From positions 82,793 through 146,792 of the forward strand of contig CASFUZ010000001.1 in assembly GCA_949298065.1 (NCBI GenBank): a stretch of 64,000 nt of DNA, in the 5' to 3' direction. Below, piece by piece: positions 1 through 64,000 of this stretch. Under the pieces are notes generated by a model, which was not told the origin of the DNA, ran no database searches, and saw only the letters and a list, made by a program, of their open reading frames with translations. Every line of letters starts with the position of its first letter. Position 1 is the first letter of the stretch. Source of the stretch: an uncultured Pseudomonadota bacterium (GTDB taxonomy: Bacteria > Pseudomonadota > Alphaproteobacteria > RF32 > CAG-239). A program made the position numbers and the translations under genes.

Positions 1-181
1 AATCATTCAGATATTTTCCCTCAAACACACCCAGATTAAGCATTTCTTGTGGTGTTAGCTCAGGTTTAAAATCTGAAGAAAAATTCTTTTCCATAGGTTC
101 TGTTAGCAAATAGCTGTAACCTTTTTGCATTTTGTCATCAACTTTTATCACTTCTCCGACAACATAAGCTTCTATCTTCAT
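1..181 (-). CDS. Hypothetical protein, N-terminal part
   Basis: An open frame starts at ATG 181 and runs off the left edge. A strong AGGAGG ribosome site sits just upstream (about 188-195). The 60 visible residues begin MKIEAYVVGEVIKVDD and contain the segment ELTPQEMLNLGVFEGKY. There is no signal peptide or membrane segment. I do not recognise the family. It is separated from the upstream minus-strand gene by a terminator, so it probably has its own transcript. The reading frame is well supported; the function is unknown. Confidence 0.7.
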   Translation of the reverse strand, partial: MKIEAYVVGEVIKVDDKMQKGYSYLLTEPMEKNFSSDFKPELTPQEMLNLGVFEGKYLND

Positions 182-218
182 AAGCAAATCCTCCTAAAAA
201 GGATATAAGCATTTTTCT

Positions 219-252
219 AAAAAAAACAGCACCGATAAAACCGATGCTGTTT
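219..252 (-). terminator. Rho-independent terminator after the DUF2155 gene
   Basis: The hairpin spans 225-252: AACAGCA..CGG pairs with CCG..TGCTGTT, with a tiny loop and one or two G-U pairs. On the minus strand it is followed by a run of U (bases 219-226). It lies 19 bases past the stop of the DUF2155 gene. Confidence 0.85.
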
Positions 253-270
253 AGTTTTGGATATAAGAGC

Positions 271-1371
271 TTAATCCTTGAGGGCTTCAGCAGATAATTC
301 TGCCTCTAAAGCCGCCACATCGTCAGCTTGCCCGCTAAAATCAATAAATTGATCTTCCTCATCTTCAGGCAAACTCTCGGGAGCTGAGCCGACAACTTCA
401 TCAGTTTTAGAAGCTTCCTCAGCAACTTTTTCCGCATTAGCTGGCTCACTTTTAGCAGGCTCATTCTCTGTTAAGCTAGGTTGGCTAACAATCAGAGCTT
501 GCGGATCCGCTGTTTCTGCCTGCGCCTGAACAGGAGCTACTGCTTTTTCTTCTGCCGGAGGCAATTCAACCCAATCCGTGTTAGCTTCTGCGGGCTCAAC
601 CGCCGCCGGAACATCATTACCGTCTTGTTCTTTGGGCATTTCAACAATATTCAAAAGCGACTGCGGTCCGTCAGATACAGCATTTTCAGCTGCCAAATTA
701 GACACATTTTCAACATTTTCTTTTGCTTGCTCTTGCTGAGCGGCTTCATCCAAAGTCCAAGTTTTATCTTCTACTTTTTGTTCTACAGCCTCTGAAGGAT
801 TGGTAAAGTTGTCCAAAACTTTGGCTTCACTTTCTACCACAACATTTTCTTCAACTGAAGATGTTTTGGTTTCTTCTGCAGGCATAGGCTCAGAAACTTG
901 TTTGCCGGATTCTTGCTTAATATCGGCTAGCCGCGGCAAAGCATCACGCTCTTTTAGTTGCTCTTCCGAAAGCAGTTTACTTTGGTCAACTTTAGTATCA
1001 ATACATTTCAACAACCAAACATCATAAATCGGGTGTTCAACAGCATTAAGGGCAGGGGAAGAAGACATCATCCATCCCTTAAAAATATTAAACTGCATTT
1101 TTCCGAAAGAACTGTCGGTCACATCAACAAAAGCGTAGTTTTCGGGTGTTTCTTCCGGCGGAGTAGCCTTACAAGCCCGAACCACGATTGAGAAACTGCC
1201 GAACGTAACCTCGCTATTAACCGGCACCTCCACAACGCTGACACGACCCGTAATTTTATCCATAGCTTGCATTTGTGCCGTATTGCGCTCAATCTGAGCC
1301 GCATTGGCCTGCAAACCAAATAAAATCGTTCCGATAGCGGTTGCTGCAAAAAGTTTATTTTTCATCACCAT
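271..1371 (-). CDS. DUF2155 domain periplasmic protein with long acidic tail
   Basis: The signal peptide is residues 1-25 (MKNKLFAATAIGTILFGLQANAA, counted from the inner Met). The DUF2155 domain is about residues 30-125: it holds a conserved Cys (VVRACKATPPEE), a GKMQFNIFKGWMMSSSPALNAVEHPIYDVWLLKC stretch given here only as its landmarks FKGWMMSSSPALNA and YDVWLLKC. DUF2155 genes sit near MCE/Mla genes in many alphaproteobacteria, and the function is not established. The remaining ~240 residues are Glu/Ala/Pro/Val-rich low complexity, which is long for this family. ATG 1371 and ATG 1365 are both possible starts; either overlaps the stop of the MCE gene upstream, so translation is probably coupled. 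Confidence 0.85.
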   Translation of the reverse strand: MVMKNKLFAATAIGTILFGLQANAAQIERNTAQMQAMDKITGRVSVVEVPVNSEVTFGSFSIVVRACKATPPEETPENYAFVDVTDSSFGKMQFNIFKGWMMSSSPALNAVEHPIYDVWLLKCIDTKVDQSKLLSEEQLKERDALPRLADIKQESGKQVSEPMPAEETKTSSVEENVVVESEAKVLDNFTNPSEAVEQKVEDKTWTLDEAAQQEQAKENVENVSNLAAENAVSDGPQSLLNIVEMPKEQDGNDVPAAVEPAEANTDWVELPPAEEKAVAPVQAQAETADPQALIVSQPSLTENEPAKSEPANAEKVAEEASKTDEVVGSAPESLPEDEEDQFIDFSGQADDVAALEAELSAEALKD

Positions 1372-1816
1372 TGTCTGTCACCATAAAGATAATTTCACCG
1401 ACCATATCTTCTAAAGTCTTAAAATCTTTGGTATTTGATACAATATCTCCGTCTGCCAACAACTCTTTGGCTTTACCCGGTGTAATCTTAATAAACTTAT
1501 CACCGACTAAGCCGTCGCTGACAATAGCTACTTCACTGTCTTTCGGCAACTTAATATCCGGCGCGATACTCATTTTAACTTCGGCAATATAATCCGTGGT
1601 ATCCAGTTTCTGAGAAACGACCGTACCGACCTTAATACCGTTAATCCGCACGTCAGAACCGACATTAAGACCGCCGACCTTCAAGAATTTTGCCGTAATC
1701 TCATAGCCTTTAACCACCTGCAAATCAGATACTCTGTAACCAAAATATAAGAAGAATGCTGCCACCAAGACAACAACAACACCCATAATGGTTTCAACCG
1801 GTTTCTTATTCATCAA
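1355..1816 (-). CDS. mlaD: MlaD-like MCE domain protein
   Basis: 153 residues. An N-terminal membrane anchor (residues 9-27, GVVVVLVAAFFLYFGYRV) is followed by one MCE domain (about 38-118) with the usual landmarks GGLNVGSDVRINGIKVGTV and SDGLVGDKFIKI. Length and layout match MlaD, the periplasmic substrate-binding subunit of the Mla phospholipid transporter that keeps the outer membrane asymmetric. No MlaE permease or MlaF ATPase gene is in view. The gene lies between another MCE gene and the DUF2155 gene in one minus-strand operon. The family assignment is firm; that it is the Mla orthologue is an inference from length and anchor. Confidence 0.85.
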   Translation of the reverse strand: MMNKKPVETIMGVVVVLVAAFFLYFGYRVSDLQVVKGYEITAKFLKVGGLNVGSDVRINGIKVGTVVSQKLDTTDYIAEVKMSIAPDIKLPKDSEVAIVSDGLVGDKFIKITPGKAKELLADGDIVSNTKDFKTLEDMVGEIIFMVTDNGDEK

Positions 1817-1837
1817 ACTCTCCTAATTCAACTTCAA

Positions 1838-2359
1838 TTAATTTTCACTGGCTTCTGAGGCCTTTTTATCTTTGCCTTTGTTTCTGTTAGCTTTACCAAT
1901 ACCGATAATGCGATCAACCAACTCTTCCAAGACCATAGCATCTTGTGTATAAGAGAACTCGCCGCCCGGCTGCAAATAATCCATAGAGCCACCCGGTTCT
2001 ATTTCAATATATTTCGCGCCCATAATTCCGGAGCTGACAATAGAAGCACTGCTGTCATCTGGAATATCAATACCTTCTTTAAGCTCCAAGGTCATAATGG
2101 CATTAAAATGCTCATCAAGCTTTGCGCCGACCACCCGACCTACGGTAACACCGGCAAGACGAACTTTATCCCCAACCATTAAACCGTCAGTTCTGCCAAA
2201 ACGAGCATTAAGGGAATAATAGTTTCCTTTTTCCGTATGCTCAATTTCGCGTCTTTGTGTTGCAAAAAAAGCAACGCCGACAATCAACGCCAAAGCCACA
2301 TACAGGCCGACACTTAAAGACCTGGCTTCTTCTTTGCTATATTGTTCCTGCAAGTCCAT
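1838..2359 (-). CDS. Second MCE domain membrane-anchored protein
   Basis: 173 residues from the Met at 2359, which gives the normal MCE layout: a short cytosolic segment, one transmembrane helix (SVGLYVALALIVGVAFFA) and one MCE domain with GLMVGDKVRLAGVTVGRVV and SSGIMGAKYIEIEPGG. The C-terminus is Lys-rich. The open frame extends upstream to 2422 with a TTG and two ATG codons, but that extension (KWLFCFIYMCRYEIF) looks uncoded and has no ribosome site, so the start is uncertain. It is the first gene of the MCE-MlaD-DUF2155 operon. Two consecutive single-MCE proteins may form a mixed hexamer or parallel systems; this is inference. Confidence 0.75.
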   Translation of the reverse strand: MDLQEQYSKEEARSLSVGLYVALALIVGVAFFATQRREIEHTEKGNYYSLNARFGRTDGLMVGDKVRLAGVTVGRVVGAKLDEHFNAIMTLELKEGIDIPDDSSASIVSSGIMGAKYIEIEPGGSMDYLQPGGEFSYTQDAMVLEELVDRIIGIGKANRNKGKDKKASEASEN

Positions 2360-2444
2360 ACTCCATCTAAAAATTTCATATCTACACATATAAATAAAGC
2401 AAAATAACCATTTTGTCATCAATCATTTTGAAAAATGAAAATAG

Positions 2445-2476
2445 TTGTTAAAATTTAAAAATTAATTTGCTAGTAT
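2445..2476 (+). promoter_or_regulatory. Candidate promoter for the Gld-like ABC operon
   Basis: An extended -10 element TGC-TAGTAT lies at 2468-2476, with a loose -35 (TTGTTA 2445-2450 is 20 bases away; TTAAAA 2448-2453 gives a 17-base spacer). It lies about 37 bases before the start codon at 2513 in a divergent, very AT-rich gap. Confidence 0.45.
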
Positions 2477-2512
2477 AGGGAGCAATAACAATTAAAGAGA
2501 GCAAAAGATATA

Positions 2513-3229
2513 ATGATAGTTGCGAAAAACCTTTCCAAAAGTTTTAAAAACATCAAAGCTGTGGATGATGTAAATTTTTGTATCAAAAAAGGAGAGGTTG
2601 TCGCTCTGCTCGGACCAAACGGTGCGGGGAAGACAACTCTTATGCGCCTATTAACAGGTTATCTGCAACAAGATTCCGGTGAGGTTTCTGTTTATGGATT
2701 TAATATAACGGAGAACCGTGAAGAAGCCTTAAGAAAAATCGCATATGTTCCCGAAAACGCGCCGCTTTATCCTGAAATGAGTGTATATGAATACTTGCAC
2801 TTTGCCGGTTCACTAAGGGGGCTAAAAGATGATGACCTAAACATCAATCTGTCCGAAGCGGCTTCTCAGATGCAATTATCAAGTGTTTTCAACCAACGAA
2901 TAGATACCTTATCCAAGGGATATAGGCATCGCACGGCAGTTGCCGGAGCACTCATACACAAACCACGCATTCTGATTTTAGATGAACCAACCGAAGGGCT
3001 AGACCCCAACCAAAAACAAGATATGCGTGCTTTTATCCGTCATTATGGCGAAAAGAACATTGTCATTGTTTCAACCCATATTATGGAAGAGGTGGAAAAT
3101 GTAGCTTCTCGCATTTTGCTGATGAACAAAGGCAAACTCATTTCAGACACCACGCCTGTTTCTCTTCAAAACCTTTATCCTGATAAAAACATGTCCGAAG
3201 CATTCCGCCTAATGACCTCGGAAAGATAA
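2513..3229 (+). CDS. ABC transporter ATP-binding protein (GldA/NosF-like)
   Basis: 238 residues. Walker A is GPNGAGKTT (about 34-42), the signature region LSKGYRHR (about 133), Walker B ILILDEPTEGLDP (about 154-166), and the switch His is in VSTHIMEEVE. It energises an ABC-2 type exporter. It is followed after 9 bases by a matching permease and then GldG-like and DUF4340 genes, an arrangement known from Gld-type auxiliary ABC modules in many Gram-negatives. The exported substrate is unknown. Confidence 0.9.
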   Translation: MIVAKNLSKSFKNIKAVDDVNFCIKKGEVVALLGPNGAGKTTLMRLLTGYLQQDSGEVSVYGFNITENREEALRKIAYVPENAPLYPEMSVYEYLHFAGSLRGLKDDDLNINLSEAASQMQLSSVFNQRIDTLSKGYRHRTAVAGALIHKPRILILDEPTEGLDPNQKQDMRAFIRHYGEKNIVIVSTHIMEEVENVASRILLMNKGKLISDTTPVSLQNLYPDKNMSEAFRLMTSER

Positions 3230-3238
3230 GGAGTTATG

Positions 3239-3973
3239 ATGTTTCAAAGCTTCAAAACCATATTTTATAAAGACTTTGCCGCCTTCTTCCGCAGTGGCAA
3301 TGGCTATATCATATTAGGTATCTATGCTGTTTTGTCTTTTGCTTCAGCCTTTTATTTTGGTGGATATTTTACCTTAGATAACACTTCGTTAATATCCTTT
3401 TTCTACTTTCAGCCGGATATCTTAACCGTTATGCTTCCGGCAGTAACCATGCGCTCTTGGGCAGATGAACGCAGACTCGGCACAATAGAATATTTATTAA
3501 CGCAACCCATAAACTATGCCGTTGCCGTATGGGCAAAATATTGCGCAACTTGCCTCTTTGGTCTATTAATGCTTGCCATGACTTTGCCTTTATGGTTGAC
3601 CTCATCTTTCTTAATAAATCTGGATAATCTAAATATTTTTTCAGCATATCTGGCTTGTTTTTTAACTATCTGCACATTTTGCGCCTTAGGCTGTGCAGTT
3701 TCCGCTTTCAATAAAAACACCGTCATTGCTTATATTATAACCATTTTTGTTTTATGGGGTGTCTATAGCATCAATCTGGACTTTTTGCTAACCTCAACAC
3801 AACAATTCTCGGACGAAGTTTTTGCCAAAGTCATCCGCTCGCTAAACTTTAGCAAACATTATCAAGATGTCATCAGCGGTCAAATTGGCTTAGATAACCT
3901 CATTTATTTCCTCACGCTTATTTTTCCGGCTCTGTGGGTTAACGTGGTTGCCCTGGATTACAAAAAGCAGTAA
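3239..3973 (+). CDS. ABC-2 type permease (GldF-like)
   Basis: About 244 residues with six predicted membrane segments: GYIILGIYAVLSFASAFYFG, FGLLMLAMTLPLWLTSSFLI, LACFLTICTFCALGCAVSAF, VIAYIITIFVLWGVYSI, LIYFLTLIFPALWVNVVAL and one near YFQPDILTVMLPAVTM. The motif MRSWADERRLGTIEYLLTQP is typical of this permease family. The start is ATG 3239, five bases after AAGGAG; ATG 3236 is an alternative. It is the membrane partner of the ATPase directly upstream and ends 11 bases before the GldG-like gene. Confidence 0.85.
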   Translation: MFQSFKTIFYKDFAAFFRSGNGYIILGIYAVLSFASAFYFGGYFTLDNTSLISFFYFQPDILTVMLPAVTMRSWADERRLGTIEYLLTQPINYAVAVWAKYCATCLFGLLMLAMTLPLWLTSSFLINLDNLNIFSAYLACFLTICTFCALGCAVSAFNKNTVIAYIITIFVLWGVYSINLDFLLTSTQQFSDEVFAKVIRSLNFSKHYQDVISGQIGLDNLIYFLTLIFPALWVNVVALDYKKQ

Positions 3974-3984
3974 AGGAGAAAACC

Positions 3985-5892
3985 ATGTTTAAAACATCCG
4001 AACACAAAAAAATATATAAAAACTATGGCTTATTGCTGTTTATATTGTTTTTATTTGCCTCTTTCATCTGCTTAAACATTGGCAGCGGATTAGTCTTCAG
4101 TCGTTGGAAAGCTGATTTAACCAGCGATTCTCGCTATACCTTATCAAAAAACAGCAAAAAAATTATTTCAGAAATAAACTCTCCCTTATATATCAGGGTT
4201 TATCTCTCATCTGCCATCAGCAAGGACTATCCGGCGCTTTATCAATATTCGCAAACTGTCTTGCGCAGACTTGAAGGGTACAAAAACCTCAACCCGGAAA
4301 ATATTATGTTAGAGGTCCGAGATCCGGAACCTTATAGCCCCACAGCAGAAGAAGCCCAAAAGCTCGGGCTGAAAAGCTTTTTAAGTGCAAATGGTCAATC
4401 TGAGCTTTACTTTGGTGCTGTTTTAGGAAATGACAATGGAGATACCCATATTATTGAGCAATTTTCTCCGGCCAGAGCCGGTTATTTGGAAAGCGACATC
4501 AGCCGCGCCATCAACGCCCTCAACAATCCCCTGAAACCCAAAATCGGCATCGTTACGGGAAATTTACCCATATCGGAGCATATTTACGGCAAGGGAACTC
4601 AAACCGAATGGGCATTTTTAAGGCTCTTGCGCAACGAATATAATATTGTCAAACTATCAGCCTTAACCCCAGAGATTCCCTATGATGTTGAAGCTTTAAT
4701 CGTAGTCGCGCCTCAAAAAATATCCTCTCTTTTAGTTTATGCTATAGACCAATATCTCTTACGCGGCGGCAGAGTTTTGCTTTTGGTTGACCCTTATTCG
4801 GAAGAAACCAAACAGGCTCTGGGTTTAAGCGATTCTCTTAATAAATTGCTCAAGAACTGGGGTGCATCGGTTGACTTTTCCAAGGTTGTCGGAAATATGA
4901 AACTCGGAGAAAAACTCATAGATGAGAACAATACGGGACAAATAATCTACACCAATCCGCTGTGGTTGAACCTGACACAAACAAATACAGACAGCACAAA
5001 ACCCTTTGGACAAGGAATAAATCTGTTAAGCTTGCGCAGTGCCGGCAACATATTGCTCAACAAACAAGATAACATCTCAACCACGGCACTGTTATCCATA
5101 AGCAAAAATTCCGGAAACATAGCGACCCAAGACCTCCGCTTACAAGATGCTGAAACTCTTTCTCAAAAACTTCAGCCGGATGAAAGAACACAAACACTAG
5201 CTGTTTTGCTTGAAGGAAAAGCCGATTCTTCTTTTTTAGGCAATCCTCTCCAAGGAACAAACTTTGAAAAAGATATGTTGCCATTTTTGCCGACATCTCT
5301 TAAAGAGGGCAAACTCTTAATTATTGCAGACACTGACTTGCTTGCAGATTCCACTTGGGTGAATGAACAAATCAGCGGAGCAGGTAATACATACGACATT
5401 ACTCCCTTTACCCAAAACGGCGAATTTATCTTGCGTGCATTAGATTATTTAACTGATATGCCGACTTTAGCCGCAGTCGGCAGCAAACAACTAAGCGGCA
5501 ATGCAAGGTCTATCATACAAAAAATCTATATGCAAAAACTGGAACCTTACCAAGCCAAGTATGAACAAAACAAGAAGCAACTGCTTGAAAAACAAATGCT
5601 GAATAAATCTTGGAATGATATTATTCAAAATAACGAAACAGCCGTAAATATGTCTGTCCTCAAAAAACTAGAGCAAAACAGGCAAGAAATTAATGACCTA
5701 CAAAATGAGCTCAAACGCACGGAATATCAGGTTAGCAAAGCGACAACCCATGCAACAGACATTATCACATGGATAAATGTTTTTGCCATTCCGGTCTTAT
5801 TGCTTCTCATTTTATGGATATTTAATTTGCTTTGCACAAGAAGAAAACAAACCAAAGTACGGGAGATTATCAATGAATACAAAATATCTTAA
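3985..5892 (+). CDS. GldG-like ABC auxiliary protein
   Basis: 635 residues. An N-terminal transmembrane helix lies at about 13-33. A large periplasmic part follows with the GldG/'ABC-type uncharacterised transport system' fold, including YIRVYLSSAISKDYPALY, LEVRDPEPYS and KIGIVTGNLPI. A coiled-coil segment (about 520-590, rich in Lys, Glu and Gln) and a C-terminal transmembrane helix (INVFAIPVLLLLILWIFNLL) complete it. Such proteins accompany GldA/GldF-like ATPase and permease pairs and are thought to couple the exporter to the periplasm. AAAGGAGAAAACC precedes the ATG. The gene overlaps the DUF4340 gene by 20 bases. Confidence 0.8.
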   Translation: MFKTSEHKKIYKNYGLLLFILFLFASFICLNIGSGLVFSRWKADLTSDSRYTLSKNSKKIISEINSPLYIRVYLSSAISKDYPALYQYSQTVLRRLEGYKNLNPENIMLEVRDPEPYSPTAEEAQKLGLKSFLSANGQSELYFGAVLGNDNGDTHIIEQFSPARAGYLESDISRAINALNNPLKPKIGIVTGNLPISEHIYGKGTQTEWAFLRLLRNEYNIVKLSALTPEIPYDVEALIVVAPQKISSLLVYAIDQYLLRGGRVLLLVDPYSEETKQALGLSDSLNKLLKNWGASVDFSKVVGNMKLGEKLIDENNTGQIIYTNPLWLNLTQTNTDSTKPFGQGINLLSLRSAGNILLNKQDNISTTALLSISKNSGNIATQDLRLQDAETLSQKLQPDERTQTLAVLLEGKADSSFLGNPLQGTNFEKDMLPFLPTSLKEGKLLIIADTDLLADSTWVNEQISGAGNTYDITPFTQNGEFILRALDYLTDMPTLAAVGSKQLSGNARSIIQKIYMQKLEPYQAKYEQNKKQLLEKQMLNKSWNDIIQNNETAVNMSVLKKLEQNRQEINDLQNELKRTEYQVSKATTHATDIITWINVFAIPVLLLLILWIFNLLCTRRKQTKVREIINEYKIS

Positions 5893-6832
5893 GCAATCTT
5901 TTGTTTTGTTGCTTGTCTCCGCAGTTTTTGCCGCGACATCAGTTTGGTATATGTCACAACAAAAAAGACGTACCTATGGCGGAGAGGCCGTTTTTGCTAA
6001 AACCATACAAAACTTAAATAATCTTGGCCGACTAACCATTAAAAATCATGGAAAAGAAGTAAACCTCCAGCTTGAAGACAATCTTTGGCGCGTTATGGAA
6101 ATGGGCAACTATTATGCCGATTATAAACAAATAAACAATTTATTCAAAGACTTCACGGAAGCCAAAGTCTATCGCCGCCGTGGACCAAGCACACCCAAAG
6201 ACAAAAAGAAATTCGGCCTGGAAAATAATGCTTTGCACATTATCACCAGAGACAAACAAGAACAAGTCTTAAATGATGTTCTCATCGGGCAGAGCACAAC
6301 CAATGGCTTATATCATTTTGCTCAAATATCATCGGAACAAAACATATTTTTGATAAGCGGCAAGCTCAAATTTCCCAAACAAACATACTCTTGGCTGAAG
6401 CAACCCTTGCTGTCATTTTCACCTCAAGAGATTCGCAGTCTAAGCATCAAAGACACAACAGCAATTCGTAAAAATCCGTTGTTGGATTTCACCCTAAAAG
6501 GAACGACCAAAGCAACAAACATAAAAAGTTATCTTGGTGCTTTGGTCTATGTTCCGGCATATGATGTCAGGCGGGCAGCTGATTTTGATGAAAAAGATTG
6601 GCCACAGCAAAACCATCTCCAACTGACAACTTTTGATGGTTTGGTTATGGATATCCATATTTACGGCAAAAATGACGAATACTGGGCAGCATTAAAAATT
6701 TCCGCCACGCGTCTACCAAAAGCATCTACCAATGATTATATAAAGAACAATGCTTTTTTATATGATGGTTGGTACTTCAAGCTGGATAAAACCATCGGAG
6801 AAACCTTATTAAACGCGTTTATTGTGCAATAG
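5873..6832 (+). CDS. DUF4340 domain protein
   Basis: 319 residues from ATG 5873, chosen because GGGAG lies seven bases upstream and the next residues form an N-terminal membrane anchor (QSFVLLLVSAVFAATSVWYM). The frame is also open further upstream but that part is inside the preceding gene. The body has the DUF4340 pattern: VNLQLEDNLWRVMEMGNYYAD, KKFGLENNALHI, and a Trp/Tyr-rich C-terminus (YDGWYFKLDK). DUF4340 proteins are regularly encoded directly after GldG-like genes; the role is unknown but presumably in the same envelope complex. Confidence 0.8.
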   Translation: MNTKYLKQSFVLLLVSAVFAATSVWYMSQQKRRTYGGEAVFAKTIQNLNNLGRLTIKNHGKEVNLQLEDNLWRVMEMGNYYADYKQINNLFKDFTEAKVYRRRGPSTPKDKKKFGLENNALHIITRDKQEQVLNDVLIGQSTTNGLYHFAQISSEQNIFLISGKLKFPKQTYSWLKQPLLSFSPQEIRSLSIKDTTAIRKNPLLDFTLKGTTKATNIKSYLGALVYVPAYDVRRAADFDEKDWPQQNHLQLTTFDGLVMDIHIYGKNDEYWAALKISATRLPKASTNDYIKNNAFLYDGWYFKLDKTIGETLLNAFIVQ

Positions 6833-6833
6833 A

Positions 6834-8255
6834 ATGTCAAACGAACAAGAGAAATTTTTATTAAAACTATCTACCAATCTCTACATCATAACCGATGAGG
6901 CCGGGATTATCAGCTATGCCAGTCCCAAAGCCGTATTGCTTTTTGGTTTTCCGGCCAATAAAGATATTGATATTTCACGTTTTTTAAACGAAGAAAATTG
7001 GTTAAATCTCAGGCTACATATAACTTCAGCCTTAGAAAGCAAAATTCCGGAATACTTCTCACTCAGACATCAAAACAGGGTTTTTAATGTCTATATTCAC
7101 AGTCAGGATGGTATGGCATACCAATGTTGGGAAGATATAACCGAGCGCCGCCAACTATCCCAAGCCTTGCATAGAACTTCAGAGCGCATAGAATTTGCCG
7201 AAAGAGCCACCAATGTTGGTTATTGGGAATTTGATATTCAAGCCAGAAGGCTTTACTGGTCCACAGAGATGTATAGGTTATTAGGTGTTGATGCCAGATA
7301 TATCTCCCATGAACAAAACATGACGCGTAATTATATCTTACCGGAAGATTATCCTGCATATAAGAACCAATTGCATGAGATGATTCGCACGGGAGAGCCG
7401 GCAGAAGGAATTTTGCGCTTACGCAGAGCAGATGATAAAATTATTTATTGCTCATACAAATCTGCTTTTTTCCGAGACGGAGAAAGAAACAAAATTGCAG
7501 GCATCTTTCAAAACATAACCAAATTGATAGAGATGCAACAAGATTTGGAAAAAGCACGAGAAAGCGCCGAAGCCTCCAACCGCTCAAAATCATATTTTTT
7601 AGCCCAAGCCAGCCACGACTTAAGACAACCGATGTTGGCTTTGCGCATTTTTGTATCAGCCCTAGAGGAAGAACCACTTAGCCCTCATCAAAAGGATCTT
7701 TTGAACAAGCTTTCATCTTCGGCCAATAATCTAACAACGATGTTGGATAATCTGCTGGATATGTCCAAGCTTGATTCAGATGGTTTCAAAACCCATGAAA
7801 ATATATTTAACATCTCAGATCTGCTTAAAAATATTTTCTTTGAATTTCACGAGATTGCTCGTTCCAGAGGCATAGAATTTCATACATCTCTCTGCCATTA
7901 TCGTGTCAGAAGCGATGCTTTGTTGATTGAACGAGTGATTCGCAACCTCCTAAGCAATGCCTTTAAGTTTACGCACAACAAAGTTCTGCTCGGCTGCAAA
8001 AGAGAAGATGATTATGTTCGCGTAATTGTTATGGATAATGGCGGCGGTATTGCTCCGGAAGAAATGGAAGGGATTTTTGATGAATTTTATCAAAGCAAAA
8101 ACATCAATGAGATTAATCGGAAAAAAGGAGCAGGTTTGGGTCTGGCAATAGTCCGCCGCATTTCGGATGCCTTGCATTTAGATATTCAGGTCAAGAGCAA
8201 ATTAGGCAAGGGGAGTAGCTTCAGCTTCAAATTACCGCTTGTCAAAGGTTCATAA
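6834..8255 (+). CDS. PAS-PAS histidine kinase, no receiver domain
   Basis: 473 residues from ATG 6834, just after the DUF4340 stop. Domains: an N-terminal PAS-like segment (about 10-100), a second PAS (about 120-240) ending in the PAC-like FRDGERNKIAGIFQNITK, a short coiled coil, a HisKA with H-box ASHDLRQPMLAL, then an HATPase with N-box NLLSNAFKFT, G1 DNGGGIAPEE and G2 GAGLGLAIV. It has no transmembrane segment, so it is a cytosolic sensor. The DLRQP H-box variant is common in PAS kinases and hybrid kinases. No response regulator is encoded nearby. It directly follows the ABC module and is probably co-transcribed, which suggests it senses or controls that system. Confidence 0.88.
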   Translation: MSNEQEKFLLKLSTNLYIITDEAGIISYASPKAVLLFGFPANKDIDISRFLNEENWLNLRLHITSALESKIPEYFSLRHQNRVFNVYIHSQDGMAYQCWEDITERRQLSQALHRTSERIEFAERATNVGYWEFDIQARRLYWSTEMYRLLGVDARYISHEQNMTRNYILPEDYPAYKNQLHEMIRTGEPAEGILRLRRADDKIIYCSYKSAFFRDGERNKIAGIFQNITKLIEMQQDLEKARESAEASNRSKSYFLAQASHDLRQPMLALRIFVSALEEEPLSPHQKDLLNKLSSSANNLTTMLDNLLDMSKLDSDGFKTHENIFNISDLLKNIFFEFHEIARSRGIEFHTSLCHYRVRSDALLIERVIRNLLSNAFKFTHNKVLLGCKREDDYVRVIVMDNGGGIAPEEMEGIFDEFYQSKNINEINRKKGAGLGLAIVRRISDALHLDIQVKSKLGKGSSFSFKLPLVKGS

Positions 8256-8257
8256 AA

Positions 8258-8277
8258 AAGCTCCCTTAGGGGAGCTT
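8258..8277 (-). terminator. Terminator of the LprI-like gene
   Basis: AAGCTCCC-TTAG-GGGAGCTT forms a perfect 8-bp hairpin. On the minus strand it is followed by six U. It begins 6 bases past the stop codon of the gene at 8283 and may also stop plus-strand transcripts of the kinase operon weakly. Confidence 0.85.
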
Positions 8278-8282
8278 AAAAT

Positions 8283-8738
8283 TTACTCTGGATCATTTTT
8301 TGGGGCATCAATAACATTTTGAATCATCTGCAACTGTCTTTGAGTTAAATCCATAAGACACTGCTCTCTGTTATAATCGTCACTACCACCTGAATTTTTT
8401 GAAGCTTCAGTCAATAAATCACAATAGTTATTACGATAAACCAACCAAGCATTATAAGTATCACGAACACGCCCCTTAAACATTCCGTTACCATTATTCC
8501 ACGAAGCATAAGCTTTATCATTTGCAATTTGCGTATAAATTTTTTGGATTTCAGCCAACAAACGAGCAGATTCCTTTTTCATACAAATAGCATATTCATA
8601 ATCACCGACAGAGCCTGTTTTTTCCATAGCTCTGATACATTCATCAAAAGGATTTGATTTAGCAAAGGATGCACACCAAGCGTCATTGATAAAGAAAGAA
8701 ATAAGCACCAAAAAAGCCAAACAAAGAGATTTAAACAT
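8283..8738 (-). CDS. Exported LprI/DUF1311-like protein
   Basis: 151 residues with a signal peptide (MFKSLCLAFLVLISFFINDAWCA). The mature part has the DUF1311/LprI pattern: paired Cys in FDECIRAME and YAICMKKE, a YRNNYCDLL motif, then EQCLMDLTQRQLQMI. LprI-domain proteins are periplasmic, and some bind and inhibit lysozyme. The start has AAAAGG seven bases upstream. It is monocistronic, with its own terminator and a divergent gene upstream. Family membership is likely; the inhibitory role is only an inference. Confidence 0.65.
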   Translation of the reverse strand: MFKSLCLAFLVLISFFINDAWCASFAKSNPFDECIRAMEKTGSVGDYEYAICMKKESARLLAEIQKIYTQIANDKAYASWNNGNGMFKGRVRDTYNAWLVYRNNYCDLLTEASKNSGGSDDYNREQCLMDLTQRQLQMIQNVIDAPKNDPE

Positions 8739-8828
8739 AAAAAAAACCTTTTCTAAAACTTTACAATGTCATTATTTTATGCGAACTTATAAAAAAGTCA
8801 ACGAAGTTTGCACAACGGAGGAAATAAT

Positions 8829-9449
8829 ATGGATAATGTATCAAGCATAGCCGAACTTATAGCCATAAGCTGGGAATATATCAGCAAACTTTTAAGCTTT
8901 GTAAATATTCGCAATGAAGGTTATGCCATAATCAAACGCCGTTGGGGAAAACCGATAAAAGTATATGACTTATCCGAGAGATGGTGTTGGAAATGGCCTA
9001 TTGCCGAAAAATTTGATGTTGTAGATATCAGGAAACAAGTAATATATCTTAATGCGCATTCCGTTAAAAATGATGATAGTAGCCAAAAACTAATACCTTT
9101 TAACACAACAATAGATGCCCAATGTGAGTTCCGCATCGTCAATCCGAATGTTATTTATAAGATTTCGGATGATATTGTAAAAACAGAGAACAACTATACC
9201 ACAATTGAAAGTTATGTAGATAATACGGTTCATATTTTAATTTCGCGGATAATTTGTGAAAACGGCTTATCAAACATTAGCAATGCCAACATTCAAAAGC
9301 TTATGGATAAAGAGCTTGCTAAACATAATAAAGGCCATCCGCAAGGTTTTGAAAAAGATTTTGATTTTAAGGTCAGCCACGCTATTTTGATAGAAAATGT
9401 GGTTATTGTATCCTTTGATAATAATATATCTCTGCGCCAAACAGAGTAG
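8829..9449 (+). CDS. SPFH/Band-7-like protein
   Basis: 206 residues from ATG 8829, preceded by GGAGGAAATAAT. The segment NEGYAIIKRRWGKPIKVY, then FDVVDIRKQVI and DAQCEFRIVNPNVIYKI, follows the Band-7 pattern seen in stomatin-like proteins, and helix-rich sequence follows. It has no clear transmembrane helix, only a hydrophobic N-terminal stretch (ELIAISWEYISKLLSFV) that could associate with a membrane. Band-7 proteins scaffold membrane microdomains or proteases. No NfeD or protease partner is nearby. The assignment is from pattern recognition and is moderately secure. Confidence 0.55.
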   Translation: MDNVSSIAELIAISWEYISKLLSFVNIRNEGYAIIKRRWGKPIKVYDLSERWCWKWPIAEKFDVVDIRKQVIYLNAHSVKNDDSSQKLIPFNTTIDAQCEFRIVNPNVIYKISDDIVKTENNYTTIESYVDNTVHILISRIICENGLSNISNANIQKLMDKELAKHNKGHPQGFEKDFDFKVSHAILIENVVIVSFDNNISLRQTE

Positions 9450-9459
9450 GAATATAGCA

Positions 9460-9590
9460 CCCGAAGCGAAGTTGTTGAGCTAAAAGCGAAACTCACATAG
9501 CAAGACGAACCCTTGGGTGAGAACCCCCACATAAGACACGAAAAAACCTCCGCTACAAACGGAGGTTTCTTTTAATGGTAGGCGCGTGGG
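9460..9590 (-). repeat. Direct repeat copy 1: truncated tRNA-Lys 3' end plus terminator and flank
   Basis: 131 bases matching 9701-9831 without gaps and with only about eight mismatches. It contains a tail segment (9460-9540), a terminator hairpin AAACCTCCG..CGGAGGTTT (9544-9568) and, at 9576-9590, the last 15 bases of tRNA-Lys (TGGTAGGCGCGTGGG on the plus strand). The tRNA homology then stops abruptly. It is either a relic of a second tandem tRNA-Lys gene or a scar of recombination at the tRNA 3' end. Confidence 0.85.
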
Positions 9591-9700
9591 TGGCCGGAGG
9601 CAAGAAAACAATCCTGTGAATTGTTTTCTGCCGACGGAGACGGAAATATTATGGCAGCACACAAGCGACAGCGCCGTGGGCGGGCATTAAATTTCCGGTG
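9591..9700. other. Spacer between the two tRNA-Lys-end repeats, with hairpin
   Basis: 110 bases with no gene. It has a 13-bp inverted repeat with one bulge: GGCAAGAAAACAAT (9599-9612) pairs with ATTGTTTTCTGCC (9620-9632) around a 7-base loop. The segment is more GC-rich than its surroundings and unlike the adjacent tRNA. It replaces what would be the rest of a tRNA gene if the left repeat were once a complete copy. Confidence 0.6.
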
Positions 9701-9831
9701 CCCGAAGCGTAGTTGTTGAGCCAACGGCGAAACTCACATAGCAAGACGAACCCTTGGGTGAGAACCCCCACATAAGACACAAAAAAACCTCCGCTATAAA
9801 CGGAGGTCTCTTTTAATGGTAGGCGCGTGGG
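9701..9831 (-). repeat. Direct repeat copy 2: 3' end of intact tRNA-Lys plus terminator and flank
   Basis: Second copy of the 131-base repeat, offset by exactly 241 bases. Here the tRNA part continues into the complete tRNA-Lys gene. The terminator hairpin is at 9785-9809, with the U run given by A bases at 9780-9787. Confidence 0.85.
9785..9809 (-). terminator. tRNA-Lys terminator
   Basis: AAACCTCCG pairs with CGGAGGTYT around a 7-base loop. On the minus strand a run of U follows. It starts 8 bases after the CCA end of tRNA-Lys. Confidence 0.8.
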
Positions 9832-9892
9832 GGTTCGAACCCCAGACCCACTGATTAAGAGTCAGTTGCTCTACCAACTGAGCTACGCACCC
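9817..9892 (-). tRNA. tRNA-Lys (anticodon CTT)
   Basis: 76 bases with encoded CCA. The acceptor stem is GGGTGCG/CGCGCCT (with G-U pairs), the D arm AGCTCAGTTGGTAGAGC, and the anticodon stem ACTGA/TCAGT with loop CTCTTAA, so the anticodon is CTT. The T arm is TGGGGTTCGAACCCCCA. The discriminator base is A. All arms fold correctly. Confidence 0.97.
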
Positions 9893-9912
9893 ATAACCAT
9901 GGAACAAAACGG

Positions 9913-9941
9913 AATATAAACCGCAAAATTTTTAATTGCAA
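9913..9941 (-). promoter_or_regulatory. tRNA-Lys promoter
   Basis: On the minus strand TTGCAA (9941-9936), a 17-base spacer and TATATT (9918-9913) lie 21 bases before the tRNA 5' end. Spacing and position fit a sigma-70-type promoter. Confidence 0.7.
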
Positions 9942-10146
9942 CAACTTTTTTCAGTATTTTTAGCATTTTTAAAATAATTAAGCATTGACATATGGTTAAC
10001 AAAGTATTACTTTGCTTTTTGCTTAAATTTATAGATCTGTTCATATTATTAAAAATCGCAATCACTGCTTTATTCCGTTTATTTATCTATATCGCCTGAT
10101 GTAGTTATAAGTGGTTGCAGCATTCGGTTTTAATAGTATGACAAAT

Positions 10147-10420
10147 TTGCCATGTATCAGTTATTGTCTGCGAAGATATGTAACTGAGTGATTGATTTTT
10201 ATTTAATTGGTTACTAAAGAAGCCCTCTGTGAAGATCGCTTCTTTTGCAAAGAATGTCATAAAAACCGAAATACCGGGAAGAGCCTTAACAGAAACTGTA
10301 AGTCATGAGAATCAAGTGGTTTACGCAAAGCCTGTAAAGGAGCTTCCCGACCAATACGAAAAAGGTGTCAGTTTTGTTTTTGTTAACCGCAAAAATAATC
10401 TGCGCCTTTTTTGCTTTTAA
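10147..10420 (+). ncRNA. Candidate structured RNA, unknown family
   Basis: Four inverted repeats occur in series. TCAGTTA (10157-10163) pairs with TAACTGA (10181-10187). AAAGAAGC (10216-10223) pairs with GCTTCTTT (10238-10245). A 73-base stem-loop at 10276-10348 has GGGAAG/CTTCCC, a tandem AG/AG internal loop and CCTTAACAG/CTGTAAAGG. A final GCAAAAA/TTTTTGC with T-rich tail is at 10389-10418. A promoter-like TTGCAG-16-TATGAC precedes it at about 10112-10139. It could instead be several short terminators and leaders. No known RNA family motif was recognised. Confidence 0.35.
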
Positions 10421-10500
10421 AAAGCTCTCAGTTAATCCTTTACAAAATCCAATTTTGCGTTAAATCTATATACATCAGATAACAAAAAGGGGATAAAATA

Positions 10501-11262
10501 ATGAAGAAGAGATACATTTTTCTTTCTATTTTGGTTGTAATCATAGCTGGTGTATATTTCTTTGCACCATCTTTGGAATCAATCGTCCAGAAAATTGTTC
10601 ATAAATACGGCAGCGAGATTACCGGAACTGATGTTAACCTAAAAGGTTTCAAACTTGGCCTTGCAAACGGAGAGGGCAATATTAGTGAGATTACCGTTGG
10701 CAACCCCAAAGACTATAGCGCCAAAAACATTTTTGAGTTAGGAAATATCTATGTCAAAGTAGACATTAAGAGCCTGACCTCAGATACCATTATTATTGAA
10801 GATATTGAGGTTAGCAAACCCATTATCAATTACGAGATGTTATCGCTAACACGTAACAATATTTCAGATATTCAGGAAAATATCAAAAAAAATACAGCAA
10901 AGACATCCACTTCCGAGAAAAAAACGGAAGAAGCCAAAAGTGAAGACACCGCAGCCTCCAAAAAAGTCGTCATCAAAAAATTGAGCATTAAGGACGGCGA
11001 AATTAATGCTATTGTCGGCAAAGAAGAAGCTGTTTCAGTCAAGCTCCCAACCATCACCATGACAAACATTGGTGAGGACAAAAAAGGTGAATCTATCACG
11101 ACAACCATTTCAAAGATTCTTGGTAAAATTTTATCAAGTGCATCAAGCGCCGTGGTCAATAGCAAAATTTCCGATTTGAAAGGCGTTGCCGAGAAAAATC
11201 TGGAGGATATCACAGGCGGGGTCAAAGACCGAATTAAATCCATAGGGATTTTCGGAAAATAA
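10501..11262 (+). CDS. AsmA-like membrane-anchored periplasmic protein
   Basis: 253 residues. An N-terminal transmembrane helix (YIFLSILVVIIAGVYFFAP) is followed by an AsmA/DUF748-like beta-rich part: GTDVNLKGFKLGLANGEG, ISEITVGNPKDY, VKVDIKSL, DIEVSKPIINYE. A Lys/Glu/Ser/Thr-rich low-complexity linker (about 125-160) separates it from a second short beta segment. AsmA-family proteins act in envelope lipid homeostasis. It is monocistronic, with its own terminator. The family call rests on the N-terminal pattern; this protein is shorter than classical AsmA. Confidence 0.6.
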   Translation: MKKRYIFLSILVVIIAGVYFFAPSLESIVQKIVHKYGSEITGTDVNLKGFKLGLANGEGNISEITVGNPKDYSAKNIFELGNIYVKVDIKSLTSDTIIIEDIEVSKPIINYEMLSLTRNNISDIQENIKKNTAKTSTSEKKTEEAKSEDTAASKKVVIKKLSIKDGEINAIVGKEEAVSVKLPTITMTNIGEDKKGESITTTISKILGKILSSASSAVVNSKISDLKGVAEKNLEDITGGVKDRIKSIGIFGK

Positions 11263-11273
11263 TCTAAGATTAA

Positions 11274-11303
11274 GGAAACCGCCCAAAGAGGCGGTTTCCT
11301 TTT
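11274..11303. terminator. Bidirectional terminator
   Basis: GGAAACCGCC-CAAAGA-GGCGGTTTCC is a perfect 10-bp hairpin followed by TTTT. It sits between two convergent genes, 11 bases after the plus-strand gene, and overlaps the 3' end of the DsbD-like gene by two bases. Confidence 0.85.
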
Positions 11304-13209
11304 AGTCTATATATTTTTTCAAGATTTGGGGCGTAAGCAACTGCGGCAAGACAACAAAATTATCATCATCACCTTTATAATAAACATAAAGCGGAATGGA
11401 GTTTCGCCCATAAGAAGCCAAAGCCTGAGCAATATCTGCGCTTTTGTTTGTCCAATCAGCCTTAAAAGTTTGAATTTTATGCTTTTTGACCAAAGCTTCA
11501 AATTCTTCTGATTGTAAAGCGATTTTCTCATTAGCCAAACAAGTAATGCACCACTTTGCTGTAAAATCAATAAAGATCTTTTCACCTTTTGCAACAAGTT
11601 GTTCAACTCTTGCCGCATCATATTTTTGCCACAAAATTTCGCTTGGTAAAACACCTTTGCGCTCGTTAACTTGGTTAAACAACACCCAAAACAGCCATAC
11701 AACCGTCAACAATACCGGAATGGAAAAAATCTTCTTTAGAATATCCATCCACTTTCCGGGTTTAGGCAAAAACTTATGAACAAACTTTGGAAACAGTCCG
11801 GCTAAAACAAAGGGCAGGGCATATCCGACACTCAAAGCCAAGAAAACCGGATAGTAAACATAAATCGGCTTTGACAAAGTGTAACCGATAGCAATTCCCA
11901 TAAACGGCCCTGTGCATGGACTGGCAATAAGCACGGCAAAAAATCCGGTCATAAAAGCGTTGATTTTTTGGCGTTTGAAAGAGATTCGCCCAACCTTATT
12001 AGCAAACGGATTTTTCAAGTTCACAATATCCAACAACATCAGAAAGATGATAGAGAAAATAACAATCATAACTCCGACAAAAATCGGCGATTGCAGTTGG
12101 AAGCCCCAACCGATTTGCTCTCCCTGAGAGCGCAACCAAATCAAAATCGTAGCAATCAGAAAAAAGGAAAAGACAACGCCGAGAAAATATAACAAAGATT
12201 CTATTCTGGCTTTATAGCGATTATAAGAGCCTTGCGCCAAAGCAATAACCTTAATGGTTAAGATGGGAAAGATACAAGGCATAAGGTTAAGGATTAAGCC
12301 GCCGACAAAAGCCATCAGCATAATCATCAAAAGCCCAAACTCGTCATGATTAATCTGCTCATAAATTTGAAGATTTTGCCCTTTAGCAAAATTGAGTTCA
12401 TAAGCACGACTGTTGTTTTCACCTATCAACAACAAGACCCCCGACAAAGCATCTATTTCGTTGTCCTCAAGTAAAATCTCGGCCGAAAGCTTACCTTCTC
12501 CATCAAAGCCAATTTTCTGCTCAGCCACATTGGATATTTTGTCCTTTTGGTGAGGGATAAATAAGATTTGCGTAACTTTATCGCTAAAATCAAATTCTTG
12601 CGCGTCAATATTGAGTAACAGTCTGTTTCCCTTAATTTCATACAAAGCACTCCATTGAGGCTTTAAGGGAAATGTTTTTTGAGCTTTTGAGTTTTCTTGA
12701 GTCCAATCTGAAGATATTTTAGGCTCAGAAGAAGAGGGAAGTTCAAAATCCAAGCGCACGCTTTCCGGCACACAAACATCTTTGCAGGCCAGCCAAGAAA
12801 GTGTTGCGGAAAATTTTTGTAAAGCTCTGCCCTTAATTTTTTGAGGAACTAAAATTTTGGTTTTCAGATAAGCGACATTACCAAAACCATATTGCACCAT
12901 CTCTTCAAACAAAAACTTTTGTGGTGCCGAATATTCAACACTTGTTTCTTCAAACCCTTTAGGCAAGCGCCATTTAATCTGAGTTTCCAGTCCGGCATCT
13001 CCGGGGTTGAGCCAATAAGTGTGCCAGCCGTCAAACATATCAAACCGAACAAGAACCTCAATATCTTTTCCGGCAGATAAGGTTTCATAATTAGTATATA
13101 AAGAGGCGCTGACCTTGTCCGTGCTGCCTTTCGCCGCAAGAGCAAAAGCCTCACCGCTCAAGAACAATAACGCCCAAAACAGCGCCCAAATATATACCTT
13201 TTTAGCCAT
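11302..13209 (-). CDS. DsbD/ScsB-like thiol:disulfide interchange protein
   Basis: 635 residues. A signal peptide leads an N-terminal periplasmic domain with FDGWHTYWLNPGDAG and the Cys pair in LACKDVCVPES. A central membrane domain has eight or so helices and the two conserved Cys motifs NLMPCIFPI and SPCTGPFMG. The C-terminal thioredoxin domain has FTAKWCITCLANEK. It carries electrons from cytosolic thioredoxin across the membrane to periplasmic thiol proteins. ATG 13209 overlaps the stop of the upstream phosphatidyltransferase gene (ATGGCTAA), so translation is probably coupled. The N-terminal domain resembles ScsB more than E. coli DsbD. Confidence 0.88.
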   Translation of the reverse strand: MAKKVYIWALFWALLFLSGEAFALAAKGSTDKVSASLYTNYETLSAGKDIEVLVRFDMFDGWHTYWLNPGDAGLETQIKWRLPKGFEETSVEYSAPQKFLFEEMVQYGFGNVAYLKTKILVPQKIKGRALQKFSATLSWLACKDVCVPESVRLDFELPSSSEPKISSDWTQENSKAQKTFPLKPQWSALYEIKGNRLLLNIDAQEFDFSDKVTQILFIPHQKDKISNVAEQKIGFDGEGKLSAEILLEDNEIDALSGVLLLIGENNSRAYELNFAKGQNLQIYEQINHDEFGLLMIMLMAFVGGLILNLMPCIFPILTIKVIALAQGSYNRYKARIESLLYFLGVVFSFFLIATILIWLRSQGEQIGWGFQLQSPIFVGVMIVIFSIIFLMLLDIVNLKNPFANKVGRISFKRQKINAFMTGFFAVLIASPCTGPFMGIAIGYTLSKPIYVYYPVFLALSVGYALPFVLAGLFPKFVHKFLPKPGKWMDILKKIFSIPVLLTVVWLFWVLFNQVNERKGVLPSEILWQKYDAARVEQLVAKGEKIFIDFTAKWCITCLANEKIALQSEEFEALVKKHKIQTFKADWTNKSADIAQALASYGRNSIPLYVYYKGDDDNFVVLPQLLTPQILKKYID

Positions 13210-13936
13210 TATGATTTTTCTTTTTTGCTTTAACGGCAATCACAAAATTATAATAAGCTGCGGCAATCACGCTCAAAGCCTTAACCAGACTTAAAACACC
13301 CAAGATAATGGCAATCGGCATAAACCATACGGGAATGATGCAGAGGATGATTAAAGCCACAAAAGTTTCAAAACCTTGTGCCACACCGCCCAAATAGAAA
13401 GGTGATTGACGAAGATTAAGTTTTTCCTGTGAGTTATTTTTATAAGCGACCACGGCATAAGCCAACAACGCGCAGGAAGCCGAAGTAAAGGCAAAAAGCA
13501 AAAATCCTGCGGCAACCGCGTTATCGGCAGGGTTAGCCAGAGCAAAACCAAAGATAACGCCGGCATAAAATATATAATCTAACGCCGCATCCAAGAAGAT
13601 GCCAAAATCCGTAACTTCCGAATGTCTGGCAATTGCACCGTCCAAAGCATCAAACGCACGGTTAATCAAGATGCAAAACAGAGCATATCCATACATCTCC
13701 ATAGCCAAAAAATTAATGGCAAAAATACCGATAACAAAGCCGGAGATGGACACTAAATTGGCAGAGACACCGCTTTTGCTGAATTTTTTTCCAAGCACGT
13801 CAAAAAACTTATACAAAGCATCATAAATTTTTTTAACAAAGCCGAAAATCCGCTCAGACATCTGCTTAATCTTGAGTTTTTCCAGCCGTTCCGAAATGCG
13901 CAAATTGTTTTTTATTGATTTAATTTTATCAAGCAT
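13202..13936 (-). CDS. CDP-alcohol phosphatidyltransferase family protein
   Basis: 244 residues from ATG 13936, which has GAGG nine bases upstream; a TTG at 13954 is a weaker alternative. The full CDP-alcohol motif is present at about 83-107: D-ALDGAIAR, eight residues, G, three residues, D, three residues, D (DALDGAIARHSEVTDF then GIFLDAALD). At least five membrane helices follow. Enzymes of this family transfer a phospho-alcohol to or from CDP-diacylglycerol in phospholipid synthesis. The alcohol acceptor cannot be told from the sequence. An N-terminal basic segment of about 45 residues is extra. Confidence 0.82.
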   Translation of the reverse strand: MLDKIKSIKNNLRISERLEKLKIKQMSERIFGFVKKIYDALYKFFDVLGKKFSKSGVSANLVSISGFVIGIFAINFLAMEMYGYALFCILINRAFDALDGAIARHSEVTDFGIFLDAALDYIFYAGVIFGFALANPADNAVAAGFLLFAFTSASCALLAYAVVAYKNNSQEKLNLRQSPFYLGGVAQGFETFVALIILCIIPVWFMPIAIILGVLSLVKALSVIAAAYYNFVIAVKAKKKNHNG

Positions 13937-14009
13937 AGTATAATACCTCATCAAAAATTTAACCGACTGCTAATATTTTATAATAAATTAAGTGAGTGTA
14001 AAACATAAT

Positions 14010-15023
14010 ATGAGAATTTTGCGCAACTTTTCAATCCTTTTGATTTTAGGCGGACTTATCTGGTTTTTCTGCCAAACAGGCACCCCATACCAGCTCATCA
14101 GCGGAGAGACGATGGGAACCTATTACAACATCAAAATCCGCACCCCGAGAGAAGATAAGATGTTGCCGCAAAAGATTAAACAACGCTTGGATGAAGTTAG
14201 CCAAAAGATGTCTGTTTTTGCACCGGATTCGGAAATAAACGGCATAAACAACGCCAAAAAAGACGAGTGGCTGGACTTATCTGCAGAAATGTCTTTGCTC
14301 CTAAAAGATGCGCATAAGGTATGGAAGCTAAGCAACGGCAACTTTGACCCCACAGTCGGAAAACTGGTTGATTTATGGGGATTCGGCGTATCCAAACCGC
14401 AAAACACCCCGACCAAAGAACAAATCAAAGAAGTTTTGAAATATACGGGCTTTGACAAATTAAGTTTTAATAAGGATTACACCCGCATTAAAAAGAAACA
14501 TGACGACACCTATCTTAACCTGTCTGCCATTGCTAAAGGTTATGGCGTAGACAGCATTGTCCGTCTGTTGGAAGAAGAAGGTTACACGGACTTTGTGGTA
14601 GAAATCGGCGGAGAAGTAGCTGCGAGAGGCAACCGCTCTGAAGACGAAAAAGGCTGGAAAATTGGCGTTATCAGACCGGACGACACTCATGAAAATGCTT
14701 ATGTTATTGCCCTGAAAGATTACGCCGTAGCCACATCCGGAGATTATCGCAACTTTTATTACAAAGAAGGTCAAAAATATGCGCATACCATTTCGCCGCA
14801 AACAGGCTACCCCGTAAAACACGGTTTAACATCAGTAACGGCTTTAGCCAAAAATTGTATGGATGCAGATGCTCTGGCAACCGCAGCTATGGCTATGGGG
14901 GAAGAGAAGGCGCTTGCCTTTGCCAATAACAACAATCTGGCAATGATAATGTTTGTGCGCCAAGACAATGACGACCTCAAGGCACTCATTTCCGAAAAAG
15001 CAAAAAAACTTCTGGGAGAATAA
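14010..15023 (+). CDS. apbE: FAD:protein FMN transferase
   Basis: 337 residues from ATG 14010 (GTG 13992 also possible; neither has a clear ribosome site). An N-terminal membrane segment (FSILLILGGLIWFFC) is followed by the ApbE fold: SGETMGTYYNI, TVGKLVDLWGFG, LSAIAKGYGVD, VEIGGEVAARGN, and HTISPQTGYPV near the C-terminus. ApbE transfers FMN from FAD to a Thr in SGAT-like motifs of target proteins. The rnf genes just downstream encode its expected targets RnfG and RnfD, so it is very probably the maturation enzyme of that complex. Confidence 0.93.
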   Translation: MRILRNFSILLILGGLIWFFCQTGTPYQLISGETMGTYYNIKIRTPREDKMLPQKIKQRLDEVSQKMSVFAPDSEINGINNAKKDEWLDLSAEMSLLLKDAHKVWKLSNGNFDPTVGKLVDLWGFGVSKPQNTPTKEQIKEVLKYTGFDKLSFNKDYTRIKKKHDDTYLNLSAIAKGYGVDSIVRLLEEEGYTDFVVEIGGEVAARGNRSEDEKGWKIGVIRPDDTHENAYVIALKDYAVATSGDYRNFYYKEGQKYAHTISPQTGYPVKHGLTSVTALAKNCMDADALATAAMAMGEEKALAFANNNNLAMIMFVRQDNDDLKALISEKAKKLLGE

Positions 15024-15025
15024 AT

Positions 15026-15430
15026 TTGCCATGCATTGAACACACAGCAACCGTTGTTGCCGTAAATAAAGATGCGATAACCGTGGAGCTTTTAAGCCGC
15101 TCAGCCTGTTCAGCTTGCCACTTAAAAGAAAATTGCTCAATGTCTGAAAACAAAGTTCGCCGCCTTTACATTCCTGATGTAGGAAATTATCAAATCGGAC
15201 AAACGGTTAATGTTGAAATTTCCGCCATAAGCGGTTGGATTGCAGTTTTCTGGGGATATATAATGCCTTTGATATTGGTTCTGACAATGCTTTTGTCGGC
15301 AATAAGCCTAACCGATGACGAAACAACCGCGGCTTTAAGTAGTTTGGCCGTTTTACCGCCATATTACTTTATTCTTTGGCTTTTTCGGCACAAATTTGCC
15401 AAAAAAATCAGCTTCAGAATCAAATCTTAG
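15026..15430 (+). CDS. rseC: RseC/SoxR-reducing system protein
   Basis: 134 residues from a TTG start at 15026, favoured by GGGAG eight bases upstream; the ATG at 15031 is out of frame. An N-terminal beta part holds the RseC Cys cluster (SRSACSACHLKENCSM), then two membrane helices (GWIAVFWGYIMPLILVLTMLL and a second near AVLPPYYFILWLF). RseC is associated with Rnf/Rsx complexes and SoxR reduction in enterobacteria, and its position between apbE and rnfB fits. It follows apbE after two bases. Confidence 0.88.
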   Translation: MPCIEHTATVVAVNKDAITVELLSRSACSACHLKENCSMSENKVRRLYIPDVGNYQIGQTVNVEISAISGWIAVFWGYIMPLILVLTMLLSAISLTDDETTAALSSLAVLPPYYFILWLFRHKFAKKISFRIKS

Positions 15431-15458
15431 AGTTTTACTTGGGTGTAAGCCTAATATT

Positions 15459-15490
15459 TTGCTTTGTTTAGATAAAAAATGTGCTATTTT
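15459..15490 (+). promoter_or_regulatory. Candidate promoter for rnfBCDGEA
   Basis: TTGCTT at 15459-15464 is followed after 17 bases by TGCTAT (15482-15487), within TGTGCTATTTTG; TATTTT at 15485-15490 is an alternative -10. It lies in the 97-base gap before rnfB, about 40 bases from the start codon. The match to consensus is moderate. Confidence 0.4.
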
Positions 15491-15527
15491 GTGAGCAATA
15501 TTTTTTGCAAATGGAGAAGATTTCAGA

Positions 15528-16376
15528 ATGTCCGGCATAATCATATCAAATATCCTGATTTTGGGCGGAACAGCTTTGATTGCTGCAATAGTCTTGTATT
15601 TTGTCGCCCAAAAGTTCAAGGTAGAGGAAAATCCTAAAATAGAACAGATAGAAGCCTTGCTCCCCGGTGCAAACTGTGGTGCTTGCGGTAAAGCGGGCTG
15701 TCATGCCTTTGCCGTTGCTTGCGCCAATAGCTCGGAAACCGAGTTTAAGGACTTGTTCTGCACGGTCGGTGGTCAAGCGGTTATGGACAAGGTTGCTTCA
15801 GAGATGGGCTATGTTGCTACTGTTAAAGAACCTTGCGTTGCTGTTTTGAAATGTAACGGTACCTGCCAAAATGCACCGGATAAAGTCATTTATACGGGTA
15901 TGAAAAGTTGCCGTATGGCCAACCGCATTTCGGTCGGACGCAGCGGCTGCCCCAATGGTTGCTTACGCTTTGGCGATTGTGTAAAAGCTTGTCCCTTCGG
16001 CGCAATCAAAATGGATGAGGTTACGGGAATTCCTGTTGTTGACGAAAACAAATGCACTTCCTGCGGCGCTTGTGTTCGCACTTGTCCGAGAGGATTATAT
16101 GAAATCAGACCCAAAAACAACGGCGTAAGAGTTTATGTGGCTTGCAGCAACACACAAAAAGGCGCTCTGGCGCGCAAAAACTGCAAAGCAGCCTGCATCG
16201 GTTGCATGAAATGCAGCAAGATTTGCGAGGCTGTTAAGGTTGAAAACAATCTCTCATACATTCCGACAACGGTTTCGGCAGAAAAATTTGGCGCAAGTTT
16301 GGCAGAAAATTGCCCGACAGGAGCCATCATCTGCACCAAAAATTCATCATCCGCAGAGGTAAAAAATGAGCAATAA
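15528..16376 (+). CDS. rnfB: Rnf complex subunit B, Fe-S electron carrier
   Basis: 282 residues. An N-terminal membrane helix (LILGGTALIAAIVLYFVAQ) is followed by the Fe-S domain with LPGANCGACGKAGCHAFA. Two ferredoxin-type clusters follow (CPNGCLRFGDCVKACPFGAI and CTSCGACVRTCPRGLYE), then a further Cys-rich segment (CKAACIGCMKCSKICEA). RnfB takes electrons from ferredoxin and passes them into the membrane part of the complex. The start has TGGAGAAGATTTCAG upstream. It overlaps rnfC by 11 bases. Confidence 0.95.
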   Translation: MSGIIISNILILGGTALIAAIVLYFVAQKFKVEENPKIEQIEALLPGANCGACGKAGCHAFAVACANSSETEFKDLFCTVGGQAVMDKVASEMGYVATVKEPCVAVLKCNGTCQNAPDKVIYTGMKSCRMANRISVGRSGCPNGCLRFGDCVKACPFGAIKMDEVTGIPVVDENKCTSCGACVRTCPRGLYEIRPKNNGVRVYVACSNTQKGALARKNCKAACIGCMKCSKICEAVKVENNLSYIPTTVSAEKFGASLAENCPTGAIICTKNSSSAEVKNEQ

Positions 16377-17685
16377 GACATTTCACATCGGCGGCATCCA
16401 CCCCGACAAGCACAAAATCACCACCAATAAGCCCATAGAAGACGCTGGCTTACCGGAGATTGCCTATATTCCGGTCAAACAACATATCGGAAGTCCGGCC
16501 AAAATTTTGGTCAGTAAAGGCGACAAAGTCAAAGTGGGAACACTTTTGGCCGATGCAGACGGAATTGTCTCGGCAGATGTTCATTCTTCGGTCTCCGGCG
16601 AAGTTTTAAAAGTTGAAGAAATTGAGGGCGAGTTTGGTTATTTGGAACAAATGATAACCGTTAAGGTAGAGGGTGATGAATGGGAAGAAAGCATTGACCG
16701 TAGTCCGGATATTATAAAGGAAATTAAACTTTCACCGGAAGAGATTATTGCCAAAATCCGCGAAGCCGGAATTGTCGGTATGGGCGGAGCAGGGTACCCA
16801 ACCCCGATAAAAACCACCATTCCCGAAGGAAAAAAGGTTGAATACCTGATTATCAACGGTATTGAATGCGAACCTTATCTGACTGCAGATGACCGTTTAA
16901 TGGTTGAAAAAGCAGAACAAATCATTGTCGGTGCCAAAATCTTAAACAAAGTTTTAGGGATTCAAAATGCCATAATTGCGGTTGATGAAAACAAACCAAA
17001 CGCCATTGAGGCTTTAAGAAAAATCACCCGTAGCTATGTTGGCGTAAATGTTCAGGTTATGCAAACCAAATATCCGCAAGGTGCGGAAAAACAACTGATT
17101 GAAGCCGTAACAGGCAGAGAAGTACCCTCGGGAAAACTCCCCGTAGATGTCGGTTGCATTGTCCAAAATGTCGGCACGGTAAACGCTATTTATGAAGCCG
17201 TACAAAAGAACAAACCCTTGTTTGAACGCGTTGTAACCGTCAGCGGAGACGCCACGGAAAACCCATCAAACTTTATGGTTAGAGTAGGCACCCCCGCATC
17301 ATATCTCATAAACAAAGTCCACGGCAATCCGGCCGAGATTGGCAAAATCATCTTCGGCGGACCGATGATGGGTACATCGGCGGTCAACATCAATGCCCCG
17401 ATAACCAAGCTCAGCTCAGGTATTTTGCTGTTTAAGGATGATCATTCCTTTAAGCCGGAAGAAACCGCTTGCATCCGTTGCGGCAAATGTGTAGATGCTT
17501 GTCCGGTAGGGCTGCGCCCGTTTGCCATCGCCTCTCAGGTGAGGGACGGCGATTATCACGAGATGAAGCAACTCCACGTTTTAGACTGCATTGAATGCGG
17601 CTCTTGTGCCTATATCTGTCCGGCGCGCATTCCGCTATTAGATTATTGCAAACTCGGCAAATATGAACTTAAAAAATCAAAATAA
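16366..17685 (+). CDS. rnfC: Rnf complex subunit C, NADH/FMN and Fe-S subunit
   Basis: 439 residues. The N-terminal RnfC domain has the Gly-rich GMGGAGYPTPIKT (about 141-153) for flavin/NAD binding and INGIECEPYLTADDRLM. A SLBB-like part follows, then two 4Fe-4S motifs at the C-terminus: CIRCGKCVDACPVGL and CIECGSCAYICPARI. RnfC is the peripheral NAD(H)-reactive subunit. It lacks the long Ala/Lys repeat tail found in some proteobacterial RnfC proteins. It is part of the rnfBCDGEA operon. Confidence 0.96.
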   Translation: MSNKTFHIGGIHPDKHKITTNKPIEDAGLPEIAYIPVKQHIGSPAKILVSKGDKVKVGTLLADADGIVSADVHSSVSGEVLKVEEIEGEFGYLEQMITVKVEGDEWEESIDRSPDIIKEIKLSPEEIIAKIREAGIVGMGGAGYPTPIKTTIPEGKKVEYLIINGIECEPYLTADDRLMVEKAEQIIVGAKILNKVLGIQNAIIAVDENKPNAIEALRKITRSYVGVNVQVMQTKYPQGAEKQLIEAVTGREVPSGKLPVDVGCIVQNVGTVNAIYEAVQKNKPLFERVVTVSGDATENPSNFMVRVGTPASYLINKVHGNPAEIGKIIFGGPMMGTSAVNINAPITKLSSGILLFKDDHSFKPEETACIRCGKCVDACPVGLRPFAIASQVRDGDYHEMKQLHVLDCIECGSCAYICPARIPLLDYCKLGKYELKKSK

Positions 17686-17695
17686 GGCTTAGACT

Positions 17696-18688
17696 ATGCT
17701 CAAAATTTCTACTGCACCCCATATGAACTCACCGCAAGATACCAAAAGCATTATGCGCGATGTGATTATTGCCTTAATGCCGGCCTTGGTCGCGGCGGTT
17801 CTTATTTTCGGATTAAACGCATTAACGGTAGTTTTAACTGCCGTTGCGGCTTGCGTTGCTTTTGAATACTTAACTTGCCGTTATCTCTTAAAAAGCACGC
17901 CCACGACCGGAAACTTATCCGCCGTTGTTACAGGGTTGTTATTAGCCTATAACTTGCCTTCAAATATGCCGATTTGGATGATTCTGATTGGTGGTTTTGT
18001 TGCCATAGTTATAGGTAAAATGGCTTTTGGCGGCATCGGCAAAAACGTATTCAATCCGGCATTGGTCGGACGTGTGTTTTTGTTTATTTCATTTCCGGTT
18101 CAGATGACAAGCTGGCCCAAGCCTGATTTCTTAAATTTTCTGAATACGGATGTTGAAACCGGAGCCACAACCTTAGGTATCTTGAAACATATAGATGCCG
18201 AAAGCTCCGCCACCAAATTAGCCGGAGGCTTAGAAAACTTGCCCGACTATGGTCAAATGTTTTTGGGTTACACGGGCGGTTGTTTGGGCGAAGTTTCAGC
18301 TCTGGCTTTGTTGATAGGCTTTGCTTATTTACTCTGGAGAAGAATCATTGGCTGGCACATACCTTTTTACTACATTTCTACCGTATTTTTAATTACTGGT
18401 ATTATGTGGTTGAATAGCGGTAATATTCAGGTTGAGCCTATAACTCAAATTTTATCCGGCGGCTTACTGCTTGGCGCCATTTTTATGGCAACGGACTACG
18501 CCACCACACCGATGAGCCGCAAAGGTCAAATTGTTTTTGCCATCGGCTGCGGAATTTTAACGGTGATTATACGCCATTGGAGCGTATATCCCGAAGGCGT
18601 ATCTTTTGCAATTTTGATAATGAACGCTTTTGTTCCGCTGATTGATTATTTCACGATTCCACGCGTCTTTGGCACAGGGAGAAAATAA
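17696..18688 (+). CDS. rnfD: Rnf complex subunit D, flavinylated membrane subunit
   Basis: 330 residues with about nine or ten membrane helices. The motif VETGATTLG (about 159-167) is the expected site for covalent FMN attachment to Thr by ApbE. Other landmarks are GKNVFNPALVGR and ATDYATTPMSRKGQ. RnfD takes part in ion translocation. AAGG precedes the ATG by eight bases. It abuts rnfG without a gap. Confidence 0.95.
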   Translation: MLKISTAPHMNSPQDTKSIMRDVIIALMPALVAAVLIFGLNALTVVLTAVAACVAFEYLTCRYLLKSTPTTGNLSAVVTGLLLAYNLPSNMPIWMILIGGFVAIVIGKMAFGGIGKNVFNPALVGRVFLFISFPVQMTSWPKPDFLNFLNTDVETGATTLGILKHIDAESSATKLAGGLENLPDYGQMFLGYTGGCLGEVSALALLIGFAYLLWRRIIGWHIPFYYISTVFLITGIMWLNSGNIQVEPITQILSGGLLLGAIFMATDYATTPMSRKGQIVFAIGCGILTVIIRHWSVYPEGVSFAILIMNAFVPLIDYFTIPRVFGTGRK

Positions 18689-19279
18689 ATGGCAAAAAAT
18701 CAACCCATAAAATCAAGCCTAACCAATATGATTTTAGCTCTGGTTATTGTCTGTGCCTTATCAGCACTTATATTGGGCTATGTTCAACAAATAACGGCTG
18801 CTCCGATTAAGGCGGTTAAAGACAATATGGAGCTCAAAGCCATCTCCGAGATTATCCCCGAAGAGTTTGACAACAATCCTTTTGCCGAAAGAACATACAT
18901 CACCACCTCTCATAAGAAGAAGCTGATGATGTATCCTGTTCGCCGCAACGGCAAAATTATCGCCTTAGCCATAAAGTCTTATACCAACAAAGGCTTTGGC
19001 GGCAAAATGGAGATTATGGTCGGCTTTACCCTAGATGGCAACATCAGCGGCTATAAGCTGATTGAACATAAAGAAACCCCAGGCCTTGGAACAAAAGTTG
19101 CCGAAAAATCTTTTGCCGACCAATTTAAGGGCTTAAACCCGAGCAAAATAAATTTCAAAGTAAACAAAGACGGTGGAGATATTGATGCCGTAACGGCAGC
19201 CACCATAAGCTCACGCGCAGTCATAGATGCTATCCAGCGCGCCTATGATGCATATAGCAATTTTTCAGCAGGATTATAA
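18689..19279 (+). CDS. rnfG: Rnf complex subunit G, FMN-binding
   Basis: 196 residues. An N-terminal membrane helix (MILALVIVCALSALILGYV) is followed by the FMN-binding domain with GFGGKMEIMVGF and HKETPGLGTKV. The covalent FMN motif, usually SGATxS or TGATxS, reads TAATISS here (about 171-177), so the Gly is replaced by Ala while the acceptor Thr is kept. It is encoded between rnfD and rnfE. Confidence 0.94.
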   Translation: MAKNQPIKSSLTNMILALVIVCALSALILGYVQQITAAPIKAVKDNMELKAISEIIPEEFDNNPFAERTYITTSHKKKLMMYPVRRNGKIIALAIKSYTNKGFGGKMEIMVGFTLDGNISGYKLIEHKETPGLGTKVAEKSFADQFKGLNPSKINFKVNKDGGDIDAVTAATISSRAVIDAIQRAYDAYSNFSAGL

Positions 19280-19282
19280 GAT

Positions 19283-19879
19283 ATGAGCTCACAAACTATT
19301 CAAAATCTGACCCGAGGCATTATTCGCGAAAACCCAACCTTTGTTATGCTTTTGGGTATGTGTCCGACTTTAGGCGTAACCACTTCAGCCGCCAATGGTT
19401 TGGGCATGGGCTTAGCAACCTTATTTGTGCTAATCTTGTCCAATTCGGCCATATCTTTGGTCAAAAACTTTATTCCCTCAATGGTGCGCATCCCTTGCTA
19501 CATTGTCATAATTGCCTCATTTGTAACGGTTGTGGAGCTTTTGATGGCGGCATATCTGCCCGAACTCCATGCCCAATTAGGCATTTTCATTCCGCTGATT
19601 GTGGTCAACTGCATCATCTTGGGTAGAGCAGAGGCTTTTGCAGCCGAAAACAATATGTTTCAGTCCGTGCTTGATGCAATCGGCATGGGCTTAGGCTTCA
19701 CAATCGGCTTAACATCTCTTGGCATCGTCCGTGAGATTTTGGGCTCTTATTCTGTCTTTGGCTGGAGCTTTGCAGGCGAGGGGGCATACCCGATGCTTTT
19801 GTTCATTATGCCGCCGGGAGCATTTATTGCTTTGGCCGGTTTAATCATTCTTGTCAACAAACTGCGTGGAGTAAAATAA
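19283..19879 (+). CDS. rnfE: Rnf complex subunit E
   Basis: 198 residues with six membrane helices and the typical RnfE/NqrD sequence ENPTFVMLLGMCPTLGVT at the N-terminus and NCIILGRAEAFA. The conserved Cys in MCPTLG and NCIILGR bind the intramembrane Fe-S centre together with RnfA. Paralogue of RnfA. GGATTATAAGAT precedes the ATG. Confidence 0.96.
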   Translation: MSSQTIQNLTRGIIRENPTFVMLLGMCPTLGVTTSAANGLGMGLATLFVLILSNSAISLVKNFIPSMVRIPCYIVIIASFVTVVELLMAAYLPELHAQLGIFIPLIVVNCIILGRAEAFAAENNMFQSVLDAIGMGLGFTIGLTSLGIVREILGSYSVFGWSFAGEGAYPMLLFIMPPGAFIALAGLIILVNKLRGVK

Positions 19880-20455
19880 ATGAGCTACCTTATGATTTTT
19901 ATTGCCGCCATTTTCGTAAACAACATTGTTTTGTCGCAGTTTTTGGGCATTTGTCCGTTTTTGGGTGTTTCCAAGAAAATTTCTACGGCTTTGGGTATGG
20001 GCTTTGCCGTAATGTTCGTTATGACACTTTCGGCAATCGTAACTTTCCTGATTTATTATAAATTGCTGGTTCCTTATGACCTAACCTTTATGATAACGGT
20101 AATCTTCATTTTGGTTATAGCCTCGCTTGTTCAGATGGTTGAGATAATCTTAAAGAAGGTATCACCGGCGCTTTATCAGGCTCTGGGTATCTTCTTGCCC
20201 TTAATCACCACCAACTGCGCGGTTTTAGGTGTTGCCATATTAGCCATTCAAAAGCAGTTTGGCTTGCTTTCTTCCGTATGCTATGGTCTGGCCAATGCCA
20301 TGGGCTTCACCTTGGCGATTGTCCTATTTGCCGGCTTAAGGGAGAGAATGTCCCGAACCAAACTTCCGGCTGTTATCAAAGGCACGCCGATAGCTCTTAT
20401 CACAGCTGGTCTACTATCAATGGCTTTTATGGGTTTTGCCGGAATAGGGCACTAG
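19880..20455 (+). CDS. rnfA: Rnf complex subunit A
   Basis: 191 residues, six membrane helices, with NNIVLSQFLGICPFLGVS and TNCAVLGVAILA, the Cys-containing motifs shared with RnfE/NqrE. It is the last gene of the operon and is followed by a strong terminator. Having rnfA last rather than first differs from the E. coli rsxABCDGE order. Confidence 0.96.
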   Translation: MSYLMIFIAAIFVNNIVLSQFLGICPFLGVSKKISTALGMGFAVMFVMTLSAIVTFLIYYKLLVPYDLTFMITVIFILVIASLVQMVEIILKKVSPALYQALGIFLPLITTNCAVLGVAILAIQKQFGLLSSVCYGLANAMGFTLAIVLFAGLRERMSRTKLPAVIKGTPIALITAGLLSMAFMGFAGIGH

Positions 20456-20464
20456 TTTATTGCC

Positions 20465-20511
20465 AAAAAGAAAGGGTTTTGCTCAAAAATGAAGCAAAAC
20501 CCTTTCTTTTT
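20465..20511. terminator. Bidirectional terminator after rnfA
   Basis: A 19-bp perfect inverted repeat: AAAAAGAAAGGGTTTTGCT (20465-20483) and AGCAAAACCCTTTCTTTTT (20493-20511) with a 9-base loop. It separates the rnf operon from the convergent gene at 20514. Confidence 0.93.
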
Positions 20512-20513
20512 CA

Positions 20514-21296
20514 TCATCTATTCCAGGTGTTTATAAAACAACGCCTAATTGGAACATAATTTTCCCTCAAAGGATAGACCTGATTATCATTATCCAAAAT
20601 CATAGCCTCACCCTTGAAAGAATCAATTCGGCGCAAAATATTTTTATTATGAGAAAAAAGCTGATGCAAAGAGGATTTTTCCACTACAGCATCTTCAAAA
20701 ACATATTGCCGTCCTTCGCCTTCAACATCAAAAGTCGCATCTGAATAGTAGACACAAGAAAAAGCTTCAAAACCAATGATATCATCATACTTCATCTTAG
20801 TTGTAATCTCGGATAAGACACAAAAATCAGACTTTTCTTGACCGATAACCCGAAAAACAGGTTCAGACAACAACCAAGCTTTACCGTTTAAGCGCACATT
20901 TTCTCCGGCCAGTTTGCGACAAAAACCATCACTTAAAACAATATCATTTTCACCCACCGGCATAAATTGTGTTCCGGCAGCCCGAGAACAATATACAAAT
21001 GACTTAAAGCCTTTTTCCTCAACAGATTCAATCCATCTTATTCCTGAGGAATTAAGCATTTGTTTTCCCTCATCAATAGAAAACTCTTTGCCAAAGATAT
21101 AAGTTACAGGCTCTTCACGTTGTTTAATGAGAGTTTTATAACGACCATAGCACTTATCGCGACTAAGAACAATATACATACCGCCGCTTTGATACATCTT
21201 AATCACAGCTTCTCTAAAAGTCCGTTGTCTGACAGCTGTATTCAAACCATCAGCTTCCCCGATAGAATATAAGGGAACTTCAATAATACTTTTCAT
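20514..21296 (-). CDS. Hypothetical protein
   Basis: 260 residues, cytosolic, with no signal peptide or membrane segment. Segments include YIFGKEFSIDEGKQML, FVYCSRAAGTQFMPVGENDIVLSDGF and GEAMILDNDNQVYPL. I do not recognise a family. There is no strong ribosome site before ATG 21296, but a good promoter with an overlapping inverted repeat lies directly upstream, so the gene looks individually regulated. Confidence 0.7.
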   Translation of the reverse strand: MKSIIEVPLYSIGEADGLNTAVRQRTFREAVIKMYQSGGMYIVLSRDKCYGRYKTLIKQREEPVTYIFGKEFSIDEGKQMLNSSGIRWIESVEEKGFKSFVYCSRAAGTQFMPVGENDIVLSDGFCRKLAGENVRLNGKAWLLSEPVFRVIGQEKSDFCVLSEITTKMKYDDIIGFEAFSCVYYSDATFDVEGEGRQYVFEDAVVEKSSLHQLFSHNKNILRRIDSFKGEAMILDNDNQVYPLRENYVPIRRCFINTWNR

Positions 21297-21313
21297 AAAT
21301 TATATATTTTTTA

Positions 21314-21346
21314 GTGAATAATAGATTTTAACTATCTTCACTACAA
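21314..21346 (-). promoter_or_regulatory. Promoter with operator-like inverted repeat for the hypothetical gene at 20514
   Basis: On the minus strand TTGTAG (21346-21341), a 17-base spacer and TATTAT (21323-21318) form a good promoter about 22 bases before the start codon. An imperfect inverted repeat AGTGAA-(G)ATAG..CTAT-(TA)TTCACT covers roughly 21312-21341, overlapping spacer and -10. Placement suggests repressor binding; this is inference. Confidence 0.5.
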
Positions 21347-21365
21347 ACATATTTTGACGAAAAAA

Positions 21366-22010
21366 TCAACATTTTTTGAGCAAATCGGTAATTTTTTGGA
21401 CAATTTCTTCAAACATTTCATAGGTCAAAACGCCTGTATTAATGTTGTAGCGAGATGTATGATAGGAATTAAGCATTAGGAGATTATGCTGAGGAAGCTT
21501 ATGCACCGCCCCATGCGCAAACTTGAAAGCGGCCTTTTTATATCCTAACACCCCCAAAACGGCACTATGCGCCACACTTCCCAAAGTAAGGATAATTTTA
21601 AGATTTTTCATATCCCAGATTTCCTCAATTAAGAACTTACCGCAAGTTTTGACCTCATCGCCGATAACTTTGTTTTGCGGCGGCACACAACGAACGGAAT
21701 TTGTAACTCTGATATTTAAAAGCTCAAAACCATCATCTTTACGTTTGGCATAATTTCCTTGCGCAAAGCCATATTTTTTGAGTATCGGATATAAAACATC
21801 ACCGGCATAATCATTGGTAAAGGGGCGAGCGGTCTGGTTAGCACCATTAAGTCCCGGAGCTAAACCGACAATTAAGACTTCTGCTTCAATTGGTCCAAAA
21901 GACGGAACGGGACCATTATAATAAGTAGGAAACTTAAGTTTATTATTTTCCCGAAAAGCCACCAACCGTGGACACAAAGCACAATCCTTTAAAGGACATA
22001 CAAAAGCCAT
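21366..22010 (-). CDS. Uracil-DNA glycosylase, family 5-like with Fe-S cluster
   Basis: 214 residues from ATG 22010, preceded by GAGGAGAGAGTTT; the frame is open to 22064 but without a good start. The N-terminal Cys motif CPLKDCALC and later Cys (CVPPQNK, VKTCGKF) fit the 4Fe-4S site of family 4/5 glycosylases. Motif A is GLAPGLNGANQTARPFT, with no acidic residue at the usual water-activating place, as in family 5 (UdgB type). The C-terminal motif is NSYHTSRYN. It removes uracil and other deaminated bases from DNA. It is monocistronic. Confidence 0.83.
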   Translation of the reverse strand: MAFVCPLKDCALCPRLVAFRENNKLKFPTYYNGPVPSFGPIEAEVLIVGLAPGLNGANQTARPFTNDYAGDVLYPILKKYGFAQGNYAKRKDDGFELLNIRVTNSVRCVPPQNKVIGDEVKTCGKFLIEEIWDMKNLKIILTLGSVAHSAVLGVLGYKKAAFKFAHGAVHKLPQHNLLMLNSYHTSRYNINTGVLTYEMFEEIVQKITDLLKKC

Positions 22011-22121
22011 AAACTCTCTCCTCAAATTTTTTTTATAATTTAACAGAATTTTTTTATCTTGCACTCTTTAAATCTCATTTTTCACGCATATATACACCGC
22101 TGTAATGTATTATAGCCTTTT

Positions 22122-22127
22122 TATAAT
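22122..22127 (+). promoter_or_regulatory. Candidate -10 element for the beta-barrel protein gene
   Basis: A perfect TATAAT lies 62 bases before the start at 22190. The -35 region is poor (TGTAAT 22101-22106 at a 15-base spacing). The transcript would have a leader of about 55 bases. Confidence 0.4.
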
Positions 22128-22189
22128 ATGTAAAAGATCTGCAATTTGCAGAAGATTTTAAACAAAATTTATAAATGGAGTTTTTTATT

Positions 22190-22750
22190 ATGAAGAAAAC
22201 ATTACTTTTAGCCGGCGTAGCTTGTCTTTTTTCGTTTGGCGCCAATGCTGCTGATTACAGCATGAAAGAACTCAAACCTTATGTAGGTTTGGATTATGTC
22301 TATACCAACGCCAATGTCAAAAAAGACACACATTTAAAGAAAGATTATGATTCATTGGCACTTAATGCTGGTGTAAAAATGAATGACTACATCGGACTTG
22401 AAGCCTTCTTCCAGCAGTCTGGAGAAAGAAAATCCATGAAAGGCACGATCAACGAACTCAAATCAGAATTTTATGCTTATGGTTTGGATATGTATGGTTA
22501 CATGCCGATAGGCTGTGACGGATTAAACTTGTTGGGTTCACTTGGTTTAGCAAATTACAACGTAAAAGTAAAACATCGTATTGTTGGCAGCGAAGACAAA
22601 CAACATGTAGGCTACAGAGCAGGTATCGGTGCTCAATATGACTTCACCGAGAACTTGGCTGGCCGTTTGATGTACAGATATTCTTACCTTGGTATGAAAG
22701 AATTGAAGAACCTCAACGAAATCACCGCAGGTGTCAGATATACTTTCTAA
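22190..22750 (+). CDS. Outer-membrane beta-barrel protein (OmpA-like/porin family)
   Basis: 186 residues from ATG 22190, with GGAG eight bases upstream. The signal peptide is MKKTLLLAGVACLFSFGANAA. The mature chain has alternating amphipathic strands (LKPYVGLDYVYTNA, YAYGLDMYGYMP, AGRLMYRYSYLG) and ends in RYTF, the C-terminal Phe expected for BAM-dependent insertion. The length fits an eight-strand barrel of the opacity/OmpA-N type. No OmpA C-terminal peptidoglycan domain is present. Function beyond the fold is unknown. Confidence 0.8.
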   Translation: MKKTLLLAGVACLFSFGANAADYSMKELKPYVGLDYVYTNANVKKDTHLKKDYDSLALNAGVKMNDYIGLEAFFQQSGERKSMKGTINELKSEFYAYGLDMYGYMPIGCDGLNLLGSLGLANYNVKVKHRIVGSEDKQHVGYRAGIGAQYDFTENLAGRLMYRYSYLGMKELKNLNEITAGVRYTF

Positions 22751-22763
22751 TCAAAACACAGAC

Positions 22764-22798
22764 AAAAAGAGCTTTGGAACAAATCCAAAGCTCTTTTT
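22764..22798 (+). terminator. Terminator of the beta-barrel gene
   Basis: AAAAAGAGCTTTGG pairs with CCAAAGCTCTTTTT (14 bp, 7-base loop) and ends in a T run. Confidence 0.92.
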
Positions 22799-22801
22799 TT
22801 G

Positions 22802-22830
22802 TTGTCTGCAAACAGATAATATGATATTTT
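22802..22830 (+). promoter_or_regulatory. Promoter of the HD-domain gene
   Basis: TTGTCT (22802-22807), a 17-base spacer and TATTTT (22825-22830) lie 20 bases before the start codon at 22850. AAAGGAC serves as ribosome site. Confidence 0.5.
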
Positions 22831-22849
22831 CCCAAACAAAGGACAAAAG

Positions 22850-23725
22850 ATGAAAAAACTGCAAAGCTTAATAGACTTTTTAGGAGAGATAAGAGAAGGC
22901 GAAATCTCTGTTGCAGACAAAGGGTTTGACGCTGCTTTTCTGACTTGGTTGACTGTGCCAAAGAACTTAAACAAAAACCTTGCCACCCAAATAGCTCTTT
23001 TATCTCCGTTAAATGAACAAATACACCACTTAGCAAAGATAAGTGAAAAAGGACATATCTTAGAACTTTATGAACAACTAAAAGAAAACCAAAATAATGA
23101 AGCTGATTTTGTGCGCTTTATTAGTGGACAAGAGAGTAGGGAGTTTTATCCCGAAGCCGCCGTTTATATTGACAAGCATCGTCAAGCAATTTTTAAGCTT
23201 TTTAAGGACATACATAATCTGAAGCGCAGTGGCTGGGTAAATCACAACGTCAGCAATCCGGAATCTGTTGCCGAACATACATATGCTGTAGCTCTAATGA
23301 CTTTACTTTACACTCCTCAGATAATGAACAAAGACAAAGCCGTCAATATGGCGCTTTTGCACGACATTCAGGAAACAATAATCGGTGATTATACACCGGA
23401 AGATAACATCACACCGCAAGAAAAAGCACAAAAAGAGCTCCAAGCCATCAAAAAAATCGCAAAATCACTAGAAAAACCCGAAATTTTTGCTCTTTTTGAA
23501 GAATTTGAGGCCAAAACAAGCAAAGAAAGCCGTTGGGTTAAAGATTTGGACCATTTGGATGCTGTTTTGCTTGCAAGTTACTACGACCAACAGAAACGTG
23601 CATCTCAAACCCTTTTAGCAGAATTTAGCGCTTACGCCCAAAAAAGTTATATTGGCGGATATGAGTTTGATTTTGTTGAAAATATTTATAAAAGAGCCAA
23701 CAACGCTTGTGCAAATCCTGAATAA
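22850..23725 (+). CDS. HD-domain hydrolase (YfbR/HDDC2-like)
   Basis: 291 residues. The C-terminal half is an HD domain: SVAEHTYAVALM supplies the first His, LLHDIQETIIGDYTPED the HD pair and the downstream Glu/Asp, and VKDLDHLDAVLLASYY the last Asp. This pattern matches 5'-deoxynucleotidase-like HD proteins. The N-terminal ~100 residues (FLGEIREGEISVADKGFDAAFL) are extra compared with YfbR and unrecognised. Likely a nucleotide phosphohydrolase; the substrate is unknown. Confidence 0.75.
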   Translation: MKKLQSLIDFLGEIREGEISVADKGFDAAFLTWLTVPKNLNKNLATQIALLSPLNEQIHHLAKISEKGHILELYEQLKENQNNEADFVRFISGQESREFYPEAAVYIDKHRQAIFKLFKDIHNLKRSGWVNHNVSNPESVAEHTYAVALMTLLYTPQIMNKDKAVNMALLHDIQETIIGDYTPEDNITPQEKAQKELQAIKKIAKSLEKPEIFALFEEFEAKTSKESRWVKDLDHLDAVLLASYYDQQKRASQTLLAEFSAYAQKSYIGGYEFDFVENIYKRANNACANPE

Positions 23726-23728
23726 ACA

Positions 23729-23757
23729 TTGCCGTAAACAAGCTTTTCTGCTATGAG
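23729..23757 (+). promoter_or_regulatory. Candidate promoter for the small membrane protein gene
   Basis: TTGCCG (23729-23734), a 17-base spacer and extended TGC-TATGAG (-10 at 23752-23757) lie about 30 bases before ATG 23788. Confidence 0.4.
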
Positions 23758-23787
23758 CAAATTAGACTAACCTTTCGGAGAAAAACT

Positions 23788-24129
23788 ATGAAAAAAAATA
23801 CCGCGCTTTACATTTTGGCCATCATCATCTGCTTGGCTTTAGCCGCTTTTATCTTTCACATTCCGGCACTCAAGCATTTGTTTCATAATCTATATGCTAT
23901 GTTGCAAAGCCCATATATTCTGGTTTCGGGAGCAGTTTGCGCCTTTTTGTTCATCAATACCAAAAACTACTGGCTCATTATTGCCGGTTGCGGCATTTTA
24001 GCATCATTAATCATCCAATTTGCCATAATTGGACATGGGGCAGGGCTGTATACTTTGGCTGTACGGGCATTAGCCTTCATTACAGTTGTATATCTGCTTA
24101 ACTTGGTCAAAGTTATTTTCACCAAATAA
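23788..24129 (+). CDS. Small membrane protein
   Basis: 113 residues, with CGGAG before the ATG. Four hydrophobic stretches are visible: ALYILAIIICLALAAFIFHI, YILVSGAVCAFLFI, YWLIIAGCGILASLIIQFAI and ALAFITVVYLLNLVKVIF. No family recognised and no catalytic motif. It appears to be transcribed alone, with a candidate promoter upstream and a hairpin downstream at 24237. Confidence 0.65.
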   Translation: MKKNTALYILAIIICLALAAFIFHIPALKHLFHNLYAMLQSPYILVSGAVCAFLFINTKNYWLIIAGCGILASLIIQFAIIGHGAGLYTLAVRALAFITVVYLLNLVKVIFTK

Positions 24130-24236
24130 AACTTAAAAGCCTCACAACTCAGACTTAAGTTTTATATTTTATACAACTAAAGTATATATTTTTCTTTACA
24201 AACAACCTTTAAGGGTTTATTGTTGATTATAAGACA

Positions 24237-24265
24237 AAAAGTTGTGATAATGCGTCATAACTTTT
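24237..24265 (+). terminator. Hairpin, probable weak terminator
   Basis: AAAAGTTGTGA (24237-24247) pairs with TCATAACTTTT (24255-24265) with one G-U pair and a 7-base loop, ending in TTTT. It lies about 110 bases after the small membrane protein gene, in an otherwise empty gap before the lipoprotein gene. Confidence 0.55.
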
Positions 24266-24360
24266 CTTAATGAAACAAATTCAAAATAGAATAGGACAAT
24301 CTCATACAAAACACGCCTTTATCTATTTGAAAACTCTATTTAATATAAAGGATGTTCTAA

Positions 24361-24804
24361 ATGAAAAATATCATATCTACTATAACCTTGAGCGCTATGC
24401 TGATAGGTTGCACAACATTAACCCATCAAGAACGCAATACTCTCCGCGGCCTTCAAGCCGAAGGAATTACGGTAGACAAGCCGCTTGGCAACTGGGAACG
24501 TCCGGCGAGTCCTGCAGGAGCGGGAGCTCTCAACCTATTACCAGGCTTTGGCAATTTTTATCTGGCATCAGGTAATGGCGGAGATAGCAGCCAATATCTC
24601 TATGGTTTTCTTAATCTTCTAACCTGGCCTATATCAGTTCTTTGGGGAATTCCAGAAGCGGCCATAGACGCCAATCGTATCAATGAGAGGGAGCTCATTT
24701 ACTACTACACCTTTGATAAAGCAGGAAAAGAAGCAATACAAGCCAAGGGCTTTGAACTAACGGCATCAGGTCATCTGGAAAAAATTAAAGAAGCTCAAAA
24801 ATAG
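24361..24804 (+). CDS. Lipoprotein of unknown function
   Basis: 147 residues. The signal peptide ends in the lipobox LIGC (Cys17). The mature part has LPGFGNFYLASG, NLLTWPISVLWGIPEAAIDANRINERE and YYYTFDKAGKEA. The pattern recalls a family of small lipoproteins in Gram-negatives whose role is unknown. The start has AAAGGATG upstream. A GC-rich terminator follows. Confidence 0.75.
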   Translation: MKNIISTITLSAMLIGCTTLTHQERNTLRGLQAEGITVDKPLGNWERPASPAGAGALNLLPGFGNFYLASGNGGDSSQYLYGFLNLLTWPISVLWGIPEAAIDANRINERELIYYYTFDKAGKEAIQAKGFELTASGHLEKIKEAQK

Positions 24805-24808
24805 ATAT

Positions 24809-24830
24809 CCCCGGGTAAACTCGGGGCTTT
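24809..24830 (+). terminator. Terminator of the lipoprotein gene
   Basis: CCCCG (24809-24813) and CGGGG (24822-24826) form a short GC-rich stem followed by CTTT. It starts five bases after the stop codon. Confidence 0.65.
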
Positions 24831-24854
24831 CTGTAAGACTTTAATAAATATAAG

Positions 24855-24916
24855 CCTCTCAGAGCGAGCTGAACGTATAAATACCCATAAATTATTCCTC
24901 AGCTCGTTCTGAGAGG
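24855..24916. repeat. Long inverted repeat (18-bp arms, 26-base loop)
   Basis: CCTCTCAGAGCGAGCTGA (24855-24872) pairs with TCAGCTCGTTCTGAGAGG (24899-24916) with only one G-U pair. TCTTTTATT follows, so it could end transcripts in the plus direction. Nearly the same arm occurs again at 25265-25281, which points to a dispersed repeat rather than a unique terminator. Confidence 0.8.
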
Positions 24917-25184
24917 TCTTTTATTACAATAATATATTGATTTTTCATATTATATATGAGAATAGGGCTCATAAAACCCAAAATAAGATAAATAAATAAT
25001 TCAGAAACAACCAAGCAAGCATTAATGACACCAGAAGGATAACGCACATATTTGTCGCAAACAAATTTTACAAGCTCACACCAAGCACATCCATTACGTT
25101 TTTTTTGCGCGTTTTAATTAACCTTTGACAAAACGGCTAGTACCTTGAAAAACAAAAATTTTTGATGAGGGAACACCCTTAACA

Positions 25185-25216
25185 ACAAATATATTTGTCG
25201 CATAATATATATTATG
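25185..25216. promoter_or_regulatory. Two adjacent perfect palindromes, operator-like
   Basis: ACAAATATATTTGT (25185-25198) and CATAATATATATTATG (25201-25216) are both perfect palindromes of 14 and 16 bases separated by two bases. A related ATTTGT-CGCAA-ACAAAT inverted repeat lies at about 25050-25066. They may be protein-binding sites, but AT-rich DNA produces such palindromes by chance more often than mixed sequence does. Confidence 0.35.
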
Positions 25217-25341
25217 TATAAAAAGATGGATTTTAGGAGAGGTGTGCAATACCACAAAACAAAGCTCTCAGAACGAGCTCAACAAAATTCAACGCATATT
25301 TATATTTTTATACGTCAGCTTAGCAAATCAATTCAAAAATC

Positions 25342-25668
25342 TTATGATAACTTTGCCAGATGCTTAACAATCAAATCTTTCATTACATTCAAGTCGCCAT
25401 CAGCTTGCAGATAAAAATAAATTCCACCGACTATAACAATCAGCAAAACAATCATTGGCCAACTTAAGGATAAACCATTTTTCTCATCACCAATTTCCGG
25501 CAATGATTCTTTATAATAAATTCCTTTTCTTCCTGCGTGAATATAATTTCCTTTCGGCCCCATTCCGACACGCAACCCTTTAACACCGAAAGACAATCCG
25601 ACACCGGATTTTGAAAAATTAATTCTTAGCGGACCAAAATTAAAACCTTTTCTTAAATAGAACCCCAT
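25342..25668 (-). CDS. DUF4236 domain protein
   Basis: 108 residues. The N-terminal ~55 residues have the DUF4236 pattern: MGFYLRKGFNFGPLRINFS, SGVGLSFGVKGLRVGMGPKG. One membrane helix follows (WPMIVLLIVIVGGIYFYL) and a short charged tail. AGTGGGGATGGTAAG before the ATG gives a strong ribosome site. It lies 18 bases after yejF and may be the last gene of that operon. Function unknown. Confidence 0.82.
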   Translation of the reverse strand: MGFYLRKGFNFGPLRINFSKSGVGLSFGVKGLRVGMGPKGNYIHAGRKGIYYKESLPEIGDEKNGLSLSWPMIVLLIVIVGGIYFYLQADGDLNVMKDLIVKHLAKLS

Positions 25669-25686
25669 CTTACCATCCCCACTCTT

Positions 25687-27276
25687 TTAGACCGAAGCCT
25701 CAATCAGCGCTTTCGTATATTCTTCATGTGGATGCTCAAAAATCTGTTCTTTTGAGCCCATTTCCACAAATTTGCCATCTTTCATAACAGCAATTCTGTC
25801 AGACATAGCCCTAACAGCCTTCATATCATGCGATATAAAAATATAGCTCAAGCCTTTATCTTTCTGAATTTTTTGCAATAAATCAATAATTTGTGCCTGA
25901 ATTGTAACATCTAAGGCCGAAGTTGGCTCATCTAACACCAAAATTTTTGGCTCCAAAATCAAAGCTCGCGCTATTGCAATTCTTTGCCTTTGTCCTCCGG
26001 AAAACTCATGCGGATATTTATCAAGTACATCTTCACCAAGACCAACTTCCGCCAATGCTTTTGCAGCTAAATTTCTTTTTTCTTTTGCAGATAACTCTGG
26101 CCGATGCACTTCCAAACCTTCAGCCACAATCTGCGACACATTCATCCTCGGATTAAGTGAATTATATGGATCTTGGAAAACAATCTGCACACTTCTTCTA
26201 AAACTTTTACTTTCTTTTCTAATTTGTTGTTTTTCTTTATTTTTTACAATAAAATTACCTTTGGCTTTAATCAAATCTACAATCGCCATACCAAGCGTTG
26301 TTTTACCCGAACCGGACTCTCCGACAATGCCTAAAGTCTCACCTTCTCGCAAATCAAAACTGATATCATCTACAGCCTTAACCTCGCTAATCACCCTTCC
26401 CCAAAAATTCTTCTTTAGCGGAAAATAAACTTTCGCGTCTTGAACAGAGAGCACAATATTACTTTTAATATTATCATTGTATTTCAATGAAGAATGAGCA
26501 TTAATTAAAGTTTTAGTGTAAGAATCTTTTGGGCTTTCAAAAATACTTTCCGTATTACCCTGCTCCATGATTTTACCATCTTTCATAACGACAATACGAT
26601 CCGCAATTTTACGCACCAAACGCAAATCATGGCTGATAAAGATAATACTCATTCCAAGCTTTTTACGCAAATCCATCAATAAATCAATAATTTGCGCCTG
26701 AATTGTAACATCTAAAGCTGTTGTTGGCTCATCTGCAATCAAGATTTTTGGCTTATTTGCAATCGCCATGGCAATCATCACACGTTGCCTTTGCCCACCC
26801 GAGAGCTCAAACGGATAGGCTTTCATCCGCTCTTTAGCATTCTTAATGCCCGTTAGTTTCAGTAAATTTAAAACTTCTTTTTTTATTTGTTTTTCAGACA
26901 GTTGACTATGTAACCTTAAAGTTTCGCCAATTTGTTTTTCTATTCTGTGCAACGGGTTTAATGAGGACATTGGTTCCTGAAAAATAAAAGCAATATCAGC
27001 TCCGCGCACAGCTTGCAAATCCTTTTCATCAGCTCGGATAAGTTCTTTTCCGCCAAACTTAATAGAGCTTTGGGCTGAATGATAAGATTTCGGATAAGGC
27101 AGCAACCCCAAAACTGACAAGGCCGTAACCGATTTTCCTGAACCGGATTCTCCCACAATCCCCAAAACCTCGCCTTCATTGAGCTTAAAGGAAATATCAT
27201 CAACCGCAAGCTTGTCCGGCCTACCGTTTTCTCCCTTAAATCCGACACTTAAATGTTGCACATCTAACAAAGACAT
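25687..27276 (-). CDS. yejF: Peptide ABC transporter, fused double ATPase
   Basis: 529 residues, the same length as E. coli YejF. Two complete ATPase domains are fused: Walker A GESGSGKS near 41 and again near 320, signatures LSGGQRQR and FSGGQRQR, and Walker B ILIADEPTTALD and ILVLDEPTSALD. YejABEF imports oligopeptides and peptide antibiotics such as microcin C. The ATG overlaps the yejE stop by one base (TGATG). Confidence 0.92.
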   Translation of the reverse strand: MSLLDVQHLSVGFKGENGRPDKLAVDDISFKLNEGEVLGIVGESGSGKSVTALSVLGLLPYPKSYHSAQSSIKFGGKELIRADEKDLQAVRGADIAFIFQEPMSSLNPLHRIEKQIGETLRLHSQLSEKQIKKEVLNLLKLTGIKNAKERMKAYPFELSGGQRQRVMIAMAIANKPKILIADEPTTALDVTIQAQIIDLLMDLRKKLGMSIIFISHDLRLVRKIADRIVVMKDGKIMEQGNTESIFESPKDSYTKTLINAHSSLKYNDNIKSNIVLSVQDAKVYFPLKKNFWGRVISEVKAVDDISFDLREGETLGIVGESGSGKTTLGMAIVDLIKAKGNFIVKNKEKQQIRKESKSFRRSVQIVFQDPYNSLNPRMNVSQIVAEGLEVHRPELSAKEKRNLAAKALAEVGLGEDVLDKYPHEFSGGQRQRIAIARALILEPKILVLDEPTSALDVTIQAQIIDLLQKIQKDKGLSYIFISHDMKAVRAMSDRIAVMKDGKFVEMGSKEQIFEHPHEEYTKALIEASV

Positions 27277-28349
27277 CAGCTATTCTTCCTTGCATCAAAA
27301 GCATCACGCACACCCTCGCCTATAAAAATAAGCAAAGTCAACAAGCTAGAGAGCACAACAAAGATGGTGATTCCAATCCAAGGCGCTTGCAGATTATCTT
27401 TACCTTGCCGCACCAAATCTCCCAAACTCGGATAATCCTGCGATAAGCCCAAACCCAAAAAATCAAGCGCGGTCAAAGCCACAATAGCTTCCGACAAAAC
27501 AAAAGGCACAAAAGTAACCGTTGCCACCACGGCGTTTGGCAAAATATGCCGAAAAATAATCCGTCCGTTGCCAACACCCAAGGCTTTTGCCGCTTTAACA
27601 TATTCCAAGTTTCTGGCACGCAAAAACTCTGCGCGCACCATTCCGGTCAAACTCGTCCAAGAAAACAACATCAAAATAATGAGCAAACTCCAAAATGTCG
27701 GTACAAAGATACTGGCAACGATAATCAGAATAAACAATTGCGGCAAAGATTCCCAAATTTCCATAAATCTTTGCATAAAGATATCAATTTTTCCGCCCCA
27801 ATACCCCTGAATAGCGCCGGCCGCAATACCGATAACCGAAGAAACCGCCGTCAACAAAAAAGCAAATACTACTGAAAGCCTGATACCATATAAGATTCTG
27901 GCCAAGATATCGCGTCCTTCATCATCAGTTCCGAGCCAATGTCTGCTACTCGGTGCCGCCGGTGTCGGAGAAAGTAAATCGTAATCTACTGTATTAAAAG
28001 AGAACGGAATAAGCGGCATAAGCATCCACCCTTCTCGCTCAACATTTTGCTTAATATACGCATCACGATAATCTGCCGGTGTCGGAAAATCTCCGCCAAA
28101 TTCTTGTTCTGTATACTCAAACAAAATCGGAAAATAAAATTTTCCCTTATATTTCATAATCAGAGGTTTATCATTAGCAATAACTTCTGAGAACAAAGAC
28201 AAAGCAAACACAGCACCAAATATCACTAAAGAAACAAAAGCGCGCTTATTTTTGGCAAAAGCACATAATCGCCGTTGTGTTAGCGGAGAAAAACCTTGCC
28301 AAATATGCTCTTTAAGCCTTTCTAACAAAAGTTTATTCCTTTTGCTCAT
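27276..28349 (-). CDS. yejE: Peptide ABC transporter permease
   Basis: 357 residues. An N-terminal helix (AFVSLVIFGAVFALSLFSEVI) is followed by a YejE-type periplasmic segment (GKFYFPILFEYTEQEFGGDFPTPADYRDAY, recognisable by FPILFEYTEQEFGGDFPTP), then the BPD_transp_1 domain with HWLGTDDEGRDILARILYG and the EAA-like loop EYVKAAKALGVGNGRIIFRHILPN. The start overlaps the stop of the upstream sulfatase-like gene by 17 bases. yejA and yejB, normally upstream, are absent here. Confidence 0.9.
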   Translation of the reverse strand: MSKRNKLLLERLKEHIWQGFSPLTQRRLCAFAKNKRAFVSLVIFGAVFALSLFSEVIANDKPLIMKYKGKFYFPILFEYTEQEFGGDFPTPADYRDAYIKQNVEREGWMLMPLIPFSFNTVDYDLLSPTPAAPSSRHWLGTDDEGRDILARILYGIRLSVVFAFLLTAVSSVIGIAAGAIQGYWGGKIDIFMQRFMEIWESLPQLFILIIVASIFVPTFWSLLIILMLFSWTSLTGMVRAEFLRARNLEYVKAAKALGVGNGRIIFRHILPNAVVATVTFVPFVLSEAIVALTALDFLGLGLSQDYPSLGDLVRQGKDNLQAPWIGITIFVVLSSLLTLLIFIGEGVRDAFDARKNS

Positions 28350-30795
28350 CTGTTGCAGGAGTTTGAGCCAAATCTTGTTTCATCTTTTCTTTCAAAGATT
28401 CCACCTTTTGTTCCATCTGTTCCGCCACTTCACTTGCCATCAACGGCGCTTTGCTCACAATTTTTTCCGGCTCTTTTTTCTCTACCACCTGTTGGCCTTG
28501 AGGATCTTGCTCTTCTTTTACATTTTCAGATATATCCGGTTGAGGTTCTTGCGCCTCAACCTCAACAACTTCGGTTGAAACCTCAGCCTCATCTTCTGCT
28601 GTAGTTTGTTCTTGCTCAACCTCTTCTGCCACAATCTCTTTATTTTCAACATCTTCCGTTTTTTGTTCTATCTCTGGGGATTGTTCTTCGGGTTTCTCGG
28701 GCTCTTCTAACATCTCCTCTTTTGGCTTAGCCGCCACTTCTGCTTCAAACATTTGAGCTTGTTTTTCAACCTTCTTTTCTAAGGGCAACAATTCATCCGG
28801 CACTCCGTCATTAAACATTTCGGCAGTTTCGGCTTCTTTTTCCTGTTTTAGCGCTTGCTCAGAAGCTTTTTGAACCGGTAGCGGTATGATTTCCTTAACA
28901 TTTTTTTTATTTGCTGCCGCCCAAAGTTTATACCAATCATCAAAATATTTTATGGCAGTTTGCGTCATCTGACTTGTAATTTGATAACGACCCAACATTC
29001 CTTTTAACTCTTTTTTAGCACCGGAATGAACATTTAAATCCTTCATTTCCACACATTTACCACGGCGGAACAAATACTGATTCAAAATATCCGGAGCTTC
29101 ACAAATCTCTTCCCCCACGACAAAATTTTTCTTCAACGGATCTCTGATAGCCATTGTAACCAGTTTTTTATTCTTAAAATCGGGAACAAATTGCCGTTCT
29201 TTCACATTTTGCAAATCATCAGCTCCGCTTAACCCTTGAATAACAATAACCGTTTCATCCAAGACACCTGATTTTTGCAAGAAAGCAACAAATTGCTCCA
29301 ATTTACCATACAAGCAGGCACTCTGATCCAAATAAGCCGACCTTTTGTTGAACAGATTTTTATTAATAACCCAAGGCAAACTCTCCATATGCAACCATTG
29401 TGAAGTTGGCTTAATCTTACAATACTCATTGTAAACAAACATATTTGCGGGCAAATCCCACAAAACAAAATAAGCCTGATTACCTCTGTCTTTTACAATA
29501 TCTTTGCTAAGTTTTTCCAACATTTGTGGCGTATCAACCACATACAAATTATCAGACTTAACTCCAACCATCAGCATATTATCAGATTTAGCAAAGGCCT
29601 TAAAAGTATCATAAAATATCTTCATATTCTTAAAAAGCCCCATGCTATCCAACCATTGAACAACCAACAACTGTGTTTTTTCAATCACAGATAAACGCAT
29701 ATTAGCAAAACTTATGGGAGAATTGACCTTTTCAACACATCTGTCTACGTTACGCATACCATTTTTGCTACATAAATCAATACCCCTTGTTTTATAAGCC
29801 GAAATCTTATACTTAGCGCGTTTAAACACTCCATAGAGCTGATTCTCATTCAGATAAATATATTCATCATTAAGATTCTTAAAGCTCCAATAACCATCCA
29901 TTGGCACGGCTGAAGCAACAAAAGTTTCTTCCTTATCATTGGAGAGATTATTCAAATTACGCACCGCGTTCATAAAAGCATCATCATTTTGAACAAAAGC
30001 ATTAGGATAAAGTTTGAAGCCGTTTTTAGCAAAGAAGCCGAGCATAATATTTTGAACTTTTTCCACCTTATTCACATCGGAATTAGCTTCTTTCATATCT
30101 TCTAAATAGCTCAGCGATGCAGCATTAGGAAGCATAATATAAACAAACTTTTTTCCACGTTCATCTTTGGAGAATGCGTTATCATAAACTGTTTTATATA
30201 TTTGGTGATTATTGCGATTAAAATACTCATCAGCCAAAATTCCCAAGAAGACAACAGCCAAAGCTCCCATAAAATAAGCAATATTCTTTTTTTCCGCCAT
30301 CACCAGAAAAACATATGTAATGATTGCCGCTGCCACAGATGTCACAATATGGGAATTTCCCATAAAATTAAGAGCCAAATCATTTCCTAAATAAGGTGCA
30401 AGCAAATATACCAAAAAAGAAGACTGATCAAATAAAGCAAATTGCTTTAACAACACAAAAACAAAAAAACCAACAATAGTGGATGTAACCACATTTTGTA
30501 AGAAGGAAGAAAATGATATTAAGAACATCACCCCTAGCACCAGAACAAACACAGCTCCCATGACAAACAATGTTTCAGGCACCATCGTAAAACCGGAAGA
30601 AAAAATGGAAAAATTACCGGCACTAATAAAAAGTAAAAAATCAATATTGATTAACAAAGCAATAATTATACCTTTAACCAACCAATCAAACAAATAGACA
30701 CTAAAATCGCGTTTAGTGCTCACACGCTGAAACTTTTGTTTTTTACTACTACGAACAGATACAGGAGCTGGTTCATCAACAATAATGTCTTCCAT
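28333..30795 (-). CDS. Large membrane protein with sulfatase-like ectodomain and acidic tail
   Basis: 820 residues from ATG 30795, with GAGGG eight bases upstream. Five or so membrane helices span about 30-200 (DFLLFISAGNFSIF, LFVMGAVFVLVLGVMFLI and others). The periplasmic part from about 210 recalls the alkaline-phosphatase/sulfatase fold: KFVYIMLPNAASLSYLEDM near its start, LYGVFKRAKYKISAY, and VIVIQGLSGADD where active enzymes carry an SDHG-type metal motif. The metal ligands appear lost, so it may be inactive. From about 640 a Glu/Pro/Val-rich tail of ~180 residues ends the protein. It is translationally coupled to yejE. Fold call is tentative. Confidence 0.5.
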   Translation of the reverse strand: MEDIIVDEPAPVSVRSSKKQKFQRVSTKRDFSVYLFDWLVKGIIIALLINIDFLLFISAGNFSIFSSGFTMVPETLFVMGAVFVLVLGVMFLISFSSFLQNVVTSTIVGFFVFVLLKQFALFDQSSFLVYLLAPYLGNDLALNFMGNSHIVTSVAAAIITYVFLVMAEKKNIAYFMGALAVVFLGILADEYFNRNNHQIYKTVYDNAFSKDERGKKFVYIMLPNAASLSYLEDMKEANSDVNKVEKVQNIMLGFFAKNGFKLYPNAFVQNDDAFMNAVRNLNNLSNDKEETFVASAVPMDGYWSFKNLNDEYIYLNENQLYGVFKRAKYKISAYKTRGIDLCSKNGMRNVDRCVEKVNSPISFANMRLSVIEKTQLLVVQWLDSMGLFKNMKIFYDTFKAFAKSDNMLMVGVKSDNLYVVDTPQMLEKLSKDIVKDRGNQAYFVLWDLPANMFVYNEYCKIKPTSQWLHMESLPWVINKNLFNKRSAYLDQSACLYGKLEQFVAFLQKSGVLDETVIVIQGLSGADDLQNVKERQFVPDFKNKKLVTMAIRDPLKKNFVVGEEICEAPDILNQYLFRRGKCVEMKDLNVHSGAKKELKGMLGRYQITSQMTQTAIKYFDDWYKLWAAANKKNVKEIIPLPVQKASEQALKQEKEAETAEMFNDGVPDELLPLEKKVEKQAQMFEAEVAAKPKEEMLEEPEKPEEQSPEIEQKTEDVENKEIVAEEVEQEQTTAEDEAEVSTEVVEVEAQEPQPDISENVKEEQDPQGQQVVEKKEPEKIVSKAPLMASEVAEQMEQKVESLKEKMKQDLAQTPATDEQKE

Positions 30796-30873
30796 TTTTG
30801 CAACCCTCAATATTCATATTTTTGATTTACACCCAATCTAAGCACATTTTTTTAGACATTTAAAGCACAAAAA

Positions 30874-30904
30874 CCCCAGACCTGCATAAGTCTGGGGCTT
30901 TTTT
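30874..30904. terminator. Terminator of rpsD
   Basis: CCCCAGAC pairs with GTCTGGGG (30874-30897, loop of about 8). A runs precede it and T runs follow, so it works in both directions. On the minus strand it ends the rpsD transcript before the membrane protein gene. Confidence 0.88.
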
Positions 30905-30919
30905 TGAACTCTAAAAAGA

Positions 30920-31534
30920 TTATCTTGAGTAGTATTCGATAACCAGGTTCGGTTCCATAACGGCGCCATAAGGAACGTCATCAAACTTCGGAACGAAAGT
31001 ATATTTAGCAGTCAGCTTTTTGCTGTCAACTTCAACATATCCCGGAACATCACGAACCGTAGACTCAACGGCAGCAATAACAATCGGGAGCTGTTTAGAT
31101 TTTTCGCGAACTTCAATAACATCGCCGGCTTTAACCATATAAGAAGGAATATTAACCTTCTTGCCGTTAACCAAGATATGACCATGGTTAACAAACTGAC
31201 GAGCAGCAAAAATGGTTGAAGCGAACTTAGCTTTATAAACCAAGTTATCCAAACGAGATTCCAAAATACCGATTAAGTTTTCGGCAGCATCACCTGTTCT
31301 TCTGATAGCTTCAACATAATATTTGTGGAATTGCTTTTCAGAAACGTTACCATAATAGGTTTTGAGCTTCTGTTTTGCGTGCAATTGCTCACCATAGTCA
31401 GTTTGTTTTTTTCTTCTCTGACCATGTTGACCCGGAGCATATTCTCTCTTATTCAACGGACTTTTCGGATCGCCCCAGATATTGCTCAAATAACGGCGAG
31501 CCGGTTTTTTCTTTGCAGAAACAATACTTTTCAT
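30920..31534 (-). CDS. rpsD: 30S ribosomal protein S4
   Basis: 204 residues. Typical S4 segments are [33 protein letters not shown] and the S4 RNA-binding domain [39 protein letters not shown]. The N-terminal ~15 residues ([15 protein letters not shown]) differ from the usual MTKR-type start but align in length. AAGGAAAA precedes the ATG. S4 nucleates 30S assembly and in several bacteria represses its own operon; here it stands alone with a structured leader. Confidence 0.97.
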
Positions 31535-31580
31535 TAAAATTTTCCTTTTATTTATTAGCTAACATTATTGTCCCGGTAGT

Positions 31581-31664
31581 TTTGGTTCTTAAATGCCAAA
31601 CGGGGAATTTCACCCTCATTCCCGGAAGTATGCGCAATCTAACGCAGTTTTTACATAATTTCAA
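31581..31664 (-). promoter_or_regulatory. rpsD promoter and structured 5' leader
   Basis: On the minus strand TTGAAA (31664-31659), 17 bases and TAGATT (31641-31636) form a promoter. The ~95-base leader folds into two hairpins: GGGAAT..ATTCCC (31623-31603) with GAGGGTGA in the loop and TTTGG..CCAAA (31600-31581). Similar leaders control ribosomal protein genes in other bacteria, so S4 feedback is a reasonable inference. The segment GGGTGAAATTCCC resembles part of an FMN riboswitch, but the other conserved parts are missing. Confidence 0.5.
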
Positions 31665-31740
31665 GCAAAATCTTATAAATAAATATAGATTTTTTTCAAT
31701 TAAGTAATAAAATAAGCAAAAATTCAGCAGGAACCATAAA

Positions 31741-33480
31741 ATGTCTTATGATTTAATGTTTCAACAAGCTTTGGCTTTGCACGAACAAGGACGCTTTGAT
31801 GAGGCGGAAAACCTTTACCGCCAAATATTGCAAACCGCCCCCAATAATCCTGATGTACTCAATCTTTTGGGGCTCGTTGCTCAAGCAAAAGGCGTGCATA
31901 ATGAGGCTGTTGAACTCTTTTACCAAGCCATACGCCAAGCCCCTGCCCATGCCCCGTTTTATTTCAACTTAGCTCTGTCGTTAGATATGTGGGGCAAACC
32001 TTATGAGGCAATAGATACATATCAAAAAGCCCTCAGCCTAAAACCGGACATCAAAGAAGCTTGGAACAATATCGGAAATATCTATAAAAGCCTAAAAGAT
32101 AATCCAAACGCAACCTCCGCTTACCAAAAAGCCATTGCCTTGGACAAAGACTATGCTGAACCGCAAGCCAACTTAGCATACCTAAATCATGACATTCAGG
32201 CACTCACGGAGCTATGCCGAAAATATCCCGAAAACGCACAGAGTTTTTATTTCTTAGCCAACGAGTTTTATAACAAAAAAGACTATAAGCAAGCCAAAGA
32301 AAACATCATCAAAGCGGAACAAAATGCGCAAATGGACGCAGATGTCAAAAACCTATACGGACTAATTTTGTTAGCAAAAAAACACCCCAAAGAAGCAAAA
32401 GTATATTTTCAAAAAGCTTTGCTGCTCAATCCGCAAAATATTTCCGCACTTATTAATCTTGCCAACCAAGAAACCGCGGATTTAGAGTTTAAAGAAGCCG
32501 AAAAGCACTACAAACGCGCTCTGGAGTTTTCTCCTCAAGACTTGGATGCGCACATAAATTATGCTGATTTTTTATATCATCAGCATCGCCTGCCCGAAGC
32601 CTTGGAAGAATATCGCTCTGCCGTCATCATCAACCCTGCTCAGCCAGAGATTAGCAATAATCTGGGTATAATCTTAAAGGATTTAGGCGAATATGAAGAG
32701 GCATTGGGATTATTTTTCAATGCTTTCAACCTTGCTCCACAAATAGAAGAAATTTCAGTCAATATTGCTGAAACTCTAACCCTCTTATATGCAAAAGATA
32801 TTGAAACAGCAAAAAAAATTGCTCAAAATTGGTATAAACTGGCTCCGGATAACACTTTTGCCATTCACACCAAAGCAGCCCTAACAGGAGAAAAAGACAT
32901 TGAGAATACTCAAATTTATGCTGAAAAGCTTTTTGACAATTTCGCTGATAATTACGAGCTGGTTCTCCAAAAGCTTGATTACGGCGTTGTCCGAAGCCTT
33001 AGAGACTTTACGGGGAATGTTCAAGGTCGTCTTGTGGATTTGGGATGCGGCACGGGGCTTGCTGGCATGGTTTATAAAACCCCTTCTACCGAGCTTATCG
33101 GCGTTGATATCTCCGAAAAAATGCTCCAAAGAGCCAAAGAAAAAGGAATCTACCAAGAACTGATAAAATCCGATATTTTGTCTTATCTGCAAAACAAACC
33201 GCAGGCAGATTTGTTTATTGCCGCTGATGTTTTTAATTATATCGGCGAGCTTTTGCCAATTTTTAAGGCTGTTTTTCCGCAAAAGCTGGCCTTTTCCACC
33301 GAAAATCTGCAATCAGAGAAAGATTATGCTCTACAACCCAACGGCCGCTTTGCCCACACCCCCCAATACATTAAAGAATGTTTAGAAAAAGCAGGATATA
33401 AAGACATCAAAAGCCAGGAGACCACACTCCGCACCGAAAACGGACAAACCGTACAAGGCACCCTCTGGAAGACATGGTAA
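31741..33480 (+). CDS. TPR-repeat protein with C-terminal methyltransferase domain
   Basis: 579 residues. About ten TPR units run from residue 1 to ~390 (e.g. ALHEQGRFDEAENLYRQIL, NNIGNIYKSLKDNPNATSAY). A class I SAM-dependent methyltransferase follows: motif I VDLGCGTGLAG (about 430-440), LIGVDISEKMLQRAKEKG, ADLFIAADVFNYIG and the C-terminal FAHTPQYIKECLEKAGY. TPR-methyltransferase fusions occur in many proteobacteria; the substrate is unknown. It is transcribed divergently from rpsD. CAGGAACC precedes the ATG. Confidence 0.88.
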   Translation: MSYDLMFQQALALHEQGRFDEAENLYRQILQTAPNNPDVLNLLGLVAQAKGVHNEAVELFYQAIRQAPAHAPFYFNLALSLDMWGKPYEAIDTYQKALSLKPDIKEAWNNIGNIYKSLKDNPNATSAYQKAIALDKDYAEPQANLAYLNHDIQALTELCRKYPENAQSFYFLANEFYNKKDYKQAKENIIKAEQNAQMDADVKNLYGLILLAKKHPKEAKVYFQKALLLNPQNISALINLANQETADLEFKEAEKHYKRALEFSPQDLDAHINYADFLYHQHRLPEALEEYRSAVIINPAQPEISNNLGIILKDLGEYEEALGLFFNAFNLAPQIEEISVNIAETLTLLYAKDIETAKKIAQNWYKLAPDNTFAIHTKAALTGEKDIENTQIYAEKLFDNFADNYELVLQKLDYGVVRSLRDFTGNVQGRLVDLGCGTGLAGMVYKTPSTELIGVDISEKMLQRAKEKGIYQELIKSDILSYLQNKPQADLFIAADVFNYIGELLPIFKAVFPQKLAFSTENLQSEKDYALQPNGRFAHTPQYIKECLEKAGYKDIKSQETTLRTENGQTVQGTLWKTW

Positions 33481-33559
33481 TAAATATTTCTTAAATTTAA
33501 CCTTCATTTAATTAACTTGTCTTATATTAACTGCATCAGATAAAATTGGAGAAAAGACC

Positions 33560-33883
33560 ATGGACAAACTCAAACAATATTTTCCTTTAATAAAAAGAAC
33601 ATTTATCTTTCTGTTAGGCAGTTGGATTTTTGCATATGGTACAGCTTCTGTTGTAACCATTTTTTGGCTGGAATCATTACAAAACATAAGTATTGAAAGC
33701 ATCCGCAGCTATTTTCAGGATCCATTCCCAAACATTTTTGTTTCGGCGCTTAAGATGTATGTCATTGTCTACATTTTGTTTTACACCCTACCCGACAAAA
33801 TCCAAAATGCCAAAATCTGGCTTCGTGGCATCTATTTTCTGCTGTTTTATATCTTCTGCTGCTTAACATATTTTTGGATTTAA
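33560..33883 (+). CDS. Small membrane protein
   Basis: 107 residues with three hydrophobic stretches: FIFLLGSWIFAYGTASVVTIFWL, IFVSALKMYVIVYILFYTL and GIYFLLFYIFCCLTYFWI. A TTGGAGAAAAGACC ribosome site precedes ATG 33560. No family recognised. A weak imperfect hairpin with a T run (33902-33941) follows. Confidence 0.65.
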   Translation: MDKLKQYFPLIKRTFIFLLGSWIFAYGTASVVTIFWLESLQNISIESIRSYFQDPFPNIFVSALKMYVIVYILFYTLPDKIQNAKIWLRGIYFLLFYIFCCLTYFWI

Positions 33884-33901
33884 GCAAACAAGAATCAACA
33901 A

Positions 33902-33941
33902 AGCCCCACAATGTCGCAAGATATTACGGGGTATTTTTTTT
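33902..33941 (+). terminator. Probable terminator, imperfect hairpin
   Basis: CCCC..AAT pairs with ATT..GGGG across two mismatches, followed by TATTTTTTTT. It begins 18 bases after the small membrane protein gene. Confidence 0.5.
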
Positions 33942-33964
33942 GGCGTTTTTGTCTATTTTTTGTA

Positions 33965-33993
33965 TTTACAACCTCAAATAAATATGATATTAT
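33965..33993 (+). promoter_or_regulatory. Promoter of the hypothetical gene at 34039
   Basis: TTTACA (33965-33970), a 17-base spacer and TATTAT (33988-33993), each differing from consensus at one base. It lies about 45 bases before the start codon. One of the clearest promoters in the window. Confidence 0.65.
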
Positions 33994-34038
33994 CCCTTTC
34001 AAACAACGATATTATTAACCACATAAAAACTTAAGAAT

Positions 34039-34452
34039 ATGAATTTAAATGAAAAAAGAGAAAAAATCTCTGAAATCAAACAAGATTTTGAAAGAAACAT
34101 GTCACAAAACAGCAGAGTAGAAAACATCGGCACAATGTTTTTTCTCTACTACACAGGCCCTTGCGTTTTAAGAGACGCTGTTTACTGCAGCTCAAAACGC
34201 CACGGCATTGATTTTGAAGCATTGAGTATGACCAGCTCGTACTTTATCGGCTCCAAAGCCCATACCGAAGCTCTGCAAGAGGCATTGGGAGGAAAATGTT
34301 ACCCAACTGAGTACTGCTATCTTGCAAACGGAGCTCGGGAGCTCTACGCTTGGGAAGGCCCAAAACGCCAGCAACAATGTGAAGAAATTCATCGGCAAGG
34401 TTATACCTCCGAGCCACTGGATTTAGAAGAAATTAAGATGATTTTGTTCTAA
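34039..34452 (+). CDS. Hypothetical protein
   Basis: 137 residues, cytosolic, no signal peptide. Five Cys (GPCVLRDAVYC, GKCYPTEYC, QQQCEE) and several aromatic residues. An N-terminal helix is charged (MNLNEKREKISEIKQDFE). No family recognised. It has a good promoter and a perfect terminator of its own, so it is a complete single-gene unit. There is no strong ribosome site before ATG 34039 (only TTAAGAAT). Confidence 0.65.
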   Translation: MNLNEKREKISEIKQDFERNMSQNSRVENIGTMFFLYYTGPCVLRDAVYCSSKRHGIDFEALSMTSSYFIGSKAHTEALQEALGGKCYPTEYCYLANGARELYAWEGPKRQQQCEEIHRQGYTSEPLDLEEIKMILF

Positions 34453-34470
34453 AGATCATCTTACCACACA

Positions 34471-34508
34471 AAAAAGACCGCTTTTTTATTAAAAAGCGGT
34501 CTTTTTTT
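34471..34508. terminator. Bidirectional terminator
   Basis: AAAAAGACCGCTTTTT (34471-34486) and AAAAAGCGGTCTTTTT (34491-34506), perfect 16-bp arms with a 4-base loop, between two convergent genes. Confidence 0.93.
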
Positions 34509-34521
34509 ATCCTTTTTAGTC

Positions 34522-34821
34522 CTAATTGGCCATATTTTTCAGATTATTAATAATCGTTTGCGCCGTAGATTGCGATTCCTCGCTAATCCCCGCTGCCTGC
34601 AAAGCCAATTTTTTAAGACAAGTATTAACAATCTCATCAGCCGTAGCTCTTACGGTGTTTGTAAACAACGTTCCGGCCTGAAACTTGCTGTTTGCCTCAC
34701 TCACCATACAAGCACGCATCTTTGTTTTGGCGGAAGCATTGCTGTCAACTGTCGTAAATTTTGACAAATCGGAACATCCGGCCAAAACAGCCAACATTCC
34801 CAATAATACAATTTTTTTCAT
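34522..34821 (-). CDS. Small lipoprotein
   Basis: 99 residues. The signal peptide MKKIVLLGMLAVLAGC ends with lipobox LAGC (Cys16). The mature 84 residues contain two more Cys (RACMVSEANSKF, VNTCLKKLALQ) and are mostly helical. No family recognised. CGTGAGGCAAGG before the ATG gives a ribosome site. Confidence 0.75.
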   Translation of the reverse strand: MKKIVLLGMLAVLAGCSDLSKFTTVDSNASAKTKMRACMVSEANSKFQAGTLFTNTVRATADEIVNTCLKKLALQAAGISEESQSTAQTIINNLKNMAN

Positions 34822-34912
34822 CCTTGCCTCACGATTTTTGTTTCATTCGCTTAAATGTATAACTCTGCAAATTAAAAAAGAATAAATATCAAAAAAACTT
34901 TTTACCCAATAC

Positions 34913-34942
34913 AAAAGCCACCTTTTTTCAAAGGTGGCTTTT
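34913..34942 (-). terminator. tRNA-Ser terminator
   Basis: AAAAGCCACCTTT pairs with AAAGGTGGCTTTT. It begins three bases after the tRNA CCA end on the minus strand. Confidence 0.88.
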
Positions 34943-34944
34943 AG

Positions 34945-35033
34945 TGGCGGAGAGTACAGGACTCGAACCTGTGCATCCCTTTAACAGGATGACGGATTAG
35001 CAATCCGCTGCATTACCACTCTGCCAACTCTCC
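34945..35033 (-). tRNA. tRNA-Ser (anticodon GCT)
   Basis: 89 bases with encoded CCA. The acceptor stem is GGAGAGT/ACTCTCC with discriminator G. The anticodon stem-loop GGATTGCTAATCC gives anticodon GCT. A long variable arm (CATCCTG..GGGATG region) and T arm ACAGGTTCGAGTCCTGT are present, as expected for class II tRNA-Ser. Confidence 0.97.
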
Positions 35034-35052
35034 AATTTTGGTAACGGAGTTA

Positions 35053-35081
35053 TATTTATATTATGTTTACCTCAACGTCAA
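35053..35081 (-). promoter_or_regulatory. tRNA-Ser promoter
   Basis: On the minus strand TTGACG (35081-35076), a 17-base spacer and TAAATA (35058-35053), about 20 bases before the tRNA 5' end. Confidence 0.6.
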
Positions 35082-35109
35082 TAGCAAAAATAATAATTCT
35101 CAACATTTT

Positions 35110-35991
35110 TTAATCAGCAGCCAAAATCAAAACCACAACGGAACAAAGCAGCAAAGCGGCCGCCTTAACATTCATCCGATTATAGACCATATCCGGCACC
35201 ATTTTTGCCCTTATCCAATTATAGCCAGCAATCCACAAAATATAGATATAAAGCAAAGCCGCCACATAAGATGGATTAAAAGCATAATACATCGCAAAAT
35301 TTTTGCTGACATTACAACCTATTAAAAGCAAAAACACAGGCAAACATTTAAGATTTTGCTTTGCAACCACTTGTTTAAGCGTTCCATTTTGGCGCAAATA
35401 AACAATCAAATTAATAACCCCTGCCACCAAAGCAATCAGCAAAACATAGAAATAACTTGCCGAAACAACATCTCCCTGCCCGTAGCTCATAGCTTTTTTG
35501 TTGACGATATCACATATTGCCCCGACCACAAGAGCCGAAATCACAAATTTCAGCGCCTGCATACTAACCTTGCTCTTATTAAACAACCTGACGGAAACAA
35601 CAATTCCCGCCAAGGCCAAAACAATAAACAAGGCCTCCATCGGCTGTTGCAAATAAACAAAAATTGTAGACGGCGCAATAATGAGCCATAAAACAAAAGT
35701 TATTCCGATAGAAAAAGGTTGCAAGGAAGTCGCGACTTCTGCGCCAAAGCGCCGCAATGTTGCAAAGAAGCGCCCGTCAGCATAAGCCACCAAAGCCCCC
35801 TGCACCACGCACAAAGCATAAAACTCCCAGTTTTTAATCGGTTCAAAGAAAAAAGCAAACGGCAGAAGCATAAAGAAAACAGCCCACCCGCGATAAACCA
35901 TAAACAAAGCCACGCTCATCGCCATTTTCTGGTTAAGAAGAAAATAAGCCGCATTAAAAAAGCTGGTTAAGAGTGTAAACAGAACCCACAT
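35110..35991 (-). CDS. DMT/EamA-like transporter
   Basis: 293 residues with ten predicted membrane helices in two related halves, the layout of drug/metabolite transporters. Features include the N-terminal VLFTLLTSFFNAAYFLLNQK, the conserved Arg/Gly loop VYRGWAVFFM and, in the second half, CDIVNKKAMSYG and NFAMYYAFNPSYVAALLYIY. The substrate is unknown. It starts two bases after the zupT-like gene and is probably co-transcribed with it and the NUDIX gene. Confidence 0.75.
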   Translation of the reverse strand: MWVLFTLLTSFFNAAYFLLNQKMAMSVALFMVYRGWAVFFMLLPFAFFFEPIKNWEFYALCVVQGALVAYADGRFFATLRRFGAEVATSLQPFSIGITFVLWLIIAPSTIFVYLQQPMEALFIVLALAGIVVSVRLFNKSKVSMQALKFVISALVVGAICDIVNKKAMSYGQGDVVSASYFYVLLIALVAGVINLIVYLRQNGTLKQVVAKQNLKCLPVFLLLIGCNVSKNFAMYYAFNPSYVAALLYIYILWIAGYNWIRAKMVPDMVYNRMNVKAAALLLCSVVVLILAAD

Positions 35992-35992
35992 C

Positions 35993-36766
35993 TTATTCCA
36001 TAACCATACTGATATATGTCATAAAGATAAAACCGGCAAACACCGCGAATGCAGATTTTTCGGTTTGTTTAATACCATAGGTTTCGGGCAAAATCTCGTT
36101 AATAACCACAAACAAGAGTGTTCCGCCGGCCATTGCCATTCCCAAAGGCACAATTTTATCACTCAAACCCATTGTCAACAATCCGAGCAGAGCTCCCAAA
36201 GGCTGAACCATACCGATAAGCAACGCTGTTGTCGCCGCTTTGAGTTTAGAACATTTTGCCGCCACCAAAGAAATGGCTATTGTCAAACCTTCAGGAATAT
36301 TATGCACGGCAATACCGATAACCAAACTATCCGGATTCATAAAGTCTTCGGCGCTGTAAGCGACACCAACAGCCAAACCTTCGGGAAGTTTGTGAAGTGT
36401 GATGGCAATAATAAAGAGCCAAGCCTTTTTGAGTGTAAAATGCAAACCATGCAAACCCATATTATTATGTTCATGCGGCAAAAGGTCATTCAACAGCCAA
36501 ACCAAAGCCACACCGACAAAAACCGCGCCGCAGAACCAAAATCCGGCAATATGAATATCTGGATGAAAAGTCGTAATCTTATGCATGGAAGGCACCAAGA
36601 GCCCAAAGAATGAAGCTGCCAACATAACCCCTGCTGCAATATTAAGCATACAGTTAATATTGTCTTGGGTGTATTTTTTCTTCAAAAATATCATAAAGCC
36701 GCCCACGCCCGTAACCAAACCGGCGACTAAAGATGCCAACAATCCTTGCATCAAAACACTGCTCAT
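35993..36766 (-). CDS. ZIP family metal transporter
   Basis: 257 residues, eight membrane helices. Helix IV has LHKLPEGLAVGVAYS and helix V GIAVHNIPEGLTIAIS, the paired His/Glu metal-binding motifs of ZIP proteins, closest to ZupT-type. A His-rich loop (LLPHEHNNMGLHGLH) lies between helices III and IV. It imports divalent metals such as zinc, iron or manganese. Middle gene of a three-gene minus-strand operon. Confidence 0.9.
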   Translation of the reverse strand: MSSVLMQGLLASLVAGLVTGVGGFMIFLKKKYTQDNINCMLNIAAGVMLAASFFGLLVPSMHKITTFHPDIHIAGFWFCGAVFVGVALVWLLNDLLPHEHNNMGLHGLHFTLKKAWLFIIAITLHKLPEGLAVGVAYSAEDFMNPDSLVIGIAVHNIPEGLTIAISLVAAKCSKLKAATTALLIGMVQPLGALLGLLTMGLSDKIVPLGMAMAGGTLLFVVINEILPETYGIKQTEKSAFAVFAGFIFMTYISMVME

Positions 36767-36772
36767 TTTTAC

Positions 36773-37339
36773 CTACCACTTATATTTTCTTATTTTTTCC
36801 ATAATGCGTTGATAATAAACTATGGTGTACTCATTTGTTACATAGTCTTTGACCTCATCAAACGCAAGCCAACCGACAGCGGAGTTTTCATCTTCCTTGA
36901 TACGGATAGGCTCATTTTCGTCTGCTTCCAACAAATAAACCGCATTCGGATGCAAATGCCTTGGCACAAAAGCACCGCGTTTGTAGTGATTATGCACCAC
37001 CATCATATTCAAATCAATCGGCGTATCAAAAACAGGTTTAACATTTGTGAGCCCTGTTTCCTCTTGTGTTTCTTTGAGAGCCACATGGAGCAAATCTTTA
37101 TCTCCATCCGCGTGTCCGCCGACCCAAGCCCAAGTTTTATACATATTATGATAAATCATCAACACTTTGCTGCGGTCTTTGTTCACAATCCACGCCGAAG
37201 AAGAAAAATGCCCGACCAAATTATCTCTATCGTAAGATTTATCGCCGAAAGCCTGCACAAATTGCACAATCTCTTTGCGCTCAGCTTCTTCCTCTTCATT
37301 AAAGGCTTGATAATTTTTCAAAAACTCTAAAAAATCCAT
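36773..37339 (-). CDS. NUDIX hydrolase
   Basis: 188 residues from the Met at 37339, which is six bases after GGA; ATG 37345 is too close to it. The NUDIX box is GGHADGDKDLLHVALKE-TQEETGL (about 105-128). The catalytic EExxEE-type core KETQEETG is kept, but the first Glu of the consensus GX5E is a Lys. NUDIX enzymes cleave nucleoside diphosphates linked to other groups. Six bases separate it from the ZIP gene. Confidence 0.83.
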   Translation of the reverse strand: MDFLEFLKNYQAFNEEEEAERKEIVQFVQAFGDKSYDRDNLVGHFSSSAWIVNKDRSKVLMIYHNMYKTWAWVGGHADGDKDLLHVALKETQEETGLTNVKPVFDTPIDLNMMVVHNHYKRGAFVPRHLHPNAVYLLEADENEPIRIKEDENSAVGWLAFDEVKDYVTNEYTIVYYQRIMEKIRKYKW

Positions 37340-37360
37340 ATTCATTCCAAAGAAAAATCT

Positions 37361-37381
37361 GGGGCGGTGGTTTGCCGCCCC
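37361..37381 (-). terminator. Terminator of the gat operon
   Basis: GGGGCGG-TGGTTTG-CCGCCCC, a perfect 7-bp GC stem, followed on the minus strand by AGATTTTTCTTT. It starts seven bases after the gatB stop. Confidence 0.8.
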
Positions 37382-37388
37382 AAGAAGA

Positions 37389-38846
37389 TTACTTCAGCTT
37401 TTCAGCAATCATTTTGTTAACGATTCCGGGGTTTGCCTTACCTTTTGAGGCTTTCATAACCTGACCGACAAACCATCCGGCCAATGCTGTTTTACCAGCC
37501 TTATATGCGGCAACATTATCCGGATTATCCGCAATCACTTGGTCAACAATAGCCTCAATTGCGCCGGTATCCGTAACTTGCTTGAGCCCTTTCTCTTCAA
37601 CGATTTTTTCGGGTTCTTCACCTGTTTCGGCCATAATCTGGAAAACTTCCTTACCGATATTTCCCGAAATGACATTGCTGTTAATCAGGTTAACCAGTTT
37701 TCCGATATTCTCAGGCTTAATCGGACTCTGTTCAAGCTCCAGATGGCGCGCTTTCAGCATTGCGAAGAAATCACCCATAATCCAGTTAGCTACCTTTTTG
37801 CCATCACTCCCCTGAGCTGCCTTTTCAAAGAAAGCGGCTACTTCCTTGTTTTCGCACAAGATATCGGCATCATAAGGAGTCAAGCCCATATCTTTGATAA
37901 AACGCTCTTTTTTTGCGTCAGGAAGCTCAACCATCTCTTTGCGAATATCCTCAATATATTCGTCCGTCAAGACCAAAGGCGGTAAATCCGGCTCGGGGAA
38001 ATAACGATAGTCATGAGCAAACTCTTTCTTGCGCATAACTTTTGTTTGACCGGTCAATGGATCAAACTGACGGGTTTCCTGCTCAATTTTTCCGCCGTTT
38101 TCATAAACTTCCACATGGCGCTTGGCCTCGTTCTCAATGGCTGACATCACAAATTTGACCGAGTTCACGTTTTTCATCTCACAACGTGTTCTGTAGCCTT
38201 CTTCGCCGACTTTGCGTACCGAAACGTTAACATCACAACGCATAGAACCTTCATCCATATTACCATCACAAGTTTCCAAATAACGAACGATAGAACGAAG
38301 TTTTTTCAAGAACGCACCGGCTTCTTCGGGAGAACGAAAATCAGGTTTTGTAACAATTTCCATCAAGCCGACACCCGCACGGTTCAAGTCAATAAAGGTC
38401 TTCTTCGGGTCAATATCATGAATGGACTTTCCGGCATCCTGCTCAATATGCATACGCTCAATACCGATTTCCTTGGTTGTTCCGTCTTCCAGATTAATAA
38501 GCACCTTTCCTTCACCCACAATCGGATATTGGAACTGCGTAATCTGATACCCCTGCGGCAAGTCCGCATAGAAATAGTTTTTGCGAGAAAATTGCGAATA
38601 TTTGTTGATTTTGGCATTCAATCCCAAACCGGTCTTAACTGCCTGATGAACACATCTTTCGTTCAAAACCGGCAACATTCCGGGCATTCCCGCATCAACG
38701 AAGGACACATGCTCGTTTGCATCAGCCCCGAAAACCGTGGAAGCACCGCTGAACATTTTAGACTTGGAAATAATCTGGCAGTGGATTTCCAAACCGCAGA
38801 TAACTTCCCATTTGTTTTCTTTTGTTTCAATAATATATCCAGCCAT
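37389..38846 (-). CDS. gatB: Asp-tRNA(Asn)/Glu-tRNA(Gln) amidotransferase subunit B
   Basis: 485 residues. Landmarks: [72 protein letters not shown], and a GatB/Yqey C-terminal domain ending [14 protein letters not shown]. It binds the misacylated tRNA and its Glu or Asp phosphorylation site. GAGGAAG precedes the ATG. Last gene of sppA-gatCAB. Confidence 0.97.
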
Positions 38847-38848
38847 TT

Positions 38849-40303
38849 TTACTTCCTCACAAACTTAATATCTTCTTCCAAGGCCGAAGCTGTTTTGAAA
38901 ACCGCACCTTCGTCAAATGCTTTTCCGATGACCTGCAAGCCCAAAGGCAAGCCTTCGGCAGACAAACCGGCAGGCAAGCTCATAGCCGGCAAACCGGCCA
39001 AGTTAACCGAAACCGTAAACACATCATTCAAATACATATTAATCGGGTTTTCTAACATAGACTTATCACCAATCGGGAAAGCAGGAACAGGAGCTGTCGG
39101 TGTCAAAATCACATCACATTTCTCAAAAGCCTTCATAAAGTCATCACGGATAAGGCGGCGAACTTTCTGCGCTTTAAGATAATAAGCGTCATAATATCCG
39201 GCAGACAAAACATAAGTGCCAATCATAATACGGCGTTTTACCTCTTTGCCGAAACCTTCCGAACGGCTGTTGATATACATATTATCCAAATGCTCACCCG
39301 GCACACGCAAACCATAACGCAAACCGTCATATCTTGCCAAGTTTGAAGAAGCTTCCGCCGGAGCGATGATATAATAAGTTGCCAAAGCATACTTCGTATG
39401 CGGCAAAGATATATTAACAATCTCAGCCCCGCGCGCTTTAAGCATCTCAATACCTTTGTCCCAAACAGCGGCAATTTCGGCGTTTAAGCCATCCGGACGA
39501 TATTCTGACGGAATACCGATTTTCATACCTTTAACATCTTGTCCCAAGAATTTTTCAAAATCAGGCACATCAACTTTTGCAGAGGTTGAATCTTTATTAT
39601 CATAACCGGACATAGCCTTAAGCAAAATAGCACAATCGCGAACATCTTTGGCAATCGGTCCGGCCTGGTCTAAGGAAGAGGCAAAAGCCATAATACCATA
39701 GCGAGAACAACGACCATAAGTCGGCTTAATTCCCGTCACGCCGCAAAAAGCCGAAGGCTGACGAATAGAACCACCGGTATCCGTTCCCGTAGCCGCCGCA
39801 CAAATATTTGCAGCAACAGCTACCGCCGAACCACCGGAAGAACCACCGGCTACCAGAGCCTTATCTTTACTCCACGGGTTAACCGCAGGACCATAATAGC
39901 TGGTCTCGTTGCTTCCGCCCATAGCAAACTCATCCATATTAAGCTTGCCCAAGAAAGAAGCTCCGGCATCTAACAACTTTTGCGTAACCGTTGATTCATA
40001 CTCCGGCACAAAACCGTCTAAGATATGCGAACAAGCTGTGGTGCGAATACCCTTGGTGCAGAACAAATCCTTAACACCGAGCGGAATACCCTCCAAAGCT
40101 CCGTTTGTGCCGTTTTTATACTTTTCATCAGAGCTTTTGGCTTGTTCCAAGGCTTTTTCAGGTGTTTCCAAAACATAAGCATTAAGGTCGCGGTGGCTTT
40201 GCATTTTTTCAACATAAGCGTTTGTGAGCTCAACAGCGCTAAATTCCTTACTTTTGAACCCTTTCAAAGCTTCAGCAATTGTCAGTTTTGTTAAATCTGT
40301 CAT
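38849..40303 (-). CDS. gatA: Amidotransferase subunit A
   Basis: 484 residues, amidase signature family. Catalytic Lys is in [14 protein letters not shown], and the two Ser in [21 protein letters not shown] followed by [15 protein letters not shown]. It releases ammonia from glutamine for the GatB active site. It starts six bases after gatC and ends three bases before gatB. Confidence 0.97.
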
Positions 40304-40308
40304 CTTCC

Positions 40309-40596
40309 CTACTCCACAACCTTCGGCACAACAAAATATCCAAACTCGGACATCGGCGCATTTTTCAACACTTCTTCGGCTTTTTCACCATCATTAACCA
40401 CATCTTGTCGCCATTCCAAATTCGTTTGGTTAACCGAAACCAGCGGCTCCACATTATCTGTGTCAACTTCATTAAGTTGCTCCACCCAATTGAGAATCTT
40501 ATTAAATTCTTCCTCGGTTTCCGCAATTTTATCTTCGTCCACTCTCAGGCGTGACAAAAATGCCACCCTTTTCACGGTTTCAGTATCAATAGCCAT
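40309..40596 (-). CDS. gatC: Amidotransferase subunit C
   Basis: 95 residues, the normal length. GatC pattern: [42 protein letters not shown], then a C-terminal [11 protein letters not shown]. It stabilises GatA and the complex. AAGAGGAAAGAAAT precedes the ATG. Twelve bases separate it from sppA. Confidence 0.96.
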
Positions 40597-40608
40597 ATTT
40601 CTTTCCTC

Positions 40609-42423
40609 TTAATAAACAATTTTAAACGGCGGCAACACCGTCTCATACTTCATTCTTTTCAACATATTAATATCATTAGCCTCAAAGCCAAAATCATTCG
40701 CCACCTTATTAACAGAAATTTTCGGACCATTTCCGAGCATTTGCGCCAATTTTTCCTGAAAACTTCTGCGTCTCGGATAATAAGAAATGTTAAAGCGTGT
40801 TTTAGGCTCAATTCCGCCCAATTCTTTAGCCTTAGCCACAGCAGCATTAATTCCGCCCAACGCATCTACCAATTTGTTATCAACGGCGTTTTGCCCCAAC
40901 CAAACTCTGCCACGTGCCAAACGATCCATCTCATTAGGGTTAATATCCCTGATTGTTGCGGTTTTTTCGGTAAAATCTTTATAAATATTATCCAGAGAGC
41001 GATTAAATATGGCTTTTTCCGCCGGTGTAAAGACGTGGTTAGAACTCAAAATTCCGGCATTTTTACCGAATTTTATCTCACCCCAATTAATATCAAGCTT
41101 TTTCCAAAGCTCGCTCAAAACCATTTTGCCGCCCAAAACACCAATAGAACCTGTAATGGTTAGCGGTTCAGCAATAATATAATCTCCGGCCAAAGCCACA
41201 AAATATCCGCCCGATGCGGCATAATCCCCCATAGACACAACCACAGGTATCATTTTCTGCTTTTTTAGGCGCATAATAGCATACCAAATCTCATTAGAGG
41301 CTGTATAACTTCCTCCGGGAGAATTAACTCGCAAAACCAAAGCCTTAACATTTTCATCTTGCGCAATCTCATCAAGTTGCCGAGCAATTGTATCAGCACC
41401 GACAACCGCCTCGCCTTGCAACGGGCTAGACACACTCTCGCCTTCCGTAATCATCCCGTCCAAAACCATCAAAGCCACTGTCGGACGATTTTTTTTGCCT
41501 TCTTTAATACTAAGTGCATAATCCAACACATTAACCATTTCGGCATTAGTATCATTCATCACTTGCTCTATCAAATCGGGCTTGTAGGCAATTTTATCAA
41601 TCAATTTCAAATCCAAAGCTTTTTCTGCCGTAATCGGAGCATCATCAACAGCCTTTTCAATTTCAGACTTTTTAATACCCCTGGCTTCAGCCATACCCTC
41701 AACCATCTTTTCAAAGATACCGCCGCCAAGCTTTTTCATCTCACTCCGATATTCTTTGCTAAATTCCTTGTTCAAAAGCGACGCAGCCGCATTTTTATAT
41801 TCATGTCTGGCATAAAACTCCGGCCTTATTCCAAATTTATCCAACAGCCCTCTGACAAACGGAACTTCTATGCTCACCCCCGTAATTCCGACCTCTGTTG
41901 TCGGCTGCATCCAAATTTCATCAAAAGCCGTTGCCAAATAATATTCGCGCATACCCTGCCCAAAACTGCCGAATCCCGTTGAGTAAAGATAAGCTTTTTT
42001 ACCGGTACTGCGAAAAACCTTAACTGCCTCGCGCAAATCCCCAATCTGTGCCATACCGAGTCCCGAAACACTCACATTACCGACAAAAGCCTTCACTTTA
42101 GGGTCTAAAGCAGCCAAATTAATAGCTTTAATCAAATCATAAAAAGACAAAGAAGGAATACCGGAAAACTCCGTAAACAAATCATCACTACGCGTTTCCG
42201 GATAATTTTCATTAAAATCCACAACTAAAATAGCCTTATCCGGCACTTCAGCCGCCACAAAATCATCTTGTCTGAGCATATTCAGTACAAACAAAAGCAA
42301 AACAATAAACAACAAACCGAACAAAGCAAACGAATAGACCACCGATTTCATCAAAATTTTGGTAGCTAAAGTTTTTTTTCTGTTTGTTTTCAAGGCCGGA
42401 AAAGGCGTTTCAATCTGATTCAT
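40609..42423 (-). CDS. sppA: Signal peptide peptidase SppA (S49)
   Basis: 604 residues, the long two-domain form. An N-terminal membrane helix (SFALFGLLFIVLLLFVLNML) is followed by two S49 halves. The catalytic Lys is in HEYKNAAASLLNKEFS (N half) and the nucleophilic Ser in SMGDYAASGGYFVAL (C half), with GSIGVLGGK after it. SppA degrades signal peptide remnants in the inner membrane. It heads the operon with gatCAB, an unusual functional mix. The ribosome site is weak. Confidence 0.93.
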   Translation of the reverse strand: MNQIETPFPALKTNRKKTLATKILMKSVVYSFALFGLLFIVLLLFVLNMLRQDDFVAAEVPDKAILVVDFNENYPETRSDDLFTEFSGIPSLSFYDLIKAINLAALDPKVKAFVGNVSVSGLGMAQIGDLREAVKVFRSTGKKAYLYSTGFGSFGQGMREYYLATAFDEIWMQPTTEVGITGVSIEVPFVRGLLDKFGIRPEFYARHEYKNAAASLLNKEFSKEYRSEMKKLGGGIFEKMVEGMAEARGIKKSEIEKAVDDAPITAEKALDLKLIDKIAYKPDLIEQVMNDTNAEMVNVLDYALSIKEGKKNRPTVALMVLDGMITEGESVSSPLQGEAVVGADTIARQLDEIAQDENVKALVLRVNSPGGSYTASNEIWYAIMRLKKQKMIPVVVSMGDYAASGGYFVALAGDYIIAEPLTITGSIGVLGGKMVLSELWKKLDINWGEIKFGKNAGILSSNHVFTPAEKAIFNRSLDNIYKDFTEKTATIRDINPNEMDRLARGRVWLGQNAVDNKLVDALGGINAAVAKAKELGGIEPKTRFNISYYPRRRSFQEKLAQMLGNGPKISVNKVANDFGFEANDINMLKRMKYETVLPPFKIVY

Positions 42424-42440
42424 TTTTTCATACTTTCACA

Positions 42441-42474
42441 AAAAAGCCATCAGCCGACAAGGCCAATGGCTTTT
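42441..42474 (-). terminator. Terminator of fabI
   Basis: AAAAGCCAT pairs with ATGGCTTTT around a 15-base loop, followed on the minus strand by TTTTTG. It separates fabI from sppA on the same strand. Confidence 0.82.
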
Positions 42475-42503
42475 AATATAAAGATTATGACTTAAAACTC
42501 AAG

Positions 42504-43334
42504 TTAAAATTCAGCCAAAACCTCAGCTGACTCATGAGCTTTATCCAAAGCTACCATACCGATTGAATGGTAACCGGCATCAACGTGCAAAACTTCGCCC
42601 GTAATACCCATTCCCAAATCAGATAACAAAGCCAATGCGGCGCGACCGACTTCATCTTGCGTAACATTGCGTTTCAAAGGAGCATTGAGCTCGTTCCAAC
42701 GCAAAATCTTGCGGAAATCACCGATACCGGAAGCAGCCAAAGTCTTAATCGGACCGGCAGAAATAGCATTAACGCGAACATTCTGAACACCGAGGTCAAC
42801 AGCAGCATAACGAACAGCAGCATCCAAAGCAGCTTTTGCAACACCCATAATATTATAGTTTGGCAAAGTTCTCTCGCCACCCAAATAGGTCAAAGTAACA
42901 ATACCTGCGCCATCGTTCAAAATCGGAGCAGCGCAACGGCATGTTTCCAAGAAAGAATAGCAAGAAATATGCATTGTGTTCAAAAAGTTCGGCAAAGTTG
43001 TATCAATCGTCCGACCTTTAAGCTCGTTTTTATCAGAAAAAGCAATAGCATGAACAACAAAATCAATTTTACCCCATTTTTCGCCCAATTCTTTGAAGCA
43101 AGCTTCAACACTGGCGGAGTCGGTAACATCACACTTAATCAGTGTCGGCTCAAAATGAAGAGTTTCCGAAAGCGGCTTAACTCTTTTTTCCAAAGCTTCA
43201 TTCTGGTAAGAGAAAGCAAGCTGAGCCCCCTGAGCATCCAAAGCCTGAGCAATACCCCAAGCAATAGACTTGTCGTTAGCCAAACCCATAATCAAACCTT
43301 TTTTACCGGCCATCAATGGTGTAGTCCCTGTCAT
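42504..43334 (-). CDS. fabI: Enoyl-ACP reductase
   Basis: 276 residues from ATG 43334, which has AAAGGAAAA upstream; the longer frame to 43412 is unlikely. FabI pattern: GLIMGLANDKSIAWGIAQAL, SDKNELKGRTIDTT, the catalytic Tyr-x6-Lys in YNIMGVAKAALDAAVRYAA, and SAGPIKTLAASGIGDF. It catalyses the last step of each fatty acid elongation cycle with NADH. It is a single-gene unit, divergent from the YihY gene. Confidence 0.95.
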   Translation of the reverse strand: MTGTTPLMAGKKGLIMGLANDKSIAWGIAQALDAQGAQLAFSYQNEALEKRVKPLSETLHFEPTLIKCDVTDSASVEACFKELGEKWGKIDFVVHAIAFSDKNELKGRTIDTTLPNFLNTMHISCYSFLETCRCAAPILNDGAGIVTLTYLGGERTLPNYNIMGVAKAALDAAVRYAAVDLGVQNVRVNAISAGPIKTLAASGIGDFRKILRWNELNAPLKRNVTQDEVGRAALALLSDLGMGITGEVLHVDAGYHSIGMVALDKAHESAEVLAEF

Positions 43335-43444
43335 AATATTTTCCTTTGCTTTATTTAAAAAATTAAATATATTAAAATCAAATTCTGATAGACGTTTTAT
43401 TAGATTAAACATTCTTTGTAAACATTTTTTTTCAGGTAATCAGT

Positions 43445-44347
43445 ATGTATTGGAAAACCGAACTTAAAAGCAAACTGCGCAAACACACGGAAACCATTAG
43501 AGAATTTTTGTTTTTCTTAGGCCGCCGCGCCCAAAACGACACAATTTTTCGCGTCGCTGCCTCATTAAGCTATACTTCGCTTATCGCCATTGTTCCGCTT
43601 TTTGCCATCGGCTTGTCTGTTTTCTCCGCTTTTCCGGTGTTTGATAGTGTCAAAGAACAAATCCAAGATTTTTTATTGCGCAACTTTGTCCCCACCATTG
43701 AACAAGAAGTCAGCCAATACCTGATAGAATTTATAGATGCCTCGGCACAATTAACCACAATTGGCGTTGTCAGTATCGCCATCACGGCAATTTTAATGCT
43801 CTCCACGATTGAAAACAGCCTGAATTTCATATTTAAAGTAACACGTCCGCGCCGCTTGACAACAAAGATTACGCTTTACTGGACGGTCATCACCTTAGGC
43901 CCCCTGCTTTTAGGAACAGCCTTCTCCATGCGCGGATACTTGTTTACCCTGCAAAAATTTATGCCGCAAGACATAGCCGCCACCGAGATTCTCATAAGCA
44001 AACTCATCCCTTCAATGATAACAATGCTTTTGTTGGTCTTGGTATATGTTTTGGTTCCCAACAAAAAAATCAAAATCGGCAACGCTTTTATCGGTTCTCT
44101 GGTTGCCGTTATTATGTTTGCCTTTCTCCGCAAAGGATTCGCCTATTTCATGATAAAAGCCGCAACCTACAAAACCCTATACGGTGCTTTAGCTACCCTA
44201 CCCGTCTTTCTTATCTGGATGTATCTGGCTTGGGCTGTGGTCATTTTCGGAGCTGTCGTTACCGCTGCTTTAGAGGAATATCAACAGCTTGACAAACGCT
44301 CTCTTAAAAAAATCATCATCGCCGGCAAGCCCGAAAAACGTAAATAA
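43445..44347 (+). CDS. YihY/BrkB family inner-membrane protein
   Basis: 300 residues with six or so membrane helices. Family motifs: VAASLSYTSLIAIVPLFAIGLSVFSAFP, STIENSLNFIFKVTRPR, and GALATLPVFLIWMYLAWAVVIFGAVV. Often annotated as ribonuclease BN, but that activity belongs to another protein; the true role is unknown. It is upstream of recA with a 160-base gap. Confidence 0.9.
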   Translation: MYWKTELKSKLRKHTETIREFLFFLGRRAQNDTIFRVAASLSYTSLIAIVPLFAIGLSVFSAFPVFDSVKEQIQDFLLRNFVPTIEQEVSQYLIEFIDASAQLTTIGVVSIAITAILMLSTIENSLNFIFKVTRPRRLTTKITLYWTVITLGPLLLGTAFSMRGYLFTLQKFMPQDIAATEILISKLIPSMITMLLLVLVYVLVPNKKIKIGNAFIGSLVAVIMFAFLRKGFAYFMIKAATYKTLYGALATLPVFLIWMYLAWAVVIFGAVVTAALEEYQQLDKRSLKKIIIAGKPEKRK

Positions 44348-44373
44348 AATTATTTTTACTAAAGTCAAAAAAA

Positions 44374-44410
44374 GTTCTTGCAAAAAGAACAAAAGTAGTA
44401 CATTGTATTT
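44374..44410 (+). promoter_or_regulatory. recA control region with SOS-like inverted repeat
   Basis: GTTCTT-GCAAA-AAGAAC (44374-44390) is a perfect inverted repeat about 118 bases before the recA start. It overlaps a possible -35 (TTCTTG 44375-44380, 18-base spacer, TACATT at 44399-44404). Its GTTC half-sites recall the alphaproteobacterial LexA box (GTTC-N7-GTTC), but orientation and spacing differ. LexA control is an inference. Confidence 0.45.
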
Positions 44411-44507
44411 TCCAAGGGATAACTGCAATGCTCAAATTGTCTTTTAAAAGAATAAGAGTGATAGTAGGAATCAGAAATTAACTAATCGTTACAGGAAGAG
44501 AGACGAC

Positions 44508-45539
44508 ATGGAAAAAGATAAAGCCCTAGACGCGGCATTAAGCCAAATTGAACGCGCTTTTGGCAAAGGCTCTATTATGCGCCTTGGTCAAAACCCGAAT
44601 GTAGACATTGAAGCCATCTCAACCGGTTCCTTAGGCATAGACATTGCCTTGGGTATCGGAGGCTTGCCCAAAGGCCGTATTATTGAAATTTATGGTCCTG
44701 AGAGCTCAGGTAAAACAACTTTGGCTTTGAGCGTCATTGCACAATCCCAGAAAAAAGGCGGAACTTGCGCTTTCATTGATGCCGAACACGCTCTTGACCC
44801 TTCTTATGCCAAGAAAATCGGCGTTGACATTGACAATCTGCTCATTTCTCAACCTGATGCCGGCGAACAAGCTCTTGAAATTGCTGATACCTTGGTTCGC
44901 TCCGGCGCGATTGATGTTCTGGTCGTAGACTCTGTTGCCGCGCTGGTTCCCAAAGCCGAACTTGAAGGCGAAATGGGCGATTCTCATATGGGCCTGCAAG
45001 CCAGACTAATGAGCCAAGCTTTGCGTAAATTGACCTCCACAGTTTCTCGCTCAAACACACTGATTATTTTCATCAACCAAATCCGTATGAAAATCGGTGT
45101 TATGTTTGGCAATCCCGAGACCACAACCGGCGGTAATGCACTGAAATTCTATGCATCTGTTCGCATGGACATCCGCCGCATCGGCTCCATTAAGGATAAA
45201 GAAGATGTTATCGGTAGCCAAACCAGAGTCAAAATTGTTAAGAACAAAGTTGCTCCTCCGTTCAAAACCGTTGACTTTGACATTATGTATGGCGAAGGCA
45301 TCTCCAAAACAGGTGAGCTGATTGACCTCGGTGTTAAAGCCGGAATTGTTGAAAAAGCCGGAGCATGGTTTTCTTATAAAGGAGAAAAACTCGGTCAAGG
45401 CCGCGAAAATGCCAAACTATTCTTAAGAGATAATCCAGCTATAGCCGAAGAGATTGAAAATAAGATTCGCGCCGACGCAGGACATCTCACCACAGAAATG
45501 ATAGGTGATGACGACCCCGAAGCCATCAACGAAGACTAA
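44508..45539 (+). CDS. recA: Recombinase RecA
   Basis: 343 residues, the normal length. Walker A is GPESSGKTT (about 66-74), followed by [10 protein letters not shown], Walker [13 protein letters not shown] and the L2 region [28 protein letters not shown] (landmark GNPETTTGG). The C-terminus is acidic ([10 protein letters not shown]). It forms filaments for homologous recombination and triggers LexA cleavage. AGGAAGAGAGACGAC precedes the ATG. Own terminator. Confidence 0.98.
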
Positions 45540-45540
45540 A

Positions 45541-45571
45541 AAAAAGAGCACCTGAAAAGGTGCTCTTTTTT
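45541..45571. terminator. Terminator of recA
   Basis: AAAAAGAGCACCT-GAAA-AGGTGCTCTTTTT, a perfect 13-bp hairpin with T run, two bases after the recA stop and shared with the convergent trkH gene. Confidence 0.93.
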
Positions 45572-45584
45572 TTCATATCTAAAC

Positions 45585-47030
45585 TTAATTTCGCCAAAAA
45601 CTTTTTGTAAAGATTACCAATACGGTCAAAACTTCCAAACGACCAAGCAACATTGCCAAAACCAACATATATTTAGCAAAATCAGACAGCGGCGCAAAAG
45701 TTCCGGCAGGCCCCACAATCGGACCAATTCCCGGACCTGAGTTTGTAACACAAGCCACAACGGCACTAAATGCTGTTTCAAAATCTAATCCGGTCATAGC
45801 CACCAAGACTGTAAGGACAACCAAAGTTCCCATAAATGCGCTCAAAAATACAAATACGGAAGACACAATAGAACCACCTGTAGCCAACTTACCGATTTTA
45901 ATCGGCACAACCCGATTCGGCTCTGTAGCCACAATAAGAGACTGTTTCAAATAAGCCCAAACAACTTGCCATCTAAACACCTTAACAGAACCTGAAGTAG
46001 AGCCGGTACAGCCACCTGTCATTGCAAATATAATAAAGAGAGTACCGGCCAATGGCCCCCATTTCATATAATCTGTTGATACATAACCAGTTGTTGTAAC
46101 AATAGAGACAATATTAAATGTAGCATATCGCAAAGACTGCCAAAAATTTTCATAAACATCATCATAAGTCAGCCATATGGCCGTAAATAAAATATAAAAG
46201 AACAAAATCTTAGTAAAAGCCACAACCTGCGTAGACCTCAGAGAATGGATTTCCCTCTTTTGCACCAATAAAATATAAAAAGTCATCGGCAAAGCGCCTA
46301 AATACATGAACAAGGTCAATATCATCTCAATGCTGACACTGTCATAATAACCAACCGACGCATTTTTTGTAGCAAAACCACCTGTTGCAATAGACGACAT
46401 AGCATAATTAAGCGCCTCAAAGATACTCATTCCGGCCAACCATAAGCATACGGCACAAGCAAATAACAAAAAGAAATAAACGATTAAAATTCTTTTGGCT
46501 ATATAATTGAATTTTGGCATAAATTTATCATTTAAGTCAGAATTTTCACGTTGAAAAATCTGCATACCGCCAATTCCCAAAAATGGAAGCAAAGCCACGG
46601 CAAAAATAACAATACCTATTCCTCCTAAGCCATTCAGCATAGAGCGCCATAACAAAATAGATTTTGGCAAGACTTCCAAATCTTTAATAGCTGTTGCACC
46701 TGTTGTACTCAGTCCCGACATAGCTTCAAATAGAGCATCTGCAAAACCGGGAACAACTCCAAACAACATAAAAGGCAAAGCCGCCAAAAGTGTCAAAGAA
46801 ACCCAACTGATTGTCGTTAACAAATAACCTTGTTGCAAGCTAATTTTTTCAATTTTAGTTTTGTTTCCCAAAAACAGAGAAATTCCAATAAACAACGTAA
46901 CCATAGAAGAAGTAATGAAAGGCGACCATTTTGCTCCGGCATAAAACATATCAATCATTGCCGGAAACAGCATCGCCACTCCCAAAACGCTAATAAGATA
47001 ACCGTTAATCATCAAAACCGGCTGCCACAT
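45585..47030 (-). CDS. TrkH-type potassium uptake protein
   Basis: 481 residues with about ten membrane helices and four pore loops. The filter segments are SGLSTTGATAI, SSIATGGFATKN, VTTTGYVSTDY and CVTNSGPGIGPI. It is the K+-translocating subunit of a Trk system, which normally needs the cytosolic NAD-binding TrkA, not seen in this window. It is last of the metG-SNase-trkH operon, 12 bases after the SNase-like gene. Confidence 0.92.
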   Translation of the reverse strand: MWQPVLMINGYLISVLGVAMLFPAMIDMFYAGAKWSPFITSSMVTLFIGISLFLGNKTKIEKISLQQGYLLTTISWVSLTLLAALPFMLFGVVPGFADALFEAMSGLSTTGATAIKDLEVLPKSILLWRSMLNGLGGIGIVIFAVALLPFLGIGGMQIFQRENSDLNDKFMPKFNYIAKRILIVYFFLLFACAVCLWLAGMSIFEALNYAMSSIATGGFATKNASVGYYDSVSIEMILTLFMYLGALPMTFYILLVQKREIHSLRSTQVVAFTKILFFYILFTAIWLTYDDVYENFWQSLRYATFNIVSIVTTTGYVSTDYMKWGPLAGTLFIIFAMTGGCTGSTSGSVKVFRWQVVWAYLKQSLIVATEPNRVVPIKIGKLATGGSIVSSVFVFLSAFMGTLVVLTVLVAMTGLDFETAFSAVVACVTNSGPGIGPIVGPAGTFAPLSDFAKYMLVLAMLLGRLEVLTVLVIFTKSFWRN

Positions 47031-47042
47031 CTGCCCTACCCT

Positions 47043-47891
47043 TTATAATGCAACGTTTTTGGAAAGCCCATCATCAACCATCTTTTGGTTAATACTTTGA
47101 CCATCCACCTCGCAGAGAGCTGTCGCCACTTCTTGATATGTATATGCCACAATATTGCAGCGAACCGTTTTTCCCTTAACCATTTGTTCCAAAAACTTCT
47201 TAGCTTCAATACCTTTGGGTGTATTCGGGTCAACATAAATACCATAAAGGAAAAGATATGTTCCGTTAACAATCATCTCATTAGCATTTTGAACAATAGC
47301 TGCACCGCTGACATCAATCTGATTTTCAACATAAATTAAAGGCAAGGTCTCAGAGACAACGATTTTCTGTTTTTCAGGCTGAAGATTATCGTTTTTAGCA
47401 ACTTCTTCCATAATAGCATCAGTTTTTTCGGCTTGTATCAATGCTTGCTCTTTTTTCACTTCTTCTACAGAAACCACTTCTTGATTTTCTAAAATATCAA
47501 CAGCTTGCGGAGCAGACTTTGCTTTTTCAAACATCTGTCTGCGAATAGCCTTTTGCTTAGTTCCGACCAATTGGTCAATACCTCTTTCAGGCAACATTTT
47601 GCCACCCAATTCAGGCATCAACACCTCTGTTTTTCCGACAATCGGCTTAACCTTATCCGAAACAGTTTCAGCCACAAAATTATAACCATTTTTAATTTTG
47701 TTCCAGTACCAAAGATGCACTTCCGAAGGCTTAGAGCCGATAAATGTCGGAATCAAATACATCAAAATCAGCACCGGAATAAAGATTAAAGGCTTACGAA
47801 GAGGATAAAGCAAAATCATTGCCACTCTATGCAAAAACCCCTTAAAACCGGTCATTGGTCCGAAATAGTCGCGATCATTTCTGCGTCTCAT
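47043..47891 (-). CDS. Membrane-anchored SNase-like protein
   Basis: 282 residues. A basic N-terminus and one membrane helix (PLIFIPVLILMYLIPTFIG) precede a long Lys/Glu/Val-rich linker (about 95-190). The C-terminal ~95 residues resemble a staphylococcal-nuclease fold: VNGTYLFLYGIYVDP, KGIEAKKFLEQMVKGKTVRCNIV, ALCEVDGQSINQKMVDDGL. The acidic and Arg active-site residues of true nucleases are not in place, so it may only bind. Its ATG overlaps the metG stop by four bases (ATGA). Confidence 0.6.
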   Translation of the reverse strand: MRRRNDRDYFGPMTGFKGFLHRVAMILLYPLRKPLIFIPVLILMYLIPTFIGSKPSEVHLWYWNKIKNGYNFVAETVSDKVKPIVGKTEVLMPELGGKMLPERGIDQLVGTKQKAIRRQMFEKAKSAPQAVDILENQEVVSVEEVKKEQALIQAEKTDAIMEEVAKNDNLQPEKQKIVVSETLPLIYVENQIDVSGAAIVQNANEMIVNGTYLFLYGIYVDPNTPKGIEAKKFLEQMVKGKTVRCNIVAYTYQEVATALCEVDGQSINQKMVDDGLSKNVAL

Positions 47892-49588
47892 TTTTTCTCA
47901 CTTCCGTATTTATCTTTGAGTTCCTGAGCTTTTTCCGGAGAAATTCTTTCAAACAAAGCCTCTCCGACCACAAATTTATGTCCGGGCTTCAAAACCTCAA
48001 TTTCCTTACTAATGTCAAAATTCTTCAATTCCGGCATATCTGCAATGCCCAACCCCAAACGAGCCAACATTTGCTCCGAAATTTTCGGCATAATCGGATA
48101 GTTCAAAATTGCAAAAATGCGAATAAGATTGATGCAAACACGCAAGATTGCGGCGGCTCTGTCTTTATCTTCCTTAATAACAGTCCACGGCTCGGTTGTA
48201 GAGATATAGTTGTTTCCCTCTACCCAAATAGCGCGCAACTCATTCATGGCTTTGCGGAACTCCATATCTTCCATAAACTTAAGATAATTATTTATTTTTT
48301 CTTGCAAAGTTTTAACCAACTCAAGTTCAACTTCTGTCATCTCTCCGCCGGCAGGAACTTCCTCGCCAAGCTTAGATGCAGTCATCTTCAACACGCGGGA
48401 TACAAAATTACCCAACACGCCGTTCAGGTCTTTATTAACCACACCGGAGAACAAATCAAAATCAAAAGAAGCATCTGAACCTTCGGGGATATTTGCCATC
48501 AGCCAATAACGCCAATAATCTGCCGGAAATTCCTTAACCGCATCTTCGGCAAAGATTCCTCGGTTCTCGGACTTTGAAAACTTTCCGCCTTCATAAGTCA
48601 GGTAGCTCATACCCTTCAAATAATCAACCATTGTCCAGTTTTCGCCCGTACCAAGCAAAGTCGCGGGGAAAGAGATAGAGTGGAAAGGCACATTATCCTT
48701 GCCCATAAACTCCACATACCGAACATCTTTGGCATCAAGCCACCATCCTTTCCAACTGCGCTCTTCCGGTTTTTCATCAGCCCATTGTTTGGTAATGCCG
48801 ATATACCCGATTGGCGCATCAAACCACACATAAAAGACCTTATTTTCAAAACCCGGACGATTAACCGGAAAACCCCATTTCAAATCACGTGTAATACAAC
48901 GCTCTTGCAAACCTTCCTTAAGCCATTTTTGTGCGATAGAATAAGCCATATCCGGCCAGAAAGGCTCCTTAGACTTAACCCATGCGGCTAATTTTTCCTC
49001 AATTTTCGGCAGTTTCAGGAACAAATGCTTGGTTTCGCGAACCTCCAGATTCGTACTTCCCGAAATTGTACTGCGCGGATTAATCAGTTCGGTTGGTTCC
49101 AAAACCTTTGTGCAGTTTTCACATTGGTCACCACGCGCTTTTTCATAACCACAGTGCGGACAAGTTCCCGTAACATATCTATCCGGCAAAAAGCGCTCAT
49201 CATCAATGGAATAAAGTTGCTTAATAACCCGCTCTTCAATAAAACCATTCTTGTCCAACTGGTCAAAGATATGATAAACCAGCTCTTTGTTTTGCTCACT
49301 GCTAGAGCGACCAAAACAGTCAAAAGACAACTCAAAATCATCATAAGTTTTTTTGTGTCTTGCATGATATTTATCACAATAAGCCTCAACACTCATACCT
49401 TCTTTAGCAGAGCCAACCTCTGATGGAGTCCCGTGTTCATCCGTACCGCCGATATACAAAACCTCATGTCCCATCATTCGCATAAACCTTGCATAAACAT
49501 CAGAAGGCAACAAGCAACCGACCATATGCCCCAAATGCGGCACACCGTTTACATAAGGCAAAGCAGAAGTAATCAAAATCTTAGACAT
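47888..49588 (-). CDS. metG: Methionyl-tRNA synthetase
   Basis: 566 residues from ATG 49588, with GGAGA eight bases upstream. The HIGH-type motif is PHLGHMVG, the zinc site CPHCGYEKARGDQCENC (about 139-155), the KMSKS-type motif KFSKS, and the anticodon-binding alpha-helical domain contains NELRAIWVEGNNYIS. It lacks the C-terminal tRNA-binding domain of some MetRS. It charges initiator and elongator tRNA-Met. First gene of its operon. Confidence 0.96.
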   Translation of the reverse strand: MSKILITSALPYVNGVPHLGHMVGCLLPSDVYARFMRMMGHEVLYIGGTDEHGTPSEVGSAKEGMSVEAYCDKYHARHKKTYDDFELSFDCFGRSSSEQNKELVYHIFDQLDKNGFIEERVIKQLYSIDDERFLPDRYVTGTCPHCGYEKARGDQCENCTKVLEPTELINPRSTISGSTNLEVRETKHLFLKLPKIEEKLAAWVKSKEPFWPDMAYSIAQKWLKEGLQERCITRDLKWGFPVNRPGFENKVFYVWFDAPIGYIGITKQWADEKPEERSWKGWWLDAKDVRYVEFMGKDNVPFHSISFPATLLGTGENWTMVDYLKGMSYLTYEGGKFSKSENRGIFAEDAVKEFPADYWRYWLMANIPEGSDASFDFDLFSGVVNKDLNGVLGNFVSRVLKMTASKLGEEVPAGGEMTEVELELVKTLQEKINNYLKFMEDMEFRKAMNELRAIWVEGNNYISTTEPWTVIKEDKDRAAAILRVCINLIRIFAILNYPIMPKISEQMLARLGLGIADMPELKNFDISKEIEVLKPGHKFVVGEALFERISPEKAQELKDKYGSEKK

Positions 49589-49667
49589 AAAGTTTTTCTC
49601 CATTATTTTTTTTAATTTTTATGCTTATAACGCGCCGATTTTACAACAAATGCACAATTTCTCAAGC

Positions 49668-49706
49668 AAAAAAAGGTTGTTTCCACCCGAAAACAACCTT
49701 TTTTTT
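49668..49706. terminator. Terminator after the ADH gene
   Basis: AAAAAAAGGTTGTTT pairs with AAACAACCTTTTTTTT (loop CCACCCGA). It lies 16 bases past the stop of the alcohol dehydrogenase gene and ends the long operon from mltB. Confidence 0.9.
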
Positions 49707-49721
49707 CCGAATTATATTAAG

Positions 49722-50882
49722 CTATTTAATCGCTTCGTTAATAATCAAACGAGCATCTTCTTCATTAAGCGCAACAGGGTCAAGTTCATACAAAGAGCCC
49801 ATAGCCTCAAAAGAATTTTTAGCCAGTTTCAGGTCATCTTCTTTTTTCAAGCCCCATTCCGAAAGTTTAAGATTATCCATTCCGATATTTTTAATCAGCT
49901 TTTTCAAAGCCTCAATAAAGGCTTCCGGAGACTTAACATTTTCTTCCCCCATAGCTTTAGCCATATCCATATAGCGTTCAGCCACAACTTGTCCGCCTTT
50001 TTTCAGCATATATGAGAAATACGGCACGGACAAAGCAATCAAACCCGCGCCATGCGGCAACGCCGGATAATAAGCAGACAAAGCATGCTCCATAGAATGC
50101 TCTGAAATACAGCAAGACGTGCTCTCAACCATACCTGCCTGTGTGCTTGCCCAAGCCAACTCTTCGCGCGCCTGCATATCGCTGCCGTCTTTAACGGCTT
50201 TAGGCAAATATTTGGTAATACGGCGAATAGAATCTAAGGCAAAAGCATCGCTCGCCGGCTGAGCAACTTTAGCCAAATACCCCTCGGCTGAATGAAAGAA
50301 AGCATCCATTCCTTGATAAGCTGTCAAAGCAGATGGTACTGAAAGCATCAATTCCGCATCTACAATAGACAATACGGGGAACAATTCGGGAATACCATAA
50401 CCGATTTTTTCATTGGTTTCGGTGTTGGTAATAACCGTCCACGGGTCAGACTCTGTTCCCGTACCGGCTGTTGTCGGAATGGCAATAACCGGCAAAACCT
50501 TTTTTTCCGGCTTTCTGCCTTTCACATATTCCCAATAATTTCCGTCATTATGTACCATCAAGGCAATAGACTTTGCTGAATCAATGGCACTGCCGCCGCC
50601 CAAACCGATAACCATATCACAGCCTTCATTTTTAGCGAGCTCTGCGGCTTCCATAACATGAGCCAAAGTCGGGTTCGGCAAAATCTTGTCAAACAAAACA
50701 GATGTAGCACCGTTTTGCGCCAAATATTTTTCCACGCGTTCCAAATAACCGAATTTTTTCATTGATTTTCCGTTCGTAATCACAATCAATGCTTTCTTTC
50801 CCGGCAAATTTTCTGTTGCCAATTCTTCCAATCTTCCCTTACCAAAAATAATTTTTGTCGGAATATAGTAATCAAAACGCAT
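49722..50882 (-). CDS. Iron-containing alcohol dehydrogenase
   Basis: 386 residues from ATG 50882, with GGAG seven bases upstream. Group III (Fe-ADH) family: the cofactor loop GLGGGSAIDSAKSIAL, PTTAGTGTESDPWTVI, and metal ligands in GMDAFFHSAEGYL and EHSMEHALSAYYPALPHGAGL. Closest in pattern to NADPH-dependent butanol dehydrogenases. It probably reduces aldehydes during fermentation. It is last of the mltB-to-ADH gene string, 28 bases after the DHH gene. Confidence 0.9.
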   Translation of the reverse strand: MRFDYYIPTKIIFGKGRLEELATENLPGKKALIVITNGKSMKKFGYLERVEKYLAQNGATSVLFDKILPNPTLAHVMEAAELAKNEGCDMVIGLGGGSAIDSAKSIALMVHNDGNYWEYVKGRKPEKKVLPVIAIPTTAGTGTESDPWTVITNTETNEKIGYGIPELFPVLSIVDAELMLSVPSALTAYQGMDAFFHSAEGYLAKVAQPASDAFALDSIRRITKYLPKAVKDGSDMQAREELAWASTQAGMVESTSCCISEHSMEHALSAYYPALPHGAGLIALSVPYFSYMLKKGGQVVAERYMDMAKAMGEENVKSPEAFIEALKKLIKNIGMDNLKLSEWGLKKEDDLKLAKNSFEAMGSLYELDPVALNEEDARLIINEAIK

Positions 50883-50910
50883 TTCAATTCTCCTCAACAA
50901 TTATGTTTAA

Positions 50911-51768
50911 TTATTTACCTTGACGCAAAAACTCTGGCAGTTCCGGCAAATTAGATGCTCCGGCAGCCCTAGTATGACCGCCGCCGCCCATACTAGCCGC
51001 CAGCTTTGAAACATCAATTCCGTCCTTATAAGTGTAAAAAGACAAATTCCACTTATTATTTTTGTTCATAAAGAAATTAATCCGCACATCATAATCCAAC
51101 ACATTTTCAATAGAATCAAAGAAGTCGGAATATCCCTGCGGCATATTGGCACAAATACATTTCAGCCCGTTAACCTCACTTTCAAAAGCCATACTTCTGA
51201 CCAAACGATAATTGCGCATCTTAATCCAAGACAAAATCGCATCACCTTTTTCCACAATAGAAGCAATATCAAGCTCATCATTGAACAACTTAACCCAAAT
51301 CTCATCATCGGGTTTGTTTGTTCCCAAAGATTGAAAAGCAAACTCAAACGGCCGCACTCTTGGGTCTCTTAAATCAAATACATCATTCAAACCTAAGAGT
51401 TTAACCCCTTCCGGTAACTCTTTATCAGGATAAAAATATTCCCAACAAAGAACCATAGCCGCCGTCCCTGAACGCCTTATTCCTTTAATCGCCTCATACT
51501 CGCCGGTCTGCATCTTCTGCTCATATTCCTCAATCACCGAAGCATGATGATCAATCCACGTAATATCTTTGGTCTTGTTCAGCTCAAACATATAATCAAC
51601 CGGCAGAGCATAATCACAAATAACAATCTTGTCGTGCTTTTCAATCTCTTCATACGGAATTTTCATATCATGGTTAATTCCCAAAAACTCCGTTTCGGGA
51701 TAAACGCTGCGTACAATGGCTGCGGAACCTTTTCCGTCATGGTCTGCCAAATGATAAATACATAACAT
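50911..51768 (-). CDS. DHH family phosphoesterase
   Basis: 285 residues from ATG 51768, with GAAGGGA about nine bases upstream; GTG 51786 is an alternative. The DHH motifs are HLADHDGKGSAAIV, CDYALP, and IDHHASVI; the DHHA1 domain near the C-terminus has GGGGHTRAAGAS. Such proteins are nanoRNases or cyclic-dinucleotide phosphodiesterases. Which one cannot be told here. Confidence 0.88.
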   Translation of the reverse strand: MLCIYHLADHDGKGSAAIVRSVYPETEFLGINHDMKIPYEEIEKHDKIVICDYALPVDYMFELNKTKDITWIDHHASVIEEYEQKMQTGEYEAIKGIRRSGTAAMVLCWEYFYPDKELPEGVKLLGLNDVFDLRDPRVRPFEFAFQSLGTNKPDDEIWVKLFNDELDIASIVEKGDAILSWIKMRNYRLVRSMAFESEVNGLKCICANMPQGYSDFFDSIENVLDYDVRINFFMNKNNKWNLSFYTYKDGIDVSKLAASMGGGGHTRAAGASNLPELPEFLRQGK

Positions 51769-51791
51769 ATTATTCTTTCCCTTCACTCAAA

Positions 51792-52580
51792 CTAAAACTC
51801 AACCACCAAATTATCATAAGCCGGCCGCACAAAATTAGGTGTCATCTCATTAATTTTGTCATAATCGCATTCATTTGCCATATGATTAATAACCACCTTT
51901 TCCGGCTGAATTTTCTCAATTACGGACATAACCTCCTCAAGGCTTGCGTGTTGAACGGCACCTTCGGGCAAAGTCAGCGGAATTACCATAAGTTTTGGCT
52001 TTTTCTTAATCATCTTATATGCGCTTGAGGCCAAAACCTTAAAATCGGCAATATGCACATATTCACCGTCATCAAACACATAACCATAACATTCCGTACA
52101 ATGATTCAAGAGCTTAATCGGCACAATTCGCACACCGTTAACATAGAAAGGTTTATTGGCTTTCACGGCATTCATCACCAAACTTGGTCTTCTGATAACA
52201 TTATTGGCTGATTTTTTGGAAGCAATCAAATAGTCAAACCGATGTTCAATCTTCTTGATGGTATATTTTCCGGCATAAATATCCAAACTCTGGTGATTAA
52301 TACGGTTAATCTCGCGCAAATCATCAATACCGTGCAAATGGTCAGCGTGTGAATGCGAATATAACACGGCATCCACATTTCTGATATTTTGGGCAATAAG
52401 CTGCGCACGCATATCCGGCCCCGTATCAATCAAAAACTTCACACCCTTATATTCCAAATAAGTTGCAGCACGCGTGCGTGTATTTTTCGGATTTTCAGGA
52501 TTACAACGTCCATAGCCTGTTCCCAAGGATGGCACGCCGGGAGCTGCGCCCGCCCCCAAAATAATCAGCTTATTTTCCAT
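51792..52580 (-). CDS. MBL-fold metallohydrolase (PhnP-like)
   Basis: 262 residues. Zinc site HSHADHLHGIDDLR (about 75-88), with further ligands in VHIADFK and VINHMANECDY. The N-terminus ILGAGAAPGVPSLGTGYGRCNPENPKNTRTRA (landmark GTGYGRCNP) is typical of the group encoded after tatD in alphaproteobacteria, related to phosphoribosyl cyclic phosphodiesterase. Its ATG shares one base with the tatD stop. Confidence 0.88.
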   Translation of the reverse strand: MENKLIILGAGAAPGVPSLGTGYGRCNPENPKNTRTRAATYLEYKGVKFLIDTGPDMRAQLIAQNIRNVDAVLYSHSHADHLHGIDDLREINRINHQSLDIYAGKYTIKKIEHRFDYLIASKKSANNVIRRPSLVMNAVKANKPFYVNGVRIVPIKLLNHCTECYGYVFDDGEYVHIADFKVLASSAYKMIKKKPKLMVIPLTLPEGAVQHASLEEVMSVIEKIQPEKVVINHMANECDYDKINEMTPNFVRPAYDNLVVEF

Positions 52581-53374
52581 TAAAACTCATACCTCCCCTT
52601 ATCGCTGGCTTTCCGAAACAGCGAATAAAAATTATCAGAGGTAACTTGCGCCATTTTCTCAAACGGCACGCCTTTGATTTGTGCTAACTTTTCTAATGTA
52701 TGCACCACAAAAGAGGATTCATTTCTGCGCCCGCGCATCGGCACCGGAGCCAAAAACGGCGCATCAGTCTCAACCAGCAACCTATCCATCGGAACTTCCG
52801 CAAAAATATCTCTCAATTCGGCAGATTTGTTGAATGTAATAATTCCTGAAGCCGAAATATAAAACCCGATGGACAAGGCAAAATCAGCCAATTTTTTGGA
52901 AGATGAAAAACAGTGGATTTCACCGCTGAAAGCACCTTTTTTATATTCTTTCTTCAAAATCTCTATTGTATCATCATCGGCATCACGGGTGTGAATAATC
53001 AATGGCAAACCTGTTTCTCTGGCTGCCTTGATTTGTTCAACAAAAACTTTAACTTGTACGTCTTTCGGACTGTAATCGTAGTAATAATCCAGTCCGCACT
53101 CGCCGATTGCCACAACCTTCTTATGTCCGGCCTTGGCTATAAAATCTTCGGCCTTAATATTCTCATACTCAGCGGCATTATGCGGATGCACACCGACTGC
53201 CGTATATATAAACGGATATTTTTCCGAAATCTCCAGTTGCTTGTCCAACTCGTCTATATTGTTACCTGCATTAAGCATGGCCGTAACGCCTTTTTCACGC
53301 GCTCTGACCAGCATATCTTCAAAATCTTCTTCAAAATCGTTAAAATCTAAATGACAATGACTGTCTACTAACAT
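52580..53374 (-). CDS. tatD: TatD family metal-dependent hydrolase
   Basis: 264 residues. Metal ligands in VDSHCHLDF, GECGLDYYYD, IIHTRDADDDT, IHCFSSS and ETDAPFLAPVPMRGRRNE. TatD enzymes are 3'-5' DNA exonucleases or deoxyribonucleases. It lies between holB and the MBL gene in the conserved order for alphaproteobacteria, though metG, often next to it, is elsewhere. GGAAGGTAAG precedes the ATG. Confidence 0.93.
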   Translation of the reverse strand: MLVDSHCHLDFNDFEEDFEDMLVRAREKGVTAMLNAGNNIDELDKQLEISEKYPFIYTAVGVHPHNAAEYENIKAEDFIAKAGHKKVVAIGECGLDYYYDYSPKDVQVKVFVEQIKAARETGLPLIIHTRDADDDTIEILKKEYKKGAFSGEIHCFSSSKKLADFALSIGFYISASGIITFNKSAELRDIFAEVPMDRLLVETDAPFLAPVPMRGRRNESSFVVHTLEKLAQIKGVPFEKMAQVTSDNFYSLFRKASDKGRYEF

Positions 53375-53386
53375 CTTACCTTCCGT

Positions 53387-54454
53387 TTATATTACTTTAC
53401 AAATTCCGCTGATAATATTGATAAGCGCCTGTTTTTTATCCAGATTAAGCCGCTCCGTTTCATCAAAAATCTTCACGGCTTTTTCCCACATTTCAGCCAG
53501 TTCTTCAATATTATCACAACCCTTCACATTTTCTGCCACAAATTTCAAGACAAGTTCACGTGCAAGGTCATAACCATCTTCATCAGCCACGGCCGCATCA
53601 CAAAAAGCCAATAAATCCGAGAGCTTATACTTGTTTTTGGCATAAATAATTTTGCACAAATCATCATAACTCGTCAACGCCGCATTATCGGCATACAAAA
53701 TCGCTTTGCCAATACTCCCCGAACTCAGCTCTGCCAAGCCTTTAACAGCTTTTTCAGACAACTCCGGACGATAACGTCTGAGCAAACTTGCCACTTCGTT
53801 AACCTCTAAGGGTTTAAGATTCATTTTGGCACAACGAGACTTTATGGTTGGCAACAACTTGTTCGGATTGTGGCTAATCAGCATAATCACGGTCTTTGCC
53901 GGCGGTTCTTCCAAGATTTTTAAGATAGCATTGGCTCCGGCATTGTTCAAGTCATCAACACTATCCACGATAACCACGCGCCACCCGTCATTAGAAGACT
54001 TTTTAGCCAAAAACCCGTTAATCGTACGTACATCATCAATCTTGATAATGGCGGATTTTTTCAGCCCGCGCAATTCTTCATCAGATAATTGCTCACCGTC
54101 CTTAATCGCTTTGAGCACTTTCTTTTTGTCCGCATCCACATAATCGCGCTCAATCACTTTAAGGTCCGGATGCGACCCGTTTGCCACCAATTTATAAGCT
54201 GAAGAATCTACACTGACATCTAATGATGTATATTTTTCGCGCTGTTTGTCATCTGCCGCCAACAAAAAACGCGCAAACCGAAAAGCCAAAGTTGCCTTTC
54301 CGATACCTTCAATTCCGCACAAAAGCCACGAATTATGCAGTGTTCTGTTTTTCCAAGCATTCAGCAAAATCTGCTCTTCTTCCCCATGTCCGAGAAGAAA
54401 ACTATTACACCTTGGCTCAATCACGCTACTTTGTTGTTGTTCGTCTGCAGGCAT
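53387..54454 (-). CDS. holB: DNA polymerase III delta' subunit
   Basis: 355 residues. The clamp-loader ATPase fold has a Walker A-like GIEGIGKATLAFRFAR, the segment VVIVDSVDDLNNAGANAILKILEEPP (landmark ANAILKILEEPP), and the SRC motif LPTIKSRCAKMNLKPL. The zinc finger Cys cluster common in other delta' proteins is not evident. It shares one base with the tmk stop (TGATG). Confidence 0.92.
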   Translation of the reverse strand: MPADEQQQSSVIEPRCNSFLLGHGEEEQILLNAWKNRTLHNSWLLCGIEGIGKATLAFRFARFLLAADDKQREKYTSLDVSVDSSAYKLVANGSHPDLKVIERDYVDADKKKVLKAIKDGEQLSDEELRGLKKSAIIKIDDVRTINGFLAKKSSNDGWRVVIVDSVDDLNNAGANAILKILEEPPAKTVIMLISHNPNKLLPTIKSRCAKMNLKPLEVNEVASLLRRYRPELSEKAVKGLAELSSGSIGKAILYADNAALTSYDDLCKIIYAKNKYKLSDLLAFCDAAVADEDGYDLARELVLKFVAENVKGCDNIEELAEMWEKAVKIFDETERLNLDKKQALINIISGICKVI

Positions 54455-55107
54455 CAGCTCAAACCAAACCTCTCAGAGATAATCTTAACCACCTCTTTGT
54501 GCTGTTCTTCAATACTTTTGCTGGCATCAATCACCACACAACGCTCTGGCTCTTTTTTGGCGATTTCTAAAAAGCCTTGGCGCAAACGCTTATGAAATTC
54601 CAAGCCCCTGCTCTCATGCCTTGTTTCTTTAACAGCCATACCTTCGGCTTTTTTGAACGAACGCGCCAGACCAATTTCAGGGTCCAAATCAAAGATTAAA
54701 GTCAAGTCCGGCTTAAAATCACCAACGGCAATCTTGTACAAATCCGCCAAAGTCTCATAAGGAACCTTTTTATCATAGCCATAATATTGATAAGCCACGG
54801 TAGAATCAGCAAATCTGTCGCTCAAGACCCAAGCACCTTGTTCAAGCAAAGGCCAAACTTTTGAAGCCAGATGGACTCTTCTGTCGGCATAATAAAGCAA
54901 ACATTCAGCCACGGCATCAAACTTGTCTTTATCTCCCGTAACCAGCAATTGGCGCAACTCTTGCCCAACTTCTGTTCCGCCGGGTTCTTTGGTCATTGTG
55001 TTTGCCACACCTTTTTGGCTCAAATACTCCGACAAAAGACGGAGCTGGGTAGATTTCCCCGTTCCGTCTCCGCCTTCAAAGGTAATAAAATATCCTTTGT
55101 TTTGCAT
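54454..55107 (-). CDS. tmk: Thymidylate kinase
   Basis: 217 residues. P-loop FEGGDGTGKSTQ, DRx motif LSDRFADSTVAYQYYG, lid region RGLEFHKRLRQGF. It phosphorylates dTMP to dTDP. It starts directly after the dacA stop. Confidence 0.96.
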   Translation of the reverse strand: MQNKGYFITFEGGDGTGKSTQLRLLSEYLSQKGVANTMTKEPGGTEVGQELRQLLVTGDKDKFDAVAECLLYYADRRVHLASKVWPLLEQGAWVLSDRFADSTVAYQYYGYDKKVPYETLADLYKIAVGDFKPDLTLIFDLDPEIGLARSFKKAEGMAVKETRHESRGLEFHKRLRQGFLEIAKKEPERCVVIDASKSIEEQHKEVVKIISERFGLS

Positions 55108-56262
55108 TTACTCAGCCCCAAACAATAAATACTTAAGGTTCTGAATAACACGTCCGAAAAAGCCGAGCTTTTCCACACTATTTTCGGCAACCAAAGGTAC
55201 AATTTCCATCTCTTGTTCGTCCAAAGAAATTTTAACCTCGCCAAGCTTATCTCCTTTGGCAACGGGAGCCACAATCGGCTTACTGTAAACTGCCGTCATT
55301 TTTACCTTAGCAGCCTGATTTTTCTTCAAAGTGCGCTTAATTGTTTCCGGCACAATCAAATTAACTTCTTTCTGTTGACCAAAAGAAACCGGAACTTCAG
55401 CCACAACCTGATTTTGACTTAACAAATCATAGTTGTTAAACTCACGGAATCCCCATTCCATAAGGCGTTCAGCCTCTTCCGAACGCTCTTTGTTAGAGCT
55501 CAAGCCGGTCATAACCTCAATCAAACGTCTATCACCTTTTTTAGCCGATGCCGCCAAGCAGAAACCGGCTTCTTCCGTATGCCCCGTTTTCAAACCATCG
55601 GCATTAGACATAGAATAAAGCAACGGATTGCGGTTGCCTTGCGTAATATTATTATGTGTATAATATTTTTCCGAAAAGATATGATAAAATTCCGGAAATT
55701 CTTTAATGATATGCTGAGATAACTTGGCCAAATCCTCAACCGACATTTTTTGGTCCGGATGAGGTAATCCCGTAGAGTTTGCAAAAGAACTATTGTTTAA
55801 ACCAAGCTCTCTGGCTCTCTTATTCATCATTTCGGCAAAATCATCTTCCGAACCGGCCAAATTTTCGGCAGCAACAATGCAAGCATCATTACCTGACTGT
55901 ATCAAAATCCCCTTTAATATCTCTTCAACACGAACTTTTTCACCGATTTTTAAAAACATCGTAGAACCGCCGCTTGCAGCACCACCAAGTTTCCAAGCTC
56001 TTTCACTGACCGTAAAAGTATCATCTAAAGATAAAGAACCGTCTTTCAACTTTTCAAAAATCATATTAACGGTCATCAACTTACTCATAGATGCCGGCGC
56101 AACCATTTTTTCATGGTCTTTCACATACAAATATTGTCCGGTATCATAATCCATCAAAATAGCATTGCGCGCTTTGGTCTCAATCGCCCAAGCATTTCCG
56201 ATACCAAGCAATATAACACCTGTTGTCAAAACCGATGCATATAATTTTTTTCTGCCAAACAT
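55108..56262 (-). CDS. dacA: D-alanyl-D-alanine carboxypeptidase
   Basis: 384 residues from ATG 56262, with AAAGGA seven bases upstream. The signal peptide is followed by an S11 peptidase: SxxK in APASMSKLMTVN, SxN in IQSGNDACIV, KTG in GLKTGHTEEAG. A PBP5-type C-terminal domain (about 285-365) and a C-terminal amphipathic anchor (GFFGRVIQNLKYLLFG) complete it. It trims pentapeptides in peptidoglycan. In the operon rlpA-dacA-tmk. Confidence 0.94.
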   Translation of the reverse strand: MFGRKKLYASVLTTGVILLGIGNAWAIETKARNAILMDYDTGQYLYVKDHEKMVAPASMSKLMTVNMIFEKLKDGSLSLDDTFTVSERAWKLGGAASGGSTMFLKIGEKVRVEEILKGILIQSGNDACIVAAENLAGSEDDFAEMMNKRARELGLNNSSFANSTGLPHPDQKMSVEDLAKLSQHIIKEFPEFYHIFSEKYYTHNNITQGNRNPLLYSMSNADGLKTGHTEEAGFCLAASAKKGDRRLIEVMTGLSSNKERSEEAERLMEWGFREFNNYDLLSQNQVVAEVPVSFGQQKEVNLIVPETIKRTLKKNQAAKVKMTAVYSKPIVAPVAKGDKLGEVKISLDEQEMEIVPLVAENSVEKLGFFGRVIQNLKYLLFGAE

Positions 56263-56286
56263 TTTACTATCCTTTACTCCCAAACT

Positions 56287-57147
56287 TTAATCCTGAACAA
56301 CTTTTGCATTATAAATACCAAAATTCTTAACTTTGGCTAATGTAACTTCAGCTTCTTCGGCATAGCTGAACGGGCCGATACGAACACGATAAAATCTATT
56401 TCCGTCAACATCCGCTTTTGCCACGTTAGCATTTCCGAACTTGCTTAATTTTGAGCTCAACTCTTCAGCCGCATCATGCTTCACAAAAGAACCCGCTTGC
56501 ACAAAATAGTTCTTTTCTGCAGCCACACCGCCGGCCGCATTATACGGGTTATCCAAGCGCAAGGGCTCAAACTCCGAAAACTCCATTTTTTTAATCGGCG
56601 TTGTCTTTTTAGCCGCAACCTTAACCGGCTCAACCTTTTCTCCGGTCAATGCAGCTTTAAGCTCTTTGCTTTCCTTCTCCAGCAGTTCCACTCTGACCTT
56701 GGCTGTTCCCTTGGTTTGGAATCCGAGCAACTGAGCGCCTCTTTTGGAAATATCTATAATACGATTTTTGGCATAAGGGCCGCGGTCATTCACGCGCAGC
56801 ACAAGCGAGCGCCCGTTTTCAAGGTTCGTAACTTTTACAATAGACGGCAAAGGAAGCGTCCTGTGCGCTGCCGTTAATGTGTTCATATCATAAATTTCGC
56901 CGTTAGCGGTTTTTTTATTATGAAAATCAGAGCCATACCAAGAGGCTATACCTACTTCGGAATAATCATAATCTTCAGCCGGATAATAAGTTTTTCCCAT
57001 AATTTTATAGGGGTTTCCCACCTTATAAGTTCCACCCGTACCGCTGATTGCCGCTGCCTGAGAATAACCATCCGGTCCTGATGTAGAAGCACATCCGGAC
57101 AACAGAGCCAACATTCCCAAAACAGCTATATTACTTCTTAACTTCAT
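56287..57147 (-). CDS. rlpA: RlpA lipoprotein with SPOR domain
   Basis: 286 residues. Lipobox LLSGC (Cys19). The double-psi beta-barrel of RlpA is about 65-155: GIASWYGSDFHNKKTANGEIYDMN (landmarks ASWYGSDFHNKKTANGE), AAHRTLPLPS, RVNDRGPYAKNRIIDIS. A linker leads to a C-terminal SPOR domain (about 210-286) with YFVQAGSF and FYRVRIGPFSYAEEA, which binds denuded septal glycan. RlpA proteins cleave such strands at division sites. It may have its own promoter in the 71-base gap after mltB. Confidence 0.93.
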   Translation of the reverse strand: MKLRSNIAVLGMLALLSGCASTSGPDGYSQAAAISGTGGTYKVGNPYKIMGKTYYPAEDYDYSEVGIASWYGSDFHNKKTANGEIYDMNTLTAAHRTLPLPSIVKVTNLENGRSLVLRVNDRGPYAKNRIIDISKRGAQLLGFQTKGTAKVRVELLEKESKELKAALTGEKVEPVKVAAKKTTPIKKMEFSEFEPLRLDNPYNAAGGVAAEKNYFVQAGSFVKHDAAEELSSKLSKFGNANVAKADVDGNRFYRVRIGPFSYAEEAEVTLAKVKNFGIYNAKVVQD

Positions 57148-57218
57148 AAAATTCCCTAAAATTCAAAATCATTCGCTATAATTTACCCTTTTTTTTTCGT
57201 TCCGTAAAGCACGATATT

Positions 57219-58496
57219 TCACTTGTGTAATTTTCTTTCCGGCACAGGCACCGCGAAGCCGATTGTAGGATTATAACGGTTAATTTTTTGCAAAAGCTGA
57301 TAATCGGGATACCCATCTTGCGGCATATTTGCCTTTTTCTGCACTTTTTTAATCGCATTTCGGGTCTTCGTACCAAGCATTCCGTCTTCATCCAGCTTAA
57401 ACCAACCGAGTTTATTAATAAAGGACTGGATTTTCAAAACATCATCCGTTTTAACCCGCACGGCCGGATTCATTACGACCGGCTTCCATTTTGCATCAGA
57501 CTTAATATAATCCGCCAACATTCCAATCGCTAAAGCATAATTTTCGGAGCGATTCCAATTCATAATTTTTCTGAAATTTTCTCTGATTAAATAAGCAACC
57601 CCCTTACGCCCTTCCGGCAAAATAATGGAGACCACCTCATCATCAGGCAAATCAAGACTTTGGTTATTTTTGGTTTTAACGCCGATTTTGCGCCATTGTT
57701 TGACCGTTTTCTTTACATCTCTGCCACTTAAGGCATAATCAAAATTCCACGGTAAGCTAACTTCTTCTCCCCAATCTTGTCCGGCTTGCCACCCCATAGA
57801 CGACAAATAGTTTGCCGCCGAAGCAATCGCATCTTCAAAGGAGTGCCAAATATCAATTTTGCCATCACCGTTATAATCCACGGCATAAGCATTAAAAGTT
57901 GATGGCATAAACTGAAAATGTCCCATAGCCCCAGCCCAAGACCCTTCCATTTGCTTAGGTTCAACTTGCCATTTGTCAATAATCGTCAGAGCTTGAAACA
58001 ACTCCTCTTTAAAAAACTTCGGTCTTCTTTTGTCATAACTAAGCGTTGTTAAGGCATCAATCACCTCATAATTACCGAAATTCTGCCCAAAATTCGTTTC
58101 CATTCCCCAAAAAGCAATCAGATAACTAACCTGCACGCCATATTTTTTCTCCATATCCTTAAACAAGGGATAAAGTTGTTTGTATTTTTCACGCGCTTTT
58201 GCCACTTTTTTGGCATTAACTACTCGGTTCAGGTATTCGGTTGAGGTTAGAACAAACTCAATTTGCTTGCGGTCAATTTTAACCACTTCGGGATCTGGGT
58301 GATAATAGTCATTTTTGCCATAAGCCAAATCTATCGTTTTTTTGGAGATTCCGCGCTCAATCATCTCTTCTTTTAAGTCATTCAGCCATTTTGTATAAAC
58401 CTCTGGTGTTGCTGTTTTTTCGGCAGCACCGACCAAAGCAGGCACACATAAAGACGTTGCAAGCAGCAAAATTCCGAATTTTGTTCTCATTTTCAT
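57219..58496 (-). CDS. mltB: Lytic murein transglycosylase, MltB family
   Basis: 425 residues. Signal peptide without lipobox (FGILLLATSLCVPALVGAA). The SLT_2 domain has the catalytic Glu in FWGMETNFGQNFG, then AGAMGHFQFMPSTF and VDYNGDGKIDIWHSFEDAIASAANYL (landmark NGDGKIDIW). A C-terminal peptidoglycan-binding domain (about 345-405) has IQSFINKLGWFKLDEDGMLGTKTRNAI (landmark DGMLGTKTRNAI). It cleaves the glycan backbone. First gene of the long minus-strand operon; ATG 58496 or the Met two codons later. Confidence 0.93.
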   Translation of the reverse strand: MKMRTKFGILLLATSLCVPALVGAAEKTATPEVYTKWLNDLKEEMIERGISKKTIDLAYGKNDYYHPDPEVVKIDRKQIEFVLTSTEYLNRVVNAKKVAKAREKYKQLYPLFKDMEKKYGVQVSYLIAFWGMETNFGQNFGNYEVIDALTTLSYDKRRPKFFKEELFQALTIIDKWQVEPKQMEGSWAGAMGHFQFMPSTFNAYAVDYNGDGKIDIWHSFEDAIASAANYLSSMGWQAGQDWGEEVSLPWNFDYALSGRDVKKTVKQWRKIGVKTKNNQSLDLPDDEVVSIILPEGRKGVAYLIRENFRKIMNWNRSENYALAIGMLADYIKSDAKWKPVVMNPAVRVKTDDVLKIQSFINKLGWFKLDEDGMLGTKTRNAIKKVQKKANMPQDGYPDYQLLQKINRYNPTIGFAVPVPERKLHK

Positions 58497-58578
58497 CCCG
58501 ATATATCAATTATTTATAATAATATACAATCACAGGCTTTTAAAAACAGTTAATGTCAGATAAATTTTTATAGATAAT

Positions 58579-58607
58579 TTGAAACTCATATTTATAATGA
58601 GTATATA
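58579..58607 (+). promoter_or_regulatory. Promoter with operator-like inverted repeat for the sugar symporter
   Basis: TTGAAA (58579-58584), a 17-base spacer and TATATA (58602-58607). A perfect inverted repeat ACTCAT-N7-ATGAGT (58584-58602) fills the spacer exactly. It lies about 32 bases before ATG 58639. This looks like a repressor-controlled promoter; the regulator is not in view. Confidence 0.55.
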
Positions 58608-58638
58608 AAAGCAAAAACATAACAAAAGAGAGGTTATT

Positions 58639-60021
58639 ATGGTTGCAACACGTTCCCGCTTTCAACGCCACTTTTGGCTCTATCTCATAGCCGCCGTGGC
58701 ATCTTTGGGCGGTTTATTAGCCGGTTTTGACATGGGCGTTATCTCCGGCGCGCTCTTGTTCATCAACGACACCTGGAACATGTCGGACTTCACCAAAGGT
58801 TGGGTTGTCAGTTCTGCCATTGTCGGCGCGGTTATCGGCGCGGCAGGTAATGGTTTTCTGGCAGACATTTACGGCCGCAAAAAAGTAATTATCGCCACGG
58901 CGCTTATTTTTGCGGTTGGATCAATTCTTTGCGGCATAGCACCGAGCATTGGCTGGCTGATTGCCGGACGTATGATTTTAGGACTTGCTGTTGGTATGGT
59001 TAACTTTGTCATTCCGCTTTACTTGTCGGAAATCTCGCCGCAAAAAGTCCGCGGAATGCTGGTTTCGCTTTATCAACTGGCCATCACGGCGGGAATTTTG
59101 TTCTCTTACCTCATTAACCGTATTTTTGCTTTAAGTGAAAACAACTGGCGCTGGATGTTGGGTTCAGGACTTTTCCCCGCCATCATTATGTTGATAGGCA
59201 TCTGTTTTTTGGGCGACACACCGCGTTGGCTGATTAGCAAAAAACGCGATGATGAAGCCCGCAAAATTTTCAAAGATATTGACCCTGATTGCGACCCCGA
59301 ACAACAAATCTGCGAAATCCGCCAAACTATTAAGCGCGCCCAAAAAGATGACGGACACGCCGCTTTCAAGCGTTGGATGCTTATGCCCGTGTTTGTCGGT
59401 GTCGGTATGATGTTTATGCAAATCTGCACCGGTATCAATACCATCATTTACTACACCACCACCATTTTCAAGGTTGCGGGCTTTTCTTCGGCTATTGGCG
59501 CAATTTATGCTACCATAGGCATTGGTTTTGTAAACTTCTTAATGACCTTTGTCGCCATCATCTTTGCTGACCGTATCGGCCGCAAACCTTTGCTTTATGC
59601 CGGCTTAAGCGGTGTAACCGTTAGCTTGTTTGCTTTGGGCGCTTCTTTCTGGTTTGCCGATGCTTTGGGCGATAATCTTAAATGGATGGCTGTCGGCAGC
59701 GTTGTAGTTTATATTGCCTCTTTTGCCTTCTCACTCGGCCCGATTGGTTGGATTGTCGTTTCAGAAATCTTACCGCTCAAGATCCGCGGCTTGGCTATGA
59801 GCATTTGCACGGTTGCCAATATGGCCTTCAACTTCATTGTTGTCTTAACCTTCTTGCCGCTCATCAACAGCATCGGCGAAGCTTGGACATTCTGGATTTA
59901 TGGCATTATCGGCATTTTCTGCCTGTTCTTCACTTATTATCTGTTACCCGAAACCAAAGGCCGCTCTTTGGAACAGATAGAAAAGAATTGGGCGGAAGGC
60001 GTCCCTGCCCGTAAGTTCTAA
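58639..60021 (+). CDS. Sugar/H+ symporter, MFS sugar porter family
   Basis: 460 residues with twelve membrane helices. Sugar-porter motifs: AGFDMGVISGALLFI in helix I, DIYGRKK after helix II, DTPRWLISKKR after helix VI, DRIGRKPLLYAG after helix VIII, and LPETKGRSLEQIEKNW at the C-terminus. Similar to XylE, GalP and AraE. The sugar is unknown. AGAGAGG precedes the ATG. Codon use appears more GC-rich than in the genes around it. Confidence 0.93.
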   Translation: MVATRSRFQRHFWLYLIAAVASLGGLLAGFDMGVISGALLFINDTWNMSDFTKGWVVSSAIVGAVIGAAGNGFLADIYGRKKVIIATALIFAVGSILCGIAPSIGWLIAGRMILGLAVGMVNFVIPLYLSEISPQKVRGMLVSLYQLAITAGILFSYLINRIFALSENNWRWMLGSGLFPAIIMLIGICFLGDTPRWLISKKRDDEARKIFKDIDPDCDPEQQICEIRQTIKRAQKDDGHAAFKRWMLMPVFVGVGMMFMQICTGINTIIYYTTTIFKVAGFSSAIGAIYATIGIGFVNFLMTFVAIIFADRIGRKPLLYAGLSGVTVSLFALGASFWFADALGDNLKWMAVGSVVVYIASFAFSLGPIGWIVVSEILPLKIRGLAMSICTVANMAFNFIVVLTFLPLINSIGEAWTFWIYGIIGIFCLFFTYYLLPETKGRSLEQIEKNWAEGVPARKF

Positions 60022-60035
60022 AACAAGGCTTAAAC

Positions 60036-60076
60036 AAAAAAAGACGTGTTCTCTTCTGAGAATACGTCTTTTTTTT
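60036..60076. terminator. Bidirectional terminator
   Basis: AAAAAAAGACGT(G)TTCTC pairs with GAGAA(T)ACGTCTTTTTTT, 17 bp with one mismatch, between convergent genes. Confidence 0.9.
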
Positions 60077-60094
60077 TGCTTGGTTTTTCAAATA

Positions 60095-60922
60095 TTATCT
60101 ATCAATCTTTTCCAAAAGCACCAGCATCCTTTGTTGAAGAAGGAAAGCTTCTTCTTTAGCGGCTTCCGCATAGTATCTGCCAGTATCAGCATAAATGATA
60201 CCTCGGGAAGAATTAACAATCAACCCGCAGTTGTCGTTCATACCATATTCAGCAACTTTTTCCAAACTACCGCCCTGAGCACCGACACCGGGAACAAGCA
60301 AGAAGTGGTTAGGAACAATTTTGCGAATATCTGCCAACATTTCTGCCTGAGTTGCACCGACAACATACATCATCTTGTTCTCATCGGCCCATTGTTGAGA
60401 AGTTTTCAAAACCTTCTCAAACAACATTTCACCATTGGCATCTTCCATCAACTCAAAGTCTTCAGCGCCTTTGTTTGAGGTCAAAGCCAACAGAATAACC
60501 CATTTTCCGTTATATTTCAGGAAAGGTTCAACACTATCCATCCCCATATAAGGTGCAACGGTAACCGCATCTGCTTTGAGTGTGGAGAACATAGCTTTGG
60601 CATAACGCTCACTTGTGTTTCCGATATCACCGCGCTTGGCATCTGCAATAACCAGAATCTCCGGATAATTTTGATGAATATAATCCACCGTCTTTTTCAA
60701 GCTCATCAAGCCGTAAGCAAAACTTTCTTCATAAAATGCCAGATTCGGCTTGAACGCCACCGCAAATTCGGCCGTTGCATCAATAATTCCCTTATTAAAC
60801 GCAAAGATAGGATCTTCCTCACCCATTAAGAACTGAGGAATTTTTTGAATATCCGTATCCAGTCCCACACACAAAAAAGATTTTTTAGCAAAAATCTGAT
60901 TCACTAAATCTAAATAATTCAT
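60095..60922 (-). CDS. pyrF: Orotidine 5'-phosphate decarboxylase, type 2
   Basis: 275 residues, the longer type-2 form. [11 protein letters not shown] near the N-terminus, FKPNLAFYE, the catalytic [15 protein letters not shown], and the phosphate loop [14 protein letters not shown]. It makes UMP from OMP. It is a single gene, without other pyr genes nearby. Confidence 0.93.
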
Positions 60923-61066
60923 AAAACAAACGTTTTAAGGATTAAACATAAAAAATCTATAATCACAAAATACAGGGACACTTATAACGCTAGTTTACAG
61001 ATATTTCAAGATTTTTGTACAAATATATTATATTCCTCGGATCAAATAACATTGATTTAAAAACAG

Positions 61067-61092
61067 AAAAACGACCCTAAAAGGTCGTTTTT
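61067..61092. terminator. Terminator next to the tRNA-Ser fragment
   Basis: AAAAACGACC-CTAAAA-GGTCGTTTTT, a perfect 10-bp hairpin. On the minus strand it directly follows the tRNA 3' fragment, exactly where terminators lie after the two intact tRNA genes in this window. Confidence 0.85.
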
Positions 61093-61099
61093 CTTTAAT

Positions 61100-61117
61100 T
61101 GGCGGAGAGGCAGAGAT
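61100..61117 (-). repeat. tRNA-Ser 3'-end fragment, putative att site
   Basis: On the minus strand the sequence reads ATCTCTGCCTCTCCGCCA, like the end of a bacterial tRNA-Ser (CCTCTCC acceptor strand, discriminator G, CCA). The rest of a tRNA is absent. It differs from the tRNA-Ser(GCT) gene at 34945, so it would come from another serine isoacceptor. Typical of the short att copy left when an integrative element inserts into a tRNA gene. Confidence 0.65.
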
Positions 61118-61375
61118 AATTTGCCAACGCCATTATAACACATTGTAAAACCCAAATATTTTTATTTTTCATTTTTTTAAATATGCTATTTTGTAGCACG
61201 ATTCTGTAATACCCTAGAGTCTAAAAAAATTCAATATAAAATTTCCTAATTACAAAATTTAATGAAAAACAAATAAATAAAATTAGATGAATTTTATTTT
61301 TGCGTTGGTCTCAACGTATATGATATTATTCAAATATATACCAATTACAAAAGTTATATTTTGTATCACGAAAAC

Positions 61376-61660
61376 GGGGAAACAGGCCTTTTGACAGGCA
61401 CCCTCACGCAGGGAACAAACTGAAAACCTATGACGACTAATCCATTGGTATTAGCACCGCAAAATAACCCCTCCGAAGGCGGCTGGCGGAATATAAATAG
61501 GGCACGGCTGATGATGTCAGTTAGAAGTCGGGGCAATATCTGTGCTCATTGATAACCCCAGCATTTAAAATTTGGTTCTTGTTCGGATTTTAAATGTGCC
61601 AACCGGAAAAGCAGGTGGAAGGTTCGCATTGGCGGTGTGCGGATTTTAAGGAAACATACT
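61376..61660 (+). ncRNA. Candidate structured non-coding RNA, unknown family
   Basis: About 285 bases, clearly richer in G and C than the very AT-rich DNA on both sides, a usual sign of a structured RNA. Hairpins include GCCT/AGGC (61386-61399), CCCT/AGGG (61401-61413), CTAAT/ATTAG (61437-61454), CTGA/TCAG (61508-61520), GGGG..TATC/GATA..CCCC (61530-61559) and a perfect 10-bp CATTTAAAAT/ATTTTAAATG (61562-61596). A long-range CACCGC (61455)/GCGGTG (61632) pairing would close the 3' half. No long reading frame on either strand. It lacks RNase P, tmRNA, SRP and group II domain V motifs. Strand is assumed from the next gene. Confidence 0.55.
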
Positions 61661-61689
61661 TAATATAACCAAAACAAGAAAGCAAACTC

Positions 61690-61759
61690 AACGGATATGC
61701 TATACTCTTTTTTACCCTCTGTTTATGGGTAAAAAGAGCAAATCTAACGGATATACTAT
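61690..61759. repeat. Direct repeats flanking a hairpin
   Basis: AACGGATATGCTAT (61690-61703) and AACGGATATACTAT (61746-61759) flank an inverted repeat CTCTTTTTTACCC (61705-61717) / GGGTAAAAAGAG (61727-61738). The direct repeats differ at one base. TGCTATACT also resembles an extended -10 element. Could be an operator pair or a small insertion unit. Confidence 0.55.
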
Positions 61760-61806
61760 GAAAAATAAATTATCAAAAAAATAAATTAAGAAAAAAAATT
61801 AAATGA

Positions 61807-61857
61807 GCAATCAAAGATTGCGAAATTTTGCCTGAACGAGCAAAGCGAGTTTAGGCA
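61807..61857 (+). repeat. Two consecutive hairpins before the DUF6626-like gene
   Basis: GCAATC-AAA-GATTGC (61807-61821) is followed by TGCCTGAACGAGC-AAA-GCGAGTTTAGGCA (61829-61857), the latter pairing with one G-U and a tandem G-A mismatch. They lie about 30 bases before the gene and could be leader structures. Confidence 0.6.
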
Positions 61858-61885
61858 TTAAAATAATTATAAAAAAGGAGAATAA

Positions 61886-62356
61886 ATGAATTTAGAGAAA
61901 ACCGCCATAAATGACCGCATAGAAGCCATAATGAAGGATAATGAGTCAATCAACAGCAAATTAAAATACACCTCACCAGCGAACGAAAAAAAGGCATTAC
62001 AAGATAAAAAAGCCAAAAACAATAACGAATTAAGAAAAGAAAGAACAAAACGCTATAATTTAGAACAAGAAGATGCCGAATTTATTAGAGAATGCTGTCA
62101 ATATCTTCAAAAATTAGGGATAGTAAAAAGCCAAAGGCAATTCAGCCAGCAATTTTTGAGTAAAAGCCAAGATTATTTGGGTATGTTGATTTGCGAAAGA
62201 AGACAACCACCAATTAACATATTGCACCGCCTTGTCCAAAATCTGATTCAAATTCAGCCAATTTATGAAGACAAATACACCATCAACAATTATTTAGATA
62301 TTCTCATTAACCGAGGTAATCAAATAATCACAAAAAAATTGCTTAAATATCTATAA
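61886..62356 (+). CDS. DUF6626-like small protein
   Basis: 156 residues, with AAAAAAGGAGAATAA before the ATG. The N-terminal ~65 residues are charged and probably coiled coil (NSKLKYTSPANEKKALQDKK). The C-terminal part has LQKLGIVKSQRQFSQQFLSKSQDYLGMLICERRQPP, recognisable by GIVKSQRQFSQQFL and KSQDYLGMLICERR, which resembles the DUF6626 helix-turn-helix-like family of alphaproteobacteria. It may bind DNA. Lys/Asn-rich composition differs from the core genes. The family call is tentative. Confidence 0.55.
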   Translation: MNLEKTAINDRIEAIMKDNESINSKLKYTSPANEKKALQDKKAKNNNELRKERTKRYNLEQEDAEFIRECCQYLQKLGIVKSQRQFSQQFLSKSQDYLGMLICERRQPPINILHRLVQNLIQIQPIYEDKYTINNYLDILINRGNQIITKKLLKYL

Positions 62357-62425
62357 ATTAACCCTACTTTTAAGTTTCGTTAATTGATAAATTTTGATTT
62401 TTATAAAAAAAATTAAGGATTAAAA

Positions 62426-62611
62426 ATGGAAATAATCAGAGCATATCAGCAACTAATGACATACAATAAAAAATATTCATACATCCAGAGCGATGGTAAA
62501 ATTGTGTTTAATAATAATTGGGCTTGGATTGTAGTATTCCAAGCCCAAAATAAAAGAAATTATGCTATTGTAAAATATGATAGCGGAAAATATACTGTAA
62601 TTGAAGTTTAA
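62426..62611 (+). CDS. Small hypothetical protein
   Basis: 61 residues: MEIIRAYQQLMTYNKKYSYI at the start, a central WAWIVVFQAQNKRNYAIVKYD and the end YTVIEV. AAGGATTAAAA precedes the ATG. Predicted beta-rich. No family recognised. It stops one base before the 3' end of the convergent minus-strand gene. Confidence 0.55.
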   Translation: MEIIRAYQQLMTYNKKYSYIQSDGKIVFNNNWAWIVVFQAQNKRNYAIVKYDSGKYTVIEV

Positions 62612-62983
62612 TTATTTCCAATTTGGAATGCAATGTGAATTTGCAAATCTTTCTGTCAAAATACTATTAACACGTGATATAATATCCAATCTAATTGCAA
62701 TCAATTCAGCATTTGCTCTTCCATTAAAATTTAAAGCATCTATTTCTCTTTGAGTAAGATTTAAGTTTTGCCGAATATGTGATTTTACATCTTTTTTTAA
62801 ACAATCATAATATGGCATATTTGATAATTTTGAAAGTTCATAATCAACAACATTATCTATTAAAAGGTGTGCAGAACTATTATTTTGTGAAAAACATAAT
62901 AGAACAATAACACTCCCTATAATCGGCAATATATATTTAAGGATATTATTAGAATAACCTGATTTTCTTGTAGTAGGTAGCAT
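62612..62983 (-). CDS. Hypothetical membrane-anchored protein
   Basis: 123 residues from ATG 62983, which overlaps the stop of the upstream gene by one base (TAATG). One N-terminal membrane helix (YILPIIGSVIVLLCFS), then a helical domain with two Cys (YYDCLKKDVKSHIRQNL, NSHCIPNWK). The frame is open further upstream but inside the neighbour. No family recognised. Translationally coupled to the SHOCT gene. Confidence 0.6.
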   Translation of the reverse strand: MLPTTRKSGYSNNILKYILPIIGSVIVLLCFSQNNSSAHLLIDNVVDYELSKLSNMPYYDCLKKDVKSHIRQNLNLTQREIDALNFNGRANAELIAIRLDIISRVNSILTERFANSHCIPNWK

Positions 62984-63759
62984 TATATGAAAAACCAAAG
63001 ATTGACACCTAAAAGCCCTAATAAGGTTAGTAAAGCAAAGAACCCACCAAAGCAAATTCCAAATAGCAACTCTATAATTCCAACTTCTTTATCTTTACAT
63101 ATTGATAATAATAACTTTGCGACAAACGCAAAGAGAGATGCTGGAACAAAACAACCAAATAAGTATCCAGGAACAACTATAAGTCCACGAACAATAAGAA
63201 TTACTGCTAAAATTGAAAGAACAATCATTACCCATTCTGAAACACTAAACTCATCAGAAGATTCTTCAATTTTATTTTTATGATTTATTAATAACTTAAT
63301 CCTTTTTTCTATTTCATTTATTTTATATATTAAATAAATTCCTATTTCTCCCTCTGATAAAACTTTAATATTTTCCCAATCAATTAGATTTATAGTCGGA
63401 ACAATGTTTTTATTGATAGAACATTCTGTTGGAATAATTTCAGGAGGTCTTTTATTATTACGATTAATTGGGGCTATACCATTATACATAAAATTACCAT
63501 TCATTATTTTATTTTCAATAAATGATGTTTTATTCCAATCAATTTCTATGTCAGTATTAGATTTATTTTCAATCTTAATGTTGAAAAGAATATTGTTTTT
63601 AACAGTGAAAACAATGTCAATGTTTTCATCAGAATATTTTGCTATCTGAGAATCTATATCATTTAAATATTCTTCTCGTTTTTGATTAAATTCTTCTTCT
63701 GTAATAACTCCTTTTTCTTTTAGTTCGTTAAGTTTTTCTAATTCTTCTGCTGTAATCAT
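62983..63759 (-). CDS. SHOCT-domain membrane protein
   Basis: 258 residues. N-terminal SHOCT motif (about 5-31): EELEKLNELKEKGVITEEEF. A beta-rich central part (about 45-165) follows, then two or three membrane helices (VMIVLSILAVILIVRGLIVV, LFAFVAKLLLSI, FGICFGGFFALLTLLGLLGV). SHOCT segments are found at the ends of many unrelated bacterial proteins and may mediate oligomerisation. Function unknown. A GGTGT-containing leader precedes the ATG. Part of the AT-rich island. Confidence 0.7.
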   Translation of the reverse strand: MITAEELEKLNELKEKGVITEEEFNQKREEYLNDIDSQIAKYSDENIDIVFTVKNNILFNIKIENKSNTDIEIDWNKTSFIENKIMNGNFMYNGIAPINRNNKRPPEIIPTECSINKNIVPTINLIDWENIKVLSEGEIGIYLIYKINEIEKRIKLLINHKNKIEESSDEFSVSEWVMIVLSILAVILIVRGLIVVPGYLFGCFVPASLFAFVAKLLLSICKDKEVGIIELLFGICFGGFFALLTLLGLLGVNLWFFI

Positions 63760-63774
63760 TTTTTACACCTCAAA

Positions 63775-64000
63775 CTACAAATTCTTTTCAATATAATCAA
63801 ATATCTTATTTGTAATTTTTTTCTTTTCTCCCCAATCAAAAACTTGAAAAGCAATACATTTACCAAATATAGAAACAGATATAGATTGTTTTGATTTTAA
63901 TATCTGAATTAGCATTGTTTGACCATAAGATAGCCATGTTTGAGGGGTATCAAACATAATGATACCTTTATTTTTATTTGAATTAGAAATTGTATAATTC
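63775..64000 (-). CDS. Hypothetical protein, C-terminal part
   Basis: An open frame enters from the right edge and ends at the stop at 63775; no stop occurs between 64000 and there. About 74 residues are visible, including IIMFDTPQTWLSYGQTMLIQ and the end KITNKIFDYIEKNL. The Met at 63957 is probably internal. No family recognised. It lies 15 bases upstream of the SHOCT gene, so the three minus-strand genes probably form one operon. Confidence 0.55.
   Translation of the reverse strand, partial: NYTISNSNKNKGIIMFDTPQTWLSYGQTMLIQILKSKQSISVSIFGKCIAFQVFDWGEKKKITNKIFDYIEKNL

What the first reader, a model, noticed from the sequence alone, without database searches (positions are those of the whole stretch)
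61376..61660. Structured RNA candidate inside an AT-rich genomic island
A ~285-base segment is distinctly GC-richer than both AT-rich flanks, has no coding frame, and folds into at least six local hairpins plus a possible long-range CACCGC/GCGGTG pairing. I cannot match it to RNase P, tmRNA, SRP RNA, 6S, group I or group II intron cores. It sits just upstream of a DUF6626-like gene and next to a tRNA att-like site, which resembles the setting of large ornate RNAs carried by mobile elements. This is the best candidate for an undescribed system in the window.
Basis: partly seen in the sequence, partly recalled or inferred. Interest (0 to 1): 0.8.

Follow-up and report, generated by a model that had tools for sequence, protein, structure and literature searches.

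The report
New structured RNA on mobile islands
The stretch is a real, previously uncatalogued structured RNA with two pseudoknots, carried by mobile DNA islands that sit in tRNA genes of gut alphaproteobacteria; what it does is not yet known.

Summary
The segment is a conserved non-coding RNA unit, but longer than reported: window ~61338-61760, perhaps to 61857, instead of 61376-61660. Eight of 152 genomes of the host's family carry it, in elements inserted at different tRNA genes. A covariance model built from these finds full-length relatives in three genomes of a second alphaproteobacterial family (E about 1e-14 to 1e-16). In the first family alone 22 base pairs change on both sides (shuffled mean 9.7; 0 of 500 shuffles reach it). 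Two pseudoknots also change in a compensatory way between sequences. A 3' hairpin between direct repeats occurs in exactly the eight RNA-bearing genomes and only there. No Rfam family matches. The RNA is not coding: indels of 1-8 bases, and substitutions spread evenly over codon positions. Corrections: folding energy is no better than chance, and the proposed CACCGC/GCGGTG pairing is contradicted by homologues. It is not a DUF6626 leader, since that gene lies downstream in only two of the contexts. Some copies persist without integrase or resolvase. I judge it a stand-alone RNA of integrative elements, most like GOLLD/ROOL in setting but unrelated in sequence. Its mechanism is inferred, not shown.

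The parts
61097..61117 (.). att direct repeat (AATTGGCGGAGAGGCAGAGAT), left end of the island; the other copy is the 3' end of tRNA-Ser(TGA) outside the window
61297..61324 (+). promoter-like sequence TTTTTG-N16-TATGAT upstream of the RNA; similar spacing in G106, G105 and G156
   Evidence: sequences; by eye, not tested experimentally
61338..61683 (+). structured RNA core (332 model positions to 61667, then the 3' strand of pseudoknot 2)
61338..61345 (+). PK1 5' strand AUACCAAU, pairs with AUUGGUAU at 61444-61451; second family CUCCAA/UUGGAG and CCAGC/GCUGG
61346..61365 (+). 5' hairpin, 7 pairs, 5 with compensatory change
61561..61599 (+). long hairpin (GCAUUUAAAA...UUUUAAAUGUGC); its loop carries UUCUUGUU (61576-61583), the 5' strand of PK2
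61621..61645 (+). hairpin with loop around UUGGCGGUG; stem covaries
61673..61680 (+). PK2 3' strand AACAAGAA; G105 UUCUAUU/AAUAGAA; second family UUCUUAU/AUAAGAA
61682..61759 (+). 3' module: direct repeat GCAAACTCAACGGATATGCTAT, hairpin CTCTTTTTTACCC/GGGTAAAAAGAG (61705-61738), direct repeat GCAAATCTAACGGATATACTAT
61808..61857 (+). further two-hairpin motif (CAATCAAAGATTG; TGCCTGAAC...GTTTAGGCA), analogous hairpins in G106, G105, G156 and the second family, absent in G021
61886..62356 (+). DUF6626 gene (156 aa); neighbour, not a constant partner

Best explanation
This is a new class of structured non-coding RNA. It has a folded core of about 345 nt with some 13 helices and two pseudoknots, followed by a 3' hairpin set between direct repeats. 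It is probably transcribed from its own promoter near 61300-61325. Integrative elements inserted in tRNA genes of gut Alphaproteobacteria carry it. Structure, homology and setting are shown. The mechanism I think most likely is inferred: the RNA acts in trans as a stand-alone RNA or RNP scaffold that works with a conserved host factor and serves the upkeep of the element, rather than as a leader of one gene or the guide of one recombinase. It has no constant protein partner in the elements, and copies persist in genomes where no integrase or resolvase is found nearby.
For: Eight of 152 family genomes carry it, and three of 43 in a second family. Covariation: 22 pairs changed on both sides vs 9.7 shuffled, 0/500, and at most 3 when partners are slid; 6 stems with 2 or more covarying pairs vs at most 3 in 25 column shuffles. 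PK1 and PK2 show compensatory change (G105). The 3' hairpin occurs in exactly the 8 RNA-bearing genomes and nowhere else in the 152. Not coding. Elements differ in integrase type and tRNA target. Apparently solo copies: G021, 788 bp between tRNA-Thr repeats, and G559. G519 and G559 copies are 97.1% identical vs 91-93% at third codon positions of three neighbouring genes.
Against: No transcript was observed. The trans mode and the host factor are inferred from the absence of a constant partner; an unknown partner gene elsewhere in the genome would look the same. In G519/G559 the upstream intergenic DNA is also 98% identical, so selection on the RNA alone is not proven. G021 could be a recent deletion remnant, and its upstream promoter-like sequence is not preserved. 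Only about eight distinct sequences exist.
Confidence: 0.5

Rival explanations
1. It is a DNA-level and RNA-primed control region of the element, such as a replication or transfer origin: the transcript primes replication (as ColE1 RNA II does) and the direct-repeat/hairpin module is the origin. The elements carry small resolvases but no recognised replication or relaxase gene.
For: Direct repeats around a hairpin persist in both families. Small serine resolvases are common in the RNA-bearing elements and could resolve multimers of a circular form. A four-base block inside both repeats changes together between elements (GGAT, TTGG, GAAA, GGAA).
Against: The extensive covariation and two pseudoknots demand a folded RNA through about 345 nt. 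Copies persist where no mobility genes are found nearby. The hairpin loop varies in sequence and length, and resA-type resolvases occur in 110 of 152 genomes.
Confidence: 0.17
2. It is the RNA part of an RNP with an element protein such as DUF6626 or the small resolvase.
For: In the first family every context with enough sequence also has a DUF6626 gene and, except for the truncated G119 and G038 contigs, a resolvase.
Against: The other DUF6626 loci and resA loci have no RNA within the roughly 1.5 kb on either side that was searched. Neither protein was found in the G021, G519 or G559 stretches by tblastn.
Confidence: 0.15
3. It is a cis-regulatory leader of the DUF6626 gene.
For: In G000-type elements and G156 the DUF6626 gene follows the RNA on the same strand.
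Against: In G106 and G105 the gene lies about 2 kb upstream of the RNA and a convergent resolvase follows it. G021 and the second family have no DUF6626 there.
Confidence: 0.05
4. It is a guide RNA for a recombinase or nuclease, as in bridge RNA or omega RNA systems.
For: Size, mobile setting and pseudoknots; the repeats hold a short block that differs between elements.
Against: I saw no IS110, IscB or TnpB protein among the ORFs around the RNA (read by eye; the Pfam scans covered only selected ORFs). Recombinase type differs between elements while the RNA stays.
Confidence: 0.05

Closest known systems
GOLLD and ROOL RNAs
   Same: Large, elaborately folded non-coding RNAs on mobile elements, often near tRNAs, function unknown (PMC12286853)
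   Different: No Rfam match. ROOL (659-nt example) and GOLLD (many over 800 nt) are larger and sit in phages and prophages; here I noticed no phage structural genes among the island ORFs, and there is no hit in phage records or viral contigs
PLE satellite IIR transcript
   Same: Abundant non-coding transcript of a small element (PMC7567579)
   Different: It is flanked by inverted repeats and has antisense homology to leaders; here the repeats are direct, and antisense targets were not searched for
ColE1 RNA II type primers (from own knowledge)
   Same: Structured RNA of several hundred nt upstream of a putative origin, no replication protein needed
   Different: No Rfam match in the core; no evidence of replication
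HEARO / omega RNA of IscB (from own knowledge)
   Same: About 300 nt structured RNA on a mobile element
   Different: No IscB or TnpB gene noticed adjacent; no Rfam match

Membership tests
GOLLD | match to the Rfam covariance model | tested here: not met
   No match at gathering score or up to E 10; homologues up to E 1
ROOL | match to the Rfam covariance model | tested here: not met
GOLLD/ROOL-like kind | large covarying fold on a mobile element near tRNA | tested here: met
GOLLD/ROOL-like kind | carried by phage or prophage, induced on lysis, forms RNA-only cages | tested here: inconclusive
   No phage or viral contig hit; expression and assembly not testable here
Group I or II intron, RNase P, tmRNA, SRP, 6S | match to Rfam models | tested here: not met
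   ARAGORN finds no tmRNA
DUF6626 leader | RNA always upstream of the gene on the same strand | tested here: not met
omega RNA (HEARO) | adjacent IscB or TnpB gene | tested here: inconclusive
   None noticed among the ORFs listed around the RNA, but not all were scanned against Pfam
ColE1-type primer RNA | autonomous replication from the downstream site | not testable with these tools
   needs an experiment

The most novel reading that the evidence does not exclude
The RNA is itself the mobile unit: 0.8-kb elements that hold nothing but this RNA between tRNA att repeats (as in G021) are moved by integrases in trans, and the RNA with its repeat-hairpin module is what recruits them or secures its own upkeep.
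Probability: 0.1. Interest if true: 0.85.

Novelty: new variant of a known kind. Interest (0 to 1): 0.62.

Why it matters
Few large bacterial RNAs with complex folds are known, and most lack a known function. This is a further class with no detectable relation to them, small enough (about 345-420 nt) for structure work. Its carriers are small and well delimited, and some copies stand alone, so its role could be tested without the rest of the element. It also shows that single-sequence folding energy can miss such RNAs (z = +0.75) while comparison finds them at once.

Tried and rejected
Single-sequence folding: no signal on either strand. Long-range CACCGC/GCGGTG: contradicted by homologues. 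Protein on the minus strand (56-aa ORF; open frames in some homologues): rejected, since substitutions fall 9/10/8 on codon positions, indels are not multiples of three, and by eye the open frame in the second family is a different one. G014 match: a 22-base match inside a coding gene. G534 match (E 4e-4): lies inside an ORF, chance. Viral contig candidates from a short pattern: two weak model matches at E about 1e-3, not followed further because searches showed a match of about that strength to be chance. Phage, plasmid and viral collections: none. RNA near other DUF6626 or resA genes: none. Broader phylum sample with the second model: nothing beyond the own genome. PK1 columns were mis-set; that helix was then checked by sequence.

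Full report
What was checked. The segment 61376-61660 is richer in GC than its surroundings (about 0.41-0.45 against 0.24-0.28). Rfam gives nothing there at gathering scores, and with E up to 10 only weak matches outside the RNA core. The energy of its best fold is ordinary (z +0.75 on the plus strand, +0.71 on the minus strand), so a single sequence would not justify the claim. The neighbour at 61886-62356 does match DUF6626.

Homologues. A nucleotide search finds the segment only once in its own genome. In the 152 genomes of the same family, eight carry it: G000, G126, G119 and G038 almost identical, and G106, G156, G021 and G105 at 78-83%. The conserved stretch starts at 61338 and runs to about 61790. 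The near-identical copies lie in different genera, so the element has probably moved recently.

Structure. RNAalifold on the alignment gives 100 pairs, 25 with compensatory change. A scan that assumes no fold finds six stems with at least two covarying pairs; 25 column shuffles give at most three. For a named structure, 22 pairs change on both sides against 9.7 in shuffles, none of 500 reaching it, and sliding the partners by 1-3 columns leaves at most 3. One helix in that call (PK1) was set one column off and counted as unpaired, so the true percentage paired is higher.

Second family. A covariance model (R1) recovers the eight copies. In 385 genomes sampled from the class it finds one more (G519, E 1.6e-14), and in that genome's family two further ones (G559, G563). 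All three match over the full model. They also keep, outside the model, a 3' hairpin between direct repeats (CTTTTTACC...GGTAAAAAGG between GCAACTT repeats). These copies support two pseudoknots. PK1 is AUACCAAU with AUUGGUAU in the first family, CUCCAA/UUGGAG in G563 and CCAGC/GCUGG in G559 and G519. PK2 is UUCUUGUU with AACAAGAA in the first family and UUCUUAU/AUAAGAA in the second. In G105 PK2 is UUCUAUU/AAUAGAA, read from the alignment because the script picked a wrong loop there (as it did for G106, whose sequence is the same as G000's). A weaker match, G534 at E 4e-4, is inside a gene and is chance. With the improved model nothing more appears in a phylum sample.

The 3' module. The hairpin TTTTTACC...GGTAAAAAGAGC occurs in exactly the eight RNA-bearing genomes of the family, once each and at the RNA, so it belongs to the same unit. 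The direct repeats around it hold a block of four bases that differs between elements but is the same in both repeats (GGAT, TTGG, GAAA, GGAA; one mismatch in G119). I cannot explain this.

Not a protein. Gaps among the aligned homologues are 1, 2, 4 and 8 bases, and substitutions between G000 and G156 in the 56-aa minus-strand ORF of G000 are spread 9/10/8 over the codon positions.

Setting. In G000 the island is bounded by a 21-bp repeat at 61097-61117 and by the 3' end of tRNA-Ser(TGA) about 7.6 kb on. It holds DUF6626, SHOCT-domain proteins, two small serine resolvases and a tyrosine integrase with a DUF6538 domain. G156 has a large serine integrase ending at tRNA-Leu and restriction-modification genes. 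G105 has a tRNA-Lys close by. G021 has only the RNA between two copies of the tRNA-Thr 3' end, 788 bp apart. In G559 no element gene was found nearby, and G519 has the RNA between the same chromosomal neighbours, with an integrase about 5 kb away. The partner question is therefore open: DUF6626 and the resolvases accompany most copies in the first family, but neither is constant, and resA-type resolvases occur in 110 of 152 genomes.

Interpretation. That this is a folded RNA class of its own I hold at about 0.95. How it works is inference. A leader of DUF6626 is excluded as a general role. A primer or origin function and an RNP with an element protein remain possible. I favour a stand-alone trans-acting RNA that uses host machinery, because the RNA survives changes of integrase, of cargo and of insertion site, and in places is found without any of them. 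In G519/G559 it is more conserved (97.1%) than third codon positions of three neighbouring genes (91-93%), but the adjoining intergenic DNA is also 98% identical, so this is weak support.

Compared with known RNAs, the nearest in setting are GOLLD and ROOL (PMC12286853) and the ncRNA of PLE satellites (PMC7567579). No sequence or model match links it to GOLLD or ROOL. A large survey of human microbiome RNAs reports candidates of only 27-219 bases (PMC8040213), so an RNA of this length would not have been among them as a whole.

Noticed in passing
window 61693-61696 and 61749-61752; same places in L020-L023: A four-base block inside the two direct repeats around the 3' hairpin varies between elements (GGAT, TTGG, GAAA, GGAA) but is the same in both repeats of each; G119 has one mismatch. 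Unexplained.
   Followed up: partly
L047 (G021:C94), about 8215-9030: A 788-bp unit between two copies of the tRNA-Thr 3' end (CTCTGTCGGCACCAT) holds only the RNA: a mini-element or a deletion remnant.
   Followed up: partly
window 61808-61857; L044 from 4467; L045; L046; L103: A second two-hairpin motif follows the RNA in nearly all copies, also in the second family, and may be its 3' end.
   Followed up: partly
L023 (G105) against L020 (G106): The 3' domain of the RNA is only 76.6% identical between these two relatives while the rest is about 95%; helices and PK2 are kept by compensatory changes.
   Followed up: partly
family genomes, e.g. L108-L137: A small serine resolvase (resA) is present in 110 of 152 genomes of the family, often in several copies.
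   Followed up: no
window 61064-61092: Terminator-like hairpin AAAAACGACC/GGTCGTTTTT just outside the att repeat, in the chromosomal flank.
   Followed up: no
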